This document shows positions 1 through 64,000 of a DNA stretch of 64,000 bases, in pieces. Origin of the DNA: Nostoc sp. NMS7. Lineage in GTDB: Bacteria > Cyanobacteriota > Cyanobacteriia > Cyanobacteriales > Nostocaceae. Position 1 is the stretch's first letter; every line of letters starts with the position of its first letter. The notes beneath the pieces were generated by a model. It worked only from the letters and a program-made list of their open reading frames with translations, was not told where the DNA came from and did not search any database. The translations under genes and the position numbers were made by a program. The DNA lies in NCBI RefSeq assembly GCF_017115085.1, contig NZ_JABXKJ010000239.1:1-64000 (forward strand), in the 5' to 3' direction.

Positions 1-300
1 GTGATGCAGTAATGCACACCTCGACCCTAACTGGGGCGATCGCTCTAATTCAAGCAAGGATAATTTTACCAGCGATGTCTACGACGGGCTGCGCCTAGGC
101 CCCAATTCCAAAAATTCAAAGAGGAAAACTCAGGAGGAGCGATGGCGCTCTTGCACCCGTACAGAAGCGATCGCTATCAAGTGGTTTTGATGAGCAGCGC
201 TACTTAGAAGGTCAATTATGGTGAGTCTAATGTGGTAGGTTCTTCTGGCTCCCGTTCTAACTATTAATAACAAGTTGCGTTCAATTTGGCGTAAGTTCTA
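1..300. other. Left-edge stretch without a convincing gene
   Basis: No reading frame here looks like a complete protein. A short open frame (about 232-270) ends in a Gly/Ser/Arg-rich tail before a TAA and could be the 3' end of a decayed gene, but it is too short to name. Positions 73-105 hold a copy of the dispersed repeat GCGATGTCTACGACGGGC, which recurs near 62044 and 62617. Confidence 0.4.
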
Positions 301-315
301 AAGATAATTACGGGT

Positions 316-345
316 AAAGCCTGCATCGGCAGGCTTTGTTTTTTA
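316..345 (+). terminator. Rho-independent-type terminator
   Basis: A perfect 9-bp stem (AAAGCCTGC / GCAGGCTTT) with a 4-nt loop is followed by a T-rich run. It points rightward, so it would end a transcript from the left, yet no intact gene precedes it in the window. That fits a lost or decayed gene in the first 300 bases. Confidence 0.7.
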
Positions 346-410
346 TTGTCAAACAAGTATCCACAACTAGAAAGTTATGATTAAAATAATTATTAATTAA
401 TTGATGAAAA

Positions 411-602
411 ATGGAAGATTCAGTGTTTGTTATATTTCTTGCCTTTGGGTGTATTTGGATTGTGATGGGAGTTGTAGGTTTGATTGCGTTTTTAAAATCT
501 GAGTGTGAGGAAATTAAGTTTGGTAAGTGGGGACTTATAGTTGCTATTCCAATCCTAATACCAATAATTTTTTCTCTGATTATTGGTATATTTTATCGTT
601 AG
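411..602 (+). CDS. Small two-helix membrane protein, hypothetical
   Basis: This 63-residue frame starts with an ATG in an AT-rich leader. It has two strongly hydrophobic stretches (about residues 5-28 and 41-60) separated by a short charged loop with Lys, Glu and Cys, so a double-spanning membrane protein is likely. No family is recognised. It lies just after a terminator and converges with the ClC gene on the other strand. Its size and low GC make chance possible, but its amino-acid composition is that of a real membrane peptide. Confidence 0.45.
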   Translation: MEDSVFVIFLAFGCIWIVMGVVGLIAFLKSECEEIKFGKWGLIVAIPILIPIIFSLIIGIFYR

Positions 603-635
603 TAAAATCAGTATTTATCTTCCAATCCCTCTTCT

Positions 636-3251
636 TCAATTATTAATTGCACCCCTAACCAAAATCACTGTACTTTCTACACCAGAAGCGATCGCTTCGG
701 GAATATTACCTTGAATCGCCTGCTGCAACAATCCCTCGCGCGAAGCTCCCACAACTACAACATCGTAGCCTTCGGTTTTCACTAGGTTAATTACACCTTC
801 AGCAACTGAATTAGCTTGCACTGGGAGAGCAACTACAGTACTCGACAATTTGCGACGCCGCATCAAATGGCGGATGGCTTGTTCTGAAACTGACATATCT
901 GGCCTTAATTCAGATGTCTTAAACACCTGTGCAAGGCGAATTTGGGGATCATTTCCTAATGTCAGTAAAGCTGGGAGCAATTTAATCGCCAGCCGCGAAT
1001 TGGGGCCACCAGCCATTGGTACTAACCAACGATTGAAGAGGGGAGTAGTGCCTAATTTTACTAAAACTACTTCGCAGGGGGCTTGGCGAATTACGCTGTC
1101 TACAACGTCGCCAAAAATCCGATTCGGGGTAGATGTGCTACCTTTCCATCCCATTAAAATTAGGTCGATGTGTTGTTCGTTGATTGTCTCCAAAATTGCC
1201 TGCGCGACATCGTGGGTAACTCGAATCTGCGTGTGCAGAGGAATTTGCCATTTTTTTGCTAAGACTTCCGCCTGTCGTAGCAAGCGGCGACTTTTTGCCG
1301 TTCTTACCTCTGTTTCCGATGGGGAACTGTGGCGGGGTATCAGCATCACTTGCACACAATCTATTTCATAATGGCGATCGCGGGCAATAGCTGCTGCCAT
1401 TTGTAATAAAATACCGGCGGTTTCGGGATTAGCTACTGGCACTAATAATCTACCTCTGCCGGTGCTGGGCGATCGCGTTTGGTAAACTATATATGAACGT
1501 TCTGGTCGCAATTTCGGGGTGTCATTTTCACCATTGAGATGGTCTGCTTCCGCCCGAATAATATCTCCACGGGTAATAATTCCAATCAGTTTCCGTCCAT
1601 CTACGACTGGTAAGCGACTGATTTGATAGCGATCGAGTAGATATAGCACATTGCCCAAGTTGTGGATGGGTGTTACGCTCATCGGAGCGGCGGTCATAAT
1701 TTCCCGCAAAGGAGTGTCATTTGGTAAGTTGCGATCGCGGATACTTAGTAAATCTGATTGGGTGACAATCCCTACAAGCTTGCTATTCTCTACCACTGGA
1801 AAGCCCCGATGGTGGGAACGGGCAAATGCCTGCATCACTTCATCTAAAGGCATCTCTGTATCCAGAGTTTCTACTTGTTGCTGCATGACATCTTTGGCAG
1901 TCAAATTTGTCATTATCCCCCCCGCCGGTGCTGCTTTTTGGATAGTTATGCCATTCCACGCCAAAAGTTGGTCATAGAGTGATCCTGGCGCCAACTTTTC
2001 GGCGACTAGATACGAAGTTACAGAGCCAATCATTAAGGGAAGTACTAAATTGAAATCTGTAGTCATTTCAAACACAATTACTATCCCCGTCATTGGCACT
2101 CTCGCCACCGCAGTAAAAAATGCGCCCATTCCTGCCAAAGCATAGGTAATTGGGAATCCAGCCGCTATCCCCAAAGGAACAAGCAGACTGTGTTCTGCCA
2201 TACCCACCAAGTAGCCAAGGGCAGCCCCAAGGGTCAATGCCGGAGCAAATAATCCTCCTGGCACACCAGAGCCATAGGCTACCAGAGTTAGGATAAACTG
2301 GGAGATAAAGGCGATCGCCGCCATTGACCAGCTAGCCTCACCTGTAATTAAAATTTCCCGTAGTCCGGTGTTATCTCGAAACGCTACCGGCAGTAATGCC
2401 ACAATTACCCCAGAGACTAACCCAGCTAGTGCCACACGAGCAGGTAATCCAAAACGCAGAGAGCGGCGGTAAACACTTAAGCTGGCAATAATCCCGCGAT
2501 TGAACAGCGCCCCCATCAACCCAGCCAGAATCCCCAACACCAAATAGAAGGGAATATCTTGAACAAAAAACTCTGTCTTGGAAGCAGTTAATGCTAGATT
2601 CAAATCCAGGCTGCGACCACCCAATACGCGCGAGACGACAGCACCGATAAAAGAAGCCAGAATTGCAGTACCCAGAGTAAATTCCGAGAAATCTTGTAAC
2701 AGTTCTTCCACTACAAACAATACACCTGCAATCGGCGTATTGAAGGCAGCCGCTAACCCTGCTCCCGCACCAGCTGCAATCAACTGGCGACGGTGGTCAG
2801 GGGAAGTCGCAAACCATCGACTAAGTTGAGATGCTAAAGCGGCGCTGACCTGAACTGTTGGCCCTTCCCGCCCTAAAGCTAGTCCAGAACCCAGTGCCAG
2901 AATCCCACCGACTAGCTTCACCAGGGCAACACGCAAATTTAGAGCAATTGGTATACCGGCCAGCACTGCTTTCACCTGAGGAATGCCGCTCCCGGAAGTT
3001 TCTGGGGCTACGCGCTCAACCAGCCATCCTGCGAGGAATCCAAAGGCGAGGCCAATAACTGGTAACACTAACCAAGCTGGTAGCAGCAGCGATGTCTGCA
3101 CTCGCCAGGAACCTAGTAATCCCACCCCCCATTTCAGTAATACTGCTGCAAGAGCAGAAACCAAACCAATCAGACAAGCTTCAAAAATTGCTAAACGACG
3201 CCGTGGTTGTAGCAGCTGCCGAAAGCGCTGGAAGATAGGTGTATACCACAT
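636..3251 (-). CDS. ClC-family chloride channel/antiporter with CBS pair and two USP domains
   Basis: This 871-residue protein begins with about 430 residues of ClC membrane core. The anion-selectivity motifs are visible: GSGIP (87-91), GREGP (127-131, with the gating glutamate) and a GGLFAP segment near 330. A pair of CBS domains follows at about 450-570, then two UspA-like domains to the C terminus, the first containing a GWKGS-type nucleotide-loop sequence. ClC proteins move Cl-, usually in exchange for H+, across the inner membrane; CBS and USP domains typically sense adenine nucleotides, so nucleotide-gated anion transport is the likely role. The length matches cyanobacterial ClC-CBS-USP fusions. 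The gating glutamate suggests an antiporter rather than a pure channel, but this is inference. Confidence 0.93.
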   Translation of the reverse strand: MWYTPIFQRFRQLLQPRRRLAIFEACLIGLVSALAAVLLKWGVGLLGSWRVQTSLLLPAWLVLPVIGLAFGFLAGWLVERVAPETSGSGIPQVKAVLAGIPIALNLRVALVKLVGGILALGSGLALGREGPTVQVSAALASQLSRWFATSPDHRRQLIAAGAGAGLAAAFNTPIAGVLFVVEELLQDFSEFTLGTAILASFIGAVVSRVLGGRSLDLNLALTASKTEFFVQDIPFYLVLGILAGLMGALFNRGIIASLSVYRRSLRFGLPARVALAGLVSGVIVALLPVAFRDNTGLREILITGEASWSMAAIAFISQFILTLVAYGSGVPGGLFAPALTLGAALGYLVGMAEHSLLVPLGIAAGFPITYALAGMGAFFTAVARVPMTGIVIVFEMTTDFNLVLPLMIGSVTSYLVAEKLAPGSLYDQLLAWNGITIQKAAPAGGIMTNLTAKDVMQQQVETLDTEMPLDEVMQAFARSHHRGFPVVENSKLVGIVTQSDLLSIRDRNLPNDTPLREIMTAAPMSVTPIHNLGNVLYLLDRYQISRLPVVDGRKLIGIITRGDIIRAEADHLNGENDTPKLRPERSYIVYQTRSPSTGRGRLLVPVANPETAGILLQMAAAIARDRHYEIDCVQVMLIPRHSSPSETEVRTAKSRRLLRQAEVLAKKWQIPLHTQIRVTHDVAQAILETINEQHIDLILMGWKGSTSTPNRIFGDVVDSVIRQAPCEVVLVKLGTTPLFNRWLVPMAGGPNSRLAIKLLPALLTLGNDPQIRLAQVFKTSELRPDMSVSEQAIRHLMRRRKLSSTVVALPVQANSVAEGVINLVKTEGYDVVVVGASREGLLQQAIQGNIPEAIASGVESTVILVRGAINN

Positions 3252-3438
3252 GATGTCAACTTTCTTGTGTTATTCGGAGATGATTTACTAAACTTTCAAC
3301 GAATCAAAGGCAACATTTGCTACTTGCAAAACCCGTTAGTGGCGATCAATTTAGAATTTTTAACGGAGTTCTGAGGGTTTAAGTCAAGAGTTTTTAACAA
3401 GCGTTAACGAATCGGCAAGCGTCATTACGAATTACGAA

Positions 3439-4752
3439 TTAATTGCTTCTCCCGGTGGTGGATAGCCCTTCTACTATCAGAGATGGAGTATAACAAGAAC
3501 CATTCCAATCAGCATCGTTGCCCAGTGTAACCAATTGCTTCAGGGCTGTGTAGACATTACCTGCAACCATCGTATCCTTAACGCGTCCAATTACCTGACC
3601 ATTTTGGACGCGGTAGCCTAAATCAACGTTGATCGAAAAATCTCCAGAAATACTGCCGCCACTACCCAGCATTTGATCCACAATCAAGCCATCATCTAGT
3701 TGTTGAATCAAATCTGGTAGGGATGCTGAACCGGGCTGGATCAGAAAATTAAATAAACCAGGGGTGGGATAGCTACCTAAACCAGGGCGAAAACCATTTC
3801 CAGTGGTGTCAGTACCCAGTTGGTGCCCGGTGGTGCGATCGCCATAGAAATGCTGTAAAGTCCCGTTTTCGATAAATACTAAAAATTTAGTAGCAGTACC
3901 TTCATCATCAAAAGGGCAACTGTAAGGGCCTGCTTGGGGATCTTGGTAAAGGGTGAGACTAGGTGCAACAACTGGATTACCCAAGCGTTCTGCCCAAGGA
4001 GAAGCTACTTCTAAAACTTGCTTGCCATTCAAAGCTGCTTGCACAGTACCCCAAAGCATATCGGCGGCTTTAGAAGTGAACAAAACCGGAACCCGGCCAG
4101 TCGGAGGTGAGACATTTTCTCTAGCCCAAATTAACCTCTGTAAAATTTGATTAGCTAATTTTTCTGGGTCGAGTTCACCGCGCTGAGTTTGTCCATCGGA
4201 AACATTCAAAAAATCATCGCCACGCACCCATTCTGCTGATATGTAGCAGCTGAGGGTAGTATCAGTGTAATGACAATCTAAACCTTTGGTATTGACTAGT
4301 CTAGTGGTTTCAAGATCACATTCCCAGTCACCATTGCACACAACATCTGGATAGACATCACGGATGAGTGCGATCGCTTCTTTGCCCCAATCTACCAAAA
4401 CTTCTATTGACACACTTCCCCCCAAATCTGGGTAGGAGGGCTGAAAGTTAGAACCTAATTCTACTGTTTCGGGATGATTAAGTTGACTCAGTGCCAGAGC
4501 TTTTTCCACCATTACTTCGGCTGTGACAGAACCGTAAGCCACCATCAGCCCTGGTTGCCCGTTTCGCCAAAGCCGTAATGCTGTGCCTTCAGATTGGTTA
4601 GTTTCTAGCTGTTTGAGTCGGTTTCCCTCAAAAAACACCGGACGAGAAAGCGATCGCGACTGATACACCTCAGCAGCTTCTGCTCCAGATTTTATAGCTA
4701 GTTCCAGCAGCTGTTCTGCTAGTGTATCTTGTGACAAATTTTCAGAACCCAT
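3439..4752 (-). CDS. TldD/PmbA family protein (TldE-like)
   Basis: This 437-residue protein has the PmbA/TldE layout: an N-terminal domain with the AEVYQSRS region, and a C-terminal beta-rich domain containing DDEGTAT and the GSGGSISGDFS stretch. In the characterised bacterial pair, TldD and TldE form a heterodimeric metalloprotease acting on unfolded or modified peptides; TldD carries the HExxxH zinc site. I see no HExxxH here, so this is the TldE-type partner, and a tldD gene is expected elsewhere in the genome. The gene stands alone with 187 bp to the ClC start. Confidence 0.9.
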   Translation of the reverse strand: MGSENLSQDTLAEQLLELAIKSGAEAAEVYQSRSLSRPVFFEGNRLKQLETNQSEGTALRLWRNGQPGLMVAYGSVTAEVMVEKALALSQLNHPETVELGSNFQPSYPDLGGSVSIEVLVDWGKEAIALIRDVYPDVVCNGDWECDLETTRLVNTKGLDCHYTDTTLSCYISAEWVRGDDFLNVSDGQTQRGELDPEKLANQILQRLIWARENVSPPTGRVPVLFTSKAADMLWGTVQAALNGKQVLEVASPWAERLGNPVVAPSLTLYQDPQAGPYSCPFDDEGTATKFLVFIENGTLQHFYGDRTTGHQLGTDTTGNGFRPGLGSYPTPGLFNFLIQPGSASLPDLIQQLDDGLIVDQMLGSGGSISGDFSINVDLGYRVQNGQVIGRVKDTMVAGNVYTALKQLVTLGNDADWNGSCYTPSLIVEGLSTTGRSN

Positions 4753-5039
4753 GACCCCTTAGTGAATTGTGGATTTTGAACCGCATATCAACGCTGTCTC
4801 TTAAAAGTCTGATCCCTAGCGATCGCACTTTATACCGATGCACGCAGATAACTATCCAAAAATCATCAGCGTGTTTCGGCAGTTGTGATTTGGAACCACA
4901 GCTCAACGCTGATGGACGCAGTTAATTATCCCAAATCATCGGCATATCTCAACGGATCTAGTCATTAGTCATTAGTCATTTGTCATTGATCATTAGTCAT
5001 TCTCAAACCATGCCCCATGCCCCATGCCCAATGCCCATT
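4753..5039. repeat. Degenerate direct repeat followed by 7-bp short tandem repeats
   Basis: Two imperfect direct copies (about 4770-4890 and 4887-4955) share AACCRCAKMTCAACGCT-like and GCAGWTAAYTATCC-like blocks. They are followed by GTCATTA heptamers (4961-5003) and then CCCATGC/CCCAATG heptamers to the next gene. These are the STRR-type repeats known from heterocystous cyanobacteria. No gene is visible. Confidence 0.7.
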
Positions 5040-5900
5040 TTAGAGATTAACCTCTTGCAACAACCAAAAACCAGCAAAAGATTCTGATTTGGGATCAGAC
5101 TGTACACCAATAAAATGCACTCCGTTAGCTTTTTGCTTGGCTTGTTCAAAACCTTTGGCTTCTGCTAAGATTTGAGGTTTTTTGATATTCGCCACAATCC
5201 AGCTTTCAGTGACACCAGTTTCTAAAAGCAATCTCGCCTCTTGGCTGGTGTCAAATCTTAAGAAAGCCAACTCCAAACCAGACATCCAGCCTGCCAAGGG
5301 CAACGCTCTCGATGAGAAAATCAAAATACCAGGAATCCGGGCTTCGGGTGAAACTTGCGCCAACTCTAAAGGAAAAGCTTCACCAAAGCCAATTTCCCAC
5401 TCCGGCATTTCTGCCAAAGCCGCAGCATCTAAGGTAACAAATACCCACTGCTGTCCTTCCAAAGCATCTGGTAAACGTTGCGGCAAAGGTTTTTCCAACC
5501 GGACTGAGGGATTAGTCCCCTCTTGATACCCTGGTTCTTGAGGATATACTTCCTGCATGCGCTGTTCTAACCATTGATTGAGAACCAAAGTGCGGCGGCT
5601 AGGTTGGGGGGGAATGCCTAAGTCTTGGCAAGCTTTAGTAATCATGTTGTTCATTTGGCGGCGGAAAAAGCGGATTTTAATTGGTGCTTTTCCAGCTTGA
5701 TTAATAGCCTCCTGCAATGCTGTCCGCAACCAGCCCGAATTTACCTGGGTACTGGGACAATATTGAGCATAGCGAAACAAAGAATCTGGTTTTGTGCTGA
5801 TATCTAAGGGACTTTCGCAGATTAAGACTTCCCAAATTTTTTTCTGATTAGCGTCCAAAATCGGACGAGAGTAAAAATCGATTTCCCAAATACTGCCCAT
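5040..5900 (-). CDS. Tab2/Atab2-like RNA-binding family protein
   Basis: This 286-residue protein opens with the [12 protein letters not shown] sequence characteristic of the cyanobacterial/plastid Tab2 family (formerly DUF1092). It keeps the family features of an [10 protein letters not shown] segment near residue 80 and a C-terminal half ending in FWLLQEVNL. In Chlamydomonas Tab2 and Arabidopsis ATAB2, members bind mRNA leaders and promote translation of photosystem I (and II) reaction-centre proteins, so a role in photosystem synthesis is likely; the bacterial function is inferred. The gene is alone, with tandem repeats on both sides. Confidence 0.85.
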
Positions 5901-5960
5901 GTTTTGCGGTAAAAATCTGGCTGTTATGTTTTCCTGATATTTTGATCATACGGGTCTTAG

Positions 5961-6121
5961 GGCAGCATTTGGTATTGGGAATTGGGCATTGGGCATTGGG
6001 CATTGGGCATTTGGTATTGGGAATTGGGCATTGGGCATTGGGCATTTGGTATTGGGCATTTGGTATTGGGCATTTGGTATTGGAATTGGGCATTTGGTAT
6101 TGGGAATTGGGCATTGGGCAT
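5961..6121. repeat. Short tandem repeat array (TTGGGCA-type heptamers)
   Basis: About 160 bp of 7-bp units, mostly TTGGGCA, interspersed with TTGGTAT and TTGGGAA. The pattern stays open in several frames on both strands because the period is 7, which produces spurious reading frames. This is the STRR class described in heterocystous cyanobacteria. Confidence 0.9.
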
Positions 6122-6283
6122 TAATGGAGTTCTGAGGGGCATTAATGGAGTTCTGAGGTTCATTAATGCAGTTCCGAGGTTCATTAATGCAGTTCCAAGG
6201 TTCATTAATGCAGTTCCAAGGTTCATTAATGCAGTTCCAAGATTCATTAATGCAGTTCCAAGGTTCATTAATGCAGTTCTAAC
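6118..6283. repeat. 21-bp tandem repeat, eight units
   Basis: Eight head-to-tail units close to TTCATTAATGCAGTTCCAAGG. The first two are divergent (GGCATTAATGGAGTTCTGAGG) and the rest nearly identical. The array abuts the heptamer array. It reads as a 7-residue periodic peptide on both strands, but no start signal or flanking gene suggests it is translated. Confidence 0.9.
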
Positions 6284-6454
6284 TCTTTCTTATCCCCTTA
6301 TTCCTCATCGTTTGAGCAGAACATAGGAAGTTTTTGGAGTAGTTAGGTTTTGCAATGAGTGGAGAATTGATCAGGCGATCGCTAGAATAGTCATACCTTT
6401 ACCCAAATATCCTCCCATTGCGGAAGTGTGCGACTTAAGTTTATAGATGCTTAT

Positions 6455-6651
6455 ATGTTGCGGCTAGCAAAGTGGCGAGAACAGCGCTATCAAGAATCAT
6501 CAGCTAATCCTTCACCTTTGATGCAACGTTTAAGAGCATTAAAGGCGCAACGTGAGCAGGCGTTGCTAAACTCTTAGTGAAGGTACGTTTTCTCCTTGAT
6601 GAAAATTTGTCGCCTAAGTACAGAACACCACAAAAAGGGTATGGAATTTAA
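6455..6651 (+). pseudogene. Decayed toxin-antitoxin pair (DUF5615-like toxin remnant)
   Basis: A 40-codon frame (6455-6577) encodes a charged peptide rich in Arg, Gln and Leu, like a short antitoxin C terminus. Its TAG overlaps a GTG that opens a 24-codon frame (6577-6651) starting VKVRFLLDENLSP. That is the N-terminal signature of DUF5615 PIN-like toxins (normally about 110 residues, with the catalytic D in LLDEN), after which the frame runs out. The overlapping stop/start is typical of such pairs. I infer a toxin gene truncated after about 13 recognisable residues, leaving the antitoxin or part of it. Confidence 0.55.
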
Positions 6652-6879
6652 TTATTCGTAGGTTGGGTAGAACGAAGTGGAACCCAACATCAAGTCTCAA
6701 TATTTCCGAACCCCTTTTACGGTGACGTGTATTTAGTATTTGGGCAGAAACAATTTATTTGATTTGGGAAGCGACTGAGGCAGAAGAGTGGATTGATAGA
6801 TTGGATTGGATTCCACTTTAAAAACTTAGCATTGCTGAATTGAAAACATCCCCCTCATCCCCCTCATCCCCCCCATCCC
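6652..6879. other. Non-coding gap with a GGTTGGGT/AACCCAAC hairpin
   Basis: A cyanobacterial intergenic hairpin (GGTTGGGT ... AACCCAAC, about 6660-6688) lies here, and a short open stretch (about 6770-6820) reads like a peptide end without any start. No complete gene is visible. The pyrimidine-rich CCCCTCATC repeats at 6848-6880 lie just past the stop of the next gene. Confidence 0.5.
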
Positions 6880-8262
6880 TCATTCCATCGCTTCAGATTC
6901 AAGAGTTTGCGCTACTACTGGCTCCGGCAAATACAGTCTATCTTCACTAGCATCATACTCAAACAGTTCGGCATAACGCCCCCAATCTACAGCTGTGGCA
7001 AATTGCCGCTCCGCTTCTTCATGGGGATAGTATTCTTCAAGTAAATCGATAAAGAAATCCGCACGCATTGACCGATTCCGTTTTTCCCGCAATGTCTGTA
7101 CCATGCTAACTACAACTGGCACCTTTTCCAGCACCTGCTGCCGAAATAAGTCTTTACTGCGGAGAATGGTTGTAGTTGCGAAATCTTGCCCAATTTCGGT
7201 CAGCTTGACATCTCCCTGTGCAACTTCAGCAAAGCCCAGCATCACAGTTGCATCAAGCATTGGTAACAGATCATCAACTGATAATTGGATTCGTTCTGCT
7301 AGGCGAGGAATATCATCCTTACCTTCTGGTTGATCAACAATTAGCTCCAGTAGACCGCTAATACCACCGATTCTGACGTGGGGCAGGAGTTTGGCATAGG
7401 GCGATTGTTGGATTGCGCCGGGTCGCGGTGCTTGTACAGTTGACGTAGATGCTGCAACAGCCCCACTTACTTCCACTTCTGGGTTAGTCATCACCGTATA
7501 GATATAGTCGATCAGCGATTTGAAGCGGATGCTGGTGCGGTCATGAGGTCGTGGCATATCAATCACAACCTCACCGCGAATATGCCCCGGGTTTGATCCC
7601 AAGATAATTACTCGATCCGCCAGAAACAGCGCTTCTTCAATATTGTGGGTAACAATCAAAATACTTTTGGACGGAAAGGTGCCAGCATTCCATAAATCAT
7701 CAATTTCACCGCGCAGGTTCTCAGCCGTCAACACATCTAGAGCGCTAAACGGCTCATCCATAAATAGTACTTGCGGCTCCAGCACAAATGCCCTAGCAAA
7801 TCCAACTCGCTGTCTCATCCCCCCAGACAACTCTTTAGGATAGGCACTCTCAAAACCATCTAAGCCCACCAAGTCAATAGCTTTAAGCGCTCGTTGTCGT
7901 CGCTCATCCCGACGAACACCCTGCGCGTCTAGCCCTAACTCGACGTTTTCTTGTACTGTCAGCCAGGGCAGCAGTGCAAAGCTTTGAAATACCATTGCTA
8001 CACCAGGGTTGGCACCTTGCAGACGTTTACCATTGCTGCTCACCTTTCCTTCACTTGGGGGAATCAAGCCTGCCATAATCCGCAGTAAGGTACTTTTGCC
8101 ACTGCCACTGCGCCCCAGCAAGGCTAGGACTTCACCCGTAGCTACTGTCAGATTAATATTGCGGAGAACGTTAAACTCACCTTTGCCCTCTGGGCGCGGA
8201 AAACTCTTATTGACCTGTTCGACAGCGATTAGTACATTATTAGTAACTTGCGTAGATGTCAT
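6880..8262 (-). CDS. ABC transporter ATP-binding protein with AAA-associated C-terminal domain
   Basis: This 460-residue NitT/TauT-type ATPase has Walker A GRSGSGKST (50-58), signature LSGGM (145-149), Walker B VLFMDE (165-170) and a switch histidine in the VTHNIEEA segment. After about residue 290 it carries an extra ~160-residue domain, the AAA-associated helical domain found fused to this ATPase type. It would power import of an anion or small organic ion with the double permease encoded 25 bp upstream in the same direction. No periplasmic binding-protein gene is nearby, so the substrate cannot be assigned. The extra domain may be regulatory. Confidence 0.9.
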   Translation of the reverse strand: MTSTQVTNNVLIAVEQVNKSFPRPEGKGEFNVLRNINLTVATGEVLALLGRSGSGKSTLLRIMAGLIPPSEGKVSSNGKRLQGANPGVAMVFQSFALLPWLTVQENVELGLDAQGVRRDERRQRALKAIDLVGLDGFESAYPKELSGGMRQRVGFARAFVLEPQVLFMDEPFSALDVLTAENLRGEIDDLWNAGTFPSKSILIVTHNIEEALFLADRVIILGSNPGHIRGEVVIDMPRPHDRTSIRFKSLIDYIYTVMTNPEVEVSGAVAASTSTVQAPRPGAIQQSPYAKLLPHVRIGGISGLLELIVDQPEGKDDIPRLAERIQLSVDDLLPMLDATVMLGFAEVAQGDVKLTEIGQDFATTTILRSKDLFRQQVLEKVPVVVSMVQTLREKRNRSMRADFFIDLLEEYYPHEEAERQFATAVDWGRYAELFEYDASEDRLYLPEPVVAQTLESEAME

Positions 8263-8287
8263 GCTTGCGCCTCTAGTAAGCGATGTT

Positions 8288-10021
8288 TTAAAGATGGTAT
8301 TTGGTTTCTGCTAGTTCATACAGTCGTCGCCAAAACACTCTGTTCAACCCGACAACAAATAAGCTCATCATCCCAATCCCCAGTGTAATGCGAGGCCAGT
8401 CACCTGCTGCTGTTGCCTGAGCAATATATGCTCCCAACCCGTTGGCCGTCAGAGTGGTTTGCCCCCAAGCGACAACCTCTGAGACAATGCTGGCGTTCCA
8501 TGCCCCACCGGTAGCAGTGACGCCACCTGTTACCCAGGCGGAGAAGATGCCAGGAATGATTAATTTGCGCCACAGCCGCCAACCACGTAAACCGAGGCTG
8601 GTTGCCATCTCGCGCAGATCCGTTGGGATGCTCATCGCTCCAGCAATGGAGTTGAACAGGATGTACCACTGGGCGCCCAGAGACATCAAGAGAATACTAC
8701 CCCAATCAATGCTGATATGGGAACGGATGAAGAATAGTGTAGCGAAGGGAAAGATAAAGTTTGCTGGAAAGGAGGCCAGGAATTGCACCACGGGCTGCAA
8801 CAAAGTTGCCAGTCGGGGATTAAACCCAATTGCCACTCCCACAGGTGTCCAAACTAGAGTTGCAAATACTAGTAACACGAGTACACGTAACAGAGTCAGT
8901 AATGCCAGCCCAAAAGTCTTGAGGACTTCACCCAGTCCCACTGTTGTCACAATGAAGTGCAACCCGACAACCAATAGTGCACCAATCACAGCCAGCAGTA
9001 TAAAGTTGTAGAGGCGATCGCCTACTTCCTGCTGACTAGTCTCCACAGTCCGGGGAGTCCGAGGTGGCGTTAGCAATGACAGAATGTGGTTGATCGCTTC
9101 AGCCAAAGGATCTAGCACTCGCCCCAGCATCCGAGGAATTCGGGCTGCTTTTAGCAGATCGTAGACCCAGGATTCGGGTGCTTGGGCGGCTGCACTCTGT
9201 TCTAGGCGGAACTTATCCGCCCAGGCGATTAAGGGTCGCCAGAACAGTTGATTTACTAGCACAATCACTACCGCGATCGTCAATAGCGCCCAACCCAGAG
9301 CAGGTAAATTCTCAGCGACAACTGCGGCTGCTACGTAGGAGCCAATTCCCGGTAGTGTGTATTGCTGCTTCAGTACGCTGATCGCTTCACTCGCAGCGAC
9401 AAAAAACCAACCACCCCCAAAACTCATCATTGCATTCCAAAGCAGCCCAATCATCGCCGTAGGCAATTCTAGCTTGGTGAACCTCTGCCATCCCGACAAC
9501 CGATAGAGTTTTACCGCCTCATCTAGTTCCGGTGGCAGTGTTTTCAGTGAGTGGTAGAACGAAAAAGTCATGTTCCAGACCTGGCTGGTGAAAATTGCAA
9601 AAATCGATGCTGCCTCTAGTCCTAATAGGCTTCCGGGAAACAGGGCAATAAAACCTGTAACTGTGATCGATAAAAAACCTAGTACTGGAACTGACTGTAA
9701 AATATCGAGTAGCGGAATCAGAACTCGTTCAGCACGAGGGCTTTTAGCCGCAATGTAGCCATAAATTAAGGTGAACAGCGTTGAGTAAAACAGAGCAATA
9801 AACATTCGCAGGGTTGAGCGCCCAGCATAATACGGCAGATTACGCGGGTCGAGGCTGATACCTGGCACTACATCTGGTGGTACAAAGCTCACCAACGTTC
9901 CAGCACCGACACGCGCAATCAGTGCCAGTAATACTAATGTGCCAAGAATCAGGGCAATATCAGCTAGTCCAAAAGGGAACCGTCGGAGTGCTTCCGGAGA
10001 AGGAAAAGTTTGCTTCAGCAT
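8288..10021 (-). CDS. ABC transporter permease, duplicated (fused double permease)
   Basis: This 577-residue protein has two copies of the binding-protein-dependent permease domain (about 70-270 and 345-565), joined by a hydrophilic linker at about 275-335. Each half has five to six hydrophobic helices and an EAA-type loop (LDEAVKLYRLSGWQ near 165; LREMATSLGLRGWR in the second half). It matches the anion-transport duplicated-permease type (COG4986 style). Being both halves in one chain, it would need only the ATPase, whose gene follows after 25 bp, so the two very likely form an operon. The substrate is unknown. Confidence 0.9.
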   Translation of the reverse strand: MLKQTFPSPEALRRFPFGLADIALILGTLVLLALIARVGAGTLVSFVPPDVVPGISLDPRNLPYYAGRSTLRMFIALFYSTLFTLIYGYIAAKSPRAERVLIPLLDILQSVPVLGFLSITVTGFIALFPGSLLGLEAASIFAIFTSQVWNMTFSFYHSLKTLPPELDEAVKLYRLSGWQRFTKLELPTAMIGLLWNAMMSFGGGWFFVAASEAISVLKQQYTLPGIGSYVAAAVVAENLPALGWALLTIAVVIVLVNQLFWRPLIAWADKFRLEQSAAAQAPESWVYDLLKAARIPRMLGRVLDPLAEAINHILSLLTPPRTPRTVETSQQEVGDRLYNFILLAVIGALLVVGLHFIVTTVGLGEVLKTFGLALLTLLRVLVLLVFATLVWTPVGVAIGFNPRLATLLQPVVQFLASFPANFIFPFATLFFIRSHISIDWGSILLMSLGAQWYILFNSIAGAMSIPTDLREMATSLGLRGWRLWRKLIIPGIFSAWVTGGVTATGGAWNASIVSEVVAWGQTTLTANGLGAYIAQATAAGDWPRITLGIGMMSLFVVGLNRVFWRRLYELAETKYHL

Positions 10022-10380
10022 TTAACGATAATTACGGGGCTGGCATAGGTTTTTGAGCTAATAATAAGACATTAAAGCCCTCAGTGTATAAGGGCAAATA
10101 ATCTAGTCTATGGTCAGAATATCATCTTGAATGAGGCAGGAGGAAAACTGCCTCCTCCTATTTTGTTATACATACGAGTAACAAGATGGGAGAACAAAAA
10201 GATTTTCAGAAGTCTGATCAAGCGCTCATTTTAGCCAGTGTAGAGGATTTGCTGAATCTTCTTCTAATTTGATGATCAGTAACTCAGCTGCGATCGCTAT
10301 CAAGTAAGTCGGTAAGCGATCGCCTCAGCCCAAAACCATCAGCACAAACCCATATTCTTCCGTAACCTTACGTATCTGCT
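10022..10380. other. Gap upstream of the ABC operon
   Basis: This holds the likely promoter region of the permease gene, a GAGGCAG ... CTGCCTC inverted repeat (about 10134-10155), and HIP1 octamers. A 28-codon frame at 10186-10272 has no ribosome site or recognisable similarity, and I do not call it a gene. Confidence 0.4.
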
Positions 10381-11031
10381 TCATGTCCCACGGTTAATCC
10401 AAACACCTCTCAAGCCAGCTGCTTTAGCGCCGTGGTAATCTTCTCTAATGCTATCGCCAATATGCCATGCAGCCTCTGGCGAACATTTATGTTTATCTAA
10501 GGCAATAGCAAAAATTTGAGGATCGGGTTTAGCTGCACGTACCTGGGTAGAAATGGTCACGGAGGTAAAAAACTCTCTCAATCCCAAACTTTGCAATACT
10601 GAGTAAATCCGCGAATCGAAATTGGACAGCACCCCCAAGCTAACTCCCAACCGCCGCCAATTAATTAAAGCTGGTATGACATCGGGATAGACAAACCACG
10701 GTTCGCCTGTGCCAAAGTGGATGTAAAGTTCGCTAAAAAAAGCCGAAAAGTCAGAAAATTCCTTGAGAACACCTGCACCTTCAAAAGTGTTCAAGGCAAT
10801 TATCCGCCACCAATCAAACTCGCGTTGGGGAATATCTTGTACTTCTACATCTGGAAATATTGGTGGTGGTGCTGCTTTAAAGCTTTGGATAAAGCTTGTA
10901 TTTAATCTTTCGGCTGCAACTGTAACGCCAAATTCTTGAGCTATCTGACTATAAACTTCACCTACACCACCTTTGACATCGAAGAGTGTGCCTACAGCAT
11001 CTAAAAAAATAACTTTCGGTTGTTCCATCAA
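10381..11031 (-). CDS. HAD-superfamily (subfamily IA, REG-2-like) hydrolase
   Basis: This 216-residue protein is of the haloacid-dehalogenase fold. Motif I reads FLDAVGTLF: the nucleophile Asp is D11, but the usual second Asp (acid/base) is V13. Motif II is the SNFDSR segment, motif III the K in AAKPDPQIF, and motif IV GDSIREDYHGA. The D-x-V variation is seen in REG-2/HDHD3-like members of this family. It may hydrolyse a phosphate ester weakly or by a modified mechanism; the substrate is not deducible. The start could be either of the two adjacent Met codons. Confidence 0.85.
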   Translation of the reverse strand: MMEQPKVIFLDAVGTLFDVKGGVGEVYSQIAQEFGVTVAAERLNTSFIQSFKAAPPPIFPDVEVQDIPQREFDWWRIIALNTFEGAGVLKEFSDFSAFFSELYIHFGTGEPWFVYPDVIPALINWRRLGVSLGVLSNFDSRIYSVLQSLGLREFFTSVTISTQVRAAKPDPQIFAIALDKHKCSPEAAWHIGDSIREDYHGAKAAGLRGVWINRGT

Positions 11032-11129
11032 AGTCTGAAGATTTAAAATCTTGAATTTTAGATTTTGGTTTGTTAAAAACTTTAGTACTTGACTAACTCA
11101 AAATTGAATCGGGACTGGGGCATCAATGC

Positions 11130-11234
11130 CCAATACTTCTCTACAAGAGGCTGCGCCAACGACAAGGCTACTTCGACGTCGCTCAGTACAAGTCAGTACA
11201 AGTGCCCAATGCCCAATGCCCAATGCCCAATTCC
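11130..11234. repeat. Dispersed repeat (TTCTCTAC family) plus CCCAATG heptamers
   Basis: This contains ACTTCTCTACAAGAGGCTGC and CTACTTCGACGTCGCTCAGT, followed by CCCAATG heptamers. A close copy of the whole arrangement lies at 18530-18605 between the two flavodiiron genes. Shorter relatives occur near 24600, 33880, 39645, 52480, 57370 and 63620. Confidence 0.8.
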
Positions 11235-11244
11235 CAACTTTAAG

Positions 11245-12438
11245 TTAGCGAGAAAGTGTTTCAATGATTGGACGGACTAGCCAATTAAAACCAACTTTGA
11301 GTTGATGGTCTAAAGTTGGCAACCTATATAAATAGGCAATACGGCGGGCGACGTATGCCAAGCGCCCATCTAGTTTAATTCCCAAACCGGTGAGAGTGGC
11401 GTTGTCTATTCCTAGTGCCATCATTTCTCCTAACTGTTGGTAGCGGAAAGGAAGGAGGGGGCGATTAGTCAGAGTTGCCCAGATATTCCAAGCAGTATAA
11501 TCAGCTTGTTGAAAAGCTGCTTGGGCAGTAGCGGGGATTTGCTGGCCTTCGGCATCATGAGAGTCTGCTAAATCTCCCAAGGCAAAGATTTCTGGATAAT
11601 CAAAGACTTGCAGAGTAGATGTAGTGCTGATTTGACCACGCTGATTCTGCTTCAGGGGAAGAGATTTTACTACCGGTGCAACTCTGGTTCCCACTGTCCA
11701 AATTACCAAATCCACCGGAATCGTGTCTAACTGGTTTTTGTACTCTAGGGAAATGGTATTTTGCTCTATTGATTCCACTTTGGTTTCTAAATCAAGAAAC
11801 ACGCCACGGGCTTCTATTGCTTTCTTTGCTGCTTCCCGGTTAAACTCTGGAGAAGTTCGCAAAATTTGGTCAGCGATTTCAATAATCCGAAAACGTCCTC
11901 TTTCCCCTAATCTGTCGGCTAACTTACAGGCTAACTCTACACCACTGTAGCCAGCCCCAACGATCGCCACCCGAATTTTATCAGCATCCGATTCTTCTAA
12001 AAATCGCAGGCGTTCTTCTAAACGATAGGCATCAGAGATTGTCCGGAATGTGTAGGCGTAGGCTGTTGCACCTGGCACTAAATCTAGCGGTGTCTCACCT
12101 CCTAGCGCCAGCACTAATCGGTCGTAAGGGATTTCTGGCCCTTGATCTATATTTACCTGTCGCTGGTCGATGTCAATTCCCGACACAACCCCTTGATAAA
12201 AACGCACCCCTGTACCTTGTAAAAGTTCTTCAAACGGTGGGGCAATTTCCCAGGTTTGCAGTTCCCCAGTGAGTAATTCGTAAAGTAAAGGAGAGAATAG
12301 GAAGCGATCGCTTTGATCTACCAGAACAATTTCCGGTTTTTGCGTAGATTCCCAAGGTAATTGGCTTAAGCGCAGGGCTGTGTAGAGACCACCAAAGCCT
12401 CCGCCAAGGATACAAATTCTAGAAGTTTGTTGAGTCAT
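11245..12438 (-). CDS. ndbB: Type II NAD(P)H dehydrogenase, NdbB/NDC1-like demethylphylloquinone reductase
   Basis: This 397-residue flavoprotein has an N-terminal FAD-binding GGGFGG (12-17), a second nucleotide-binding GAGYSGVE near residue 160, and the C-terminal FALGD flavin motif. The sequence closely resembles what I recall of the Synechocystis NdbB protein, including SRICILGGGFGGLYTALRLS and the region around YRYQQLGEMMALG. In that organism and in plant NDC1, the enzyme reduces demethylphylloquinone, a step before the last methylation in vitamin K1 synthesis for photosystem I. It is a peripheral membrane protein with no transmembrane segment. The gene stands alone. Confidence 0.88.
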   Translation of the reverse strand: MTQQTSRICILGGGFGGLYTALRLSQLPWESTQKPEIVLVDQSDRFLFSPLLYELLTGELQTWEIAPPFEELLQGTGVRFYQGVVSGIDIDQRQVNIDQGPEIPYDRLVLALGGETPLDLVPGATAYAYTFRTISDAYRLEERLRFLEESDADKIRVAIVGAGYSGVELACKLADRLGERGRFRIIEIADQILRTSPEFNREAAKKAIEARGVFLDLETKVESIEQNTISLEYKNQLDTIPVDLVIWTVGTRVAPVVKSLPLKQNQRGQISTTSTLQVFDYPEIFALGDLADSHDAEGQQIPATAQAAFQQADYTAWNIWATLTNRPLLPFRYQQLGEMMALGIDNATLTGLGIKLDGRLAYVARRIAYLYRLPTLDHQLKVGFNWLVRPIIETLSR

Positions 12439-13174
12439 CTATTCTATCTATGGGAGAGTCAATGCTAATTGGGCAACTAACTTCAGTCTAGTAAGTTAAA
12501 GCGGACTTTTCCAAACCTCTCAAAGTTTTTCTCTTATTAGTCATTAATCATCAGCCATCAGTTGAACATTACCCAACGTCTGGAGTCACTCTTTAAACAG
12601 CAGATTTCAGCTGAATATCGTAATTCTTGCTTAGTATTTTTAAAACTCAAATCGGATTCCGAACTAAGCAAATATGAAGTAAAATAAACTCTCAGTAAAT
12701 TTTAAATTATCACTTCATACTTGTATGTAATCTGTACTACAAAAGGTTTGGAATTTAAGTATATTTCAGAACCTTTTAGAGTTTGAGAAGGCAATTTCCC
12801 AATATAGTGTGGCGTAAGTTTGCTTACCTTTAACAAGGGTGTTAAGCCCTAAGTCTTGTTAATTAAGAGGGTAGCTGGATTGACGCCGTGCTGTACTAAA
12901 GATTTGGCTATGAAAATCAGTAATTTGGATTGAGTTATAGAAAAACCCAAAATGGAGTTGGGTTTGACGATAACTCAGCAAATCCCATAAATGAGTATTT
13001 TTTGATACACAACACCCAGCGCTGTTTACAACAGCGGAAAAGTTCATGCTCTTTGACAAAACTCACTCTTAAATATTCATTGAGCAGTAGAAAAAATACT
13101 CAAGACTCGTATTAGTAAAAACATGACCCTTGAGCGCAACCTTTATACACCTGAAAAAAATCGGAGTAATCTCA
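12439..13174. other. Long AT-rich intergenic region
   Basis: About 735 bp without a credible gene; short frames in 12850-13275 have no composition or start supporting translation. The stretch just before 13175 carries the likely promoter and a GGAG ribosome site for the beta-helix protein. No convincing repeat or terminator was seen. Confidence 0.5.
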
Positions 13175-15067
13175 ATGTCTATATTTACCGTTACTAACAT
13201 CAACAACAGTGGTACAGGTTCACTGCGACAGGCAATTCTAGATGCCAATGCCCTTACAGGAAGCGACATCATCAAATTTGGTGGACTGTTTACTGATGCG
13301 ATCGCTCATACCATCAGTCTAGCTGGTAGTAGTCTGAGTATCACCGATAATCTTACCATTAAAGGCACAAGTCCGAGCTTATTAACTATTAATGATAATA
13401 GTGCTGACCGTGTTTTTGACATTGGCAATGGTGTAACAGCTGCAATCAACGGGCTGACCATTACCAATAGCTACAAAAACCCCGGCGGAGGCGGTGCCAT
13501 CTCCAATGCAGGCATCCTTACCCTCAGCAACAGCACCATCACTGGCAACTCGGCGGCGGACGGCGGTGGCATTTACAACTCTAACTCTGGCAACCTCACT
13601 GTCAACAACAGCTTCATCACTGGCAACTCGGCGGCAAACGGCGGCGGTATCTACAACTCTGGCACCTTATTGGTGAGTAAAAGCACCATTAATGATAACT
13701 CCGCGTCCCGCGATGGCGGCGGCATCTACACCAATGGCATCCTTACCGTAAGTAATAGCACCATTAGCGGCAACACTGCGGAATACGACGGCGGTGGTAT
13801 CTATGGTTTTGGCACTATAACCGTGACTAACAGCCTGATCAATGCCAACAGCGTCAACTTCAGATCCAGCTACTACGGCGGCGGTGGCATCTTCAGTTCT
13901 GGCATTCTATTGGTAAGTAAGAGTACCATCAGTGGCAACACTGGGTCATACGGCGGCGGTATCTATGGTATCTATGAAGGCACCATAACCGTGAGTGACA
14001 GCACCATTAGTGGCAACAACAGCGACTACGGCGGCGGCATTTACACTGGTGTCACGCTATCGGTAAATAACAGTACTATCAGTGGCAACAAAAGCACTTA
14101 CAACGGCGGTGGTATCTATGATGGCGGCGGGATCGATGATCGCGGCAACAGTCTTGACGTGGGCAATGGCACTATAACCGTGACTAACAGCCACATAAGT
14201 AACAATTTTGCAGGGAAAGACGGCTTTGGCGGCGGTATCTATAATGGCGGCGGGACAGACGGCAGTCCTAGTATAATCACTGGCACTATAACCGTGACTA
14301 ACAGCACCATTAATGGCAACAACAGCCACTACGGCGGCGGTATCGCTGGTTATGGCACTATCATCGTGAATAACAGTACCATCAGTAGCAACACGGCAAT
14401 GGTCGGCGGCGGCATCTATAACCAGGGCTTTATCCTCGTTGGCTACCATAGCCCAGATATTCTCGGATATGGCACTTTTAAGGTGAACAATAGCACTGTG
14501 ACTAAGAATTATGCATCCACTGGGGGCGGCATCTACAATAATGGCAATCTATTGGTAAGTAATAACAGCAGCATCAGTGATAACTATGCCAGCGACTACG
14601 GTGCCGGCATCTACAACTCTAGCTCTAACGAGTACGGCGACTACAATCAATTAGGCATTGTTAACGTGATTAATAGCATCATTAATGGCAATCACGCAGG
14701 CAAAGCCGGCGGTGGGATTTACAATAATGGCGACGATGGCGGCGACATCTATGGATCTGCCCTTAATAACGGCAGCCCTAATAAATTAGGTATCGTTACC
14801 CTCAGTAATAGCATCATTAGTGACAATGAAGCACACTTTGGCGGTGGCGTCTACAATAATGCCGCTCTAACGGTGGACAACAGCATTATCATTCTCAATA
14901 CCGCTTTCAAAATCAAACTCAGTTCTAGTGGTTACGAGATCGGTGATGGTGGAGGCATTTACAACTATAACTCTGGCATTACCACAGTGAACTACAACAG
15001 CACGATCGCTTATAACTCTCCTAATGATGTGGTGGGTAACGTCATCAGGAACGCGGACATAGCCTGA
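13175..15067 (+). CDS. Right-handed parallel beta-helix repeat protein
   Basis: Using the ATG at 13175, which has GGAG 10 bases upstream (an upstream TTG at 13130 is less likely), the product is 630 residues. The N terminus (SIFTVTNINNSGTGSLRQAI) is the typical opening of bacterial polymorphic beta-helix proteins. About 20 rungs of the type NSTISGN..GGGIYN.G.LTV follow, rich in Asn, Gly, Ser and Thr. Such proteins are usually exported adhesins or cell-surface proteins. There is no classical signal peptide and no C-terminal RTX or anchor motif, so the export route is unclear. Repeat-driven length change between strains is likely. Confidence 0.85.
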   Translation: MSIFTVTNINNSGTGSLRQAILDANALTGSDIIKFGGLFTDAIAHTISLAGSSLSITDNLTIKGTSPSLLTINDNSADRVFDIGNGVTAAINGLTITNSYKNPGGGGAISNAGILTLSNSTITGNSAADGGGIYNSNSGNLTVNNSFITGNSAANGGGIYNSGTLLVSKSTINDNSASRDGGGIYTNGILTVSNSTISGNTAEYDGGGIYGFGTITVTNSLINANSVNFRSSYYGGGGIFSSGILLVSKSTISGNTGSYGGGIYGIYEGTITVSDSTISGNNSDYGGGIYTGVTLSVNNSTISGNKSTYNGGGIYDGGGIDDRGNSLDVGNGTITVTNSHISNNFAGKDGFGGGIYNGGGTDGSPSIITGTITVTNSTINGNNSHYGGGIAGYGTIIVNNSTISSNTAMVGGGIYNQGFILVGYHSPDILGYGTFKVNNSTVTKNYASTGGGIYNNGNLLVSNNSSISDNYASDYGAGIYNSSSNEYGDYNQLGIVNVINSIINGNHAGKAGGGIYNNGDDGGDIYGSALNNGSPNKLGIVTLSNSIISDNEAHFGGGVYNNAALTVDNSIIILNTAFKIKLSSSGYEIGDGGGIYNYNSGITTVNYNSTIAYNSPNDVVGNVIRNADIA

Positions 15068-15158
15068 TTACCAGCGTCAGTGGCAGTATAAACTTTTATA
15101 CTAACCCTCAGTCTATCTGGTTTTTGGCTTAACCAAACCATATTCATTTGACTCCTGA

Positions 15159-15184
15159 CCGGAGAACAAAGGAAACGTCTCCGG
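15159..15184 (+). terminator. Stem-loop after the beta-helix gene
   Basis: A CCGGAGA / TCTCCGG stem about 90 bp past the stop codon. There is no T-run after it, so it may be an mRNA 3' stabiliser rather than an intrinsic terminator. Confidence 0.35.
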
Positions 15185-15288
15185 CTTTGCTCCTGCTTCT
15201 CCAGTTATATGACCATTGTCACGGTTATATAACTGGAGATTCGCTATAGTTAACGGTTAACAGGCAATGGCTAAAAGGAGTTAAAGAG

Positions 15289-15912
15289 ATGGAAATTAAG
15301 CCAACTGACCCATCGCTAGCACTCATGGAAATTCCCCCAGGCTATCTCAACATTATGGGTTACGTCGATCAGTCAGAAGTTAATGGCCCTGGTTGTCGTG
15401 CAGTCGTCTGGGTACAAGGTTGTCTTCGTGAGTGTCCTGGCTGCTTTAATCTTGACTCTTGGTCATTTGAGGCTAATCAATTGATTGCTGTTGATACCCT
15501 TGCGGAGAATATTCTCAGCAATCCCCACAATATGGGTGTAACGTTTTCTGGTGGAGAACCGTTTTGGCAAGCAACTGCACTGGCATCTTTAGCTCGGAAG
15601 GTAAAAGCTGCTGGGTTAAATGTAATGTCTTTTACTGGGTTCACTCTTAAGCAGCTACAGTCCCAATCTGCGCCGCCAGGTTCGCAAGCATTGTTAGAAC
15701 AACTTGATATCCTGATTGACGGGCCTTTTGTACAATCTCTGGCAATTAATTCTCCCAACTCTCCAGTCTCTTCTAGCAATCAACGGGTTCGGGTGTTAAA
15801 CCCGGCTTTCCAAGACCAGATTACTTGGGCTAGCGACCAGATAGAAGTTCACATCCTCAAGGATGGTGGCCGCATTGTCACCGGTTATCAAGGTGGGCTG
15901 GAACTGACCTAG
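15289..15912 (+). CDS. NrdG-like 4Fe-4S radical-SAM activating protein
   Basis: This 207-residue protein has an AAGGAG ribosome site 13 bases before the ATG. It has the radical-SAM cluster motif as C45-x3-C49-x2-C52 within WVQGCLRECPGC, then the SAM-contacting GGEP (88-91) and the late SSNQRV segment seen in ribonucleotide-reductase activases. NrdG-type enzymes make a glycyl radical on an anaerobic partner enzyme. No NrdD or other glycyl-radical enzyme is in this window, so the partner is unknown. It lies about 800 bp before the flavodiiron pair, whose proteins consume oxygen; a shared micro-oxic role is only a guess. Confidence 0.8.
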   Translation: MEIKPTDPSLALMEIPPGYLNIMGYVDQSEVNGPGCRAVVWVQGCLRECPGCFNLDSWSFEANQLIAVDTLAENILSNPHNMGVTFSGGEPFWQATALASLARKVKAAGLNVMSFTGFTLKQLQSQSAPPGSQALLEQLDILIDGPFVQSLAINSPNSPVSSSNQRVRVLNPAFQDQITWASDQIEVHILKDGGRIVTGYQGGLELT

Positions 15913-15956
15913 GATCTGAGGGAACAGGGGAAGTAGGGAGAGCTAAAACTTAAAAG

Positions 15957-16022
15957 TTGAGTCTTTGAAGCTCAACTCTCAGCCTCAAAGGCTCAACCTT
16001 CAGCCTCAAAGGCTCAACTTTT
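15957..16022. repeat. 21-bp tandem repeat, about three units
   Basis: Units such as CTCAGCCTCAAAGGCTCAAC are repeated about three times, the first degenerate (GAGTCTTTGAAGCTCAACT). Each unit holds a small inverted repeat (GCCT..AGGC). The period equals that of the arrays at 6118, 52628 and 63260, though the sequence differs. Confidence 0.75.
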
Positions 16023-16096
16023 ACCTCGCCACTTCCAATACGGTTCGGTTACAGGTGCATAGGCACTTATTGATCCCCCTTAGTTTCCCTTAAAAA

Positions 16097-16334
16097 GCAG
16101 GGCTGTTTCATCCCACAAAGGATAAGAGTTTGTCAATATCATTAGAGGTAAATCTTTGAACTGAGGTGATGGAGGAATAACCATTTCGGCGCAAAATATT
16201 GAGTGTGAACGTTTGGAGTAGCGATAGATTTGCAGGGGATGTCTTTGCCCATCTTTGACTCAGATTTGCACTCATTGTTTTCATCCCCTCGACGCTTGTC
16301 ATTTTACATCTTTTAGGGAATGAAACAGCCCTGC
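16097..16334 (-). mobile_element. 238-bp insertion-sequence relic with 9-bp target duplication
   Basis: The ends are inverted repeats beginning GCAGGGCTGTTTCAT, and the element is flanked by exact 9-bp copies CCTTAAAAA (16088-16096 and 16335-16343). On the minus strand it keeps the last ~60 codons of a transposase (an NLSLLQTFTLNILRRNGYSS segment), with the stop codon inside the terminal repeat. End sequence, 8-10-bp duplications and the C-terminal pattern fit the ISAs1 type, but the family is not certain. The rest of the element has been deleted. The target site is itself a purine/pyrimidine-rich intergenic repeat. Confidence 0.75.
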
Positions 16335-16343
16335 CCTTAAAAA

Positions 16344-16713
16344 GGGGGGAACCGGAATTAAAGTCACCCAATTTATCGGGGGATTTAGGGGAATCTAAAA
16401 CGTTTTGCTTGAAAACTGGTATGAACTCCAAATAAATTTAATTTTTAAGTTTTTATTGTCAAATAATGTGAGTAACATGATATTTTTGAATTAGGAGAAA
16501 AACAGATAAATAGCAAAATTAAATACTCAGTAAATTTCTCTGAATAAATTAATATTTAGTAGATTTATTGATTCATAATTTTTGCTAAAAAACAGCAATA
16601 ATTGATACAACTTAAATTTTCAAAAAACTGACATTCATTACAACTAAAACAAATAATAATAGGGAGAATGGGGGCAGAAGAAAAACCTGTTAATTTGCGC
16701 TCGGAGACGAATA
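16344..16713. other. AT-rich leader of the flavodiiron operon
   Basis: About 370 bp of mainly A/T sequence ahead of the first flavodiiron gene, ending in a GGAG near the ATG. It should contain its promoter, but I could not identify a clear NtcA (GTA-N8-TAC) or other binding site by eye. Confidence 0.4.
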
Positions 16714-18432
16714 ATGGTAGCGGTCGCAGAGAACGTTCAACATCGGCTAACTATACAAACTGTAGAAATTGCCCCTAACACAACGGCGATTCGCTCTCTT
16801 GATTGGGACCGCGATCGCTTCGATATCGAATTCGGACTGCAAAACGGCACAACCTACAATTCATATCTAATTAGGGGCGAACTAACAGTTTTGATTGATA
16901 CTTCTCACCAGAAGTTTCGCAATCTGTATTTAGAGACTCTAAAAGGTCTTGTCAACCCCAAAACAATTGATTACATAATTGTTAGTCACACAGAGCCAGA
17001 CCATAGCGGCTTAGTAGAAGATGTCCTGCAATTAGCTCCTAGAGCCACTGTTTTAGCCTCAAAAGTTGCGCTTCAGTTTTTGGAAGGCTTAGTACACGAT
17101 CCTTTTTCTAAGCGCGTTGTCAAAACAGGCGATCGCATCGATATCGGCAAAGGACACGAAATCGAATTCGTGAGTGCGCCTAACCTGCACTGGCCGGATA
17201 CAATCTTTAGCTTTGATCGCAAAACCCAAATCCTTTACACCTGTGATGCTTTTGGGATGCACTTTTGTGACGATCGCACCTTCGACGAAGATTTAGAAGC
17301 GATCGAAGCTGACTTTAGATTTTACTACGACTGCTTGATGGGACCTAACGCTCGTTCACTGCTGAATGCGATGAAGCGCATGGGTGATCTAGGGAAGATT
17401 AATATTATCGCCAACGGTCACGGCCCATTATTATACCACCATCTAGACGTTCTAACCGGTTGCTACGAAAATTGGAGCCAAAAACAAACTAAAGCAGAAA
17501 CCACCATCGGCTTGTTTTTTGTCTCAGATTACGGGTATGGCGAACGCCTTGCTCATGCAATTGGCGAAGGTATACTGAAAACCGGGGTTGGGGTAGAAGT
17601 ACTGGATCTGAGTACTGCTGAGAGCCAAGAAATTCAAGAACTAGCCGGGAGAGCAGCTGGGATCATTATCGGTATGCCGCCGACTTCCGCCGCCGCCGCC
17701 CAAGCTAGTATCAGTTCGGTGCTAGCTGTCGCCAAGAACAAGCAAATGGTTGGACTGTTTGAATGTTACGGTGGGGATGATGAACCTATCGATACACTCC
17801 GCAGAAAATTTCTCGACTCTGGCATCAAAGAAGCTTTCCCAGCGATTCGGATTAGAGAGGCTCCTACCGCATCCACATTCCAGTTGTGTGAAGAAGCGGG
17901 TAAAGATTTCGGACAATTGCTAGTGCGCGATCGCAACATCAAGCAAATCAAGTCCCTCGACGTCAACATGGAAAAGGCGCTGGGTCGCATTAGTAGTGGA
18001 CTGTATATAGTCACTACTAAAAAAGGAGATATGTCAAGTGCAATGCTGGCGTCCTGGGTGACGCAAGCGAGTTTGCAACCATTAGGATTGACAATTGCCG
18101 TTGCTAAAGACCGCGCCATTGATTCCTTAATGCAAGTAGGCGATCGTTTCGTCCTCAACGTTTTGGAAGAAGGCAATTATCAAGAATTGAAAAAGCACTT
18201 TCTCAAGCGCTTGCATCCCGGTGCTGACCGCTTTGCGGGAGTGAAAACTCAAACTGCGAAAAACGGTTCTCCGATTCTAACTGATGCTCTGGCATATATG
18301 GAATGTGAAATACAGAGCAGCATGGAATGCAGCGACCACTGGATTTTATACTGCAGCGTCCAAGAAGGTCGTGTCTCCAAAAACGACGGACTAACAGCTG
18401 TTCGTCATCGGAAAGTGGGTAATTACTACTAA
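16714..18432 (+). CDS. flv3: Diflavin flavodiiron protein with complete iron site (Flv3-type)
   Basis: This 572-residue protein has three domains: a metallo-beta-lactamase-like diiron domain (about 30-260), a flavodoxin-like domain (about 265-410) and a C-terminal flavin-reductase-like domain (about 425-572), the cyanobacterial class C layout. All iron ligands are present: H92, E94, D96, H159, D178, H236. Flv3 with Flv1 reduces O2 to water using photosynthetic electrons. The partner gene follows in the same direction about 195 bp downstream. In Anabaena PCC 7120 adjacent flv3B-flv1B are heterocyst-specific, so this may be that pair; the sequence alone cannot prove the paralogue. Confidence 0.9.
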   Translation: MVAVAENVQHRLTIQTVEIAPNTTAIRSLDWDRDRFDIEFGLQNGTTYNSYLIRGELTVLIDTSHQKFRNLYLETLKGLVNPKTIDYIIVSHTEPDHSGLVEDVLQLAPRATVLASKVALQFLEGLVHDPFSKRVVKTGDRIDIGKGHEIEFVSAPNLHWPDTIFSFDRKTQILYTCDAFGMHFCDDRTFDEDLEAIEADFRFYYDCLMGPNARSLLNAMKRMGDLGKINIIANGHGPLLYHHLDVLTGCYENWSQKQTKAETTIGLFFVSDYGYGERLAHAIGEGILKTGVGVEVLDLSTAESQEIQELAGRAAGIIIGMPPTSAAAAQASISSVLAVAKNKQMVGLFECYGGDDEPIDTLRRKFLDSGIKEAFPAIRIREAPTASTFQLCEEAGKDFGQLLVRDRNIKQIKSLDVNMEKALGRISSGLYIVTTKKGDMSSAMLASWVTQASLQPLGLTIAVAKDRAIDSLMQVGDRFVLNVLEEGNYQELKKHFLKRLHPGADRFAGVKTQTAKNGSPILTDALAYMECEIQSSMECSDHWILYCSVQEGRVSKNDGLTAVRHRKVGNYY

Positions 18433-18435
18433 AGA

Positions 18436-18610
18436 TTGGGCATGGGGCATTGGGCACGGGGCATGGGGTATGGACTATTCTCCTTGTTCCCCTTGTCTTC
18501 CTATTCGCAATGCCCAATGCCCTATTCCCAATACTTCTCTACGAGAGGCTGCGCCAACGACGTCGCTACTTCGACGCCGCTCAGTACAAGTGCCCAATGC
18601 CCTATTCGCC
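18436..18610. repeat. Heptamer repeats and dispersed repeat between the flavodiiron genes
   Basis: GGGCATTG/GGCATGG heptamers, then a copy of the TTCTCTACGAGAGGCTGCGCC element with GCCGCTCAGTACAAGTGCCC, nearly as at 11130. Because of the 7-bp period the frame of the second gene stays open through this stretch, giving a false upstream start at 18436. Confidence 0.8.
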
Positions 18611-18627
18611 AACTTTATTTAACATCT

Positions 18628-20340
18628 ATGACCAATTCCAAGCCACGCGACGTACAAGTTTTACCAATTGCTACAAATACCAAGACTCTTAGAGCACGTA
18701 GTTGGTCACGTCTGCGGTTTGAAATTGAATACGCACTTGAAAGAGGTACTACCTCCAATTGCTATTTAATTGAAGCTGATAAAACCGCACTTATTGACCC
18801 ACCGCCAGAAAGCTTTACCGAAATTTATTTAGAGGCATTGCGCCAGACTTTAGATTTGCAACATTTGGATTATATAATCCTGGGTCATTTTAATCCCAAT
18901 CGAGTTGCAACCCTCAAAGCAATTTTAGAACTGGCACCACAGGTAACTTTTGTCTGTTCTCTTCCGGGTGCGAATAATTTGCGTGCTGCTTTTTTAGAGC
19001 ATGATTTAAAAGTCTTGGTGATGCGGGGGAAAGAAACTCTGGATTTAGGCAAGGGTCATGTTTTAAAATTCCTCCCCACTCCTAGTCCACGTTGGCCAGA
19101 AGGACTTTGTACTTACGATCAGCAAACTCAAATTCTCTACACAGATAAGTTATTTGCAACTCATCTTTGTGGTGATGAAGTGTTTGATGATAATTGGGAA
19201 GCGCTCAAAGAAGACCAGCGTTACTACTTTAACTGCCTAATGGCTCCCCAAACTCCTCATGTGGAAGCAGCCTTAGAAAAAATATCAGATTTGCAGGTGA
19301 GAATGTATGCTGTGGGTCATGGTCCCCTAGTACGCACCAGCTTAATCGAGCTTACCAAAGCTTATGGAGAATGGAGCCACGCTCACAACGATCGCGAGAT
19401 TTCCGTTGCCCTACTTTATGCCTCAGCTTACGGAAATACGGGGACTTTAGCCCAAGCGATCGCTCTGGGACTAACCAAAGGTGGAGTTGCAGTTAAATCG
19501 ATCAACTGCGAATTTGCCACCCCTGATGAAATTCGGACTAGCCTAGCACAGTCAGAGGGTTTTATCATCGGTTCTCCTACCATTGGTGGTCATGCGCCAA
19601 CTCCCATTCATACTGCTTTAGGTATTGTCTTATCAAGCGGTGACAACAGCAAACTCGCTGGAGTCTTTGGTTCCTATGGCTGGAGTGGCGAAGCTTTTGA
19701 CTTAATAGAAGGTAAACTCCGAGATGCTGGATATCGCTTTGGCTTTGACACCCTGAAGGTGAAGTTTAAGCCTGATGATGTCACTCTCAAATTCTGTGAA
19801 GAAGTAGGTACAGACTTTGCCCAGAGTTTGAAAAAGGCTAAAAAGGTACGCGTACCACAACAAGCTGCTACTCCAGTGGAACAGGCTGTTGGTCGGATCG
19901 TTGGTTCTGTCTGCGTGGTGACAGCCAAACAAGGAGAAGTCTCTACCGGAATGTTAGGCGCTTGGGTTTCTCAAGCTACCTTCAACCCACCGGGACTCAC
20001 CGTTGCGATCGCTAAAGACCGAGCGATCGAATCTTTGATGTATCCAGGCGGTAAGTTTGCCTTAAATATCTTACCTGAAGGCAATCATCAAGATTACATG
20101 AAGCATTTCCGTAAATCTTTCGCACCTGGGGAAGATCGATTTGCCAACTTTAGTACAGCAGTTGCAGATAACGGCTGTACCATCCTTACCGACGCTTTAG
20201 CATATCTGGAATGCTCAGTCAAGGAACGTATGGAATGTGGCGATCACTGGGTTGTGTATGCAACTGTGGACGAAGGTAAATTACTCAAGCCTGATGCTGT
20301 GACTGCCATTAACCATCGCAAAACCGGCACTCATTATTAG
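18628..20340 (+). CDS. flv1: Diflavin flavodiiron protein with substituted iron site (Flv1-type)
   Basis: Taking the ATG at 18628 gives 570 residues with the same three domains as the upstream gene; the frame is open further up only through repeats. Most iron ligands are replaced: the H-x-E-x-D-H motif reads H87-F-N89-P-N91-R92, and R155 and K174 stand where the later His and Asp should be, while H231 remains. This is the known pattern of Flv1/Flv2 proteins, which act as heterodimer partners of Flv3/Flv4. Adjacency to a canonical Flv3-type gene supports an Flv1/Flv3 pair for O2 photoreduction. Confidence 0.9.
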   Translation: MTNSKPRDVQVLPIATNTKTLRARSWSRLRFEIEYALERGTTSNCYLIEADKTALIDPPPESFTEIYLEALRQTLDLQHLDYIILGHFNPNRVATLKAILELAPQVTFVCSLPGANNLRAAFLEHDLKVLVMRGKETLDLGKGHVLKFLPTPSPRWPEGLCTYDQQTQILYTDKLFATHLCGDEVFDDNWEALKEDQRYYFNCLMAPQTPHVEAALEKISDLQVRMYAVGHGPLVRTSLIELTKAYGEWSHAHNDREISVALLYASAYGNTGTLAQAIALGLTKGGVAVKSINCEFATPDEIRTSLAQSEGFIIGSPTIGGHAPTPIHTALGIVLSSGDNSKLAGVFGSYGWSGEAFDLIEGKLRDAGYRFGFDTLKVKFKPDDVTLKFCEEVGTDFAQSLKKAKKVRVPQQAATPVEQAVGRIVGSVCVVTAKQGEVSTGMLGAWVSQATFNPPGLTVAIAKDRAIESLMYPGGKFALNILPEGNHQDYMKHFRKSFAPGEDRFANFSTAVADNGCTILTDALAYLECSVKERMECGDHWVVYATVDEGKLLKPDAVTAINHRKTGTHY

Positions 20341-20408
20341 ATAGTGAGAAATTTAACTTAACGAAAATGCCTTAGATCAAACATAGCTAAGGTCTTTTAT
20401 GACATCAA

Positions 20409-20807
20409 TTATCTTTTTTCTTGTGGGATGGGCATCTTGCCCGTCCCAGTTTTTTTGTCGAGATATGGTTCTACCAAAATAGGTCGTTTCAGGCTTTGAT
20501 TAATCCTTACTTTGATGGTAAATAGATTCGCGCCGTATTGGGGTAAAGCGCATTGCTCATAGGTGTCAACTTCAGCTATAAATCCCTTATCTGTTGGCTT
20601 CCACGCCCGGCCAGCGTCTTGCAGCGATCAAATTCGGCGGGTGGGAACGATGGGATGAGAAGCAACTAAAAAAATAGCGTTACCATTCAATTTCAGTATT
20701 AAAGCGTAAACAACATAAATTAACTTGCTAAAATTCCGCAATTGCCACCAAGACAATTGCAAAAACAGAGTGTAGCCTTTAACTAGAAAAACAGTATCAG
20801 GCAGTTC
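20409..20807 (-). pseudogene. Possible decayed gene with one in-frame TGA
   Basis: On the minus strand a frame stays open from 20807 to a TAA at 20409-20411, interrupted only by a TGA at 20628-20630. The second part (72 codons) reads like a real protein, with segments WKPTDKGFIAEVDTYEQC and YGANLFTIKVRIN. I do not recognise the family. There is no clear start, and the far end overlaps the flv1 terminator. It could be a relic or an open frame by chance. Confidence 0.25.
20425..20456 (+). terminator. Rho-independent-type terminator after flv1
   Basis: A near-perfect 10-bp stem (GGGATGGGCA / TGCCCGTCCC, one G-U pair) with a 3-nt loop is followed by a T7 run. A weaker CCTTAG/CTAAGG stem lies upstream at about 20371-20393. 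Confidence 0.75.
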
Positions 20808-20861
20808 CTAGATAAAATGTTAAGTATTGTCACTAAACTTTTATAATATTTTGTTGTTCTT

Positions 20862-21041
20862 ATGACTCCAAAACACACCAAGATTAAATTTCCCCTTTGG
20901 CAGTATCTCAACCAGCCCTTATTTGGTGAGGAGACTAAATTAGTATTGAATCCCCATCGCTTTGCATTGATCTGGCGGCTTCGACTTCTAGAACGCTGCT
21001 GGACTAGAGAATGTGATGCCAAAGGGCCTCAACAACATTAG
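20862..21041 (+). CDS. Small hypothetical protein, 59 residues
   Basis: An ATG-started frame encodes a 59-residue basic peptide (MTPKHTKIKFPLWQYLNQPL at its N terminus) rich in Trp, Arg and Leu, with no membrane segment. An AT-rich region with a TATAAT-like sequence (20842-20848) lies just upstream, but no strong ribosome site is visible. The composition looks like a genuine small cyanobacterial protein, but I do not recognise it. It converges with the broken symporter gene. Confidence 0.4.
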   Translation: MTPKHTKIKFPLWQYLNQPLFGEETKLVLNPHRFALIWRLRLLERCWTRECDAKGPQQH

Positions 21042-21081
21042 ATATCTCAAAAGCTGCTACACTCAACTAAAAGCTGACAAA

Positions 21082-22374
21082 CTAAGCCTCATCTACAGAA
21101 CGGGGCTTTTTGCCGTCAAGTAAAGCACTAACAGTCATGTCTCCCATGACATTAATCGCGGTGCGGCAGCGATCCAGAAACCAGTCTACAGTAACTAGCA
21201 AAGCGATGTACTGGGTAGGTAAGCCTACAGAAGTGAACACCAGTGTCATCGTTACTAGTCCAGCATTGGGAATGTTCGCCGCACCTACGGATGCAAAAAT
21301 CGAGGTAAGAATGACAATTAACTGCTGTCCCAGACTCAGATGTTGCCCAATCAGTTGGGAAATATACAACGCAGACATTGCTTCCTAAAGGGCAGTGCCA
21401 TCATTATTGAAATTTGCCCCTACTAATGCCCCCAAGGCAGCAGAAGATTCCCTTAAACCGACTTTTGTTTGCAAAACCTCAAAGGTTATGGGCATTGCCG
21501 CCGCCGAGGAAGAAGTTGAGAAAGCTGTCAAAAAGGCATCAGAACCGCCAGCGAGGAATTTTAGCGGGTGTACCCAAGAACCAAATTTTACTCTAATTAG
21601 GTAGTAGCATGCTTGTAATACCAGTGCCAACAGCACCGCCACGATAAATGCACCCAAAGATTTAAACGGTGTAAATCCTTGCATAGCAAGGGTTTTAGCA
21701 ACAATTCCAAAGACGGCGAAAGGCACTAAGGCAATTACCCAGTTGAGGACACGCACTACTGCTTCAAATAAAATCCCGATGACATCCTCTATCGGCTGGT
21801 ATCCGTTTTTTCCTTGGACGATTTGTTCAGATTTTAATCCCCGCAGGACGATGCCAAAACTCAGGGCAATCACAATTAGTTGGATGACATTATTATCAAC
21901 TAATGGCTTGAGGACAGATTCCGGTACAGCATCTTTGAGTATTCCCCAAGGGTCAAGATTCTGAGGAGTTATTTGTGTACTTGTTGAGGTGGCTACATTA
22001 CCCCAAGTCCCTGGATGTAGCACATTCGCTACGAAAAGCCCCACCAAGATAGCTACGGTGGTGTTAGTTAAAAGTAGCACTGCTAGCCGCCGTCCGGCTG
22101 TACCAGGGATATTGGTAGTCATCAAAGTATGCAGTACCGCTACTAGAATCAGGGGTGTAGCCAAGGCGCGGAGAGCCTTTAATACCAATTCAGCCGGAAT
22201 TGCTAAATTGTTGATTAAGAGGGCATTGCTGGGGTTAGGATTCCCTGCACCAAGGGCAATTCCGACGCTGACTGCGGCTACTAAGGCGATGACAATTTGT
22301 AACGTCAGAGGGATACGCTGCCACCAAGGGCTAGCTTTAGTTTTAGGCGAAGTATTGCTCTCTGTTTGACTCAT
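21082..22374 (-). pseudogene. Na+/H+-dicarboxylate symporter (DAACS family), interrupted by amber stop
   Basis: The frame encodes a glutamate/dicarboxylate-type secondary transporter of about 430 residues with many hydrophobic helices. It has a serine-rich stretch (TAFSTSSSAAAMP) and the NFNNDGTAL cation-binding motif. Directly after that motif, where the family has Tyr (NDGTALYEA), the codon is TAG (21385-21387); the same frame then continues EAMSALYISQLIG to the natural end. One base change thus splits the gene without a shift. Unless the stop is suppressed, the product lacks the last ~100 residues, including the final helices and part of the substrate site. It starts 2 bp after the rnc stop, so it was probably co-transcribed with rnc. 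Confidence 0.9.
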
Positions 22375-22376
22375 CT

Positions 22377-23066
22377 CTACAACAAACCTTGTTTTTTCAA
22401 CTTAGCTAGGGCATTTTCAGCAGCATCTTTCTCAGCCTCTTTTTTATTACGTCCCTCACCCGTTCCAGATGCTTTTTCCTCTCCTTCCACAAATACGTCG
22501 GATTGGAACTTTGGCGCGTGAGATTCACCACCTATTTGTCTTGTATTATATATCGGTGGAGTAGTGATCCCTCTGCTTTGCACCCATTCCTGAAAGCGAT
22601 TTTTTGAATCTACATTAGAGCGAGACACAACAATATTCTCAGGTACAGAATCAAACAGTGGTTCTACAATTGCACGAACTTTTCCAATATCGGAACCATT
22701 ATCCAAATAGTAAGCACCAAGAACAGCTTCAAAGGTACTGCTAAGTAAATTGGGATTTTGGTAGCCTCCGTCTCGAATTGCACCTATTCCTAACCGTATC
22801 CTAAAGTCTAAACCTACCTCCTTGGCGAACTTTGCCAATTGCTTCTCATCTACCAGTGCAGAACGTCGCCGAGTTAATTCATCTTCTCCCTTTTCTCCAT
22901 GCTTTTTATAGAGATATTCACCGCTTAAGAAATTCAGGATAGCATCACCAAGAAACTCTAGGCGTTCGTTATGTTCCCCTTCTCCAGGATGCTCGTTGAC
23001 ATAAGAACGGTGGGTAAGTGCTTGTCGTAAAAGTTTTTCATTTTTGAAAATCAAAAGTTCGTGCAT
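22377..23066 (-). CDS. rnc: Ribonuclease III
   Basis: This 229-residue protein has the RNase III signature ERLEFLGDA (34-42), with the metal-binding Glu/Asp residues, followed by the second acidic cluster near residue 115 (STFEAVLGAYY). A C-terminal double-stranded-RNA-binding domain (about 155-225) ends GEGRNKKEAEKDAAENAL. It cleaves double-stranded RNA in rRNA processing and mRNA turnover. The length is usual. Its stop lies 2 bp from the start of the symporter gene, suggesting one transcript. Confidence 0.95.
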   Translation of the reverse strand: MHELLIFKNEKLLRQALTHRSYVNEHPGEGEHNERLEFLGDAILNFLSGEYLYKKHGEKGEDELTRRRSALVDEKQLAKFAKEVGLDFRIRLGIGAIRDGGYQNPNLLSSTFEAVLGAYYLDNGSDIGKVRAIVEPLFDSVPENIVVSRSNVDSKNRFQEWVQSRGITTPPIYNTRQIGGESHAPKFQSDVFVEGEEKASGTGEGRNKKEAEKDAAENALAKLKKQGLL

Positions 23067-23175
23067 TTTTAAGTTTTACTTGTTTGTCAATTTAATTGAG
23101 TGAAAAGGCAGGCAAAGATGCCCACCTCACAATAAATATTCCTAAAATTGTAAGAAGATAGTTTCAAAAAGTTAT

Positions 23176-23415
23176 CTAAACTATTTGACAGCAGTCAGGA
23201 TAATCGAGAGTATTACCACGTAAATTGTTGCAACGGAAACAAGAAATAACTAAGTTATCATTCGAGTCACCTCCGCCGTAACTAATAGGCATTAAGTGAT
23301 CTAAAGTCATTTGCAAATCCCAGAGATGTTTATTACACCGGTGATAGCAATTTCCATCTCTGTCTTTAATTTGTTGTTTCTTGCGGCGTTTTCGTTCAGA
23401 ATTCATTCTGCTCAT
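23176..23415 (-). CDS. HNH endonuclease family protein
   Basis: This 79-residue protein has a basic N terminus, then C23-x3-C27, the catalytic DH (39-40) in MTLDHLMPISYGG, N52/N54 in SNDNLV, and C59-x2-C62. That is a compact HNH fold with a structural zinc site. The usual first pair is C-x2-C; here it is C-x3-C (CYHRC). Free-standing HNH proteins of this size are common in cyanobacteria; the target is unknown and there is no sign of an intron or modification gene beside it. Confidence 0.85.
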   Translation of the reverse strand: MSRMNSERKRRKKQQIKDRDGNCYHRCNKHLWDLQMTLDHLMPISYGGGDSNDNLVISCFRCNNLRGNTLDYPDCCQIV

Positions 23416-23899
23416 TTGTTCTTAACTTTTGGCGTTGTGTTTACTCCGCAGGGTTAGTAAATCACGTATCTAGCATTAATAAATTGCTTTAGTACTATAT
23501 TTACACTGAGCAAAATTATTGCCCGAATAGCTATATAACTAATTCAATTAAATTCACTCTTTGTAAGTGCAAAGACGAGTGTATACAGGGGTTGCATTCG
23601 TAAAAACAACTAGCCATCAGCAGAGCGTAAATTAAATATTTTTACGCTTTTCCAATGGTTCAAAGCTGATCTGTATGAAACCACTAACCTCAGTTAGAAA
23701 CTTTTAGATGATGACTCCTTTGCTACGTTGACGATAAATATAACACATATAATCGGAGTACCGTCAATGGGTACTGGTTAAATCTTTTATTTATCAACTT
23801 GCTAGACTATATAATATATCTGGCAGAAACACCTATTGAAATAAAAAGCAATATTGGGAAAGAAAGCAAGGATATTAACTGATTATAATGATTATTCAT
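23416..23899. other. AT-rich gap
   Basis: No gene, terminator or strong repeat was recognised in this ~480-bp AT-rich stretch. Confidence 0.4.
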
Positions 23900-24508
23900 T
23901 TACAGTTTACTTTGCGCGATCGCACTATACAAAATACCTAAAATTTTCTTAATATCCTTAATATAATACTCACTCAAGTCAATCGAAACTACATTGCCTT
24001 CAAGTTTGAGAAATTGCCAAATCGTACCGATAGTAACAGCACCATATATAGCTTTAATTTGATTTACACTTCTCTCGTTAAATAACTGAGCAGCTACCAT
24101 TTCGGCAATACATTGCGCTAAACCAGACCTCAAATTTTCATTTTTACTTTCTACTAAGACAATCACCGGACTACGTACAAGCAACTGCTCTGAAGAAAGA
24201 CTCAAAATAAAATCACAAAAGCCATTTAATCCTCGTTGGCTATCAACAGTAAAATCAACTCCAGAAAAAAAGCTGATTTCATAATTAAATTTGCGTCTGA
24301 TTTCTAACAAAATTGGACTAATTATCATTTCGCTTCGAGCTTTTTCTGTACTTATCGCTACTGCTAAATCAACATTTTCTCTAAGAATAGTAGATAATAA
24401 ATCACTACATTCTTGCTCCTGTATATTTGCAAATAGTCCAGATGACTCGCGAATAACTAAACCAAAAGAATCAATAACTTCAATAAGTTTGAAATCACTA
24501 TAAGCCAT
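23900..24508 (-). CDS. PD-(D/E)XK-like nuclease-fold protein, unnamed family
   Basis: This 202-residue protein aligns without gaps over its first ~140 residues with the product of the gene at 38980-39591. Shared positions include TEKARSE (54-60), E69, CDFIL with D99, and E120-x-K122 in VESKNE, then a conserved Gln (132). D99, E120 and K122 at this spacing form the PD-(D/E)XK nuclease core, with E60 or E69 as the helix glutamate. There is no membrane segment or known DNA-binding domain. Function is not known; a nuclease or a degenerate nuclease fold is the best reading. Confidence 0.7.
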   Translation of the reverse strand: MAYSDFKLIEVIDSFGLVIRESSGLFANIQEQECSDLLSTILRENVDLAVAISTEKARSEMIISPILLEIRRKFNYEISFFSGVDFTVDSQRGLNGFCDFILSLSSEQLLVRSPVIVLVESKNENLRSGLAQCIAEMVAAQLFNERSVNQIKAIYGAVTIGTIWQFLKLEGNVVSIDLSEYYIKDIKKILGILYSAIAQSKL

Positions 24509-24756
24509 AAAAATTACTCTTTGCTTGGTCTTAGAGGATGTTTGAAAAGCCCTGGCAAGTAGAAGTCGCGGCTACACAGACAAAACCCACACTTCGACCC
24601 TTCTCTACGAGACGCTACGCGAACGACAAAGCTCAGGGCAACGCAAGCTCAGTGACCGCCTCCGTGAGTTAAGAACCTTGATTTTATATTAGTCCACAGA
24701 GGTGGACTTGGTTTGTGTAGTTGCGAATTCTATTCGTCCAATACTCCCCTAATACT
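24509..24756. repeat. Dispersed repeats between two genes
   Basis: This contains TTCTCTACGAGACGCTACGC (about 24600-24625) with GCTCAGGG, plus an AGTCCACAGAGGTGGACT hairpin (24691-24708) and a GCGAATTCTATTCG hairpin. All are dispersed intergenic elements; no gene is seen. Confidence 0.7.
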
Positions 24757-25335
24757 TTACTTGGGCGGAAACACCCTAACTAAATCAAGAGATAAATCAG
24801 GAAAGCAGGGAAAATTTATTACCTGATTTGACAAGAAAATTCGTTTATTTAAATAACCATATTTACCTTGAACATTCTGATATGGTTCACTGTAGCTTTC
24901 CAAATAATTATCGAATAAATTAAATATCCAATAATCAGTAATACCTGCTTTAGCATAGAGAGGAATTTTCACATCTTGGTCATAGCCCAAATAAGAATCT
25001 GAAACCTCCATCACCAATAACACATCAGCAGGTTGAGGATGACCAGAAAGATAATTATTATCTCGGTTTTGAAGAATAGCAAAATCCGGTTCAGGTTCGC
25101 TATTAGGTGGCAAAGCAATCGGAGCTTGAGATTGCAAAGTTGCCCGATCACCTATAATTTTTGGAAGTTTCCGCAACAAGTTTCGCAAACAAGTTTCATG
25201 GGCTGTACCTTTGGCTGCCATTTCAATAATTTCGCCGTTGATTAATTCAATGTGGTTATCTTCATGGAAAAAGCCCAATTCAGTAAGCCTGTGGTATTCA
25301 TCCAGCGTGAAGCGTTTAGTCTGAGCAATACTCAT
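24757..25335 (-). CDS. Uma2 family protein (DUF820, restriction-endonuclease-like fold)
   Basis: This 192-residue protein has the Uma2 pattern: an N-terminal FTLDEYHRL segment, then IELINGEIIEMAAKG, the EPDFAIL acidic motif near residue 90, and VLLVMEVSDS (E..D) about 20 residues later. These form a PD-(D/E)XK-like site. The family is greatly expanded in filamentous cyanobacteria and its biological role is still unclear. It is divergent from chlD across a ~100-bp region. Confidence 0.9.
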   Translation of the reverse strand: MSIAQTKRFTLDEYHRLTELGFFHEDNHIELINGEIIEMAAKGTAHETCLRNLLRKLPKIIGDRATLQSQAPIALPPNSEPEPDFAILQNRDNNYLSGHPQPADVLLVMEVSDSYLGYDQDVKIPLYAKAGITDYWIFNLFDNYLESYSEPYQNVQGKYGYLNKRIFLSNQVINFPCFPDLSLDLVRVFPPK

Positions 25336-25438
25336 AAATTATCCTCCCAAGGGAAATGCGATCGCGTAATCGCCCCTATATTGTAAATGTGTCAGAAATT
25401 GGTATGCTAAAGACCGAGACTCGCTATAAAAGCAAACA

Positions 25439-27472
25439 ATGCCTGCGCCTACTATCAACTCCACGATCACTGCCTTTCCCTTGAGTGCCGTAGTCGGTCA
25501 AGAAGCAATTAAATTAGCCTTGCTGTTAGCCGCAGTTGATCCTGGTTTGGGGGGAGTGGCGATCGCAGGTCGTCGCGGTACGGCAAAATCTGTGATGGCT
25601 CGTGCTATCCACGCTCTACTACCGCCGATTGAAGTTGTCAAAGGTTCAATCAGCAATTGTGACCCTAATCACCGCGAAGAATGGGATGATCAACTGTTGG
25701 CGGAGTACGCAGACAAAGATATTCAAGATGTTCCCGTCGAAATCATCAGAGCGCCTTTTTTGCAAATTCCTCTAGGTATCACTGAAGACAGACTCCTCGG
25801 TTCTGTAGATGTGGAAAAGTCGGTAAAAGAAGGTGATACCATTTTTCAGCCCGGTTTACTCGCTACAGCAAACCGGGGTGTACTGTACGTAGATGAAATT
25901 AATTTATTAGATGACCAAATATCAAATCAGCTTCTAACAGTATTATCTGACGGGCGCAACCAAATTGAACGGGAAGGGATTAGTTTTCAGCATCCTTGCA
26001 AATCCTTATTTATTGCCACCTACAACCCAGAAGAAGGCGGATTACGGGAGCATTTGTTAGATAGAATTGCGATCGCACTCTCTGCTGACGGTGTACTCGG
26101 TTTAGATCAAAGAGTAGAAGCAGTAGAAGTTGCGATCGCCTATTCTAAATCTCCCCAAGACTTCCTCGAACAGTACAACGAAGATTTAGACGCCCTCAAA
26201 ACCCAAATCATCTTGGCGCGGGAATGGTTGAAAGAAGTAATCATCACCCATGAACAAATTGCCTACTTAGTAGATGAGGCGATTCGCGGTGGAGTTCAGG
26301 GACATCGCGCCGAGTTATTCGCCACGCGGGTTGCTAAGGCGGCGGCGGCTTTGGAGGGACGAACAACAGTCAATGCTGAAGATTTGCGCCGTGCTGTGGA
26401 ACTGGTGATTGTTCCACGCGCCACAATTGTGCAGACACCACCACCAGAACAATCACCACCACCGCCTCCACCTCCACCACAGAATCAAGAAGAACCTCAG
26501 GAGGAATCAGAAGAGGAAGAAGAGGAAGAACAAAAAGAACAAGAAGAAAATCAAGAGCAAGAACCCCCTAGCATCCCTGAAGAATTCATTTTTGATCCAG
26601 AAGGGGTAATTCTTGATGACAGCGTGCTTTACTTTACTCAAATGGCGAAGCGGCAAGCTAAATCTGGTAGTCGTAGTGTGATATTTTCCGATGACAGGGG
26701 ACGCTACATTAAGCCAATGTTGCCCAAGGGGAAAGCGCGACGCATTGCAGTAGATGCCACCTTGAGAGCTGCGGCTCCTTATCAAAAAGCCCGGAGAGAA
26801 AAACACCCAGACAGAAAAGTTATTGTTGAACAGGGTGATATTCGCTCGAAACGCCTGGTACGCAAAGCTGGGGCGTTGGTAGTATTTGTGGTAGATGCTT
26901 CTGGCTCAATGGCCTTGAATCGAATGCAATCGGCGAAAGGTGCGGTGATGCAACTGTTGACAGAAGCTTATCAAAACCGCGACCAAATAGCATTGATTCC
27001 CTTCCGGGGAGAACGGGCTGAGGTATTATTGCCTCCAACACGTTCTATTGCCTTAGCGCGTAACCGCTTGGAAAGGTTGCCCTGTGGTGGGGGTTCGCCC
27101 TTAGCGCATGGTTTAACCCAAGCTGTGCGCGTCGGCTTAAATGCCCAGATGAGCGGAGATATTGGGCAAGTTGTGGTTGTAGCAATCACCGATGGGCGGG
27201 GTAATATTCCCTTAGCGCGTTCTTTAGGTGAAGAACTAGAACCAGGAGAAAAGCCAGATATCAAAGGAGAATTATTAGAAATTGCTGCCAGAATCCGGGC
27301 TTTAGGAATGCAACTATTAGTAATTGATACGGAAAGTAAATTTGTGTCCACGGGCTTTGCTAAGGAATTATCGCAAACAGCAGGCGGTAAATATTATCAT
27401 TTGCCGAAAGCGACAGATCAAGCTATTGCTGCTATGACCAAAGGTGCGATCGCTGATTTAAAATCTCGATAA
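25439..27472 (+). CDS. chlD: Magnesium chelatase subunit D
   Basis: This 677-residue protein has an N-terminal AAA+ domain with a degenerate P-loop (GRRGTAKS, 44-51), then a proline run and a Glu/Gln-rich acidic linker (about 335-380). The C-terminal von Willebrand A/integrin-I domain has the MIDAS sequence DASGSMA. This is the ChlD architecture. With ChlI and ChlH it inserts Mg2+ into protoporphyrin IX, the first committed step to chlorophyll. The other subunits are not in this window. It converges with sigF across a short tandem repeat. Confidence 0.96.
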
Positions 27473-27516
27473 TTTAGTCATTGGTCATTGGTCATTGGGT
27501 TTTTGACTTAGCACTA

Positions 27517-28308
27517 CTAAGACCCTGTGGGCATTACCTGTGGTTGTAAATAGTATATCAAATCTTGAATTCCCTTTTGCAGATACCGCGTTACCGTCAT
27601 TGGACTAGTGCCAATATTTTTAGCCGCATCCTTGCGAGAAAGTTCCTTCAAAAATACCATTTCAACTGCCATGCGGGGTTTGTCTTCTAACATATTTATT
27701 GCACCTTGGAGTTGTTGCCGTTCTTCTTCTTCTTGGAGGAGAACATGAGAACGAGGACAAGGAAGTGCCTCACCCAAGGTGATTTGGGAATCAACATAGT
27801 TAAGTGCGGTCGCATCTAAACTCAAAGGCATACGGTTTTGAGCAGCTAACTTGGTTTCTTGCCATTCTTGCAGAGATACCTGAAGTTCCTTGGCGATTTC
27901 AGCATCTTTGGGAAGGCGACCTAAAGACATTGCCAAGTCCTTGCGAATCTTTTGCCCTTCATTATACAGTTCTTGCCAACGACGGGGAATTCTTAATAGA
28001 GTACTGCGATCGCGCAAAAAGTGCAGCATCTCACCGCGAATGTATGGTACAGCAAAGGAACTAAAGGCAAATCCTTGGCTAGGGTCGAAGCGCTCAATTG
28101 CCCTAATCAAACCAATATAACCGATTTGTGCTAAATCTTCATAAGGTTCATTACATTGATGGCTGAATTTATGAGCCATCTTTCGCACTAAGCCAGTATG
28201 TAACTCTACAAGTTCATTACGAAGTTTTATAGAAGGATTCTGGTGGTACAAGTGTAATAATTCTATACCATCAATTCGTAAAGAGGACTCACTTGTTGCC
28301 ATATACAT
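27517..28308 (-). CDS. sigF: RNA polymerase sigma factor, group 3 (SigF-type)
   Basis: This 263-residue sigma factor has region 2 (DLAQIGYIGLIRAIERFDPS, then FSSFAVPYIRGEMLHFLRD), region 3 (RIPRRWQELYNEGQ, PKDAEIAKEL) and region 4 ending in a helix-turn-helix (SRKDAAKNIGTSPMTVTRYL). The pattern matches the SigB/F/G group, and cyanobacteria have one such factor, SigF. In Synechocystis it governs pili and motility, and in Nostoc punctiforme it takes part in hormogonium development. Its own promoter would lie in the divergent gap before the BI-1 gene. Confidence 0.88.
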   Translation of the reverse strand: MYMATSESSLRIDGIELLHLYHQNPSIKLRNELVELHTGLVRKMAHKFSHQCNEPYEDLAQIGYIGLIRAIERFDPSQGFAFSSFAVPYIRGEMLHFLRDRSTLLRIPRRWQELYNEGQKIRKDLAMSLGRLPKDAEIAKELQVSLQEWQETKLAAQNRMPLSLDATALNYVDSQITLGEALPCPRSHVLLQEEEERQQLQGAINMLEDKPRMAVEMVFLKELSRKDAAKNIGTSPMTVTRYLQKGIQDLIYYLQPQVMPTGS

Positions 28309-28640
28309 TCCCTTGTTGTAACTCCTATTCCTAAGAAAATGGAGTTGCGTATATTTTCTTTTAAGCTGTCATTATTTTCCCTAGTCAAGTCGGAATTAGC
28401 TATCGTCGTTTCACTGAACTTATCAGGGGGTCGCACTCCAGAGTTCAGTATTTTTACGCATGATTTTGCTAACCTCTCTGTTGCAGGTTATTTTTGTTTT
28501 TTAGATAAAAATTTCAACATTGCATAATCTTTTTTGTTTAGTTGTCTTCTAACTTGCGTCACCCTTTCCTGGTTTGTTGCCCTAAATCTTGGTAAAAATA
28601 GGAATAAGCAGAACGTTTTCCTAAAAAACAGTTTTTCAAT
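28309..28640. other. Divergent promoter region between sigF and the BI-1 gene
   Basis: About 330 bp, AT-rich, with no gene recognised. It should hold promoters in both directions, but no motif stands out by eye. Confidence 0.4.
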
Positions 28641-29369
28641 ATGAGCAATACCAGTAATTTTCGTGAAGCTATCCGTGAGGCTAAATCTCACGCCCTCGTT
28701 GGCCCAAATGTGATTGCTAACGCCCTCCCCTACGTCGGTGGTGGATTGGTGCTAACGGCATTAGGAACCTACGGCGGTTTGGGAGTTATCCGTACTAACC
28801 CCGGAATATTCTTTCCCACCTTCATTGGTGCGGTGATTTTGGAGTTAGTTTTGTTCTTTGTTGCCCAAAATGTTGCCCAAAAAGGTAACAAGGGTCTTGC
28901 ACTACCCCTGTTGGCAACCTACAGCCTCTTGTCTGGATATACTCTCAGTGGTTTGATATTTGTCGCTTTGAGATCCCAAGGTGTTGGCATTCAAGGCATT
29001 GGGTTGGCTGCCCTTGGTTGTGGCGTCACCTTTATTTTCGCCCGTCAAATTGGTTCAAATCTTTCTGAACAAGACGGCATGGCTTTGACGAAAACCATTA
29101 ATCTCGGCGTTATTGCCTTGGTGGTTGTGTGTCTAGCCCAATTCGGATTTGCCATGTTTGGTGTTTACACGCCAAATTGGTTAGAAATTGCCATCTCCGG
29201 TTTAGGAGTATTCCTATTTGTTGGGGTTTCTGTTGTCGATTTCTATATCTTGCCCCGCACTTACAGCGATGACCAATATCTGCCTGCTGCTTTGTCGATG
29301 TACCTCACTTACATCAACTTGTTTGTGTTTATCTTGCGGTTGCTAATTTCCCTAAATGGCCGCAATTAA
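28641..29369 (+). CDS. Bax inhibitor-1 (BI-1/TMBIM) family membrane protein
   Basis: This 242-residue protein has a hydrophilic N terminus and about seven hydrophobic helices, the TMBIM layout. It contains the GYTLSGLIF segment in the middle helices and VSVVDFYILPRTYSDDQYLPAALSMYLTYINLFVFILRLL at the C-terminal end, with the two conserved Asp of the family's Ca2+/H+-linked pair likely D in VVDFY and D in SDDQY. Bacterial BI-1 proteins are pH-sensitive Ca2+ leak channels in vitro; the role in cyanobacteria is unknown. A strong terminator follows. Confidence 0.87.
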   Translation: MSNTSNFREAIREAKSHALVGPNVIANALPYVGGGLVLTALGTYGGLGVIRTNPGIFFPTFIGAVILELVLFFVAQNVAQKGNKGLALPLLATYSLLSGYTLSGLIFVALRSQGVGIQGIGLAALGCGVTFIFARQIGSNLSEQDGMALTKTINLGVIALVVVCLAQFGFAMFGVYTPNWLEIAISGLGVFLFVGVSVVDFYILPRTYSDDQYLPAALSMYLTYINLFVFILRLLISLNGRN

Positions 29370-29408
29370 TTGTCTGTAGGTACTAACAAAAGTAAAGTTT
29401 TATAAAGT

Positions 29409-29447
29409 AAAAACCGTGGTTAAATTTTTGACACCCACGGTTTTTTT
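29409..29447 (+). terminator. Rho-independent-type terminator after the BI-1 gene
   Basis: The stem AAACCGTGG / CCCACGGTTT encloses an AT-rich loop and runs into T7 on the downstream side, about 40 bp after the stop codon. Confidence 0.8.
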
Positions 29448-29501
29448 CATCGCTTTAATAGTGGAATATGTAGATAAGTTCGGCCTCAGGTGAGCAAAAG
29501 G

Positions 29502-29969
29502 ATGCTAGAACTCTTAACTATCAAGCGCGAAGTAGAAAGATTGTCTAATATCTTGACCAAGGCTGAAGCCTGTCTTTGACCTCCGAGAACTGAGTGCAAA
29601 AATTGAGGACTTGAATCAATTAATTTCTGATTCTACTTTCTGGGATAATTCTGTCACTTTCTATCAGAAACTTGAAGAAATTGAATCACTCAAGGCTCAA
29701 AAGAAACAATATCAGCGATCGCACTAGCCCAAGGTGTCCAACAAGTTAATAAAATTCAACCTTGGCAGATAAAATCCCTATTCAACAAGCTCATCCGGAA
29801 ATATATCTTACATCCTTACATCAGGGTGAAAGATTTAGTTACCAATGTAGAAACACCTGCTGCGGCAGAAGTTTTGGACGGTGAAATTGATTTGTTTATC
29901 AAAGCCTATTTGCAACAGCAAAATCAAACCACTTCTGTTACCCAAGAAAGGCTTGATAATTTCAAGTAA
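29502..29969 (+). pseudogene. Decayed copy of prfB (release factor 2) retaining its frameshift site
   Basis: The N-terminal part reads MLELLTIKREVERLSNILTK, parallel to [20 protein letters not shown] of the intact gene. It then hits CTTTGAC (29574-29580), the RF2 frameshift site; the +1 frame continues DLRELSAKIEDLNQL and STFWDN as in RF2. After about 80 codons this frame stops, the SPF and GGQ domains are missing, and a second piece restores the RF2 C terminus (ILHPYIRVKDLVTNVET ... DGEIDLFIKAYL) up to 29969. It is a duplicated prfB with the middle deleted. It lies about 290 bp before the real prfB. Confidence 0.88.
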
Positions 29970-30004
29970 TTTTTGTAACTTAAACCTTATCTAAGTTGAG
30001 AACC

Positions 30005-30164
30005 GTAGTTTTCGCCCTCACCCTAAATCCCTCTCCCAGACATGGGAGAGGGACTTTGAAATTCTGGCTCCCCGAATCCCAAATCTGGGATTCGGGGTTG
30101 GGGGATGAGGGCAAATCCTTTTGATCACAGAAGAACTATAGGTTTCAAGATAGACGTGATTTAT
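30005..30164. repeat. 160-bp structured dispersed repeat, copy 1
   Basis: This shares its outline with 37131-37295: CGTAGTTTT, GCCCTCACCC, two hairpins, GGGGTTGGGGGATGAG, then TTTTGATCACNGAAGAA and TTCAAGATAGACGTG. The hairpins are CTCTCCCAGACATGGGAGAG and CCCCGAATCCC / GGGATTCGGGG. The outer arms GCCCTCA and TGAGGGC can also pair, giving a branched fold. It sits between the prfB relic and prfB. Confidence 0.85.
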
Positions 30165-30260
30165 ATAATTAGTGCGGAGAGAATTTGCCCAACTACAGCT
30201 AAAATTAATAAAGAGCAATTTTCAAATCCAAAGCGCTCTATCTCTCATTCAGCAAGCACT

Positions 30261-31383
30261 ATGGAAGTCTTAGAACTCAAACGCGAAATCGAAACGTTGT
30301 CTAGCCGCCTGGGTAAAACCCAGGACTATCTTTGACGTACCTGCACTGACAGCCAAAATTCAAGACCTGGAAAAAATATCCGCTCAACCAGAATTTTGGG
30401 ATAACCAAACCCAAGCCCAACAAACGCTGCAAGAACTCAACGACCTGAAAGCCCACCTCCAGCAATACGATCGCTGGCATACGAATCTAGAAGATACTAA
30501 GGCTGTTGTTGAGTTGTTAGAGTTAGAAACCGATGAGGCACTACTCCAAGAAGCGGAATCTACCATCACTAAACTGAATCGTGACCTGGATCAGTGGGAG
30601 TTACAACAGTTACTTTCTGGCCCCTATGATGCTGAAGGTGCTGTAGTGACAATTAATGCTGGTGCTGGTGGCACAGATGCTCAAGACTGGGCATTTATGC
30701 TGATGCGAATGTACACCCGTTGGGGTGAAGCTCACGGGTATAAAGTAACTTTAGCTGAAGAGTCGGAGGGTGATGAAGCCGGAATTAAATCGGCAACTCT
30801 AGAAATTACTGGTCGCTATGCCTATGGTTATTTGCGATCGGAGATGGGTACACATCGCTTAGTGCGGATTTCACCTTTTAATGCCAACGGCAAGCGACAA
30901 ACCAGTTTTGCAGGGGTGGAAGTGATGCCGCAGATAGATAACTCTGTGCAGTTGGATATTCCAGACAAGGATTTGGAAATCACCACAACTCGCTCTGGTG
31001 GTAAAGGGGGGCAAAATGTCAACAAAGTAGAAACGGCGGTACGGGTTGTTCACCTTCCCACCGGTCTTGCCGTGCGCTGTACAGAAGAGCGATCGCAGCT
31101 GCAAAATAAAGAAAAAGCCCTAAATCGTCTCAAAGCAAAGCTGTTGGTCATAGCCAAGGAGCAACGTGCCCAAGAAATTGCTGAAATTCGTGGCGATATG
31201 GTGGAAGCCTCCTGGGGAAACCAAATCCGTAACTATGTGTTTCACCCTTACCAAATGGTGAAGGATTTACGTACAAATACTGAAACAACCGGGATCGGCG
31301 ATGTGATGAATGGCGAACTTGATACATTCATCCAGGCTTATCTGCGCCAAGAAAATAAACTAGTGGAAAACACTCCAGCATAA
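30261..31383 (+). CDS. prfB: Peptide chain release factor 2, with programmed +1 frameshift
   Basis: Translation starts at ATG 30261 ([13 protein letters not shown]). After 24 codons it meets TGA at 30333-30335; shifting +1 at CTT-TGAC continues as [12 protein letters not shown] through to 31383, giving about 373 residues, the normal RF2 length. The main frame has the UGA/UAA-reading tripeptide SPF (in [11 protein letters not shown]) and the peptidyl-hydrolysis motif GGQ (in [13 protein letters not shown]). RF2 ends translation at UAA and UGA codons; low RF2 favours the frameshift, so the gene is autoregulated. An apparent upstream start at 30105 lies within repeat sequence and is not the true one. 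Confidence 0.96.
30321..30336 (+). promoter_or_regulatory. RF2 programmed +1 frameshift site
   Basis: The sequence CAGGACTATCTTTGAC matches the classic RF2 recoding site (slippery CTT before TGA followed by C). The upstream CAGGA could serve as a weaker internal Shine-Dalgarno-like element than the AGGGGG of E. coli. The +1 frame is needed to make full-length RF2. Confidence 0.93.
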
Positions 31384-31474
31384 TTGGGGATTATTTACAA
31401 GTGCTAAGTGATTATTTTTAATATTACTTAGTACTTGTTATTTAGGGAACTCCAAGAAATAAATTACTACTACT

Positions 31475-32192
31475 TGTGGGGTGGGCGTCTCGCCATTGGT
31501 GTCAAGTTAAGGCAGATGCCCAAATGTCAAGTGAGGTTGCAGCGTTGCGTCGGTGTCGCCGACGCACGGCTTTGACCAAGCCCATAGAGCGTTGATACTC
31601 AACCAACCAAGGGATAAGTAGCAGTTATGGGTTTTTCAGGAGTGCGCGGTGGAAAAAATATAAACTACGAAAGACCATTTCAAAAGAAATGCGTTCAATA
31701 GGCTGTTGCAAAGCGACAGCAACATCAGTACACAAATCATTGAGGACAGCATAGAAAATCCATGTAGCATAAAGAAAGCATTTGTACGCCATTAGTGCCA
31801 CCGACCCACAGATAAGATAAACCCAACAATCTTTTTGTGAGTAAAAATGCATCCTCAATTTTCCAACGTCGGCGATACAAATCATATAATTGTTGTGGAG
31901 AAAGCTGTTGTGGGTCAAGGACATTAGTTAAATAATGATACCAAGTTTGACCCCAAAGTACTGAAACTTGGCGCATTGGGTAATGGCTTGATGGGGCGGG
32001 GGAGGTGACTCGATGCCGAAAATCTGGATTCCCTTGTTTTTTCCGGGGTTTACTCATGACTAGTATCAACACCACTGTCTTGAGTTTAACCATTGAGTTT
32101 TACCCTCTTGACAAGACTCTAATTTTCTTAACTTGACACCAATGGCGTCTCGCCCGCCATATAAACTGGGCGGGCGAGACGCCCACCCCACA
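31475..32192. repeat. Long intergenic hairpin split by an insertion
   Basis: Removing the insertion and one target copy restores a long stem: TGTGGGGTGGGCGTCTCGCC plus CGCC on the left, pairing with GGGCGGGCGAGACGCCCACC plus CCACA (32168-32192) on the right, about 24 bp with a short loop. The IS4-type relic entered near the apex of the left arm. Confidence 0.8.
31495..32143 (-). mobile_element. IS4-family insertion-sequence relic with 11-bp target duplication
   Basis: The 649-bp element has terminal inverted repeats ATTGGTGTCAAG / CTTGACACCAAT and is flanked by identical 11-bp copies GGCGTCTCGCC (31484-31494 and 32144-32154). On the minus strand it keeps the transposase C-terminal part, including the IS4 YREK signature (Y-x2-R-x3-E-x6-K in LYRRRWKIEDAFLLTKR). 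A frameshift near 31800 separates this from the last ~60 residues (FLYATWIFYAVLNDLC...). Most of the transposase, including the first catalytic residues, is deleted, so the element is dead by itself. Confidence 0.88.
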
Positions 32193-32242
32193 ATAAATAA
32201 TTGAATATTTTTTTTATTTGTCAGTCCCTTATTTTTCTAAGA

Positions 32243-32272
32243 TGAGCGCGTAGGCGTAGACATCGCATAGCA
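32243..32272. repeat. Dispersed repeat, reversed copy of GCGATGTCTACGCC
   Basis: GCGTAGGCGTAGACATCGC is the reverse-complement relative of the element at 73-105, 33834, 62044 and 62617. It lies in the gap before the DUF3285 gene. Confidence 0.65.
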
Positions 32273-32383
32273 CCCGATCTCATTAGTGTCTTTTCAAAAA
32301 TATCCCTTAGTAATATACAGGCGATCGCAATTCTATCCCAGACCAACTGTTACAGTTATAAAAGAGTCTGTGGACAAATAACT

Positions 32384-32539
32384 ATGAGCAATTCTCCTTC
32401 AACAGAACCTCAACCTAGCTACGTAAAGCTTGCCATGCGAAACATGGTGCGGAAGGGTGGAACTTCCCTGAAACATTTTGCGTTGACTGCCGTAGGGCTT
32501 CTAGCTCTCCTTGTTGGTCTTGCTTACCTAACTCACTAA
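32384..32539 (+). CDS. DUF3285 family small membrane protein
   Basis: This 51-residue protein has a hydrophilic N half (SNSPSTEPQPSYVKLAMRNM, then VRKGGTSLKHF) and one C-terminal hydrophobic helix (about 31-48) ending in LTH. The layout matches the small cyanobacterial DUF3285 family, whose function is not known. It is followed after 33 bp by ybeY in the same direction, so the two may share a transcript. Confidence 0.75.
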   Translation: MSNSPSTEPQPSYVKLAMRNMVRKGGTSLKHFALTAVGLLALLVGLAYLTH

Positions 32540-32572
32540 CGACAAACCGTAAACCTCAGACTAGGAGACTCT

Positions 32573-33106
32573 GTGCCCCTGAGAGTTGAACTATATGTGG
32601 AGGATTCTTTTTACGAGTTGTCCCCGACGACATTTGTAAAGATTGGGGACACTCATCCCCGAATTACTCCTGAAACTTGGGAAAATTGGTTTAATCACTG
32701 GTTAGAAATACTTCACCCTCATATTCCGCCAGCGCCAAGTTATGAAATCGGGCTGCGTTTGACAGATGACTCGCAAATTCAAGAACTGAATGCCCAGTAT
32801 CGTCAACAAAATAAGCCCACAGACGTTTTAGCCTTTGCTGCTTTGGAGGTAGATTTTCCTCAAAGCAAAGAAATGCTTGCCTCTGTACCATTATATTTAG
32901 GTGATATTATTGTCTCTGTAGATACAGCACAACGTCAAGCTCAACAGCAAGAACATAGCTTACCAACTGAGCTAGCCTGGTTAGCGGCTCACGCTTTATT
33001 ACACCTGTTGGGCTGGGATCATCCTGATGAAGAAAGTTTGGGGCGAATGTTAGAACAGCAAGTGAATTTGCTGAATGCAATAGGTATTGCTATTGACATG
33101 GAATAG
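32573..33106 (+). CDS. ybeY: Endoribonuclease YbeY (rRNA maturation factor)
   Basis: This 177-residue protein starts with GTG behind an AGGAGA ribosome site. The metal-binding motif H-x3-H-x5-H is clear (H140, H144, H150 in AAHALLHLLGWDH). The central region has KPTDVLAFA and LGDIIVS, both family hallmarks. YbeY is a single-strand endoribonuclease needed for 16S rRNA 3'-end maturation and ribosome quality control. A dgkA-type gene follows; the ybeY-dgkA order is common in bacteria. Confidence 0.95.
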   Translation: MPLRVELYVEDSFYELSPTTFVKIGDTHPRITPETWENWFNHWLEILHPHIPPAPSYEIGLRLTDDSQIQELNAQYRQQNKPTDVLAFAALEVDFPQSKEMLASVPLYLGDIIVSVDTAQRQAQQQEHSLPTELAWLAAHALLHLLGWDHPDEESLGRMLEQQVNLLNAIGIAIDME

Positions 33107-33256
33107 CAGTATGTGTATCTCTTAGTGCCAATTTTGAGCAATACTTTTATAATACTTTTGGGGAAAATTGCTTAAATATTGCCTGAAACTTAATTCCGCC
33201 ATTAAGATCGGCGAATATTCCCACTGTAGCAACTCTGTTCTTGTGTTTTTAAGTCT

Positions 33257-33712
33257 ATGTCCCAAAAAATTTCTCCATCACCAACGCCCACCTCGTTACA
33301 AACACTCGTGTCTAACGAACGGGAATTTTCTTGGAAAGTAGCCTCTAATTTATTTGTTAGTTTTAAATATGCCTGGGCTGGAATCAGCTATAGTTTTCAA
33401 ACTCAACGTAATTTTCGCATCCACATAAGTGTTTGCGCTTTAGCGATCGGTTTAAGCGTTTTTTTGCATCTGCAAGCGGTGGAAATAGCCGTAATTGGCA
33501 TAACTAGCGGTTTAGTTTTGGCATTAGAGTTACTAAATACTGCGATCGAGTCCGTTGTGGACTTAACCGTTAAGCAGACATACCATGATTTGGCAAAAAT
33601 TGCTAAAGATTGTGCGGCTGGTGCAGTCCTTGTCTCTGCTTTAGTAGCGGTGCTGGTAGCTGGTATACTATTGCTTCCTCCTCTGGTAAGGTTAATTATA
33701 TCGGCTTTGTAG
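33257..33712 (+). CDS. dgkA: Diacylglycerol/undecaprenol kinase family protein
   Basis: This 151-residue protein has a hydrophilic N terminus of about 45 residues and three hydrophobic helices. The family motif LELLNTAIESVVDL contains the catalytic Glu and Asn-x3-Glu pattern. Members are membrane kinases that phosphorylate diacylglycerol or, in many bacteria, undecaprenol. Which lipid is used here cannot be told from sequence. It lies 150 bp after ybeY in the same direction. Confidence 0.9.
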   Translation: MSQKISPSPTPTSLQTLVSNEREFSWKVASNLFVSFKYAWAGISYSFQTQRNFRIHISVCALAIGLSVFLHLQAVEIAVIGITSGLVLALELLNTAIESVVDLTVKQTYHDLAKIAKDCAAGAVLVSALVAVLVAGILLLPPLVRLIISAL

Positions 33713-34100
33713 ATGTGATTTGCTTCGACTTAGCCCAACCCAGGCATTGCCAAGTGACTTGGTAACAGGATCAAACTCTGTCCGATCCCCTTTGGAGAAC
33801 ACATGATCAGCAATTCAAAATTTAAATAATGCGATGTCTACGATGGTTACTGAGCCCTTCGACAAGCTCAGGGTAACACTTGCCGTTCGTGCAGCGTCTC
33901 GTAGAGAAGTGCGGGCGTAGCTGCGGCGCCAAGCATCCTGGTTAAAGGGTTACTTGGTAATCTTTAGGAAGTGACTTATTGTAAAGCTTACCTAAGTCGA
34001 TCCACGTTAGCGTTATTTTTACCCTAGCAAACAAATAGCATGAGATACTGGTCTATGCTTTTTGCAACTGATCAGTGGTAAAAACCAGGAGTGATGAGCT
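33713..34100. repeat. Gap with a composite dispersed repeat
   Basis: Positions 33834-33935 join GCGATGTCTACGATGG, CCCTTCGACAAGCTCAGGGT and GCAGCGTCTCGTAGAGAAGT, pieces of two dispersed repeat families seen elsewhere here. No gene is visible. The end of the gap carries the AGGAG ribosome site of trpG. Confidence 0.65.
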
Positions 34101-34688
34101 TTGATTATAGTTATCGACAATTACGACAGTTTTACATATAATTTAGTGCAGTATCTGGGAGAATTGGCATCAGAGTTGCCAGTAGCAGATGATATTAAAG
34201 TTTTTCGTAACGACAAGATATCCATAGATGAGATTCGGGCATTAAAGCCGGAAGCCGTAGTTATTTCTCCTGGGCCAGGTCGCCCGGAAGATGCCGGCAT
34301 TTCTTTAGAATTGATTGAACAGCTAGGACAAGAGTTGCCAATCTTGGGAGTCTGTTTAGGACATCAAAGCATCGGTCAAGTGTTCGGTGGTAAAATAATT
34401 GCTGCTCCAGAGTTGATGCATGGCAAAACCTCTCAGGTGTCTCACAGTGGGGTGGGGGTTTTCCGGGGATTAGAAAATCCTCTAACTGCCACTAGATATC
34501 ATAGTTTGGTGATCGAACGTGAGACTTGCCCAGATGTGTTAGAAATCACGGCTTGGGTTGAAGATAACACCATTATGGCAGTCCGACACCGGAACTATCC
34601 TCACATTCAGGGCGTCCAGTTTCACCCAGAGAGTATCCTGACATCTTCAGGAAAACAGTTATTGCGAAATTTTCTGGAACAGTTATAG
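34101..34688 (+). CDS. trpG: Anthranilate/aminodeoxychorismate synthase glutaminase component
   Basis: This 195-residue class I glutamine amidotransferase starts with TTG ([15 protein letters not shown]), with AGGAG about 10 bases upstream. The catalytic triad is C85 (LGVCLGHQS), H175 and E177 (GVQFHPES); SPGPG (56-60) forms the family's oxyanion region. It supplies ammonia to TrpE or PabB for anthranilate (tryptophan) or aminodeoxychorismate (folate). The synthase partner is not nearby. The next gene begins 15 bp later. Confidence 0.93.
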
Positions 34689-34703
34689 TCAAGAGTATAA
34701 TTA

Positions 34704-35471
34704 ATGAAACGACGACAGTTGATGGGCTATGCTGGGGCGGGTTTGGTAACTGCTTTAGTTACTACCTTGGATTCGGAATCTCAAGCTGACGCACAATCTG
34801 GCGGTTTATCAGTTCAGTGGTTGGGTCATACTTGCTTTCTTTTTAGTGGTGGCGGTGCGAAAATTCTCGTCAATCCATTTCGGGCGGTCGGTTGTACTGC
34901 TGGGTATCGTCCACCAAAAGTTGCAGCAGATTTGGTGCTGATTAGCAGCCAACTGCTGGATGAAGGGGCTGTGGACGTACTACCGGGAAATCCAAAACTG
35001 ATCTACGAACCAGGAGTTTACGAGTTCAAAGACATTAAATTCCAAGGAATTGCCATAGACCACGATCGCAAAGGTGGTAGGCAGTTTGGCTTAAATACTG
35101 CTTGGAGTTGGAAGCAAGGCGGAATTAATATTTTACATTTAGGGGGAGCTGCTGCACCCATTTCCATTGAGCAAAAAATCCTGATGGGGCGTCCTGATGT
35201 GGCATTCATTCCAGTGGGAGGCAGTGGAAAAGCCTACAATGCTGAGGAAGCAAAGCAGGCTGTTCAAGTGTTAAATCCCAAGTTAGTGATTCCGACCCAT
35301 TACCGGACACAGGCCGCTGATGCTGCTACGTGCAATATTTCGCCACTCGATAATTTTCTCACTTTGATGAAAGGTATGACAGTGCGGCGTAGCAACGGAG
35401 ATAGTATTTCCATTAGCCCTAAAGATTTACCGGAAAATAGTGTGATTCAGGTTTTGAGTTACAAGTTTTGA
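34704..35471 (+). CDS. MBL-fold metallo-hydrolase, Tat-like signal
   Basis: This 255-residue protein starts MKRRQLMGYAGAGLVTAL, a twin-Arg-like leader followed by a hydrophobic stretch and an AQS-type cleavage area, so export by Tat is possible although the motif is loose. The body resembles the beta-lactamase-like UlaG/YtnP type: LGHTCFLFSGGGAKILVNPF, then HDRKGG and a late PTHYRT. The full HxHxDH motif is missing; only isolated His remain. The substrate is unknown. It is 15 bp from trpG, so co-transcription is likely. Confidence 0.8.
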   Translation: MKRRQLMGYAGAGLVTALVTTLDSESQADAQSGGLSVQWLGHTCFLFSGGGAKILVNPFRAVGCTAGYRPPKVAADLVLISSQLLDEGAVDVLPGNPKLIYEPGVYEFKDIKFQGIAIDHDRKGGRQFGLNTAWSWKQGGINILHLGGAAAPISIEQKILMGRPDVAFIPVGGSGKAYNAEEAKQAVQVLNPKLVIPTHYRTQAADAATCNISPLDNFLTLMKGMTVRRSNGDSISISPKDLPENSVIQVLSYKF

Positions 35472-35518
35472 GGAGTAGGGGAAGCAGGGTAAGAATTCCT
35501 AACTCCTAACTCTAGCTT

Positions 35519-36757
35519 TTAGAACGTATACCACTCTGGGCCAAGCTTATCTGCATCGCTGATGGGAGTCTCAGTGGCTGTCGTCCCATCTATAGTCCAA
35601 ATCTTGTCTGCACCAGCTGTCTGATCGCGCCAGTAGATATCGGTCTTACCATCGCCGTTGAAGTCGCCAAGGGTTGGTGTCAAGGCCGCGTTATTAGCCG
35701 GTAAGAACGCTTCAGTAGCAACCGTTGTACCATCCATCAACCAAGCGGTGTTCGCACCAGTGGTTCCATTGTGCCAGAAGATATCGGTCTTGCCATCACC
35801 ATTGAAATCGCCAATTTTAGAAGTCCAAGATGAGTCAAGTGTCCCCAGAGTACCCTCTGTGGCTAAGATACCATTCATCGTCCAAACCTTGTTCTCACCT
35901 GTTTGAGCGTTTCTCCAGAGAATGTCAGTCTTATAGTCGCCGTTGAAATCACCAAGGCTAGCAGTCCAGGCGGGGTCTTGTGATTGCAGCGCAAATTCAC
36001 TCTTTTGTGTACCATCCATAAACCAAGCGCTGTTAGCACCGGTTGTCTGATTGCGCCAGAAAATGTCACTCTTACCATTGCCGTCAAAATCAACAATGGT
36101 AGGAGTTAGCGCTGGGTCTGTTTTATCTAGAACAGTTGCATTCAGGACTGTGGTGCCATCCATCTCCCAAATAGCGTTCTCACCAGTTGTGGCATTATGC
36201 CAGAAGATATCGGTTTTGCGATCGCCATTGAAATCGCCAATCTGAGGAGTCCAGGCTGGGTCAACGGTGGTTAGAGAAGTCGCATTAGCAACTTTGGTTC
36301 CATCCATTAGCACAATGGTATTCTCACCGGTTTTCTTATTGCGTAATAAGAAGTCGGTTTTGCCATCACCATTGAAGTCAGCAATTTTGTAATCATAGGC
36401 AGTTAGGTCGAATTTACCTAGAGAACCCTGTTCCAAAACTTTTGTTCCATCCATCAACCGAATGATAATTTCACCAGTTTGAGAATCGGCCCAAACTTTG
36501 TCCGTTTTGCCATCACCGTTAAAGTCAGGAGTAATCGCCGCACTAGTTAAGTAAGGATTAGGATTAGGATTTGCTGAAGTTTTGACAGGTGTGGTCAACG
36601 GTTCACTTTGTAGTGCTTGTGAGGAACTTTTCCCAAACCCCAAATCATAATTTAAATTCTCAAAAGAAGATGTCAATATTTGTGATTTTGCGAAAGAGTC
36701 TGATGCCCATTGAGATGTATTCAAAGTTAAGGGTGAGGAATTGCTATTTCCAGACAT
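35519..36757 (-). CDS. FG-GAP/VCBS repeat protein
   Basis: This 412-residue protein has about seven repeats of roughly 46 residues of the form DFNGDGKTDIFWHN.TTGEN..W.MDGT. The DxNGDGxxD loops are Ca2+-binding sites as in integrin-type FG-GAP blades, so it should fold as a beta-propeller. There is no clear signal peptide; the Ser/Asn-rich first 60 residues resemble cyanobacterial proteins exported by type I systems, but there is no RTX tail. Probably secreted or on the cell surface. The ligand is unknown. Confidence 0.88.
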   Translation of the reverse strand: MSGNSNSSPLTLNTSQWASDSFAKSQILTSSFENLNYDLGFGKSSSQALQSEPLTTPVKTSANPNPNPYLTSAAITPDFNGDGKTDKVWADSQTGEIIIRLMDGTKVLEQGSLGKFDLTAYDYKIADFNGDGKTDFLLRNKKTGENTIVLMDGTKVANATSLTTVDPAWTPQIGDFNGDRKTDIFWHNATTGENAIWEMDGTTVLNATVLDKTDPALTPTIVDFDGNGKSDIFWRNQTTGANSAWFMDGTQKSEFALQSQDPAWTASLGDFNGDYKTDILWRNAQTGENKVWTMNGILATEGTLGTLDSSWTSKIGDFNGDGKTDIFWHNGTTGANTAWLMDGTTVATEAFLPANNAALTPTLGDFNGDGKTDIYWRDQTAGADKIWTIDGTTATETPISDADKLGPEWYTF

Positions 36758-37130
36758 GGTGTATTTTTATGATTGGTTGTTATATTTTTTTAACTTTTTT
36801 TGGAGATGTCTTTCTGTAACCCAATAACATTTACTAGACTTTCAATATTTCTTTATAACTATTTTTTCTTTGTGAATATCATTCTTTGAAGATAAATATT
36901 TGTTTTCTTTAAATGATTATTATCAAAGTTTCAAGTTCTATACAAACAATTGCAAAATATTTTTTGTATCTGATGATTTATCAATACGGTTCTGATCAGA
37001 CTTGATTCCCCCAATCCTCCTTTTTTAGGGGGGCTAATAATGACTCCATTTCCCCCTTTTTAAGGAGGATCTTTAAGGACTATGTACCTTAACCGAACTG
37101 TATTAAAGTGAAAGGGTATAAGTTTATAAG
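36758..37130. other. AT-rich gap with a C/G-rich hairpin
   Basis: AT-rich leader of the FG-GAP gene, then a hairpin with CCCCC/GGGGG arms (about 37008-37036) typical of cyanobacterial intergenic repeats. No gene is seen. Confidence 0.45.
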
Positions 37131-37295
37131 CGTAGTTTTTGCCCTCACCCTAAATCCCTCTCCCAGATATATATGGGAGAGGGACTTTGAAATTCTGGCT
37201 CTCCTTCTCCCATATCTGGGAGAAGGGGTTGGGGGATGAGAGCAAATCCTTTTGATCACCGAAGAAATACAGATTTCAAGATAGACGTGGTTTAT
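37131..37295. repeat. 160-bp structured dispersed repeat, copy 2
   Basis: Partner of 30005-30164. The two inner hairpins differ but still pair: CTCTCCCAGATATATATGGG + AGAG, and CCTTCTCCC / GGGAGAAGG in place of CCCCGAATCCC / GGGATTCGGGG. Conserved outer blocks include GCCCTCACCC, GGGATGAG and TTCAAGATAGACGTG. Confidence 0.85.
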
Positions 37296-37441
37296 CTGTT
37301 TTATTTGATATTTTAAATATCGAATTAAACCATACACATTTAGGTAATTAAATAACAACTATAAAAAATATTTATGCGAGATAATTGTGATGTAATTACA
37401 TAGTGGTTTATATAGTAAGTCTAAATTATTGATTAACAACA

Positions 37442-37474
37442 AGATCCCCGACTTCTTAAAAAAGTCGGGGATCT
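37442..37474. terminator. Perfect 13-bp hairpin upstream of pepP
   Basis: AGATCCCCGACTT pairs with AAGTCGGGGATCT over an A/T-rich loop of 7 bases. There is no T-run on either side and no gene ends here, so it is more likely a mobile palindromic repeat than a real terminator. Confidence 0.4.
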
Positions 37475-37638
37475 GAGACTTTGGAGATAATTGATTATTC
37501 CCCAAGGATTTATAACTTGAGTTGAAACAAATATTGGTTAGAATAACTTAGATTAGCAACTATTAAGAGGCATGATCTGTACATCCTCTGGTTGTCAAAA
37601 GTGTAAAATAAGACAATACTTTAATACATACATCAGCT

Positions 37639-38949
37639 ATGCAAGCAGAATATCGGCAGCGTCGTGAGCAGTTAATGGCAAAAATTGGTGATGGTACAGC
37701 CATTTTTCGCAGTGCGCCAATGGCAGTGATGCACAACGATGTCGAGTATGTTTATCGCCAAGACAGTGATTTCTTCTACCTGACTGGTTTTAACGAACCA
37801 CAGGCAGTTGCAGTGTTAGCGCCGCATCATTCAGAACATCGGTTTGTGCTGTTTGTCCAACCGAAGGATCGCGAAAAGGAAGTATGGACTGGTTATCTTT
37901 CTGGGGTAGATGCAGCTAAGGAATTTTATGGTGCTGATGAAGCATACCCGATTAGCGAGTTAGATGAAAAGTTACCGCAGTATTTGGAAAAAGCCAGCCG
38001 CATTTACTATCACTTAGGACGCGATCGCACTTTTAATGACCAAATCTTGGGACATTATCAAAGTTTACTACGGACTTATCCAAAACGCGGTACAGGACCG
38101 ATCGCTATTGAAGATACTGGTACTGTCCTCAATAGCATGAGACTAATTAAAAGTGAAGCTGAGTTGGAATTGATGCGTCAAGCAGTTGCGATCGCAACTG
38201 AAGCACACAATTACGCGCAAGAAATCGCCGCACCCGGACGTTATGAGTATGAAATACAAGCGGAGATGGAACGCATCTTTCGACTGCGAGGTGGTTTAGG
38301 CCCGGCTTATCCTTCGATTGTGGCTTCTGGTGTGAATGCTTGCGTACTGCACTACATTGAGAATAATCGTCAAATGCAGGATGGAGAATTATTGCTAATT
38401 GATGCCGGTTGTACCTATGGTTATTACAACTCGGATATTACCCGGACATTTCCTGTGGGGGGTAAATTTACGCCAGAACAAAAGACGCTGTATGAGATTG
38501 TTTTGGAGGCACAAAAACAAGCGATCGCTCAAGTTCAACCAGGTAATCCTTTCAAATTAATTCATGATACAGCAGTGCGCGTCCTCACCGAAGGTTTAGT
38601 TGAACTTGGCATTCTTAAAGGTGAAATTGATAAGTTAATTGAAGAAGAGAAATATAAGCCATATTATATGCACCGCACCAGCCATTGGTTAGGTTTGGAT
38701 GTCCATGATGCGGGGGTTTACCAGCACGGTGAAGATAAACCGCAGATTTTGCAACCAGGTCAAATTTTGACAGTGGAACCAGGACTTTATATTGTACCTG
38801 ACACCAAACTAGCAGAAGACCAACCAGAGACTGATCCTCGATGGATTGGTATTGGTATTCGGATTGAGGATGATGTGTTAGTTACACCTGGGGGACATGA
38901 AGTGTTAACTGCGGGAGTTCCCAAGGCAGTGGATGAAGTGGAACGATAA
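37639..38949 (+). CDS. pepP: Xaa-Pro aminopeptidase (M24B)
   Basis: This 436-residue protein has an N-terminal creatinase-like domain (about 1-170) and a C-terminal pita-bread M24 domain. Metal ligands are visible as the Asp in LLIDAGCTYGYYNSDITR (two Asp), the His in HRTSHWLGLDVHDAG, the Glu in LTVEPGLYI and the Glu in GIRIEDDV. It removes N-terminal residues preceding proline, using two Mn2+ ions. The length is usual. No operon partner is apparent; a hairpin separates it from the convergent gene. Confidence 0.94.
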   Translation: MQAEYRQRREQLMAKIGDGTAIFRSAPMAVMHNDVEYVYRQDSDFFYLTGFNEPQAVAVLAPHHSEHRFVLFVQPKDREKEVWTGYLSGVDAAKEFYGADEAYPISELDEKLPQYLEKASRIYYHLGRDRTFNDQILGHYQSLLRTYPKRGTGPIAIEDTGTVLNSMRLIKSEAELELMRQAVAIATEAHNYAQEIAAPGRYEYEIQAEMERIFRLRGGLGPAYPSIVASGVNACVLHYIENNRQMQDGELLLIDAGCTYGYYNSDITRTFPVGGKFTPEQKTLYEIVLEAQKQAIAQVQPGNPFKLIHDTAVRVLTEGLVELGILKGEIDKLIEEEKYKPYYMHRTSHWLGLDVHDAGVYQHGEDKPQILQPGQILTVEPGLYIVPDTKLAEDQPETDPRWIGIGIRIEDDVLVTPGGHEVLTAGVPKAVDEVER

Positions 38950-38974
38950 AAAATGGGGATGGTACACACCATCC
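38948..38974 (-). terminator. Rho-independent-type terminator of the PD-(D/E)XK-like gene
   Basis: GGGATGGT / ACCATCCC with a 4-nt loop runs into a T6 run on the minus strand, just past the stop codon of the gene at 38980. It could also act weakly on pepP. Confidence 0.7.
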
Positions 38975-38979
38975 CTAAG

Positions 38980-39591
38980 CTAAAATTGCGGACAAGCCAT
39001 CAAAGTCGTTGTCAGAATTCCTAAGATTTTATCTATTTCTTTAATAAAGTAATCGTTCTTATCGATAAAGATGGTATTGTCACAAAGTTTGAGAAATTTC
39101 CAATCTGTTCCTGTTGTGACTACACCATAAATTTCATTGATAATATTTCCTTGTTGCTGGTTAAACAATTGAGATGCAATCATTGTCGCAATACATTGTC
39201 CTAAACCAGATTTAATACTTTCATTTTTAGCTTCTACAATAATCACCACAGGGCTGGTAATATCATATTGTTCTGGTGAGCAACTCAGAATAAAATCACA
39301 GCGTCCTTCTAAGCCTTTAGAAACATCTACATTAAATTCTGAACCAGAAAATATACTAATTTGGTATTTAAAGAAGCGTTTAACTTCAATTAAAACAGGC
39401 ATAATAATTAGTTCAGAACGAGCTTTTTCTGTATTTATTGCTGTCACCAAAGGTAGATGCTCAGAGAAAATCAAATTTAGATATTCACTAGGCGAAACTG
39501 CCTGTACATCCCCAAATAAATCTTGATTTTCAACAAAGATTAATTTAAAGTCCGTTTTTACTTTGCTAAGATTAAAGGCGCTGTACGGCAT
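38980..39591 (-). CDS. PD-(D/E)XK-like nuclease-fold protein, second paralogue
   Basis: With the ATG at 39591 (MPYSAFNLSKVKT), chosen because the paralogue at 23900-24508 starts at the same point (MAYSDFKLIEVI), the protein has 203 residues. TEKARSE, CDFIL with D99, and E120-x-K122 in VEAKNE are conserved, as is Gln132. The two proteins are closely similar through residue 140, and again near the C-terminal KILGIL. Function is unknown; both lack partner genes that would suggest restriction or CRISPR association. Confidence 0.7.
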   Translation of the reverse strand: MPYSAFNLSKVKTDFKLIFVENQDLFGDVQAVSPSEYLNLIFSEHLPLVTAINTEKARSELIIMPVLIEVKRFFKYQISIFSGSEFNVDVSKGLEGRCDFILSCSPEQYDITSPVVIIVEAKNESIKSGLGQCIATMIASQLFNQQQGNIINEIYGVVTTGTDWKFLKLCDNTIFIDKNDYFIKEIDKILGILTTTLMACPQF

Positions 39592-39642
39592 TGTATCATC
39601 TTGGGAGTAAAGTGCAGCGATGCTTACGGTGGTCACTGAGTC

Positions 39643-39680
39643 TTGCCGTTGGCGCAGCTTCTCGTAGAGAAGTGCGGCAA
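39643..39680. repeat. Dispersed repeat (TTCTCTAC family)
   Basis: The copy GCCGTTGGCGCAGCTTCTCG / TAGAGAAGTGCGGC lies upstream of the PD-(D/E)XK-like gene, on the side of its promoter. It keeps the frame open upstream of the true start. Confidence 0.7.
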
Positions 39681-39729
39681 CCTACGCAAGTTGCGGAAGC
39701 TAAGGAAATGAGTTTGATGATATCTCAGA

Positions 39730-40275
39730 TCAAGAACAGGCCTCAACAAATTCAACTTCCGGCAATTTACATGACCGAAACTGAGTAACACGCTTACCGT
39801 CAGTCTCGAAGACCACACGATAGTTCTGGTTAGCACGGTCTTTCGGGATAAATGTCAAGTAGTGTCCGCCTTGAACGTATTTATGAGATGTGACTTTAAT
39901 TTGTCCTGGGTAGAGAGACTTGATTTGCGCTTCACTGTCGCCAATTTTTGCACCTTTGAGGGTAGTAATCTGCGTATTCTGCCGCACATCTACTCTAGAA
40001 ATGCGACCTTTTGTAACCATAAATAAAAGATTTTTGGGTTCGTTTTGTGGCTTAACGTAGTAGCAACTGTTATTCGCCGAATCGCCAATTAGCTGAGTAC
40101 CAGCAGCTTTCCTCGCTTGGGAAACAGTCATCCCAACTCTAACTTGTCCGATACCATTGATGGACAATTTCGATTTGTTGGTTAATTTTGCCTGTGCTAA
40201 AACTGTGCCGATTGTCAAACAAGAAAGGGCAAGTGTTAGGGTACTAAGAGTCAATAATTTAACTTTGCTATTCAT
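39730..40275 (-). CDS. Secreted protein, conserved hypothetical
   Basis: With ATG at 40275 (a TTG three codons earlier is possible) the protein has 181 residues. It has a signal peptide (MNSKVKLLTLSTLTLALSCL and on to a VLAQA cleavage site), then two related segments: GIGQVRVGMTVSQARKAAG and a later LKGAKIGDSEAQIKSLYPG. That spaced repeat resembles the SmpA/BamE-like two-layer fold, but I am not certain. The C terminus has a conserved-looking RSCKLPEVEFVEACS with two Cys. Probably periplasmic; no function can be assigned. Confidence 0.7.
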   Translation of the reverse strand: MNSKVKLLTLSTLTLALSCLTIGTVLAQAKLTNKSKLSINGIGQVRVGMTVSQARKAAGTQLIGDSANNSCYYVKPQNEPKNLLFMVTKGRISRVDVRQNTQITTLKGAKIGDSEAQIKSLYPGQIKVTSHKYVQGGHYLTFIPKDRANQNYRVVFETDGKRVTQFRSCKLPEVEFVEACS

Positions 40276-40353
40276 TTTCTGCAAATAATAAGGGGTAGAT
40301 ATTTATATACAATAGTCATATTGCCAATTTTGGATTTTCAAGCTGTTGACTAA

Positions 40354-40551
40354 GGTGGGGATATTCCTATAGGGAATTTAGAATTTGATAAGGACGGCAG
40401 AGACGATATGGTGGTGTGGCCTCCTAACAATGGAGGTTTTCCTGGCGCTCTTGGTACGTGGTTTGTGCTTACATCCTCTAGCAACTTCACCAACTCCTTC
40501 AGCCGTTTGTGGGGTATAGGTGGAGATATTCCAGTTGGAGGAGCTAAGTAA
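40354..40551 (+). pseudogene. Fragment of an FG-GAP-like repeat gene
   Basis: A 65-codon stretch reads GDIPIGNLEFDKDGRDDMVV, then a WPPNNGGFPGALGTWFVL stretch, then a second GGDIPVGGAK before a TAA. The D-x-DGRDD loop and the repeated GDIP are the pattern of a FG-GAP/VCBS-like repeat. The frame begins directly after a TAA with no start codon, so this is the orphan 3' end of a longer lost gene. It is not a copy of the intact FG-GAP gene at 35519, whose repeats have a different sequence. Confidence 0.7.
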
Positions 40552-40909
40552 TTAGAACCGAATAGCACTAAGAAAAGCGCAAACTCCTAAGATGACTGGC
40601 TTTTTAATATAAAAGTGTAAGGAAAGAACTAGCTTTGAAATCAATAGACCTCTTGCAAAAGTCCCTAACACCCCACCCCCAGCCCCTCTCCGCAGGCGGG
40701 GAGGGGAGAATTTGACGTAAGTCAAAGGCGGGGTGGGGTTCTTTTTTTGATTTATGCAAGAAGTCTAATAAACAAGCGAGTCGTAGCAGCAAGCGTCTTC
40801 CTAAAACTATAAAATTTTACATAAAAAATGAGGATGGCACATAGCATCCTCATTCGATTTTTTGCTTCCTTGCTGATTTCCAGGTATTAGCCCAGAAAAG
40901 AGTCAACTA
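40552..40909. repeat. Gap with a long G/C-rich hairpin repeat
   Basis: Positions 40668-40745 hold CACCCCACCC and GGCGGGGTGGGG arms plus an inner CCCCTCTCCGC / GCGGGGAGGGG hairpin, an intergenic repeat of the same class as 55411 and 63660. No gene lies here other than the ftsH terminator. Confidence 0.6.
40823..40854 (-). terminator. Rho-independent-type terminator of ftsH
   Basis: ATGAGGATG / CATCCTCAT stem with an 8-nt loop, followed in the ftsH direction by a T6 run; it lies about 55 bp past the ftsH stop. Confidence 0.75.
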
Positions 40910-42796
40910 TTACAGTTGCGGTACATACTCCTGCTTCTCAGGGACTTCAGCGTACTCAGCCAGAATCTGGCGGAATTCTTCGCCGTCAATGGTTTCTTTT
41001 TCGATCAGCAAATCGACTAAGCGATCGGTGACAGTGCGATGATCGCGGATCAGCTTCTTAGCATTGTCATAGCACTGTTCAACAATTTCTCGAACTTGAG
41101 CATCAATGCGCGAGGCAATGGATTCGGAATACTCAGATCGGGTTGTCCAGTCACGACCCAAAAAGACTTCTCCCTGTTGGCTTTCTAAGGAAAGTGGGCC
41201 TAAGTTTGACATCCCGAACCGCGTCACCATTTGGCGTGCCATTCCCGACAACTGTTGTAAGTCTCCACCTGCACCAGTGGTAACTTCCGCAGCCCCAAAA
41301 ATCACTTCTTCGGCAGCGCGACCGCCCAAAGCACCAGTAATTCTGGCTTTGAGTTGAGAACGGGAAATTAACCCCTGTTCTTCGTTGGGAGTAAACCAAG
41401 TTAAACCCTGTGCTTGTCCTCTTGGGATGAGGGTGACTTTCTGTACTGGGTCATGGTCTTTTAACAAAGTCCCAACTAAGGCGTGTCCAATTTCGTGGTA
41501 GGCAATTAAGCGCTTGCTCTTGCTATCCACCAAAGGAGTACCTTCCATCCCCGCAACTACCCGATCGACCGCATCATCAATTTCGCGGAGGGTAATCGCT
41601 TCTTTGCGTCTTCTAGCAGTGAGAATTGCCGCTTCGTTGAGTAAGTTGGCTAGATCAGCACCAGTGAATCCGGGAGTGCGGCGAGCGATCGCATCCAAAG
41701 ATACGCTAGTGTCTAGTTTCTTATTCCGCGCATGGACTTGCAAGATTTCCAAGCGCCCTTTGATATCGGGTGGATCGACTGTTACTTGGCGGTCAAAGCG
41801 ACCAGGACGCAACAAGGCTGAGTCGAGTACGTCAGGACGGTTGGTGGCAGCAATAATAATGATGCCTGTATTACCTTCAAACCCGTCCATTTCGGTGAGC
41901 AATTGGTTGAGGGTTTGCTCTCTCTCATCGTTACCGCCACCGATACCAGCACCCCGTTGGCGTCCAACGGCATCGATTTCATCGATGAAGATGATGCAGG
42001 GGGCGTTATCTTTAGCTTTCTTGAACAAATCGCGGACGCGGGATGCACCCACACCAACGAACATTTCCACGAATTCCGAACCGGAAATACTAAAGAAAGG
42101 TACGCCTGCTTCCCCAGCGATCGCTTTTGCTAGTAAAGTTTTACCAGTTCCAGGAGGTCCAACTAATAACACTCCCTTGGGAATGCGTGCGCCTACTGCG
42201 GTAAATCTTTCTGGCTGTTTGAGGAAGGTGACGACTTCTTGCAATTCTTCCTTAGCTTCTTCGATTCCGGCTACGTCGTCAAATTTCACCCCAGTTTTTG
42301 CCTCCATTTGGAAGCGGGCGCGGGATTTGCCGAAGTTCATTGCTTGACCTGGGCCGCCGGGGAGGTTGCTAGAACGCCGGAACAAAAAGAACAGCCCAGT
42401 AATCAATAAAACTGGAAATATGAGATTGCCCAACAATCCCCAAATTGCGCCATCATTCCGCATCGGGTGAGCATCAAAACTGATGTCTTTTTCTTTCAGC
42501 TTGCTAATTAACTCAGGAGCGTTAATAGGCAAATCCACCCGCCATCTTTGGACACGGTTTTCGATGTCAGGATCGCGAGCTTCTATAATTGCTGTCCTAC
42601 CGCCTTCGTACAGATCCACGCTGGTGACGCGATCGCCGTCCAAGTATTCTAGAAAGCGACCATAGGTCATGCGGGTATTGGCTGTATTCTTACTGGCGTC
42701 AACAGGAGCGCCTGCAAAGGCTCCTTGCCAGAAGAAAAAGCCAATTACCAAAGCCGGCAATGTCCAGAGTCCTAGTACTTTCCAAGAGAATTTCAT
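40910..42796 (-). CDS. ftsH: ATP-dependent zinc metalloprotease FtsH (FtsH2-type)
   Basis: This 628-residue protein has two membrane helices (about 7-25 and 122-140) around a periplasmic/lumenal domain. The AAA+ domain has Walker A GPPGTGKT (213-220), Walker B IIFIDEID near 270 and a second-region-of-homology Arg. The zinc protease motif is HEIGH (434-438), where many FtsH have HEAGH. The N terminus and overall sequence strongly resemble Synechocystis Slr0228 (FtsH2), which with FtsH3 degrades damaged D1 during photosystem II repair. I infer the same thylakoid role. Confidence 0.94.
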
Positions 42797-43201
42797 CTTA
42801 ATTTGCCTCTAGATGCCTATACAACTCATCAGCCTTAGCAACCGAATGTTCTATTACTCTGTCACTTTGGGCTGTTAAACGGATGTTTATAACTCCATTT
42901 TGTTTAATTTGATCTCTTATATGCACTCCCATAGAGCGATCGGCGCATTATGGCGATGCCAACAAGAATCTTAATCAAAGTTAACTTAATTTTAATACAA
43001 TATCGCACCAGAAAAGGGAGCGCAACGGGATGCAAAGACACGGAGAATTTCTCCAGAATGCTCCTCGTGTCGTTTAAGTCCCTGTCAATCATCATTCTGG
43101 GGGAGTGGGGAGTTAGGAGTTTGAAGTAGAGACGCGATTAATCGCGTCTGTAACAGGAGTTATTATTTCCCGACAATGCCCAATGCCGCATGCTCAATGC
43201 C
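42797..43201. other. Gap upstream of ftsH
   Basis: The likely ftsH promoter region. It also holds a perfect 20-bp palindrome AGACGCGATTAATCGCGTCT-type core (43130-43149) and a few CCCAATG heptamers (43175-43200). No gene is recognised. Confidence 0.5.
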
Positions 43202-43696
43202 CTATTTAACTTCTGTAATTTGTAGAGTGTAAGGAAGATACTTGCCTTTTTCGTAGGAACCAACCCAAATTTGGTAACTTCCAGCCAGCCATTCGCCAAT
43301 CATACCGGCATTTTTGCCATCAAAATCGTCATTGCACCAAGTACCACCGGGTCCCTTGATAATTATGGTGGTGTCTTCAGGACTTTGCACTTGTAACTTC
43401 AGGTAGTCAAATTTACTTGTTAGCGCTAATGTATGGTCTGGTGTTTCATCAACAAATCCAGTACAAGGGCCAGTGGCTGTTTCGCTCCTCCCGGCTACTT
43501 GACTCCCAGATATTGAACCACCACTCATCCCGCGAACTGTCAGGGGGTCTGGCGAAAACTGGGGGTCAATGGTGACATCTCCAAATATCGTTGGCGCTTC
43601 CTGAGCATCAGTAACAGCATTAACTGTCGGTGTGATGAAGAGCGTAACTATCATGAACGATAATCTCATCCCTCTTTTGAGCGCTTTTGTCGGCAT
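43202..43696 (-). CDS. Secreted protein with PPC-like beta-sandwich domain
   Basis: Starting at the ATG at 43696 (MPTKALKRGMRLSFMIVTLF) gives 164 residues with a signal peptide cleaved near TVNA-V; a start at 43732 would add 12 residues. The mature part has a CTGFVDETPDHTLALTS segment and ends in QIWVGSYEKGKYLPYTLQI, the pattern of prepeptidase C-terminal-like (PPC) beta-sandwich domains. GTWCNDDFDGKNAG may bind metal. Probably a periplasmic or outer-surface protein; the function is unknown. Confidence 0.65.
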   Translation of the reverse strand: MPTKALKRGMRLSFMIVTLFITPTVNAVTDAQEAPTIFGDVTIDPQFSPDPLTVRGMSGGSISGSQVAGRSETATGPCTGFVDETPDHTLALTSKFDYLKLQVQSPEDTTIIIKGPGGTWCNDDFDGKNAGMIGEWLAGSYQIWVGSYEKGKYLPYTLQITEVK

Positions 43697-43850
43697 TGTA
43701 ATTACTTCGCTTCTAAGTGTTTTTGAAGACATGAATTTTACACACCAAGTTCCCAATGTGAGGAGAATTGACTACCTATTTTAGATTGGAAATTGGGGAT
43801 AATTCATTAGTAATTAGTCAATGATTTATTGTTGCTATAGTTGCTCTACT

Positions 43851-43892
43851 TTAGATTTTAGGGGCGCACGTTTGTGCGCCCCTAAAATCTAA
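43851..43892. terminator. Perfect 19-bp hairpin after gltX
   Basis: TTAGATTTTAGGGGCGCAC pairs perfectly with GTGCGCCCCTAAAATCTAA over a GTTT loop, 28 bp past the gltX stop. It is longer than a usual terminator and A-rich on both sides; it probably acts as a terminator, but the same GGGGCGCAC core is also a dispersed cyanobacterial repeat. Confidence 0.6.
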
Positions 43893-43919
43893 AATATTTC
43901 TAAAATCTGGAAGTAATCA

Positions 43920-45365
43920 CTAATTAACTTCCGTTATCGCCCGACTCAAGCGCGACTTATCTAAACCAATCTGATTTAGTAGTAACCAAGATTGGATCAG
44001 ATCGGGGCCATGAACATCTCCAGTTAGGGCTGCTCGGAGCGATCGCATTACTAAGCCTTTTTTGACTTTTTGCTCTTTCACCACTTGTTTAATAATCTCC
44101 TGGGCGGCGGCTTCCGAGAGTTGCGGCTGGTTTTCTAAAGCTGTGACAATCCCCTCAAGCACAGCAGCCGAACCTTCTTGCTTCAGCTGTGTACTGGCTT
44201 CCTCGCTAAATTCAACTGTATCCCTAAAAAACAGTTGGCTTTGAGGTACTGCATCTACTAAACGAGTCAAACTTTGGCTAATTAAAGTTACTAGTTGCTC
44301 TAACCAGGGGCGTTCTCTTCCACCATCAAATTTATACCCAGCCGCTTGCCAATAGGGTATGACTAAATCTGTGAGTTTATCTACTGGTGTCTTGTGGACA
44401 TACTGACTGTTCAACCAGTCCAGCTTGTCCCAGTCAAATTTTGCACCTGCTTTATTTACACGCTCAAAGCCAAATTCTTTAGCTGCTGCTTCTAAGGTAA
44501 ATATTTCTTGCGTCGAGTCTGGTGCCGACCAACCCAGCAATGTCATGTAATTCACCAAGCCTTCAGCAATAAAGCCCATTTGCTGAAACTCCGAAATAGA
44601 AGTGACACCATCTCGCTTAGAAAGCTTGCGCCCTTCCGTATTCAAAATCAGTGGCGTGTGAGCAAACTCTGGAATTTTTGCACCCATTGCTTCATAGAGT
44701 AAAATTTGCTTGGCAGTATTGGCAATGTGGTCTTCTCCCCGGATGACATGGGTGATTTGCATATCGATGTCATCCACTACAACTACAAAGTTGTATAAAG
44801 GTTGACCGCTAGCCTCTTCTGAAGCGCGGGCGATGACCATATCACCACCTAAATCGCTACCTTGCCAAGACATCTTTCCCCTTACTAGGTCATTCCAGAC
44901 AATTTCCCGCCCATCTTCGATTTGGAAGCGAATCACAGAGGAACGACCTTCGGCTTCAAATGCGGCGCGTTGTTCTGGCGTGAGGTGACGGTGACGGTTG
45001 TCATAGCGAGGAGCTTCACCTCTAGCCTTTTGGGCTTCTCGCAGAGCCTCTAGTTCTTCGGAAGTGGTGTAGCAGCGATAGGCTAATCCTTGATCTAGCA
45101 GTTTTTCTACTGCTTCTTTATAAAGATCCAGGCGTTGGGATTGGAAAAATGGTCCTTCATCCCAGTTCAGTCCTAGCCAGCGCAGTCCTTCAAGAATATT
45201 CTCGGTGTATTCGGGACGCGATCGCTCTAAGTCTGTGTCTTCTATTCGCAGGATAAATTTCCCGCCGTGGTGGCGGGCAAATAACCAGTTAAATACAGCC
45301 GTTCTAGCTGTACCAATATGTAAATTTCCGGTTGGACTCGGTGCAATTCGGACTCTGACAGTCAC
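43920..45365 (-). CDS. gltX: Glutamyl-tRNA synthetase
   Basis: The GTG at 45365 is chosen ([20 protein letters not shown]) because it puts the class I motif where the family starts and gives 481 residues, the usual length; an upstream start at 45422 would add 19. The HIGH-equivalent is HIGT, and the KMSKS-equivalent is KLSKR (in [13 protein letters not shown]). It charges tRNA-Glu, needed for protein synthesis and for 5-aminolevulinate, hence chlorophyll. Cyanobacteria normally use a non-discriminating enzyme that also charges tRNA-Gln. A tRNA-Asp gene lies upstream on the same strand. Confidence 0.95.
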
Positions 45366-45479
45366 AGCTAATTCTCTCTTTCGCAAAGCATGATCAATGT
45401 AGCTTATATCTGAAGCACCCAAACTTAGCTTTACTTAAAGTTGGATCTCCAACCAAAACAAAGAAGGATAAATTTAAAA

Positions 45480-45553
45480 CGGGACTGACGGGGCTCGAAC
45501 CCGCAACTTCCGCCGTGACAGGGCGGTGCTCTAACCAATTGAACTACAGTCCC
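45480..45553 (-). tRNA. tRNA-Asp (GTC anticodon)
   Basis: The minus strand folds as a full cloverleaf: acceptor GGGACTG pairs with CAGTCCC, the anticodon loop CTGTCAC sits on a CCGCC/GGCGG stem, and the T arm contains GGTTCGAGCC. The discriminator base is G. CCA is not encoded. Anticodon GUC reads Asp codons GAC/GAU. The length is 74 nt. Confidence 0.97.
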
Positions 45554-45663
45554 TTGTTTGTCAACTTTGCTATTATCGCTATTTATTTTCTACTTGTCAA
45601 GTGTTTTGGAGTTGGGAATTAGAACTTATTTTTGTCCAGTCTCTCCAAGGTGCAAATTCTTCG

Positions 45664-47217
45664 TTAAATAGAGCCTGATAATACAACCAGTGGCTCTGAT
45701 TCCAGATACTGCAATATCCGGGATTGCATTTGTTTATACTGCTGCTTTAATAGCTGTTTGCTCAACTGGAGTTGAGAAGCAGCTGGTAGACTATGACACT
45801 GTTCCATCCAGGTTTTCAACATTTGCCGCTGAGTTGGCTCAATGCCACTTGTGAGAACGTTGGTGCAGGAATGTGGTGCTTCTAGGGTAAAGAAAATCAA
45901 AGGGTAGCGTTCATTTTCAGCCAGGAAACTTACCAGCCGAAGATTTTGGGGATTTTGCATATCAAAGTAGCACGGTAGCCATTTAGGAGCCAATTGCCGA
46001 TTGTACAGTACAGTCACCCACAACAGCATTGGGTGAGGGGATGTCATGAAGATAAATTGGTTGTAACGAGTAGAAAGGGCATACTTTTTGATTTCTTCTT
46101 TAGGCAACATCAACCATAGTGCTGTCATCGATGCTTGTGCGGTGTCTAAAAGCTGGGGAAAAACAATTTCTTGAATTGGTTTATTTTCAGGCCACAAAAG
46201 TTGCTGACAGCTTTGTTCTACTGTGATTGGTAATCCAGAGTATAAGGGAGGGGTAAGGATGGAAGTAGGAGCTAAGATTGTCGGTAAGCTGGGATAATTC
46301 GGCTGTTCTAAACTGTTTAATACTTCCAGAACTTGAGCGATATTTTGTGGGCGCTCGCTTGCTTTTTTAGCAAGACAAGACATGATTAAATGATTTAGTT
46401 TTTCAGGTACTTCAAGAGTGGGTTTAATATCTGCGATCGCTTTTGGTTGTTCAAAGTGATGTGCTTTATACCAAGCACCAAAGTAATCAGTTTCTGGTTG
46501 CCAAGGTTTTTTACCTGTGAGCATCTCAAACATCATCACACCCAGGCTATAAATATCAGAGCAACTATCTAATTTTTCCCCATCTAGCTGTTCTGGAGAA
46601 CAGTAGGGTAAGGTGCCATTAAATCCCCTACTTGTACTAGCTGTTGATGTATAATTCAAAAATCTAGCAATACCAAAATCGAGAATTTTAACTAACTGAC
46701 CCAATATCGGATCGGGAATTACTAATATATTTGCAGGCTTAATATCTCTATGAACTAGCGGACAAATTTTGCCATCAATGTTAATACCTTGATGAGCGCA
46801 CTGTAAGCCCAAACAAATTTGCCGGCAGAGAGTTAAAAACATGGGCAGGGGCAACGGAATTAAATCCTTTAAACTCTTACCACTTAGATATTCCATAACG
46901 TAGTATGGTTTTCCTTGCTCATTTATACCATAATCATACGCCCGTACTATATGTAGGCTCTTTTGACTCAAAGCTGCACTCATTAAAGCTTCACGAGCAA
47001 AGTCTTGTTGCATCTTGGTATTGACAAAAGTCTGAGTCAAAAACTTGATAGCAACTGGTATACCTCCTAACAAAATATCATTTGCTAAAAAAACTTCTCC
47101 CATGCCACCACTGCCAATTAATTGCTTGAGTTGATAACGATTGGCAAGCAAGCCCGTACTAATTGGAGATGTAAATAGGCTTTGATTCACTTTGATCACC
47201 TTTGCTGCTGAGTCCAT
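45664..47217 (-). CDS. Ser/Thr protein kinase with unnamed C-terminal domain (copy 1)
   Basis: This 517-residue protein has a Hanks-type kinase domain (about 28-300): glycine loop GSGGMG (35-40), Lys58, HRDIKPAN (156-163), DFG (180-182), and the activation segment ending in SPEQ. All catalytic residues are present. After a linker comes a ~200-residue C-terminal domain shared with the upstream gene product; it starts around WPENKPIQEIVFPQLL and includes a MLLWVTVLYN segment. No transmembrane helix is seen, so it is cytoplasmic. It lies 74 bp from its paralogue in the same direction, suggesting tandem duplication and co-transcription. Confidence 0.9.
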   Translation of the reverse strand: MDSAAKVIKVNQSLFTSPISTGLLANRYQLKQLIGSGGMGEVFLANDILLGGIPVAIKFLTQTFVNTKMQQDFAREALMSAALSQKSLHIVRAYDYGINEQGKPYYVMEYLSGKSLKDLIPLPLPMFLTLCRQICLGLQCAHQGINIDGKICPLVHRDIKPANILVIPDPILGQLVKILDFGIARFLNYTSTASTSRGFNGTLPYCSPEQLDGEKLDSCSDIYSLGVMMFEMLTGKKPWQPETDYFGAWYKAHHFEQPKAIADIKPTLEVPEKLNHLIMSCLAKKASERPQNIAQVLEVLNSLEQPNYPSLPTILAPTSILTPPLYSGLPITVEQSCQQLLWPENKPIQEIVFPQLLDTAQASMTALWLMLPKEEIKKYALSTRYNQFIFMTSPHPMLLWVTVLYNRQLAPKWLPCYFDMQNPQNLRLVSFLAENERYPLIFFTLEAPHSCTNVLTSGIEPTQRQMLKTWMEQCHSLPAASQLQLSKQLLKQQYKQMQSRILQYLESEPLVVLSGSI

Positions 47218-47291
47218 TTAAAGTTAGCAATACACACATAAGAATATAATTAGGTAATGATGGCAAGGCTTTTTATTTTGATAGCGGACTT

Positions 47292-48914
47292 TCAATGACG
47301 TGATAAAAGTTTTAAAAAAATCTCCAAAAATTTAGCCATCCAATTTTTTGAAACTTCTTTCTCATTTTTTGGCTTTGCGGCTAACTTTCGTAAGATATCT
47401 AATTTCAGTTTTTCATACTCTGTTTTTAGCAGATTTTTAGCTTGATTAGGCAAAATTATTTCATTTGACTGTTGATTCATATCTAAGCAATCTACAAGTT
47501 GCTGGCGCTGGTTAGCCGTCAGGCTTAAAGTCATTACGTGAGAGCAACAGTCTGGATCTTCTAGGGCAAAAAATAGCAGATGGTAGTAGCCTACTTCTGC
47601 TAAACTACGCGCTATCTTTTCCCCTCTATTATCTTTCAAATCCAAAAAATAAGGTAGCCACTTAGTCAGAGAAGGCTGGGAATTGTATAAGACTGTAACC
47701 CATAATAGCATCGGGTATACATTCATTTGAGTAATAAATTCAGTGCCATGTATTTTGTCCGAAAAGTTTGTAATCTCTTGTTTGGGCAACATTGCCCAAA
47801 AAGTTGGTATAGGTCTTTGAGTAGTATGTAGTAAATGGGGAAATCCAATTCGCGCAATTGGTTTATTTTTAGGCCATTTTTTCTGCAAACACTCTTTTTC
47901 TGATAATAATGTTACAGGTACTAATTGGATGGGAATTGAGAGGTTAATAATGTCACTACTATTGTTATGACTAACTTCATTAAGCTGAATCTTAACCTTT
48001 TCTAAATCTTCTAATATTTGGTTTATATTTTGAGGGCGATCGCTTATTTCTTTAGCTAAACAACTCATCAACATTTTTTCTAATATCTGCGGGATTTTGA
48101 CTTGCGGATTCACTTGCTCAACTGTAGGTGGCATTTGAAAACGATGTGCTTGATACCAAGTACCAAAGGAGTTACTTTTTGTCTGAAATGGATGTTTTCC
48201 TGTTAGCATCTCAAACATTAGTACTCCCAAACTGTAAATATCAGAGCGGACATCTAGCAATTTGCGCCCTTCCATATGTTCTGGAGAACAGTAAGGCAAA
48301 CTGCCAATAAAAGAATCTGTCAAGGTCATCCCACTTCGCTCCGTTAAAAACTTGGCAATCCCAAAATCTAATATTTTAACAATTTTTCCTTGTTTACTAT
48401 CTTCACTAATGAATATATTTTCTGGTTTTATATCCCTGTGAACAATGGGATAAATCTCTCCTTTGAGGCTGATTCCTTGGTGGGCACATTGTAAGCCTAA
48501 ACAAATTTGAGTAGAAATATCTAAAAACTCCGATAATGTTAAAGGCTGAATTTTGAGAATTTGTTTGAGGTTTTTTCCTTGGAGATATTCCATTACATAA
48601 AACGGAGTTTTATCCTCAGTAACTCCGTAACTTAAAATCCGCACAATATGTTCACTTTTTCGACCCAATTGAGCGCCAATAAAAATCTCTCTGGCAAAGC
48701 GTTGGGACATTTGCTGGTTTGCCAAACTGAGTGATAAGATTTTGATTGCGATCGCCATACCACCTTTAGCAGTATCTTCTGCTAAATAAACTCTACCCAT
48801 CCCCCCTTTGCCAATCAAATCTCTGATTAAATAGCGATTATTTAAAAATTGTCCAATGTAATTGTCTAACTCTGCTTTTTGCCCTACCATTTTATCGATT
48901 TTATTTTGTGACAT
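47292..48914 (-). CDS. Ser/Thr protein kinase with unnamed C-terminal domain (copy 2)
   Basis: This 540-residue paralogue of the preceding kinase has GKGGMG (35-40), Lys58, HRDIKPEN (159-166) and DFG (183-185). The C-terminal domain again begins near WPKNKPIARIGFPHLL and holds MLLWVTVLYN and YHLLFFALEDPDCC. The two kinases have diverged enough to be distinct, yet share this extra domain throughout. Targets are unknown. Tandem order suggests one transcription unit, this gene first. Confidence 0.9.
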   Translation of the reverse strand: MSQNKIDKMVGQKAELDNYIGQFLNNRYLIRDLIGKGGMGRVYLAEDTAKGGMAIAIKILSLSLANQQMSQRFAREIFIGAQLGRKSEHIVRILSYGVTEDKTPFYVMEYLQGKNLKQILKIQPLTLSEFLDISTQICLGLQCAHQGISLKGEIYPIVHRDIKPENIFISEDSKQGKIVKILDFGIAKFLTERSGMTLTDSFIGSLPYCSPEHMEGRKLLDVRSDIYSLGVLMFEMLTGKHPFQTKSNSFGTWYQAHRFQMPPTVEQVNPQVKIPQILEKMLMSCLAKEISDRPQNINQILEDLEKVKIQLNEVSHNNSSDIINLSIPIQLVPVTLLSEKECLQKKWPKNKPIARIGFPHLLHTTQRPIPTFWAMLPKQEITNFSDKIHGTEFITQMNVYPMLLWVTVLYNSQPSLTKWLPYFLDLKDNRGEKIARSLAEVGYYHLLFFALEDPDCCSHVMTLSLTANQRQQLVDCLDMNQQSNEIILPNQAKNLLKTEYEKLKLDILRKLAAKPKNEKEVSKNWMAKFLEIFLKLLSRH

Positions 48915-49220
48915 AAAAATTATTTATAAAAAATATTGTTGGCAAAATCCTTTAATAAGTCTAGACTAATTATTAAATTTAAATCTAAAAAATATCATGA
49001 TTTGGAAAAAACTAATTATCTCCTGTAATCATAGTTAATCACTCTGCAAAATTTCCTAAACATTCTATAACATATTTATTAATGAATCCGGTTGAGAAAT
49101 TACACGTAAACTACAAAAACGCTAGAAAAAGTTGTCTAGTAGATTCCGTAAATACACATAAATAGGCTGCAAATAAGTAAATAACAGTAAAGACACGAAC
49201 GCACTTTTATCTCCGTACAG
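48915..49220. other. AT-rich gap
   Basis: About 300 bp of AT-rich sequence, upstream of the kinase pair and downstream of the phytase-like gene. It likely contains the kinase promoter. No repeat or gene is visible. Confidence 0.4.
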
Positions 49221-50405
49221 CTAATGGTTAAAATTCGGGAGCAAACGGCGTAATAATCTAATTAATGGTGTTTCAATTTTAATTTTAAAGGCTAGTATCT
49301 GGGTGCGTTGCAAGGAGTTGAAATTGTTATCACTGACGAGAATTAGTGATTGCTGTCCATCGGGTAGTTTAGCGCCAATAGTTAAGCCTTCGATGTTGTC
49401 TAGCAGTACATCTAGGGTTCTCAAATCTAACAGCAGTTTTTTCTGAACTGGTTTAATATTCTTAGAGTCAACTGCTAAAAGGCTATCTATTTTATGAATA
49501 TCATCCGCTCCTTCTAAAGAAACCTGAAACAGGGAAATAGCAAATCCTAAACCAGTAAAAGACCGTTCTAAACTTAGGAAGTGTCCTTGATTATCGAGAG
49601 CAAGTAAATCAGGTAATCCACTAGCGAATTTGCCAGTCAGATCCAAAAATGGTGTAACTGGTTCAGTTTGATAAAGAAATTCCTTTTCTGGCTGATTGTT
49701 GAGCAAGTTGTATTGCAAAATCCGGCAAGGACTACCGATGTTAGGTTTAGCTGCGATACCATCTTGAATTAGAGCATTTTCGGTGGCTGTGAATATATGC
49801 TTTTTATCGGGTGTGATGGTGAGGCTTTCAAAAGCCAAATTGTTGCGGATACCTTTTTGACTACTTTTATCTGGCAAAAATTTGTTTGGTATGGGAAGTG
49901 TTTTAATTTCCCTACCAGAAGATAGGGAGAACTCTTTAATAAAAGGATTGATTAATTTTCTCACATCGCCCTCAGAAGAAATAAACACAGTTGCTTGATT
50001 AGTTAAGGCAATACCTTCTGTATCAGTTTCACCAGGGCGAAATGTTTGACCATTTTCATTTAATAATGTGGTAACACTGACTGGAATAATTCCACCTTTT
50101 TGTAGGGAACCCTTGCTTAAGTCGATTTTCAAGGTGTAGAAACGGGCGGCTGCTTTTTGCCCACGGTCATCGGAAATAGCATAATAAAGGTTGCTTTTTG
50201 GATCATAAGTAATTCCAGATAAACCTCCAACTTCAGTTGTTTTAAAGATTAAACCTTTCGGTAAAGTCCCTTCACCGATAAATTCTATGCTACTAACTTC
50301 AACAGCATTTGAAAGTAAGTTTATGAAGAAGTAAATGATAATTAAAATCGGGATAAAGAAGTAAATAATTCGTGGGAATACGAAGATTTTTTTAATTAGC
50401 TGCAT
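49221..50405 (-). CDS. Phytase-like esterase-domain protein, membrane anchored
   Basis: This 394-residue protein has a hydrophobic N-terminal segment (about 10-32) acting as signal anchor. The rest has the pattern of the esterase-like domain of phytase family (DUF4394/phytase-like): GLSGITYDPKSNLYYAISDD, GETDTEGIAL, NLAFESLTITPDKKHIFTATENAL, and a C-terminal DNIEGLTIG. These are typical beta-propeller blades. Probably a periplasmic enzyme; whether it cleaves phosphate or carboxylic esters cannot be told. Confidence 0.85.
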   Translation of the reverse strand: MQLIKKIFVFPRIIYFFIPILIIIYFFINLLSNAVEVSSIEFIGEGTLPKGLIFKTTEVGGLSGITYDPKSNLYYAISDDRGQKAAARFYTLKIDLSKGSLQKGGIIPVSVTTLLNENGQTFRPGETDTEGIALTNQATVFISSEGDVRKLINPFIKEFSLSSGREIKTLPIPNKFLPDKSSQKGIRNNLAFESLTITPDKKHIFTATENALIQDGIAAKPNIGSPCRILQYNLLNNQPEKEFLYQTEPVTPFLDLTGKFASGLPDLLALDNQGHFLSLERSFTGLGFAISLFQVSLEGADDIHKIDSLLAVDSKNIKPVQKKLLLDLRTLDVLLDNIEGLTIGAKLPDGQQSLILVSDNNFNSLQRTQILAFKIKIETPLIRLLRRLLPNFNH

Positions 50406-50796
50406 ATAATTTTTTTGTTAAATTAAAAGGCGGTAGGGAGGCACAGAAAAAGCTCATTGGTATCAACTTAAGCCAAAACCCTTTTAAAACCTCGTTTCCA
50501 GCCTCTGGCTGGAAATGTTGCTCATTGCGGTGCTGCAAGTCAAGAGGCGGAGCCTCGCATAGGCATTCCCAGTCAGAGACTCTTAACGAGACAATCTCTA
50601 AAAGCTGGTTCTAGACTAACTTTCACGTTAAGTTGACACGTATGACAACTATGCGCCCCTACAAATAATACCAATGAAAAAAAAGAATGTGAAAGATACA
50701 AGCCTGAAAACTCTTATGAAATCAGGTTTTCTTAATTTTGAATTGGTATAATATATATTCCAACAAATTAAAAACTTTTAGAAAATACGAAATTAA
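50406..50796. repeat. Gap with hairpin repeats
   Basis: Positions 50495-50590 hold the cyanobacterial intergenic element TTTCCAGCCTCTGGCTGGAA with AGGCGGAGCCTC, which form hairpins. The remainder is AT-rich. No gene is recognised. Confidence 0.6.
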
Positions 50797-52257
50797 TTAA
50801 GCTCGTCGCAAACCATATTCATCCTGAAAAAAGTTGACAAGCCAATCTTTGACTCTGTGGGTAGCGCGGCAATCATCTTCGTTGTAGCTTTGGATAATTT
50901 CTAGTAAGGTGCGATCGCCTGTTTCTAGCCACTGATCATACCAATAAATACACTTGGCACCACTGGCTTCTTTTTCCCGCCACTCAAATCCTAACCAACG
51001 AGCGATCGCTTTCAGGGCATAACTTTCTATCGGCAATGCTACACTTTGGGTTAATTGTTCATACACATCCACAAATTGACTCAATACAGGACGCACTGAG
51101 GCGTAGGGAGTGCGGTAAAGTTTTGCTAACCGTTTGACTGTATCAACCTCGTAGACACAAAAATGATAAATTGGTGCTTCGGGATATTGCCAAACCAAAT
51201 CCAAAAATTGCTGCCAAACTAATTCTTCGTCTTCTGGTTTGTCTGCTAAAAACGAATAAAACTGTTCTGTGTTGGCAAGTCTATCAACGACTAAAACCCC
51301 CAAAAGATAATTTAAATCTAAGTCTGGCTGTGCCTCAATATCAAAGTAAAGCTCTATGGGTGCTGTAAATGTAATATCTTTTATTGGTAGCGGGTAGGGT
51401 AAAATAAGCGGTCGTTTTTCCAGTGCAGATTGAGCTTGCACTACTAGCTTAGGCGCTACTTCGCTGTCAAAACCAAGCAGATTTTCGAGAGTGCTGGGAT
51501 TGGTGTTAGCGAGAGATTCCAGTGTGGTGATGGCTAAGGCTTGCAGTTGAGTGTAGCGAATGGGTGTTACGCCTGGTACCAGTGAGAGATGTTTTTCAGA
51601 TTGTGCGATCGCATAACATTGACTATACCAATGGCAAAGATTGCACTTTTGCCGAGCAATAAACACCTCTGGCGGATTTGGTAACTCTAAAACTTGAATA
51701 AACTCCTCCAGAATCTGCTGCATTCGTGGCATCCATTTAAACAAATCCACAGGATAATTTCTATCTTTGGTACGCAATATCAGCCAAGCTGTTTCTGGTG
51801 CAAACTCCTGTACTGTTGCCAATACTTGCGTGTGAAATGCGGCAACAACTTGATATTCTTGCTTAGGGCGCTTACCGAGTTCAATACTAGCTGCAACGTA
51901 CATCCAATCTCCAAAGCAGGATTTTCCTGGCCGTTTCACGAGTAAATCTGGACGACTTAGTAAGGTGTATGCTTCAGAATAAGTTGCTGACAGTACTCCT
52001 TTATATATGTACTCAACGCCACGCTGCATCAATTCTAAAGTTGCCTTCTCTGCGTTTTCCCAGTTTCCATAAGAATAATTTGGTTGATCATAAGTCACCT
52101 GTGCCAAAGCACTTAGCTGATGGGCGATTTTGTCCTGTTGGAGTTTCCCTAGCAACTCATTGGGAGCATCGCGCTGACTTTTGTCACCGTGGATATCTAG
52201 AAAAGGCCGGCGTTTACAGCGTTGGTATTGCAGTAGGGATTCAGCATTAATTAGCAT
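50797..52257 (-). CDS. TM0106-family RecB-like putative nuclease
   Basis: This 486-residue protein has an N-terminal RecB-like nuclease domain with a Cys cluster: C14 in YQRCKRRPF and the later RQKCNLCHWYSQCY, together a four-Cys site likely binding an Fe-S cluster, as in Cas4/AddB-type nucleases. A C-terminal RNase H-like domain begins with the acidic PIELYFDIEAQPDLDLNYLL and ends in EDDCRATHRVKDWL. This layout matches the TM0106 family. The role, perhaps in DNA repair, is unproven. No Cas gene or CRISPR array is near, so I do not link it to CRISPR. Confidence 0.9.
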   Translation of the reverse strand: MLINAESLLQYQRCKRRPFLDIHGDKSQRDAPNELLGKLQQDKIAHQLSALAQVTYDQPNYSYGNWENAEKATLELMQRGVEYIYKGVLSATYSEAYTLLSRPDLLVKRPGKSCFGDWMYVAASIELGKRPKQEYQVVAAFHTQVLATVQEFAPETAWLILRTKDRNYPVDLFKWMPRMQQILEEFIQVLELPNPPEVFIARQKCNLCHWYSQCYAIAQSEKHLSLVPGVTPIRYTQLQALAITTLESLANTNPSTLENLLGFDSEVAPKLVVQAQSALEKRPLILPYPLPIKDITFTAPIELYFDIEAQPDLDLNYLLGVLVVDRLANTEQFYSFLADKPEDEELVWQQFLDLVWQYPEAPIYHFCVYEVDTVKRLAKLYRTPYASVRPVLSQFVDVYEQLTQSVALPIESYALKAIARWLGFEWREKEASGAKCIYWYDQWLETGDRTLLEIIQSYNEDDCRATHRVKDWLVNFFQDEYGLRRA

Positions 52258-52767
52258 TCTTTTAAGTTAACAAGAATTAGCACACTCTGGGAGTAACTCA
52301 GACAATTACAGCACAATTCAAAATTCAGGAGTTAGAATTCAGGAGTCAGAATTCAGAAGTAAAATAGGCTTTATACCTTGGTTTAAGACGAATCGTTGTG
52401 TACTTCACTTTCCTTTAAATCTGCTGTAATAATGGAGTACGGGAGACAAGAGAGATAGGGGAGATGGGGAGCAGAGATCAACCCCTTCTCTGCGAGACGC
52501 TACGCGAACGGGGAATTCAAAATTCAAAATTCAAAATTCAAATCCCCATAAATAAATTTATTTGCTCTGTATCCTTTCCTCCTTCGGTCAGTAGCTATAA
52601 TTTAGCGAATTGGTATAAATGGAACTCGTGAATGAACCTCCGAGCTTTGTGAATCAACCTCCGAGCTTTGTAGATGAGTCTTTGAACTCCATTAACGAAA
52701 CTTAGAACTTCACTTTTTTATGTCCGACGCCGAATGACTAATCTAAAATCTAAAATCTAAAATTGGT
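52258..52767. repeat. Gap with heptamer, TTCTCTAC-type and 21-bp repeats
   Basis: AATTCAGGAGTCAG direct repeats (52318-52355), TTCTCTGCGAGACGCTACGC (52481-52507), ATTCAAA heptamers (52513-52541) and a 21-bp tandem array (52628-52711: GTGAATGAACCTCCGAGCTT and relatives, four units). The end has ATCTAAA heptamers. No gene is visible. Confidence 0.8.
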
Positions 52768-53961
52768 ATGACCAGTACTTCTGTTGCACAAACTAGGCTG
52801 CATAGCCATCGAGAGCAATTTCCCGCTTTAGCGAATAAGACTTATTTCAATTATGGGGGACAAGGGCCGATGCCCCAAAGGGCAATGGATGTTATGACCC
52901 AAACTCAAGCTCATATTCAGCATATTGGACCCTTTGGCAATGAGGCGTATCGCTGGATAGCGCCTCAGACTAAAGCTGCTAGAGTTGCGATCGCTTCCGA
53001 GTTACATGCACCAGTTGAAACAATTACTCTCACCGAGAATGTCACTATTGGCTGTAATATCGCCATCTGGGGCATTGAGTGGCAAGCTGGCGACCATCTG
53101 CTGCTCTCAGACTGCGAACACCCAGGCGTGATTGCCATAGCCCAGGAAATCGCGCGGAGATTCGTTGTGGAAGTTAGCACCTGTCCTCTAAAAGCGACTT
53201 TAAATGAGGGCGATCCTGTAAAAGTTATTGCCCAGCACTTGCGCCCAAATACCCGTCTTGTAATATTGAGTCATGTTTTCTGGAATACTGGTCAAGTTTT
53301 ACCTCTGGATAAAATTGCCGAAGTATGCAGAAATAATCATTCTTTACTATTGATAGATGCTGCTCAATCTGCTGGTTTGTTGCCTTTAAACTTGACTGAA
53401 TTGGGAGTAGATTTTTATGCTTTCACTGGTCACAAATGGTTATGTGGCCCTGCGGGTGCTGGTGGTTTGTATGTTCGACCAGAAGCACGAGAAAGCTTGA
53501 AACCTACGTTTATTGGCTTGCGTGGTATTGTTTTTGATAGTGAATCTCAGCAGTCTGTGGATTGGCTTCCAGATGGGCGACGATACGAAGTGTCTACATT
53601 AGCTTCTCCATTATATGTTGGGTTACGCGAGGCGATCGCAATTCATCAGCAATGGGGAACGTCACAGGAACGTTACGAGCAAATTTGTCAAAATAGTGAG
53701 TACCTCTGGCGAGAATTGACGGCGTTACCCGATATTAAATGTTTGCGAACTTCTCCACCCGAAAGCGGTATAGTTTCTTTTCAACTAATAAATAATCAGC
53801 CGCAAGCTGATTTGAAGTTGGTGCAATTTTTAGACTTACAAAGAATATTAACTCGGACAATTGCCGATCCTAGCTGTATACGCGCCACTGTTCATTACTT
53901 GACTTTAGAATCGGAAATCGACCAATTGGTTGAGGCGATTCAAGGTTTTTGCAAAACTTAG
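52768..53961 (+). CDS. L-cysteine/cystine C-S lyase (C-DES-like, aminotransferase class V)
   Basis: This 397-residue PLP enzyme has TYFNYGGQGPMP (25-36), ENVTIGCNIAIWG, the D-A-A-Q motif with D197, and the PLP lysine K223 in TGHKW. The C-terminal RTIADPSCIRATVHY closely matches the Synechocystis C-DES protein, as I recall it. That enzyme cleaves cystine to a persulfide usable for Fe-S cluster formation. Related families include isopenicillin N epimerase-like proteins and SufS; the C-DES match is the best by motif. The ATG is the only good start. Confidence 0.88.
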   Translation: MTSTSVAQTRLHSHREQFPALANKTYFNYGGQGPMPQRAMDVMTQTQAHIQHIGPFGNEAYRWIAPQTKAARVAIASELHAPVETITLTENVTIGCNIAIWGIEWQAGDHLLLSDCEHPGVIAIAQEIARRFVVEVSTCPLKATLNEGDPVKVIAQHLRPNTRLVILSHVFWNTGQVLPLDKIAEVCRNNHSLLLIDAAQSAGLLPLNLTELGVDFYAFTGHKWLCGPAGAGGLYVRPEARESLKPTFIGLRGIVFDSESQQSVDWLPDGRRYEVSTLASPLYVGLREAIAIHQQWGTSQERYEQICQNSEYLWRELTALPDIKCLRTSPPESGIVSFQLINNQPQADLKLVQFLDLQRILTRTIADPSCIRATVHYLTLESEIDQLVEAIQGFCKT

Positions 53962-54025
53962 TTAAAAATTTGGAGTTATAGATATTTTGTTGCGTAAGTC
54001 CTAATATGAATGCGTTTCACCTTAA

Positions 54026-54145
54026 CCCGCCCTGCAATAAATTGCGGGCTAATAGCTCAAGTCCACTAAAGTGGACTGAATATACTTTTGAGTCTACTTT
54101 AGTAGACTTAAGCTATTAGCTTGGGAATTGATTCCCAAGGGGGAT
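54026..54145. repeat. Structured dispersed repeat with four hairpins, copy 1
   Basis: The order is CCTGCAAT/ATTGCGGG, AGTCCACT/AGTGGACT, GTCTACT/AGTAGAC, then CTTGGGAAT/ATTCCCAAG, with GCTAATAG and CTATTAGC arms that can also pair. A relative lies at 63100-63218 with different but still complementary stems. Confidence 0.8.
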
Positions 54146-54219
54146 GAAAGCGAAAGAACAAGACCTTGAGGACTTTTGTCAGTCAATCAGACTTTAAACT
54201 CCTAACTCTTAACTTAAAA

Positions 54220-55302
54220 ATGGAACGTCCAATCTTATACTTAGCCATAACTAACCACGGCTTTGGTCATGCTGCCCGCACGGCTTCTGTCGCTGCGACA
54301 ATTCAAAAGTTATGTCCAGAAGTTCTGCTAATTCTAGCGACTACTGCCCCACGCTGGTTGTTAGAGTGCTATATAGAAGGCGATTTTATCTATCGTCCCC
54401 GTGCATTTGATTTGGGTGTGGTGCAAACGGATAGTTTGACAATGGATAAAGTAGCGACTTTAGAAAAGTTGCTCGATATTAAGAAGCATCAAAATTCCCT
54501 GATTGCTTCAGAAGTGAATTTTATCCGCCAAAATCGCGTTAATCTCATCTTGGCAGATATTCCCTTCCTCGCTCCTGGGTTTGCCAAAGCTGCAAACATT
54601 CCCTGCTGGATGATGAGTAACTTTGGCTGGGACTTGATCTACCGAGATTGGGGAGGCGAATTTACCACAATTGCTGATTGGATTAGTGATTGGTATTCAA
54701 AGTGCGATCGCCTGTTTCGTCTTCCCTTCCACGAACCAATGCCAGCTTTTAACAATATCACAGATGTCGGCTTAACAGGCGGTTCTCCCCGTCACTCTGC
54801 TGATGATTTACGCTCTCTTTGGGGAATAACTGCACCAGCTGAAAAAACTATTTTGTTGACCTTTGGCGGCTTGGGTTTGCAGCAAATCCCATATCATAAC
54901 CTGCGGCGATTTTCAGATTGGCAATTTATCGTTTTTGATCAATCTGCCCCTGATTTACCTAATTTAGTGAAAATTAATGACCGTAAATATCGCCCTGTAG
55001 ATTTTATGCCTATTTGTGGACGAGTCGTTTCTAAACCTGGTTACAGCACTTTTTCGGAAGCCACACTACTAGGAGTACCTATTGTTAGCATCCCACGTGA
55101 GGACTTTGCCGAAGCAACTTTTATAATAGAAGGTATAACTAATTATAATCAGCATCAAATCATCACCCCATCTGAGTTTTTTCAAGAAACTTGGGATTTT
55201 CTCCATGATTTACCTCAATCACCAAAGCAATCTCAACCAATTGCTAAGGATGGTAATGAAGCGATCGCTCATGCCGTTATTAAGTATTTCGACTCAAAAT
55301 AA
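54220..55302 (+). CDS. Glycosyltransferase-like protein (GT28/MurG-type fold)
   Basis: The ATG at 54220 (MERPILYLAITNHGFGHAA) is preferred over an upstream one at 54166, because the family starts with this Rossmann strand and GHGxGH-type loop; the product is 360 residues. The C-terminal half has LLTFGGLGLQ and the VVSKPGYSTFSEA nucleotide-sugar site seen in MurG-like enzymes, plus PREDF-AE. It resembles the N-terminal domain of plant L-arabinokinase and bacterial glycosyltransferases. The donor and acceptor are unknown. It follows the C-S lyase after a repeat. Confidence 0.8.
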   Translation: MERPILYLAITNHGFGHAARTASVAATIQKLCPEVLLILATTAPRWLLECYIEGDFIYRPRAFDLGVVQTDSLTMDKVATLEKLLDIKKHQNSLIASEVNFIRQNRVNLILADIPFLAPGFAKAANIPCWMMSNFGWDLIYRDWGGEFTTIADWISDWYSKCDRLFRLPFHEPMPAFNNITDVGLTGGSPRHSADDLRSLWGITAPAEKTILLTFGGLGLQQIPYHNLRRFSDWQFIVFDQSAPDLPNLVKINDRKYRPVDFMPICGRVVSKPGYSTFSEATLLGVPIVSIPREDFAEATFIIEGITNYNQHQIITPSEFFQETWDFLHDLPQSPKQSQPIAKDGNEAIAHAVIKYFDSK

Positions 55303-55410
55303 AGTTATTCAAAACCACAATAAATATTTGAAGTTCTCACCTCAAGAGTATCAGTCACAGATGTTAGTTAACTTGAGAGAGACTTATAGGGTTTCCTAAT
55401 CAGATGAGGT

Positions 55411-55465
55411 ACATCATAGCCCCCTCTCGAAGAGCGGGGAGGGGGTTTGGGGGTCGGGTTCTTGT
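55411..55465. repeat. G/C-rich hairpin repeat
   Basis: GCCCCCTCTCGAAGAGCGGG with GAGGGGG and GGGGGTCGGG arms; the same class as the elements near 40670 and 63660. It abuts the truncated gene that follows and may have disrupted its 5' end. Confidence 0.6.
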
Positions 55466-55468
55466 ACC

Positions 55469-55860
55469 TCATTTAACCGAGAACGGCTATATAATGAAAA
55501 CCAGAAGCAAGTAGAGGATATTTCTCAATCCTTGACATATGCTACTTTTGTGACTGCCGGAATTGCCTTTGTTGCCTTGTTACATCAAGTAACAGTTTAT
55601 TTCATTCCTGAACTACAAAAACTACGAATACCAACCAAGAGGATACAACATCCTCGAAAAACAGGTTACAGCTGCCAGAGCCAGATCGGGCTAACATTAC
55701 AGCTTTATCTCACAATCTGCCTAACACACCGATCATCCCAGATATCCGAAAAAATTCTGTAAATGCCGTGTTAAGCCTATTCAGGAGAAGAGATACTCAG
55801 TCTAGTGATCAACCAACGGCAGAACAACAACCAAATCAAGTAGATTCAACTGCTAATTAG
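55469..55860 (+). pseudogene. Broken gene for a single-span membrane protein
   Basis: An open frame with no start runs from 55469 (NRERLYNENQKQVEDISQSL), through a hydrophobic helix (TYATFVTAGIAFVALLHQVT), to ELQKL. The sequence then makes better sense one frame over: TTNTNQEDTTSSKNRLQLPE continues to VDSTAN before the TAG at 55860. A single-base shift near 55625 and the loss of the start, probably through the repeat at 55411, explain the damage. The product is not recognised. Confidence 0.5.
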
Positions 55861-55891
55861 CTTTTACTTTCATCAATAATTACTGTTTTAA

Positions 55892-56305
55892 ATGAGTCAC
55901 TACCAAAAGTTACTAAAAATTTCCACCACTGCCAAATCGTTTTACAATATCACTGCAAAAATTGAAGCCACAGTTGCAGAGTCGGGAGTTGAAACTGGTC
56001 TTTGTACTTTATTTTTACGCCACACTTCAGCCAGTTTAGTTATCCAAGAAAATGCTGATCCTGATGTTCTTGTGGATCTAGCTAATTTTATGGCAAAACT
56101 CGTCCCAGAATCAGGCAAATACATCCACGATGCAGAAGGCACCGATGATATGCCGGCACACATTCGTACCGCACTTACCCATACTTCTGAACATATCCCC
56201 ATTAATCGTGGTCATTTGGTGCTAGGAACTTGGCAGGGAATTTATATTTGGGAACACCGCCAGCGCAGTCATTTAAGAGAATTGGTTGTCCATATTTCTG
56301 GATAG
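55892..56305 (+). CDS. YjbQ family protein (UPF0047)
   Basis: This 137-residue protein has the YjbQ core: GLCTLFLRHTSASLVIQENA, then DLANFMAKLVPE, DMPAHIRTALTHTS and the C-terminal GTWQGIYIWEHR. The family includes proteins with secondary thiamine-phosphate synthase activity in vitro, though the physiological role is uncertain. The length is typical. It is preceded by a broken gene and followed by a promoter-like AT-rich gap. Confidence 0.92.
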   Translation: MSHYQKLLKISTTAKSFYNITAKIEATVAESGVETGLCTLFLRHTSASLVIQENADPDVLVDLANFMAKLVPESGKYIHDAEGTDDMPAHIRTALTHTSEHIPINRGHLVLGTWQGIYIWEHRQRSHLRELVVHISG

Positions 56306-56597
56306 AAATTTCTCATGTTTCATTTATTTAAAGTGTAGCTTTGTAGAGTTTAAATACCCAGTTTCTACTGCGTAAGTAGGTAAGTGTAATATTGTAACCA
56401 TTTGTAAATATTCAATAAATTTTGCAGTGGTAACTTTCTGATGAAAATTATTGGTGCAAAATTAATCAGGCACATCCTAAATAATTTGTGTAAATTTGTA
56501 AATTCAAAAGTTAAGTTTATTTGTGATTATTTAATCATCTACTTATTGCGATATACACTAATGTTTAGTGTAAGTTGCCTGGGCTATTTCAATTACT

Positions 56598-57347
56598 ATG
56601 AAGCAAGAACTGACACCAACTCATACTTTCCGATTGATTGATGAAATCTTTGCCCAGCAGTCTGTAAACCTATTATCACTTAATCCCCAAAAGACATTAA
56701 TTACCAGTTTTACAGAATTGGGAAATTTGATTACTGAACAAAACCCTGACATTCAACTCCTCACAACCCTTCAAGAAACTCTCGAATGCATAGTATATAC
56801 TCAGTTGCAAAATTTTCCAGAAAACATCTTCTGGGATTTTGATTTTCTGGTAAGTAGTATGCTTAGGCAGGCTTTAGTAGCAGATGAGGGCGCTATACCT
56901 TTTTTAACAGTTTTTGGCGAAAAGATGGTTTCTCTGACAGAGATGTTCGGAAATAAAACGGAAATGCGCTTTCGTTACGTTCACGATTTTATGTATGGAT
57001 TTGACTGGGCAAGATGGGTACAAAAAGAGCCACATAAACGCGCACATATAGAGCCTTTTAGTCTGGTTTTTTTAGATTATTTGCTCGTCAAAGGTAAAGA
57101 ACTTTTACAACGTATTAATCATGGTCAGATCACATCTTATAAACTGTGTGATACTGGCTACCGAAATCCCTTCACTTTTTCTCGTGAACCAAAAGATGAA
57201 TATCGTCTGTTAACTTATCTTGCTGAAGAACAACTTATCCCGGTGGCAGTGTGGAACTGGAATGCTAGCCCTGTATGGAACAAACCTTTTCAGGAAATGC
57301 GCCAGCAATTAGCATTAAAATTAGATATTCAACCACAGAGACACTGA
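56598..57347 (+). CDS. Conserved-looking hypothetical protein, 249 residues
   Basis: Soluble and mostly helical by composition, without a signal peptide or membrane helix. Notable segments are a Trp/Phe-rich FPENIFWDFDFLVSSMLRQA, FRYVHDFMYGFDWARWVQKEP and, at the C-terminal end, an AVWNWNASPVWNKPFQEM block. I do not recognise the family. The balanced composition and length suggest a real, probably cyanobacteria-restricted protein. Its ATG overlaps the end of a short upstream frame that is not credible. Confidence 0.6.
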   Translation: MKQELTPTHTFRLIDEIFAQQSVNLLSLNPQKTLITSFTELGNLITEQNPDIQLLTTLQETLECIVYTQLQNFPENIFWDFDFLVSSMLRQALVADEGAIPFLTVFGEKMVSLTEMFGNKTEMRFRYVHDFMYGFDWARWVQKEPHKRAHIEPFSLVFLDYLLVKGKELLQRINHGQITSYKLCDTGYRNPFTFSREPKDEYRLLTYLAEEQLIPVAVWNWNASPVWNKPFQEMRQQLALKLDIQPQRH

Positions 57348-57359
57348 TAATAAATTCAA

Positions 57360-57445
57360 AATTCAAAATGACGCTCTCTACGAGACGCTAAAAGCGTAGC
57401 TTGCTTCTCTGTAAGAGTACGCGGACTCGCTAACGCTGCGCTAAC
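57360..57445. repeat. Dispersed repeat (TTCTCTAC family)
   Basis: TCTCTACGAGACGCTAAAAG and CTTCTCTGTAAGAGTACGCG sit between two genes, next to an AATTCAAAA heptamer run. Confidence 0.7.
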
Positions 57446-57525
57446 AAAATTCAAAAATGGAACCCTTTAAAAGGCAAGTATTTAGCTACTTGCTATATAC
57501 AAAATAATTGCCTGGAAATTATAGT

Positions 57526-58314
57526 ATGAAAATTGCTGATTTAATAACTTGGTTTGAAGCATGGGCAAATCCCGCTTGGTGTGAAAGCTGGGATAATTGT
57601 GGCTGGCAGATTGAACCGGGAGTGTTGCAGGAAAAAGCGCGGGTTTTGGTGTGTTTGACACCGACTTTGGCAGTAATCCAAGAAGCGATCGCTCTGAATG
57701 CTAATCTGATATTTGCCCATCATCCCTTAATTTTTACTCCTCCCAAATCTTTACGCACTGGTGAAGCGATCGCCGAAATGGTAAGGTTAGCCTTTAGCCA
57801 CAATATTGGTATTTACACTGCTCACACGAATTTTGACCAAGTGCAGGATGGTACTGCTGACGTTTTGGCTCAGATTTTAGAACTCAAAGAAGTTACTCCC
57901 ATAGTACCTACACAAGCCGGATTAGGATATGGGCGTGTTGGTTTGCTAGAGCCATTTCTGACATTACAGGAATTACTCACAGCGATTCAAACCCGACTTG
58001 CTTCCCCTAATTTGATTTTTTCCCCAACTGCTGATTTACAGCAAACAATTTCACGAGTTGCCCTTTTGGGCGGTTCGGGGGCTAGTTACATTTCAGGCGT
58101 AGCGAAAACTGGCGCTCAAGCTTATCTGACTTCTGATTGTAAATTTCATCAGTTTCAAGAAAGCCGCGATTGCAATCTTATTTTAATCGATGCTGGACAT
58201 TATGCTACCGAACGTCCGGCTTGCGATCGCTTAGTCCAAAAATTCCAGTCTTTAAACTTAGACTGGGTGCAATTAAGTCAAAAGGATGAAGATTTCCGCC
58301 AGTTTTTTGCTTGA
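57526..58314 (+). CDS. Nif3-like dinuclear metal-centre protein
   Basis: With the ATG at 57526 (MKIADLITWFEAWANPAWCE) the protein has 262 residues; a TTG six codons earlier is less likely. The family signature is clear: ESWDNCGWQI, FAHHPLIF with two His, the ahead-lying IYTAHTNFDQ and the C-terminal LIDAGHYATERP with Glu and His for the metal pair. NIF3/GTP cyclohydrolase-I type-2 proteins form hexameric rings; no nitrogen-fixation function is implied. The biological role is unknown. Confidence 0.92.
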   Translation: MKIADLITWFEAWANPAWCESWDNCGWQIEPGVLQEKARVLVCLTPTLAVIQEAIALNANLIFAHHPLIFTPPKSLRTGEAIAEMVRLAFSHNIGIYTAHTNFDQVQDGTADVLAQILELKEVTPIVPTQAGLGYGRVGLLEPFLTLQELLTAIQTRLASPNLIFSPTADLQQTISRVALLGGSGASYISGVAKTGAQAYLTSDCKFHQFQESRDCNLILIDAGHYATERPACDRLVQKFQSLNLDWVQLSQKDEDFRQFFA

Positions 58315-58597
58315 TTGCTGATGTTTGACGAGATTTTTTGGATACTTGCCTAAAAGTTTCTTTATGTTTTAATATTGTTAAGTTATTTGCCTTCTCAATA
58401 TTGGGTGAGGCGAAAAATTTTTGTAACCATCTATCTCTGTAGACCAAGAGATAGATGCACTTAGAGCTAATATTGTGATGCGAATCACTAGTTATGTGTA
58501 ATTATAATCACACAATACTTATGTTCCATATCAATTAGTAGCAGAGAAAAATGTTCCACACTTGAGATCACAAATTGTTTACTCTGCCCTAATCGAG

Positions 58598-58816
58598 ATG
58601 ATTCGTACACTTGTTGACTCTGCCTTCCAAACTGGATATCTTAGTGTTGAATCTGAGGGTTTACTCCAGCAAGTACTAGCCACTAAATGCTGGAAGCAAC
58701 AGGATTTGTCAGCCCTGGCAACCCTATATAATGCAGTTCGCGCAGGTCAAATTAAACGAGAAGCGTCCTCGTCGAATGTGCCTATGGAATTTCCCCTACC
58801 GTATAAATCTTGCTGA
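58598..58816 (+). CDS. Small hypothetical protein, 72 residues
   Basis: An ATG at 58598 with a weak GAG site upstream gives 72 residues (a TTG at 58562 would give 84). It is mainly helical: MIRTLVDSAFQTGYLSVESE, LLQQVLATKC and ALATLYNAVRAGQIKRE, then a Pro-rich tail. It looks like a genuine small soluble protein, but I do not recognise the family. Confidence 0.5.
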   Translation: MIRTLVDSAFQTGYLSVESEGLLQQVLATKCWKQQDLSALATLYNAVRAGQIKREASSSNVPMEFPLPYKSC

Positions 58817-59380
58817 TCCTCCCATCTCCTTTGCCTCTTTCCCCGATCCGTTGGCTTTTTCTTAGTCATGAGCAGCCAAAAATCTGAAAAACTCAAAACT
58901 CTTTGGGTGTTGTTGTTGAAAAGCATCAAGGTCAGCAAGAGAATGAGTTAAGATCAGGTACAAGTGGGTAAAAGTAAAGCCAAGTCCCCGGACTTCCCCG
59001 TAATGCCAATGAGTAAAAGTAGGCAAGTTAAACAACCGCAATCAACGATTATTTTGGAGTATTCTTTATTACATAATGGTAAGAATGACTCATCAACAAA
59101 TATAAACCTGGTTAGGACAGGTACTGAATTGTTTGACTTTTATAAAGCAGACATTCCCTAGAACGAGCCGGAGGGAGATTGAGTTCATTGCTAGAGCAAT
59201 CATTGATTAATGACCCAACATTTCCCGATATTTTGACAACTACAAGCAAATCTTGGGATTGGGTCATGAAGCGTACTTGTTCTCAACCGTGAAATTAACC
59301 TCTTAAAGGTGTAATGTAATGGGATAAAACCCAGATATTGACAGGTTTAACTACGTTGTTTAAAAAGGCAGAAACAATAC
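58817..59380. other. Gap, one doubtful frame
   Basis: A 65-codon GTG-started frame (58964-59161) has no family resemblance or strong ribosome site and I leave it uncalled. The rest is unremarkable; the end holds the leader of the next gene. Confidence 0.4.
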
Positions 59381-59692
59381 ATGCTACACCGCAAGATTTA
59401 TCAACTGTGTTGCGATGGGCGCGAGGTATGTGTTTTCTTGCGGGACCAGCAACGCTGGATTGAACGCGCCCGCATCATCGACATAGAGGGAGATTTAGTG
59501 ACCCTACGCTATGAAACAGAAGAAGAGGACGAAGTTTGTTCTTGGGAAGAAATGGTTCGCCTTGAGAGCATTGGTGCTGTAACCCAAAAATTGGCTTCAG
59601 TACCACGCGGTAATGTGGAACCTTTGATGACTGAAGATTGTCCCGAAGCTGAACGCATCCACAACCGTTACACTGACTCGAATCCAGAATAA
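59381..59692 (+). CDS. DUF6679-like small cyanobacterial protein
   Basis: This 103-residue acidic protein begins MLHRKIYQLCCDGREVCVFL and has DQQRWIERARIIDIEGDLVT, then an acidic Glu-rich run before VCSWEEMVRLESIG. The SH3-like beta pattern (WIERARI, DLVTLRY) and this length match a small protein family common to cyanobacteria, which I believe is DUF6679. Function is unknown. It ends 77 bp from the convergent metallo-hydrolase, across STRR repeats. Confidence 0.7.
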   Translation: MLHRKIYQLCCDGREVCVFLRDQQRWIERARIIDIEGDLVTLRYETEEEDEVCSWEEMVRLESIGAVTQKLASVPRGNVEPLMTEDCPEAERIHNRYTDSNPE

Positions 59693-59693
59693 T

Positions 59694-59755
59694 TAGCCAT
59701 TGGTCATTAGTCATTAGTCATTGGTCATTAGTCATTAGTCATTAATGACTAAGGG
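59694..59755. repeat. GTCATTA heptamer repeat
   Basis: About eight units of GTCATTA/GTCATTG between convergent genes, the same STRR family as at 4961 and 27477. Confidence 0.85.
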
Positions 59756-59769
59756 CAGCGGACTGATGA

Positions 59770-61437
59770 CTATTGACTATCATTTAGACCTTCAAAGGCA
59801 GGACAGTAACCTTCTAGAGTTACCTTAAAGTTATATAACGGGGAAGCTGGATTCCAACACCTCTGGCCTCTTTGATGTCGGCAGGTACCGCAACAGTCTA
59901 CATCTGTCCATGTATAGCGATCGCTATTTTGGGTGAGCAGTTCTCGTTGAGACAATCCCCTTAATACTAGTTCTTCTCCTTGCCAACGAGCTTCAATTAA
60001 ACCAGTATCGGCAAATTGCCGCCAACGCGAATCGCCAGTAATCACATTGGGTAGGGTGATGGTAATTACTGTTCCCAACTCTGTCAATTCGCCTTCGTAG
60101 TTAGTTTCTGGTGCTGCTGGTTGTAAAAATGTATCGCCGATCGGCAGTTCTACTAAGGTGTCAGCCGCCGGTGAATGTACATGGTAGCGGTTTTGCAACT
60201 CTTCTAAGCTAGTCAGGTCTGCCAAATAGCCAGGAGAACCGTGGACAAAAATGACGTGCTGGGGTCGCAAATTATGAATTAGCTGCGTAGTACCAGGGCC
60301 ATCACTATGTTGAGCTAAAAGATAGGTTTCGACATTGGTAGGCGCTAAGTATTCTTTGTTAACTTTTATATCAATTTTTTCTGGTAGGAGGATCAGCCAA
60401 GGGCCGGTGTCTAGTTGGCAGTGCTTACCCAAATCATCTGTTGAGTCCGTAAGGACTATACAAGGTGACTTGCCCACTGTGGGACGATGTTCTGGTTGTA
60501 AACGACGTACGCGAGGACGCACCCGTTCATCCCAAAACAAGGGTTGATGGCGGGCGAAATTCTGCACGGATGGCGGGAGGTGGGGTAGCAGTTCTAAGTA
60601 GGCATCACACCCAGTAGCGACAGCACCATCTACCCAGATATCTAAATCTCGTCCGGTGAAGTGGTGATGTGAGCGTAAAAGCATTAATAGTTCTTGACCC
60701 AATCCTAAAGCCGGGGTGGGAAGAATTACAGAACAATGGTCAGCGATCGCCCGATTAATTCGCTCTGCTAATTGATTTTCTTGGGTGCGGCGATGGGGAT
60801 GACGGGATGTACCATAACTGCCTTCAATGATCAGCACATCCAAGTCTAAGCCTCGCAATTCCTCTAAACGCAAACCTTCTACCAACCGGGAGTTTGACAG
60901 GAAAAAGTCGCCTGTATATAGTAGCTTGTAAGTACGCTGCTGGGTGGTGTACGTGAGTAGAATTGCCACTGCCCCTGGTAGATGCCCGGCGGGAAATAAT
61001 TCTGCTACCAGACCCTCTTGGAATTCCACAGGCGATCGCAACGGCAAGGCATGACAAAATTGAGAAATTTCCTCAGCATCTTGGTCTAGCCAATTCAATG
61101 GCAGCAACTTGCTAGTCACCTCACTACCATAAATAGGTAAGTTTGGAAAAGTTTTATGCAGTGCCAGTAAGCCTCTGGCGTGATCTGGGTGAGCGTGACT
61201 AATCAAAACTAAATCTGCTGGTAGGGGCGAACTAGGTTCCCGTTCCGACTTAGTAAGCCCCTTAGCCAGCGATGAAATATCCTCCAAACCACAATCCAAC
61301 AGGATGCGATGTGGCCCCATCTTCACCAATAAACACACGCCCTCATTATCATGCTGGACACTATAGGGCAAACATTCTAATTCACTACTCGCTTCCGCAG
61401 CATCTACGCGAGAAGATGCCGACAGATTATTCCTCAT
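59770..61437 (-). CDS. Beta-CASP-like MBL-fold metallo-hydrolase with Cys-rich C terminus
   Basis: The ATG at 61437 (with GGGAGGA upstream) gives 555 residues; a TTG five codons earlier is possible. The metal site HxHxDH is H81-A-H83-P-D85-H86. The beta-CASP-like insert, with HFTGRDLDIWVDGAV and a late VIFVHGSPGYLADL, resembles RNA-processing nucleases. The C-terminal extension has CCGTC ... CW ... YCPAFE, a four-Cys arrangement likely binding zinc or an Fe-S cluster. Probably a nuclease acting on RNA, but the tail is unusual and its target is unknown. Confidence 0.85.
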   Translation of the reverse strand: MRNNLSASSRVDAAEASSELECLPYSVQHDNEGVCLLVKMGPHRILLDCGLEDISSLAKGLTKSEREPSSPLPADLVLISHAHPDHARGLLALHKTFPNLPIYGSEVTSKLLPLNWLDQDAEEISQFCHALPLRSPVEFQEGLVAELFPAGHLPGAVAILLTYTTQQRTYKLLYTGDFFLSNSRLVEGLRLEELRGLDLDVLIIEGSYGTSRHPHRRTQENQLAERINRAIADHCSVILPTPALGLGQELLMLLRSHHHFTGRDLDIWVDGAVATGCDAYLELLPHLPPSVQNFARHQPLFWDERVRPRVRRLQPEHRPTVGKSPCIVLTDSTDDLGKHCQLDTGPWLILLPEKIDIKVNKEYLAPTNVETYLLAQHSDGPGTTQLIHNLRPQHVIFVHGSPGYLADLTSLEELQNRYHVHSPAADTLVELPIGDTFLQPAAPETNYEGELTELGTVITITLPNVITGDSRWRQFADTGLIEARWQGEELVLRGLSQRELLTQNSDRYTWTDVDCCGTCRHQRGQRCWNPASPLYNFKVTLEGYCPAFEGLNDSQ

Positions 61438-62079
61438 GCTTCCTCCCCTCAAACCTGATCATCATCGACATATCCCAAAAGCCAAAAGTTACACAAATTT
61501 TGGTTTTGTGACTTAGGGGTAAGTTTTATTGTGCGCCCCTACACCCTGAGAATACAGATTTTTGATTGGGGAGGACGCCTCTACCGAACCCGCACTGGTT
61601 CGGAAAGGTGGGCTAACAAGAAAGCGATCAAATTAGGAGCTAAAGGATCCCTCTTGTTTATTTTCCCTTTGCAAGTTCTGAGCTATCTTAACCAACTCAC
61701 CCTATGGAAAGTCGTAGCGTCTACAGATTTATCTCAATGTGCAGAGCCATTGCCGTGATAGTTATCTGAATCATAGAATCCATTTTTCGTGCCAAAAAAT
61801 AAGCACGAAAGCGTAAATATAACTGTTAATCCCGCTAGAATCAGCTTTACATCCATTTGTTTGCTGCGCCTTAACTTAAAGACTTTCCTATATTAATTTA
61901 GTGGTTGGGTAATCAAACGCAATCACTAGAAAATCTTTACTATGCTTATGTGGATTGGGCAATAAGTAAATTTACCGCAATCAGTCAGATTGTAAAACTT
62001 TTCGGTTCACCTGTCTATCGATCTAGATGTAAATCAATATGAGTGCGATGTCTACGACGGGCTACGCCGGAGCAATTTT
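61438..62079. other. Gap without a credible gene
   Basis: A frame at 61531-61758 begins in a GTGCGCCCCTAC repeat and is not convincing. Positions 62044-62072 hold GCGATGTCTACGACGGGCTA, a dispersed repeat also at 73 and 62617. The remainder is AT-rich. Confidence 0.5.
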
Positions 62080-62547
62080 CTACAGTCCGTAAAAATCTTC
62101 ATCTAGAATCTGCCCAATCGAAAAAGGACAAACGGTAGGATACTCACTTTCCTGGGGTATCCTAACCCCAAACTTAGCCAGCTTACCTTCCTTAATCCCT
62201 AGCTTTCGAGCATCTGGGTAGGCTTTTTCTACCGTCTCTACCAGAAAACTTTTTAGAGAAGGAGTATCTGCCAAATTATTCAGAACTCGCTGACGATGTT
62301 CAAGTATTGAGCTATACCAGCTGCTTTTCATGCTATCGGGTACATCATGCCCAAGTCGTAACTTGAGTAAATGCGCTAACAAAATTGTCAGATTGCTTTT
62401 GAGCGCATTTTTCTCAGCCTTACCCAAATCAACTAGCTCCTCAATCAAATGCTCAATATCCAACGCCTCAAATTCATGATTTTGTAACTGTTGAATAGTT
62501 TGCTCAATCCATAATTGCAAATCTTGATCGTATAGCGTGTTAGGCAT
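62080..62547 (-). CDS. DUF29 family protein
   Basis: This 155-residue protein begins MPNTLYDQDLQLWIEQTIQQ and has the family core ALDIEHLIEELVDLGKAEKN followed by LLAHLLKLRLG and a WYSSILEHRQRVLNNL stretch. The DUF29 family is widespread and multiplied in cyanobacteria, all-helical, with no known function. The length is typical. Confidence 0.92.
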   Translation of the reverse strand: MPNTLYDQDLQLWIEQTIQQLQNHEFEALDIEHLIEELVDLGKAEKNALKSNLTILLAHLLKLRLGHDVPDSMKSSWYSSILEHRQRVLNNLADTPSLKSFLVETVEKAYPDARKLGIKEGKLAKFGVRIPQESEYPTVCPFSIGQILDEDFYGL

Positions 62548-63099
62548 TTCTCAGATCAACTCCCAGTTATTCAACATTCCAGCTGGCCTTGAAAGTTTAT
62601 CCGATCATAGCGATGAAAGCGATGTCTACGACGGGCTACGCCTACGCACATCCAATGAGAGACCAAGGTAGAGAGAGGAAAAGAGTCAGGAGTACGGTTA
62701 AACAGAAAAGGAAAAAGAGCGAGAGCTTGCTGGTATGTCGGGGTATGGTGAGCATAATTGGGTGCAAGGCAGCAGATTACACGCGGTTATGGGTATAATA
62801 ACAAGCTTGCAACTCCTAATTCCTGATTGAGAAAGTCAGATTTTATTTGGGTTTTTAGCTTTGTATTTGTGGGAGCATCCCAAATTTGGAAATTTACTAT
62901 TATGCTGCGTTCAGCCAGGAATAAGAGAATGAAGAAACGAACCGCATACTCCTACAAAGAAGCAAGCTACGCACAGCATCTCGCAGAGAAAAACGCAAAG
63001 AACGCAAAGTAAAAGAATTGTAAAGGGTTTTTGCTTGCGTCAGGCTAATAGTGAATTATTTATAAGTAATTAAAGTTATATGCTGCACCAGCCCACTAT
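62548..63099. other. Gap with one dispersed repeat
   Basis: Positions 62617-62647 hold the GCGATGTCTACGACGGGCTA element. Two frames (62589-62798 and 62827-63012) run through repeat or AT-rich sequence and are not called. Nothing else is recognised. Confidence 0.5.
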
Positions 63100-63218
63100 C
63101 CCGCCAAGAAATAAATTTCTTGGCTAATAGCGCAAGTCCACTCAAGTGGACTATAAACCTTATCCAGTCTTCTTTAGAAGACTTTAGCTATCAGCCTCAG
63201 AATGAATTCTGAGGCGGT
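63100..63218. repeat. Structured dispersed repeat with four hairpins, copy 2
   Basis: Partner of 54026-54145: CCAAGAAAT/AATTTCTTGG, AGTCCACT/AGTGGACT, GTCTTCT/AGAAGAC and CCTCAGAAT/ATTCTGAGG, with GCTAATAG and CTATCAGC arms. Stem sequences differ from copy 1 on both sides, preserving pairing. Confidence 0.8.
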
Positions 63219-63259
63219 TGTTGGGACTGATGCAAGTTCTGAGTATACGGAATTAATCT

Positions 63260-63467
63260 TAATTTTTGCTCACGAGTATCAAAGACTCATCCACGAGTAT
63301 CAAAGACTCTCCTACGAGTATTAAAGACTCTCCCACGAGTATCAAAGACTCTCCAGCGAGTATTAAAGACTCTCCCGTGAGTATCAAAGACTCGTCTGTG
63401 AGTATCAAAGACTCTCCCGCGAGTATTAAAGACTCTCCCGCGAGTATCAAAGACTCATTCACGAGTT
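63260..63467. repeat. 21-bp tandem repeat, about nine units
   Basis: Head-to-tail units of the type GAGTATCAAAGACTCTCCCR, each with the small dyad GAGT ... ACTC. No stop codon falls inside in the frames that yield a 7-residue repeat on either strand, but there are no start signals or neighbours to suggest a gene. Confidence 0.9.
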
Positions 63468-63609
63468 AAGAAAACAGAAAGGGGAAAAGAAAAGGAATTG
63501 CATTTACCTTTAACTTTTCCCCTTTCACCCTCCCCCTATCTCTGGCCTATGATGTATACACAAGTGACTTATTTTGCTTAAAGCGCTCTCAGACCTAACA
63601 AGAACAGCC

Positions 63610-63720
63610 CCTTCCCTATGTTCGCGCAGCGTCTCGAAAAGAGGGAAGAGGAGCCAATCTTCAAAGCCCCTCTCCGCGTCGGAGAGGGGTTTGGGGAGAG
63701 GTCTGCCAACTTGGGTATAC
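63610..63720. repeat. Composite intergenic repeat
   Basis: CGCGCAGCGTCTCGAAAAGA (the TTCTCTAC family) is joined to a CCCCTCTCCG/CGGAGAGGGG hairpin. No gene is visible between 63468 and the start of the next. Confidence 0.65.
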
Positions 63721-63750
63721 ATGGTAGCTATCTCTGGCAAAGTTTACAGC

Positions 63751-63996
63751 CTATGAACCAGAAGCAGTTTTAGCAGGTTTACTTTTAATAGCTTTAAACC
63801 GTTCCCCTAACTGTTCAGCAACAGTTTTTAACCCTGGAGTTTTCTTAGCAGCAGTCTTTACGTAATCATAAACTGTCAAGCTGCTACCCATTGCTTCACT
63901 GCCAACAGCCATTAGGGTATCATCTACCTGTTCTGTCAGTTGTTGCAGTTTAATCAACAGTTCGGTAAGCGTTGCGGCTAGCTGATAATCCCGCAC
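63751..63996 (-). CDS. Hypothetical protein, probably cut by the window edge
   Basis: 81 residues are visible from a possible GTG at 63996; the frame is open to the window end, so the true start may lie outside. The sequence is helical: QLAATLTELLIKLQQLTEQV then VYDYVKTAAKKTPGLKTVAE, ending in a Lys/Ala/Ser-rich tail. No membrane segment or known motif is seen. I do not recognise it. Confidence 0.5.
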   Translation of the reverse strand: MRDYQLAATLTELLIKLQQLTEQVDDTLMAVGSEAMGSSLTVYDYVKTAAKKTPGLKTVAEQLGERFKAIKSKPAKTASGS

Positions 63997-64000
63997 AAAC

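Follow-up and report, generated by a model that had tools for sequence, protein, structure and literature searches.

A deletion relic beside prfB in Nostoc and the old, largely GGQ-less RF2 paralog family to which it traces

The relic, the live prfB and the spacer between them

In the window, the 64,000-nucleotide stretch of Nostoc sp. NMS7 DNA that was analysed, we found the remains of an RF2-like gene at 29502-29969, and 291 nt after it an intact prfB. The original prediction had described a relic with its own CTTTGAC at 29574-29580 and a +1 frame that continues as RF2, a deleted middle with neither SPF nor GGQ, a surviving RF2 C terminus, and a live gene, also with CTTTGAC, about 290 bp further on. 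Each of these points was borne out, the first by both tblastn and DNA alignment. The features of the locus are as follows.

29502-29579, + strand: relic ORF in the zero frame, running from ATG to TGA; a homologous ORF precedes the heptamer in the paralogs
29565-29570, + strand: Shine-Dalgarno (SD)-like stimulator of the relic, altered to GAAGCC (GAAGGC or GAGGAC in relatives, by comparison with them)
29574-29580, + strand: the relic's CTTTGAC heptamer for the +1 frameshift, read in the sequence
29578-29727, + strand: N-terminal piece in the +1 frame, the start of a PCRF domain by similarity to RF2, 49 codons and then TAG
29715-29725, + strand: deletion junction GCGATCGCACT, 11 bp, present in G044, G068 and G014 on either side of the stretch that the window lacks
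29721-29969, + strand: C-terminal RF2 piece, 82 codons and then TAA (29967-29969), found by tblastn and the paralog profile
29983-30160, + strand: dispersed repeat of ~178 bp with two inverted repeats, between relic and prfB, found by genome search
30261-31383, + strand: live prfB, ATG at 30261, SPF and GGQ present; zero frame up to CTT 30330-30332 within its own CTTTGAC (30330-30336), +1 frame from 30334
30308-30324, + strand: hairpin CCTGGGTAAAACCCAGG, ending 5 nt before the live heptamer; absent from the relic

The zero frame of the relic reads MLELLTIKREVERLSNILTKAEACL from the ATG at 29502 and is closed by the TGA within the heptamer, and the +1 frame reads as RF2 (DLRELSAKIEDLNQLISDSTFWDNS...) until the TAG at 29725-29727. 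When 29380-30200 alone was compared with live RF2 by tblastn, the N-terminal piece matched at E 1e-11 (43% identity, 49 aa) and the C-terminal piece at E 1e-18 (40% identity, 81 aa). In a whole-genome search, the paralog profile recovered the C-terminal piece at E 1.2e-38. At the DNA level, the N-terminal part and the live prfB share 63% identity over 141 nt, and their heptamers coincide at every base in the alignment, indicating that the similarity between relic and prfB reflects homology and not chance. A reading of the relic as one continuous protein was ruled out by its in-frame stops, and a profile of open copies was used instead.

To see the gene before it broke, one can look to neighbouring Nostoc, where a DNA search of 39 genomes identified a longer gene whose two ends correspond to the relic halves; the second RF2 that the prediction had proposed to look for in related genomes is present at this locus as a full-length RF2-like gene. 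The relic halves share 93-95% and 86-87% DNA identity with the copies of G010 and G004. In the three relatives G044, G068 and G014, the 11-bp repeat flanks the part that is missing from the window, which holds one copy of it; ~660-680 bp are missing between the repeat copies, whose starts are separated by 664 bp in G044. The repeat includes GCGATCGC, which we take to be the HIP1 octamer. Loss of the DNA between the repeats shifts the frame so that the +1 frame runs into the TAG at 29725-29727. From this arrangement, the relic is almost certainly dead through deletion, and SPF and GGQ are both gone. On the window branch omega is 0.60, a value that is separable neither from 1 (2ΔlnL 1.3) nor from the rest of the tree (0.33). 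The live prfB has an omega of 0.061 across 21 relatives.

As for the spacer, the flanks of relic and prfB join without the dispersed repeat in G004. A 901-nt query gave 25 matches in the window genome and, among the matches listed, all those beyond the locus correspond to the ~178-bp repeat.

An RF2 paralog family beside prfB

We surveyed 53 genomes of the genus with a profile of seven open copies (profile A1, matches to E 1e-10, our tally), and we found that 30 carry a paralog that is full length or nearly so, 11 carry fragments and 12 have no detectable copy; in these 12, the profile found nothing beyond live RF2 and RF1 (in G057, RF1 only). The broken or fragmentary copies are those of the window, G002, G006, G007, G019, G020, G043, G047, G048, G058 and G064. 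Among the matches listed, stop-free full-length copies in frame occur in 14 of the 53 genomes (the one in G063 has TAG in its heptamer), and in 12 of the 53 a UGA at one shared codon is the sole in-frame stop, with G060 a partial match. The copies of G004 and G009 have the shared-codon UGA and an additional stop, the G059 copy has a UGA at another position, and the sole in-frame stop of the G021 copy is a late TAA in the tail. Outside the genus, a paralog is present in at least 23 of 164 other genomes of the family, a count that may miss weaker ones, and the G178 copy is a fragment. A sample of 148 genomes from the order added one more paralog, in G249, a member of another family, where it lies next to prfB. 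Second matches in G153, G094 and G317 were excluded because they lie on contigs other than that of the live prfB.

For comparison, we used 54 copies, 30 from the genus and 24 from elsewhere. In a FastTree phylogeny of 117 proteins (the 54 paralogs and 63 live RF2, all RF2 being from the same order), the paralogs form one clade with support 0.999 and no live RF2 inside it; the relic was too short and was left out. The root-to-tip length of the paralogs is ~3x that of live RF2, so that long-branch effects are possible. In the fetched stretches the paralogs adjoin prfB, save those of G083 and G087 (~4.3 kb apart) and G060, which is at a contig end. Judged from these sequences, what survives in the window comes from an old family of tandem RF2 paralogs, which spans two or more families of the order and has been lost repeatedly.

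The prediction had left a choice between an old duplication and import of a foreign prfB. The old divergence stands, given the 54-paralog clade, and the tandem position beside prfB across genera together with the tree favours duplication. The large divergence from the live copy is what an imported gene would show; however, the paralogs group as a single clade within live RF2s of the same order, in a tree of that order only, and with the three exceptions above they sit beside prfB. We regard import as very improbable.

The family departs from RF2 at the motifs that define it. GGQ is absent in 53 of the 54 paralogs, four of which have NGQ, HGQ or DGQ in its place (G230, G080, G220, G249). In the G018 protein, compared with PDB chains of RF2, the loop is four residues short. 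SPF is retained in all 13 type-A Nostoc copies (those with Tyr in 12 cases and Cys in one at the shared UGA site) and in a number of copies in other genera, and it is replaced by SPV, SSV or SPL in 14 UGA-type copies. The stop-recognition motifs are partly lost, SPF being often changed and the domain 2 GG contact changed as well. Both the PCRF and RF-1 Pfam domains score above cut-off in 4/4 paralogs, with PCRF complete in 4/4, and all four fall below the cut-off of the NCBIfam prfB model TIGR00020 (308-346 bits vs 370). A structure model was too weak to use (mean pLDDT 58.7). The window gene had been called a dead second copy of prfB; dead it is, but the loss of GGQ in 53 of 54 relatives and the partial loss of the stop-recognition motifs argue against a copy of an ordinary prfB.

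One locus, L037 (G001), is the sole paralog of the 54 with GGQ (GRGGQNANK), and it has SPF too; it could be ancestral or recombinant.

Frameshift site, second UGA and selection

The frameshift heptamer contains a stop in all 54 paralogs (CTTTGAC in 50, CTTTAAC in two, CTTTAGC in two). CTTTGAC is present in 63/63 live genes, although these were gathered via a stop-bearing heptamer pattern and a live gene without such a site would go uncounted. Of the 54 paralogs, 52 were found by protein match and not by the heptamer; the heptamer pattern was used for the other two, G249 and the second copy in G200. An SD-like triplet is found in 38/54 paralogs and 58/63 live genes. The 24 nt upstream of the heptamer fold at <= -8 kcal/mol in 63/63 live genes (from several families, many near-identical), but at even <= -5 kcal/mol in only 9/54 paralogs, and the hairpin upstream of the live prfB heptamer may be a cyanobacterial frameshift stimulator. 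The paralog frameshift is likely to be in use.

The two CTTTAGC sites, which carry a stop read by RF1 only, belong to L041 (G063) and L143 (G200). They are notable because TAG occurs in the prfB frameshift site in 0 of 8,164 prfB genomes in the available text of an mBio 2025 survey (PMC12421855). At L143, two tandem paralogs lie ahead of prfB.

Of the 30 genus copies, 14 have a second in-frame UGA, always at one codon. Its context is GGC-UGA-C in 12 of 13 aligned copies (followed as CUR in 11 and CUC in one) and GGC-UGA-AUA in G009. The residue at this site is Tyr, Cys, Phe or Leu in other copies, and in G063, whose kin have the second UGA there, it is Trp (TGG); with these residues, Trp at the UGA would fit. 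Plain read-through, probably by tRNA-Trp, fits the second UGA best, and in the genomes with UGA-type copies the codon may well be read through, although we stop a little short of calling this probable. Selenocysteine was rejected as the inserted residue, as tRNA-Sec scores above the Rfam cut-off in 0/53 genus genomes; sub-cut-off matches occur in 53/53 genus and 14/14 control genomes, and five of the controls score above the cut-off. A suppressor-tRNA pattern gave matches in 6/53 genomes and is not interpretable. Constraint on the second-UGA codon alone is not claimed (P = 0.036 without G063, 0.14 with it).

We then asked the sequences for purifying selection in two groups of 13 copies. In the type-A copies, omega is 0.445 (2ΔlnL 91.4 vs omega = 1). 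In the UGA-type copies, omega is 0.567 for the part before the UGA and 0.372 for the part after it (2ΔlnL 89.5); the part after the UGA has an omega of 0.354 on terminal branches (2ΔlnL 61.7) and its first 70 codons one of 0.342 (2ΔlnL 32.5). Beyond the UGA, the 13 full-length UGA-type copies contain no stop, as compared to 37.7 expected if neutral; the decayed UGA-type copy of G019, with 2 TAA in its 132-335 piece, is outside this count. The selection sets leave out G060 (a partial match), G064, G020 and fragments, and G001, G065, G063 and CHAB5844 (= G181) are in neither group. Copies recombine, which weakens tree-based tests: those of G013 and G014 contain the UGA segment, yet their place in the protein tree is a different one. 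This worry is limited for the 70 codons that directly follow the UGA, as among Nostoc copies that stretch is typical of the UGA type. Selection on the paralogs is far weaker than on RF2 (omega about 0.45 vs 0.06). Taken together, these data make it very likely that an old GGQ-less paralog is maintained by selection in many genomes.

With omega below 1 in both halves, the UGA-type gene could also be two separate proteins, the second made by re-initiation near the UGA, so that no read-through is needed. However, no in-frame ATG, GTG or TTG close after the UGA is common to the 13 UGA-type copies: a start lies at codon 12 or earlier in three (G022, G013 and G014), and none lies within 60 codons in G052. 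We consider this improbable.

A broader alternative is that the family as a whole consists of decaying duplicates whose function was lost long ago, with lineage-by-lineage deletion, and that the apparent selection is left over or was spread by recombination. Among the 53 genus genomes, 11 have a fragment and 12 no detectable copy, a pattern that looks like such decay, as do the extra stops in G004, G009 and G059 and, in other genera, in G156, G157, G083, G087 and G224; omega is moderate, and the persistence of the second UGA is not significant (1 change in 14 copies vs 3.4 expected, P = 0.14). In contrast, omega is well below 1 even on terminal branches, the UGA-type copies have the zero stops given above, the frameshift stop persists in 54/54 despite the loss of GGQ, and in other genera the reading frame of many copies remains open. 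We regard general decay as unlikely, though less so than re-initiation.

A possible role on the ribosome and known relatives

We consider it fairly probable that a deletion killed the relic, that it belonged to an old family of cyanobacterial RF2 paralogs, which we name pseudo-RF2, and that the intact members of this family act as follows. Pseudo-RF2 would be synthesized only at low RF2 activity on UGA, via the +1 shift that RF2 itself uses; it would fold like RF2 and enter the A site, and would be unable to release the chain. As a non-hydrolysing competitor or placeholder, it would slow termination at UGA, and it may thereby raise the RF2 set point or protect stalled ribosomes. In part of Nostoc, the second in-frame UGA would also be read through, most likely as Trp, making expression doubly dependent on weak RF2. 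That pseudo-RF2 is a non-releasing ribosome ligand that tunes RF2 is a tentative proposal, and its binding in the A site at UGA is uncertain because the stop-recognition residues are partly lost (the domain 2 GG, and SPF in the UGA type). Somewhat more doubtful is the fuller scheme, a gene recoded twice in series, by +1 at CUU-UGA-C and then by UGA read-through, with both steps sensitive to RF2 and gating a GGQ-less RF2 mimic that acts on termination. If true, output falls approximately as the square of RF2 activity, which would make a steep RF2-shortage sensor from release-factor parts.

Pseudo-RF2 shares with bacterial RF2 (prfB) the order PCRF then RF-1, a CTTTGAC site with an upstream zero-frame ORF, and the tandem neighbour; it differs in the loss of GGQ, the altered domain 2 GG contact and often SPF, the mostly absent upstream hairpin, and the TAG in 2/54 heptamers. 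The autoregulatory frameshift is kept and the catalytic motif dropped, which separates two features that are usually coupled. Such a family would be a natural test of a non-releasing RF2 in the cell, and the UGA-type Nostoc gene may be a case in which bacteria conserve UGA read-through of a chromosomal gene.

The plant plastid protein PrfB3 is likewise an RF2 paralog without GGQ and SPF, and it left termination for RNA stability, stabilising petB transcripts (PMC5897788, available text). A comparable role off the ribosome, as an RNA-binding protein, would suit the UGA-type copies, which lack SPF as well as GGQ. However, SPF is kept in 13/13 type-A copies and the +1 site couples expression to RF2. 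PrfB3 also differs from pseudo-RF2 in that it is encoded in the plant nucleus and has an established role on RNA, and that text mentions no +1 site for it. We consider an RNA-binding role for pseudo-RF2 quite unlikely.

Closer to the proposed ribosome ligand is the hibernation factor Balon, a GGQ-less release-factor relative that sits in the A site, indicating that such a protein can act as a ribosome placeholder; Balon is an archaeal-type aeRF1 relative and not of the RF1/RF2 type (PMC10901736, in the portion available). The paralogs do not belong with Balon by their matches, which are PCRF and RF-1 in Pfam and RF1, RF2, RFH and mitochondrial relatives in the PDB. RFH (PrfH) is also an additional bacterial class-I release factor, but it keeps GGQ and lacks domain 1 (PMC1586002, available text); pseudo-RF2 is the reverse. 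Four paralogs score 39-91 bits against the RFH model TIGR03072, below its cut-off of 166.65.

Among the open-licence papers listed by our searches, we found no description of the pseudo-RF2 family, and the family is unmentioned in the available text of PMC12421855, PMC3711429, PMC6514570, PMC5897788, PMC1586002, PMC13092985 and PMC10901736. GGQ-less RF2-like genes are easily mistaken for pseudogenes.

A smaller feature recurs in the C-terminal third of L005, L008 and other paralog loci, where a 7-codon mini-insert (AMPTAGYAYA) is in-frame and on or off among copies. It resembles a small dispersed repeat.
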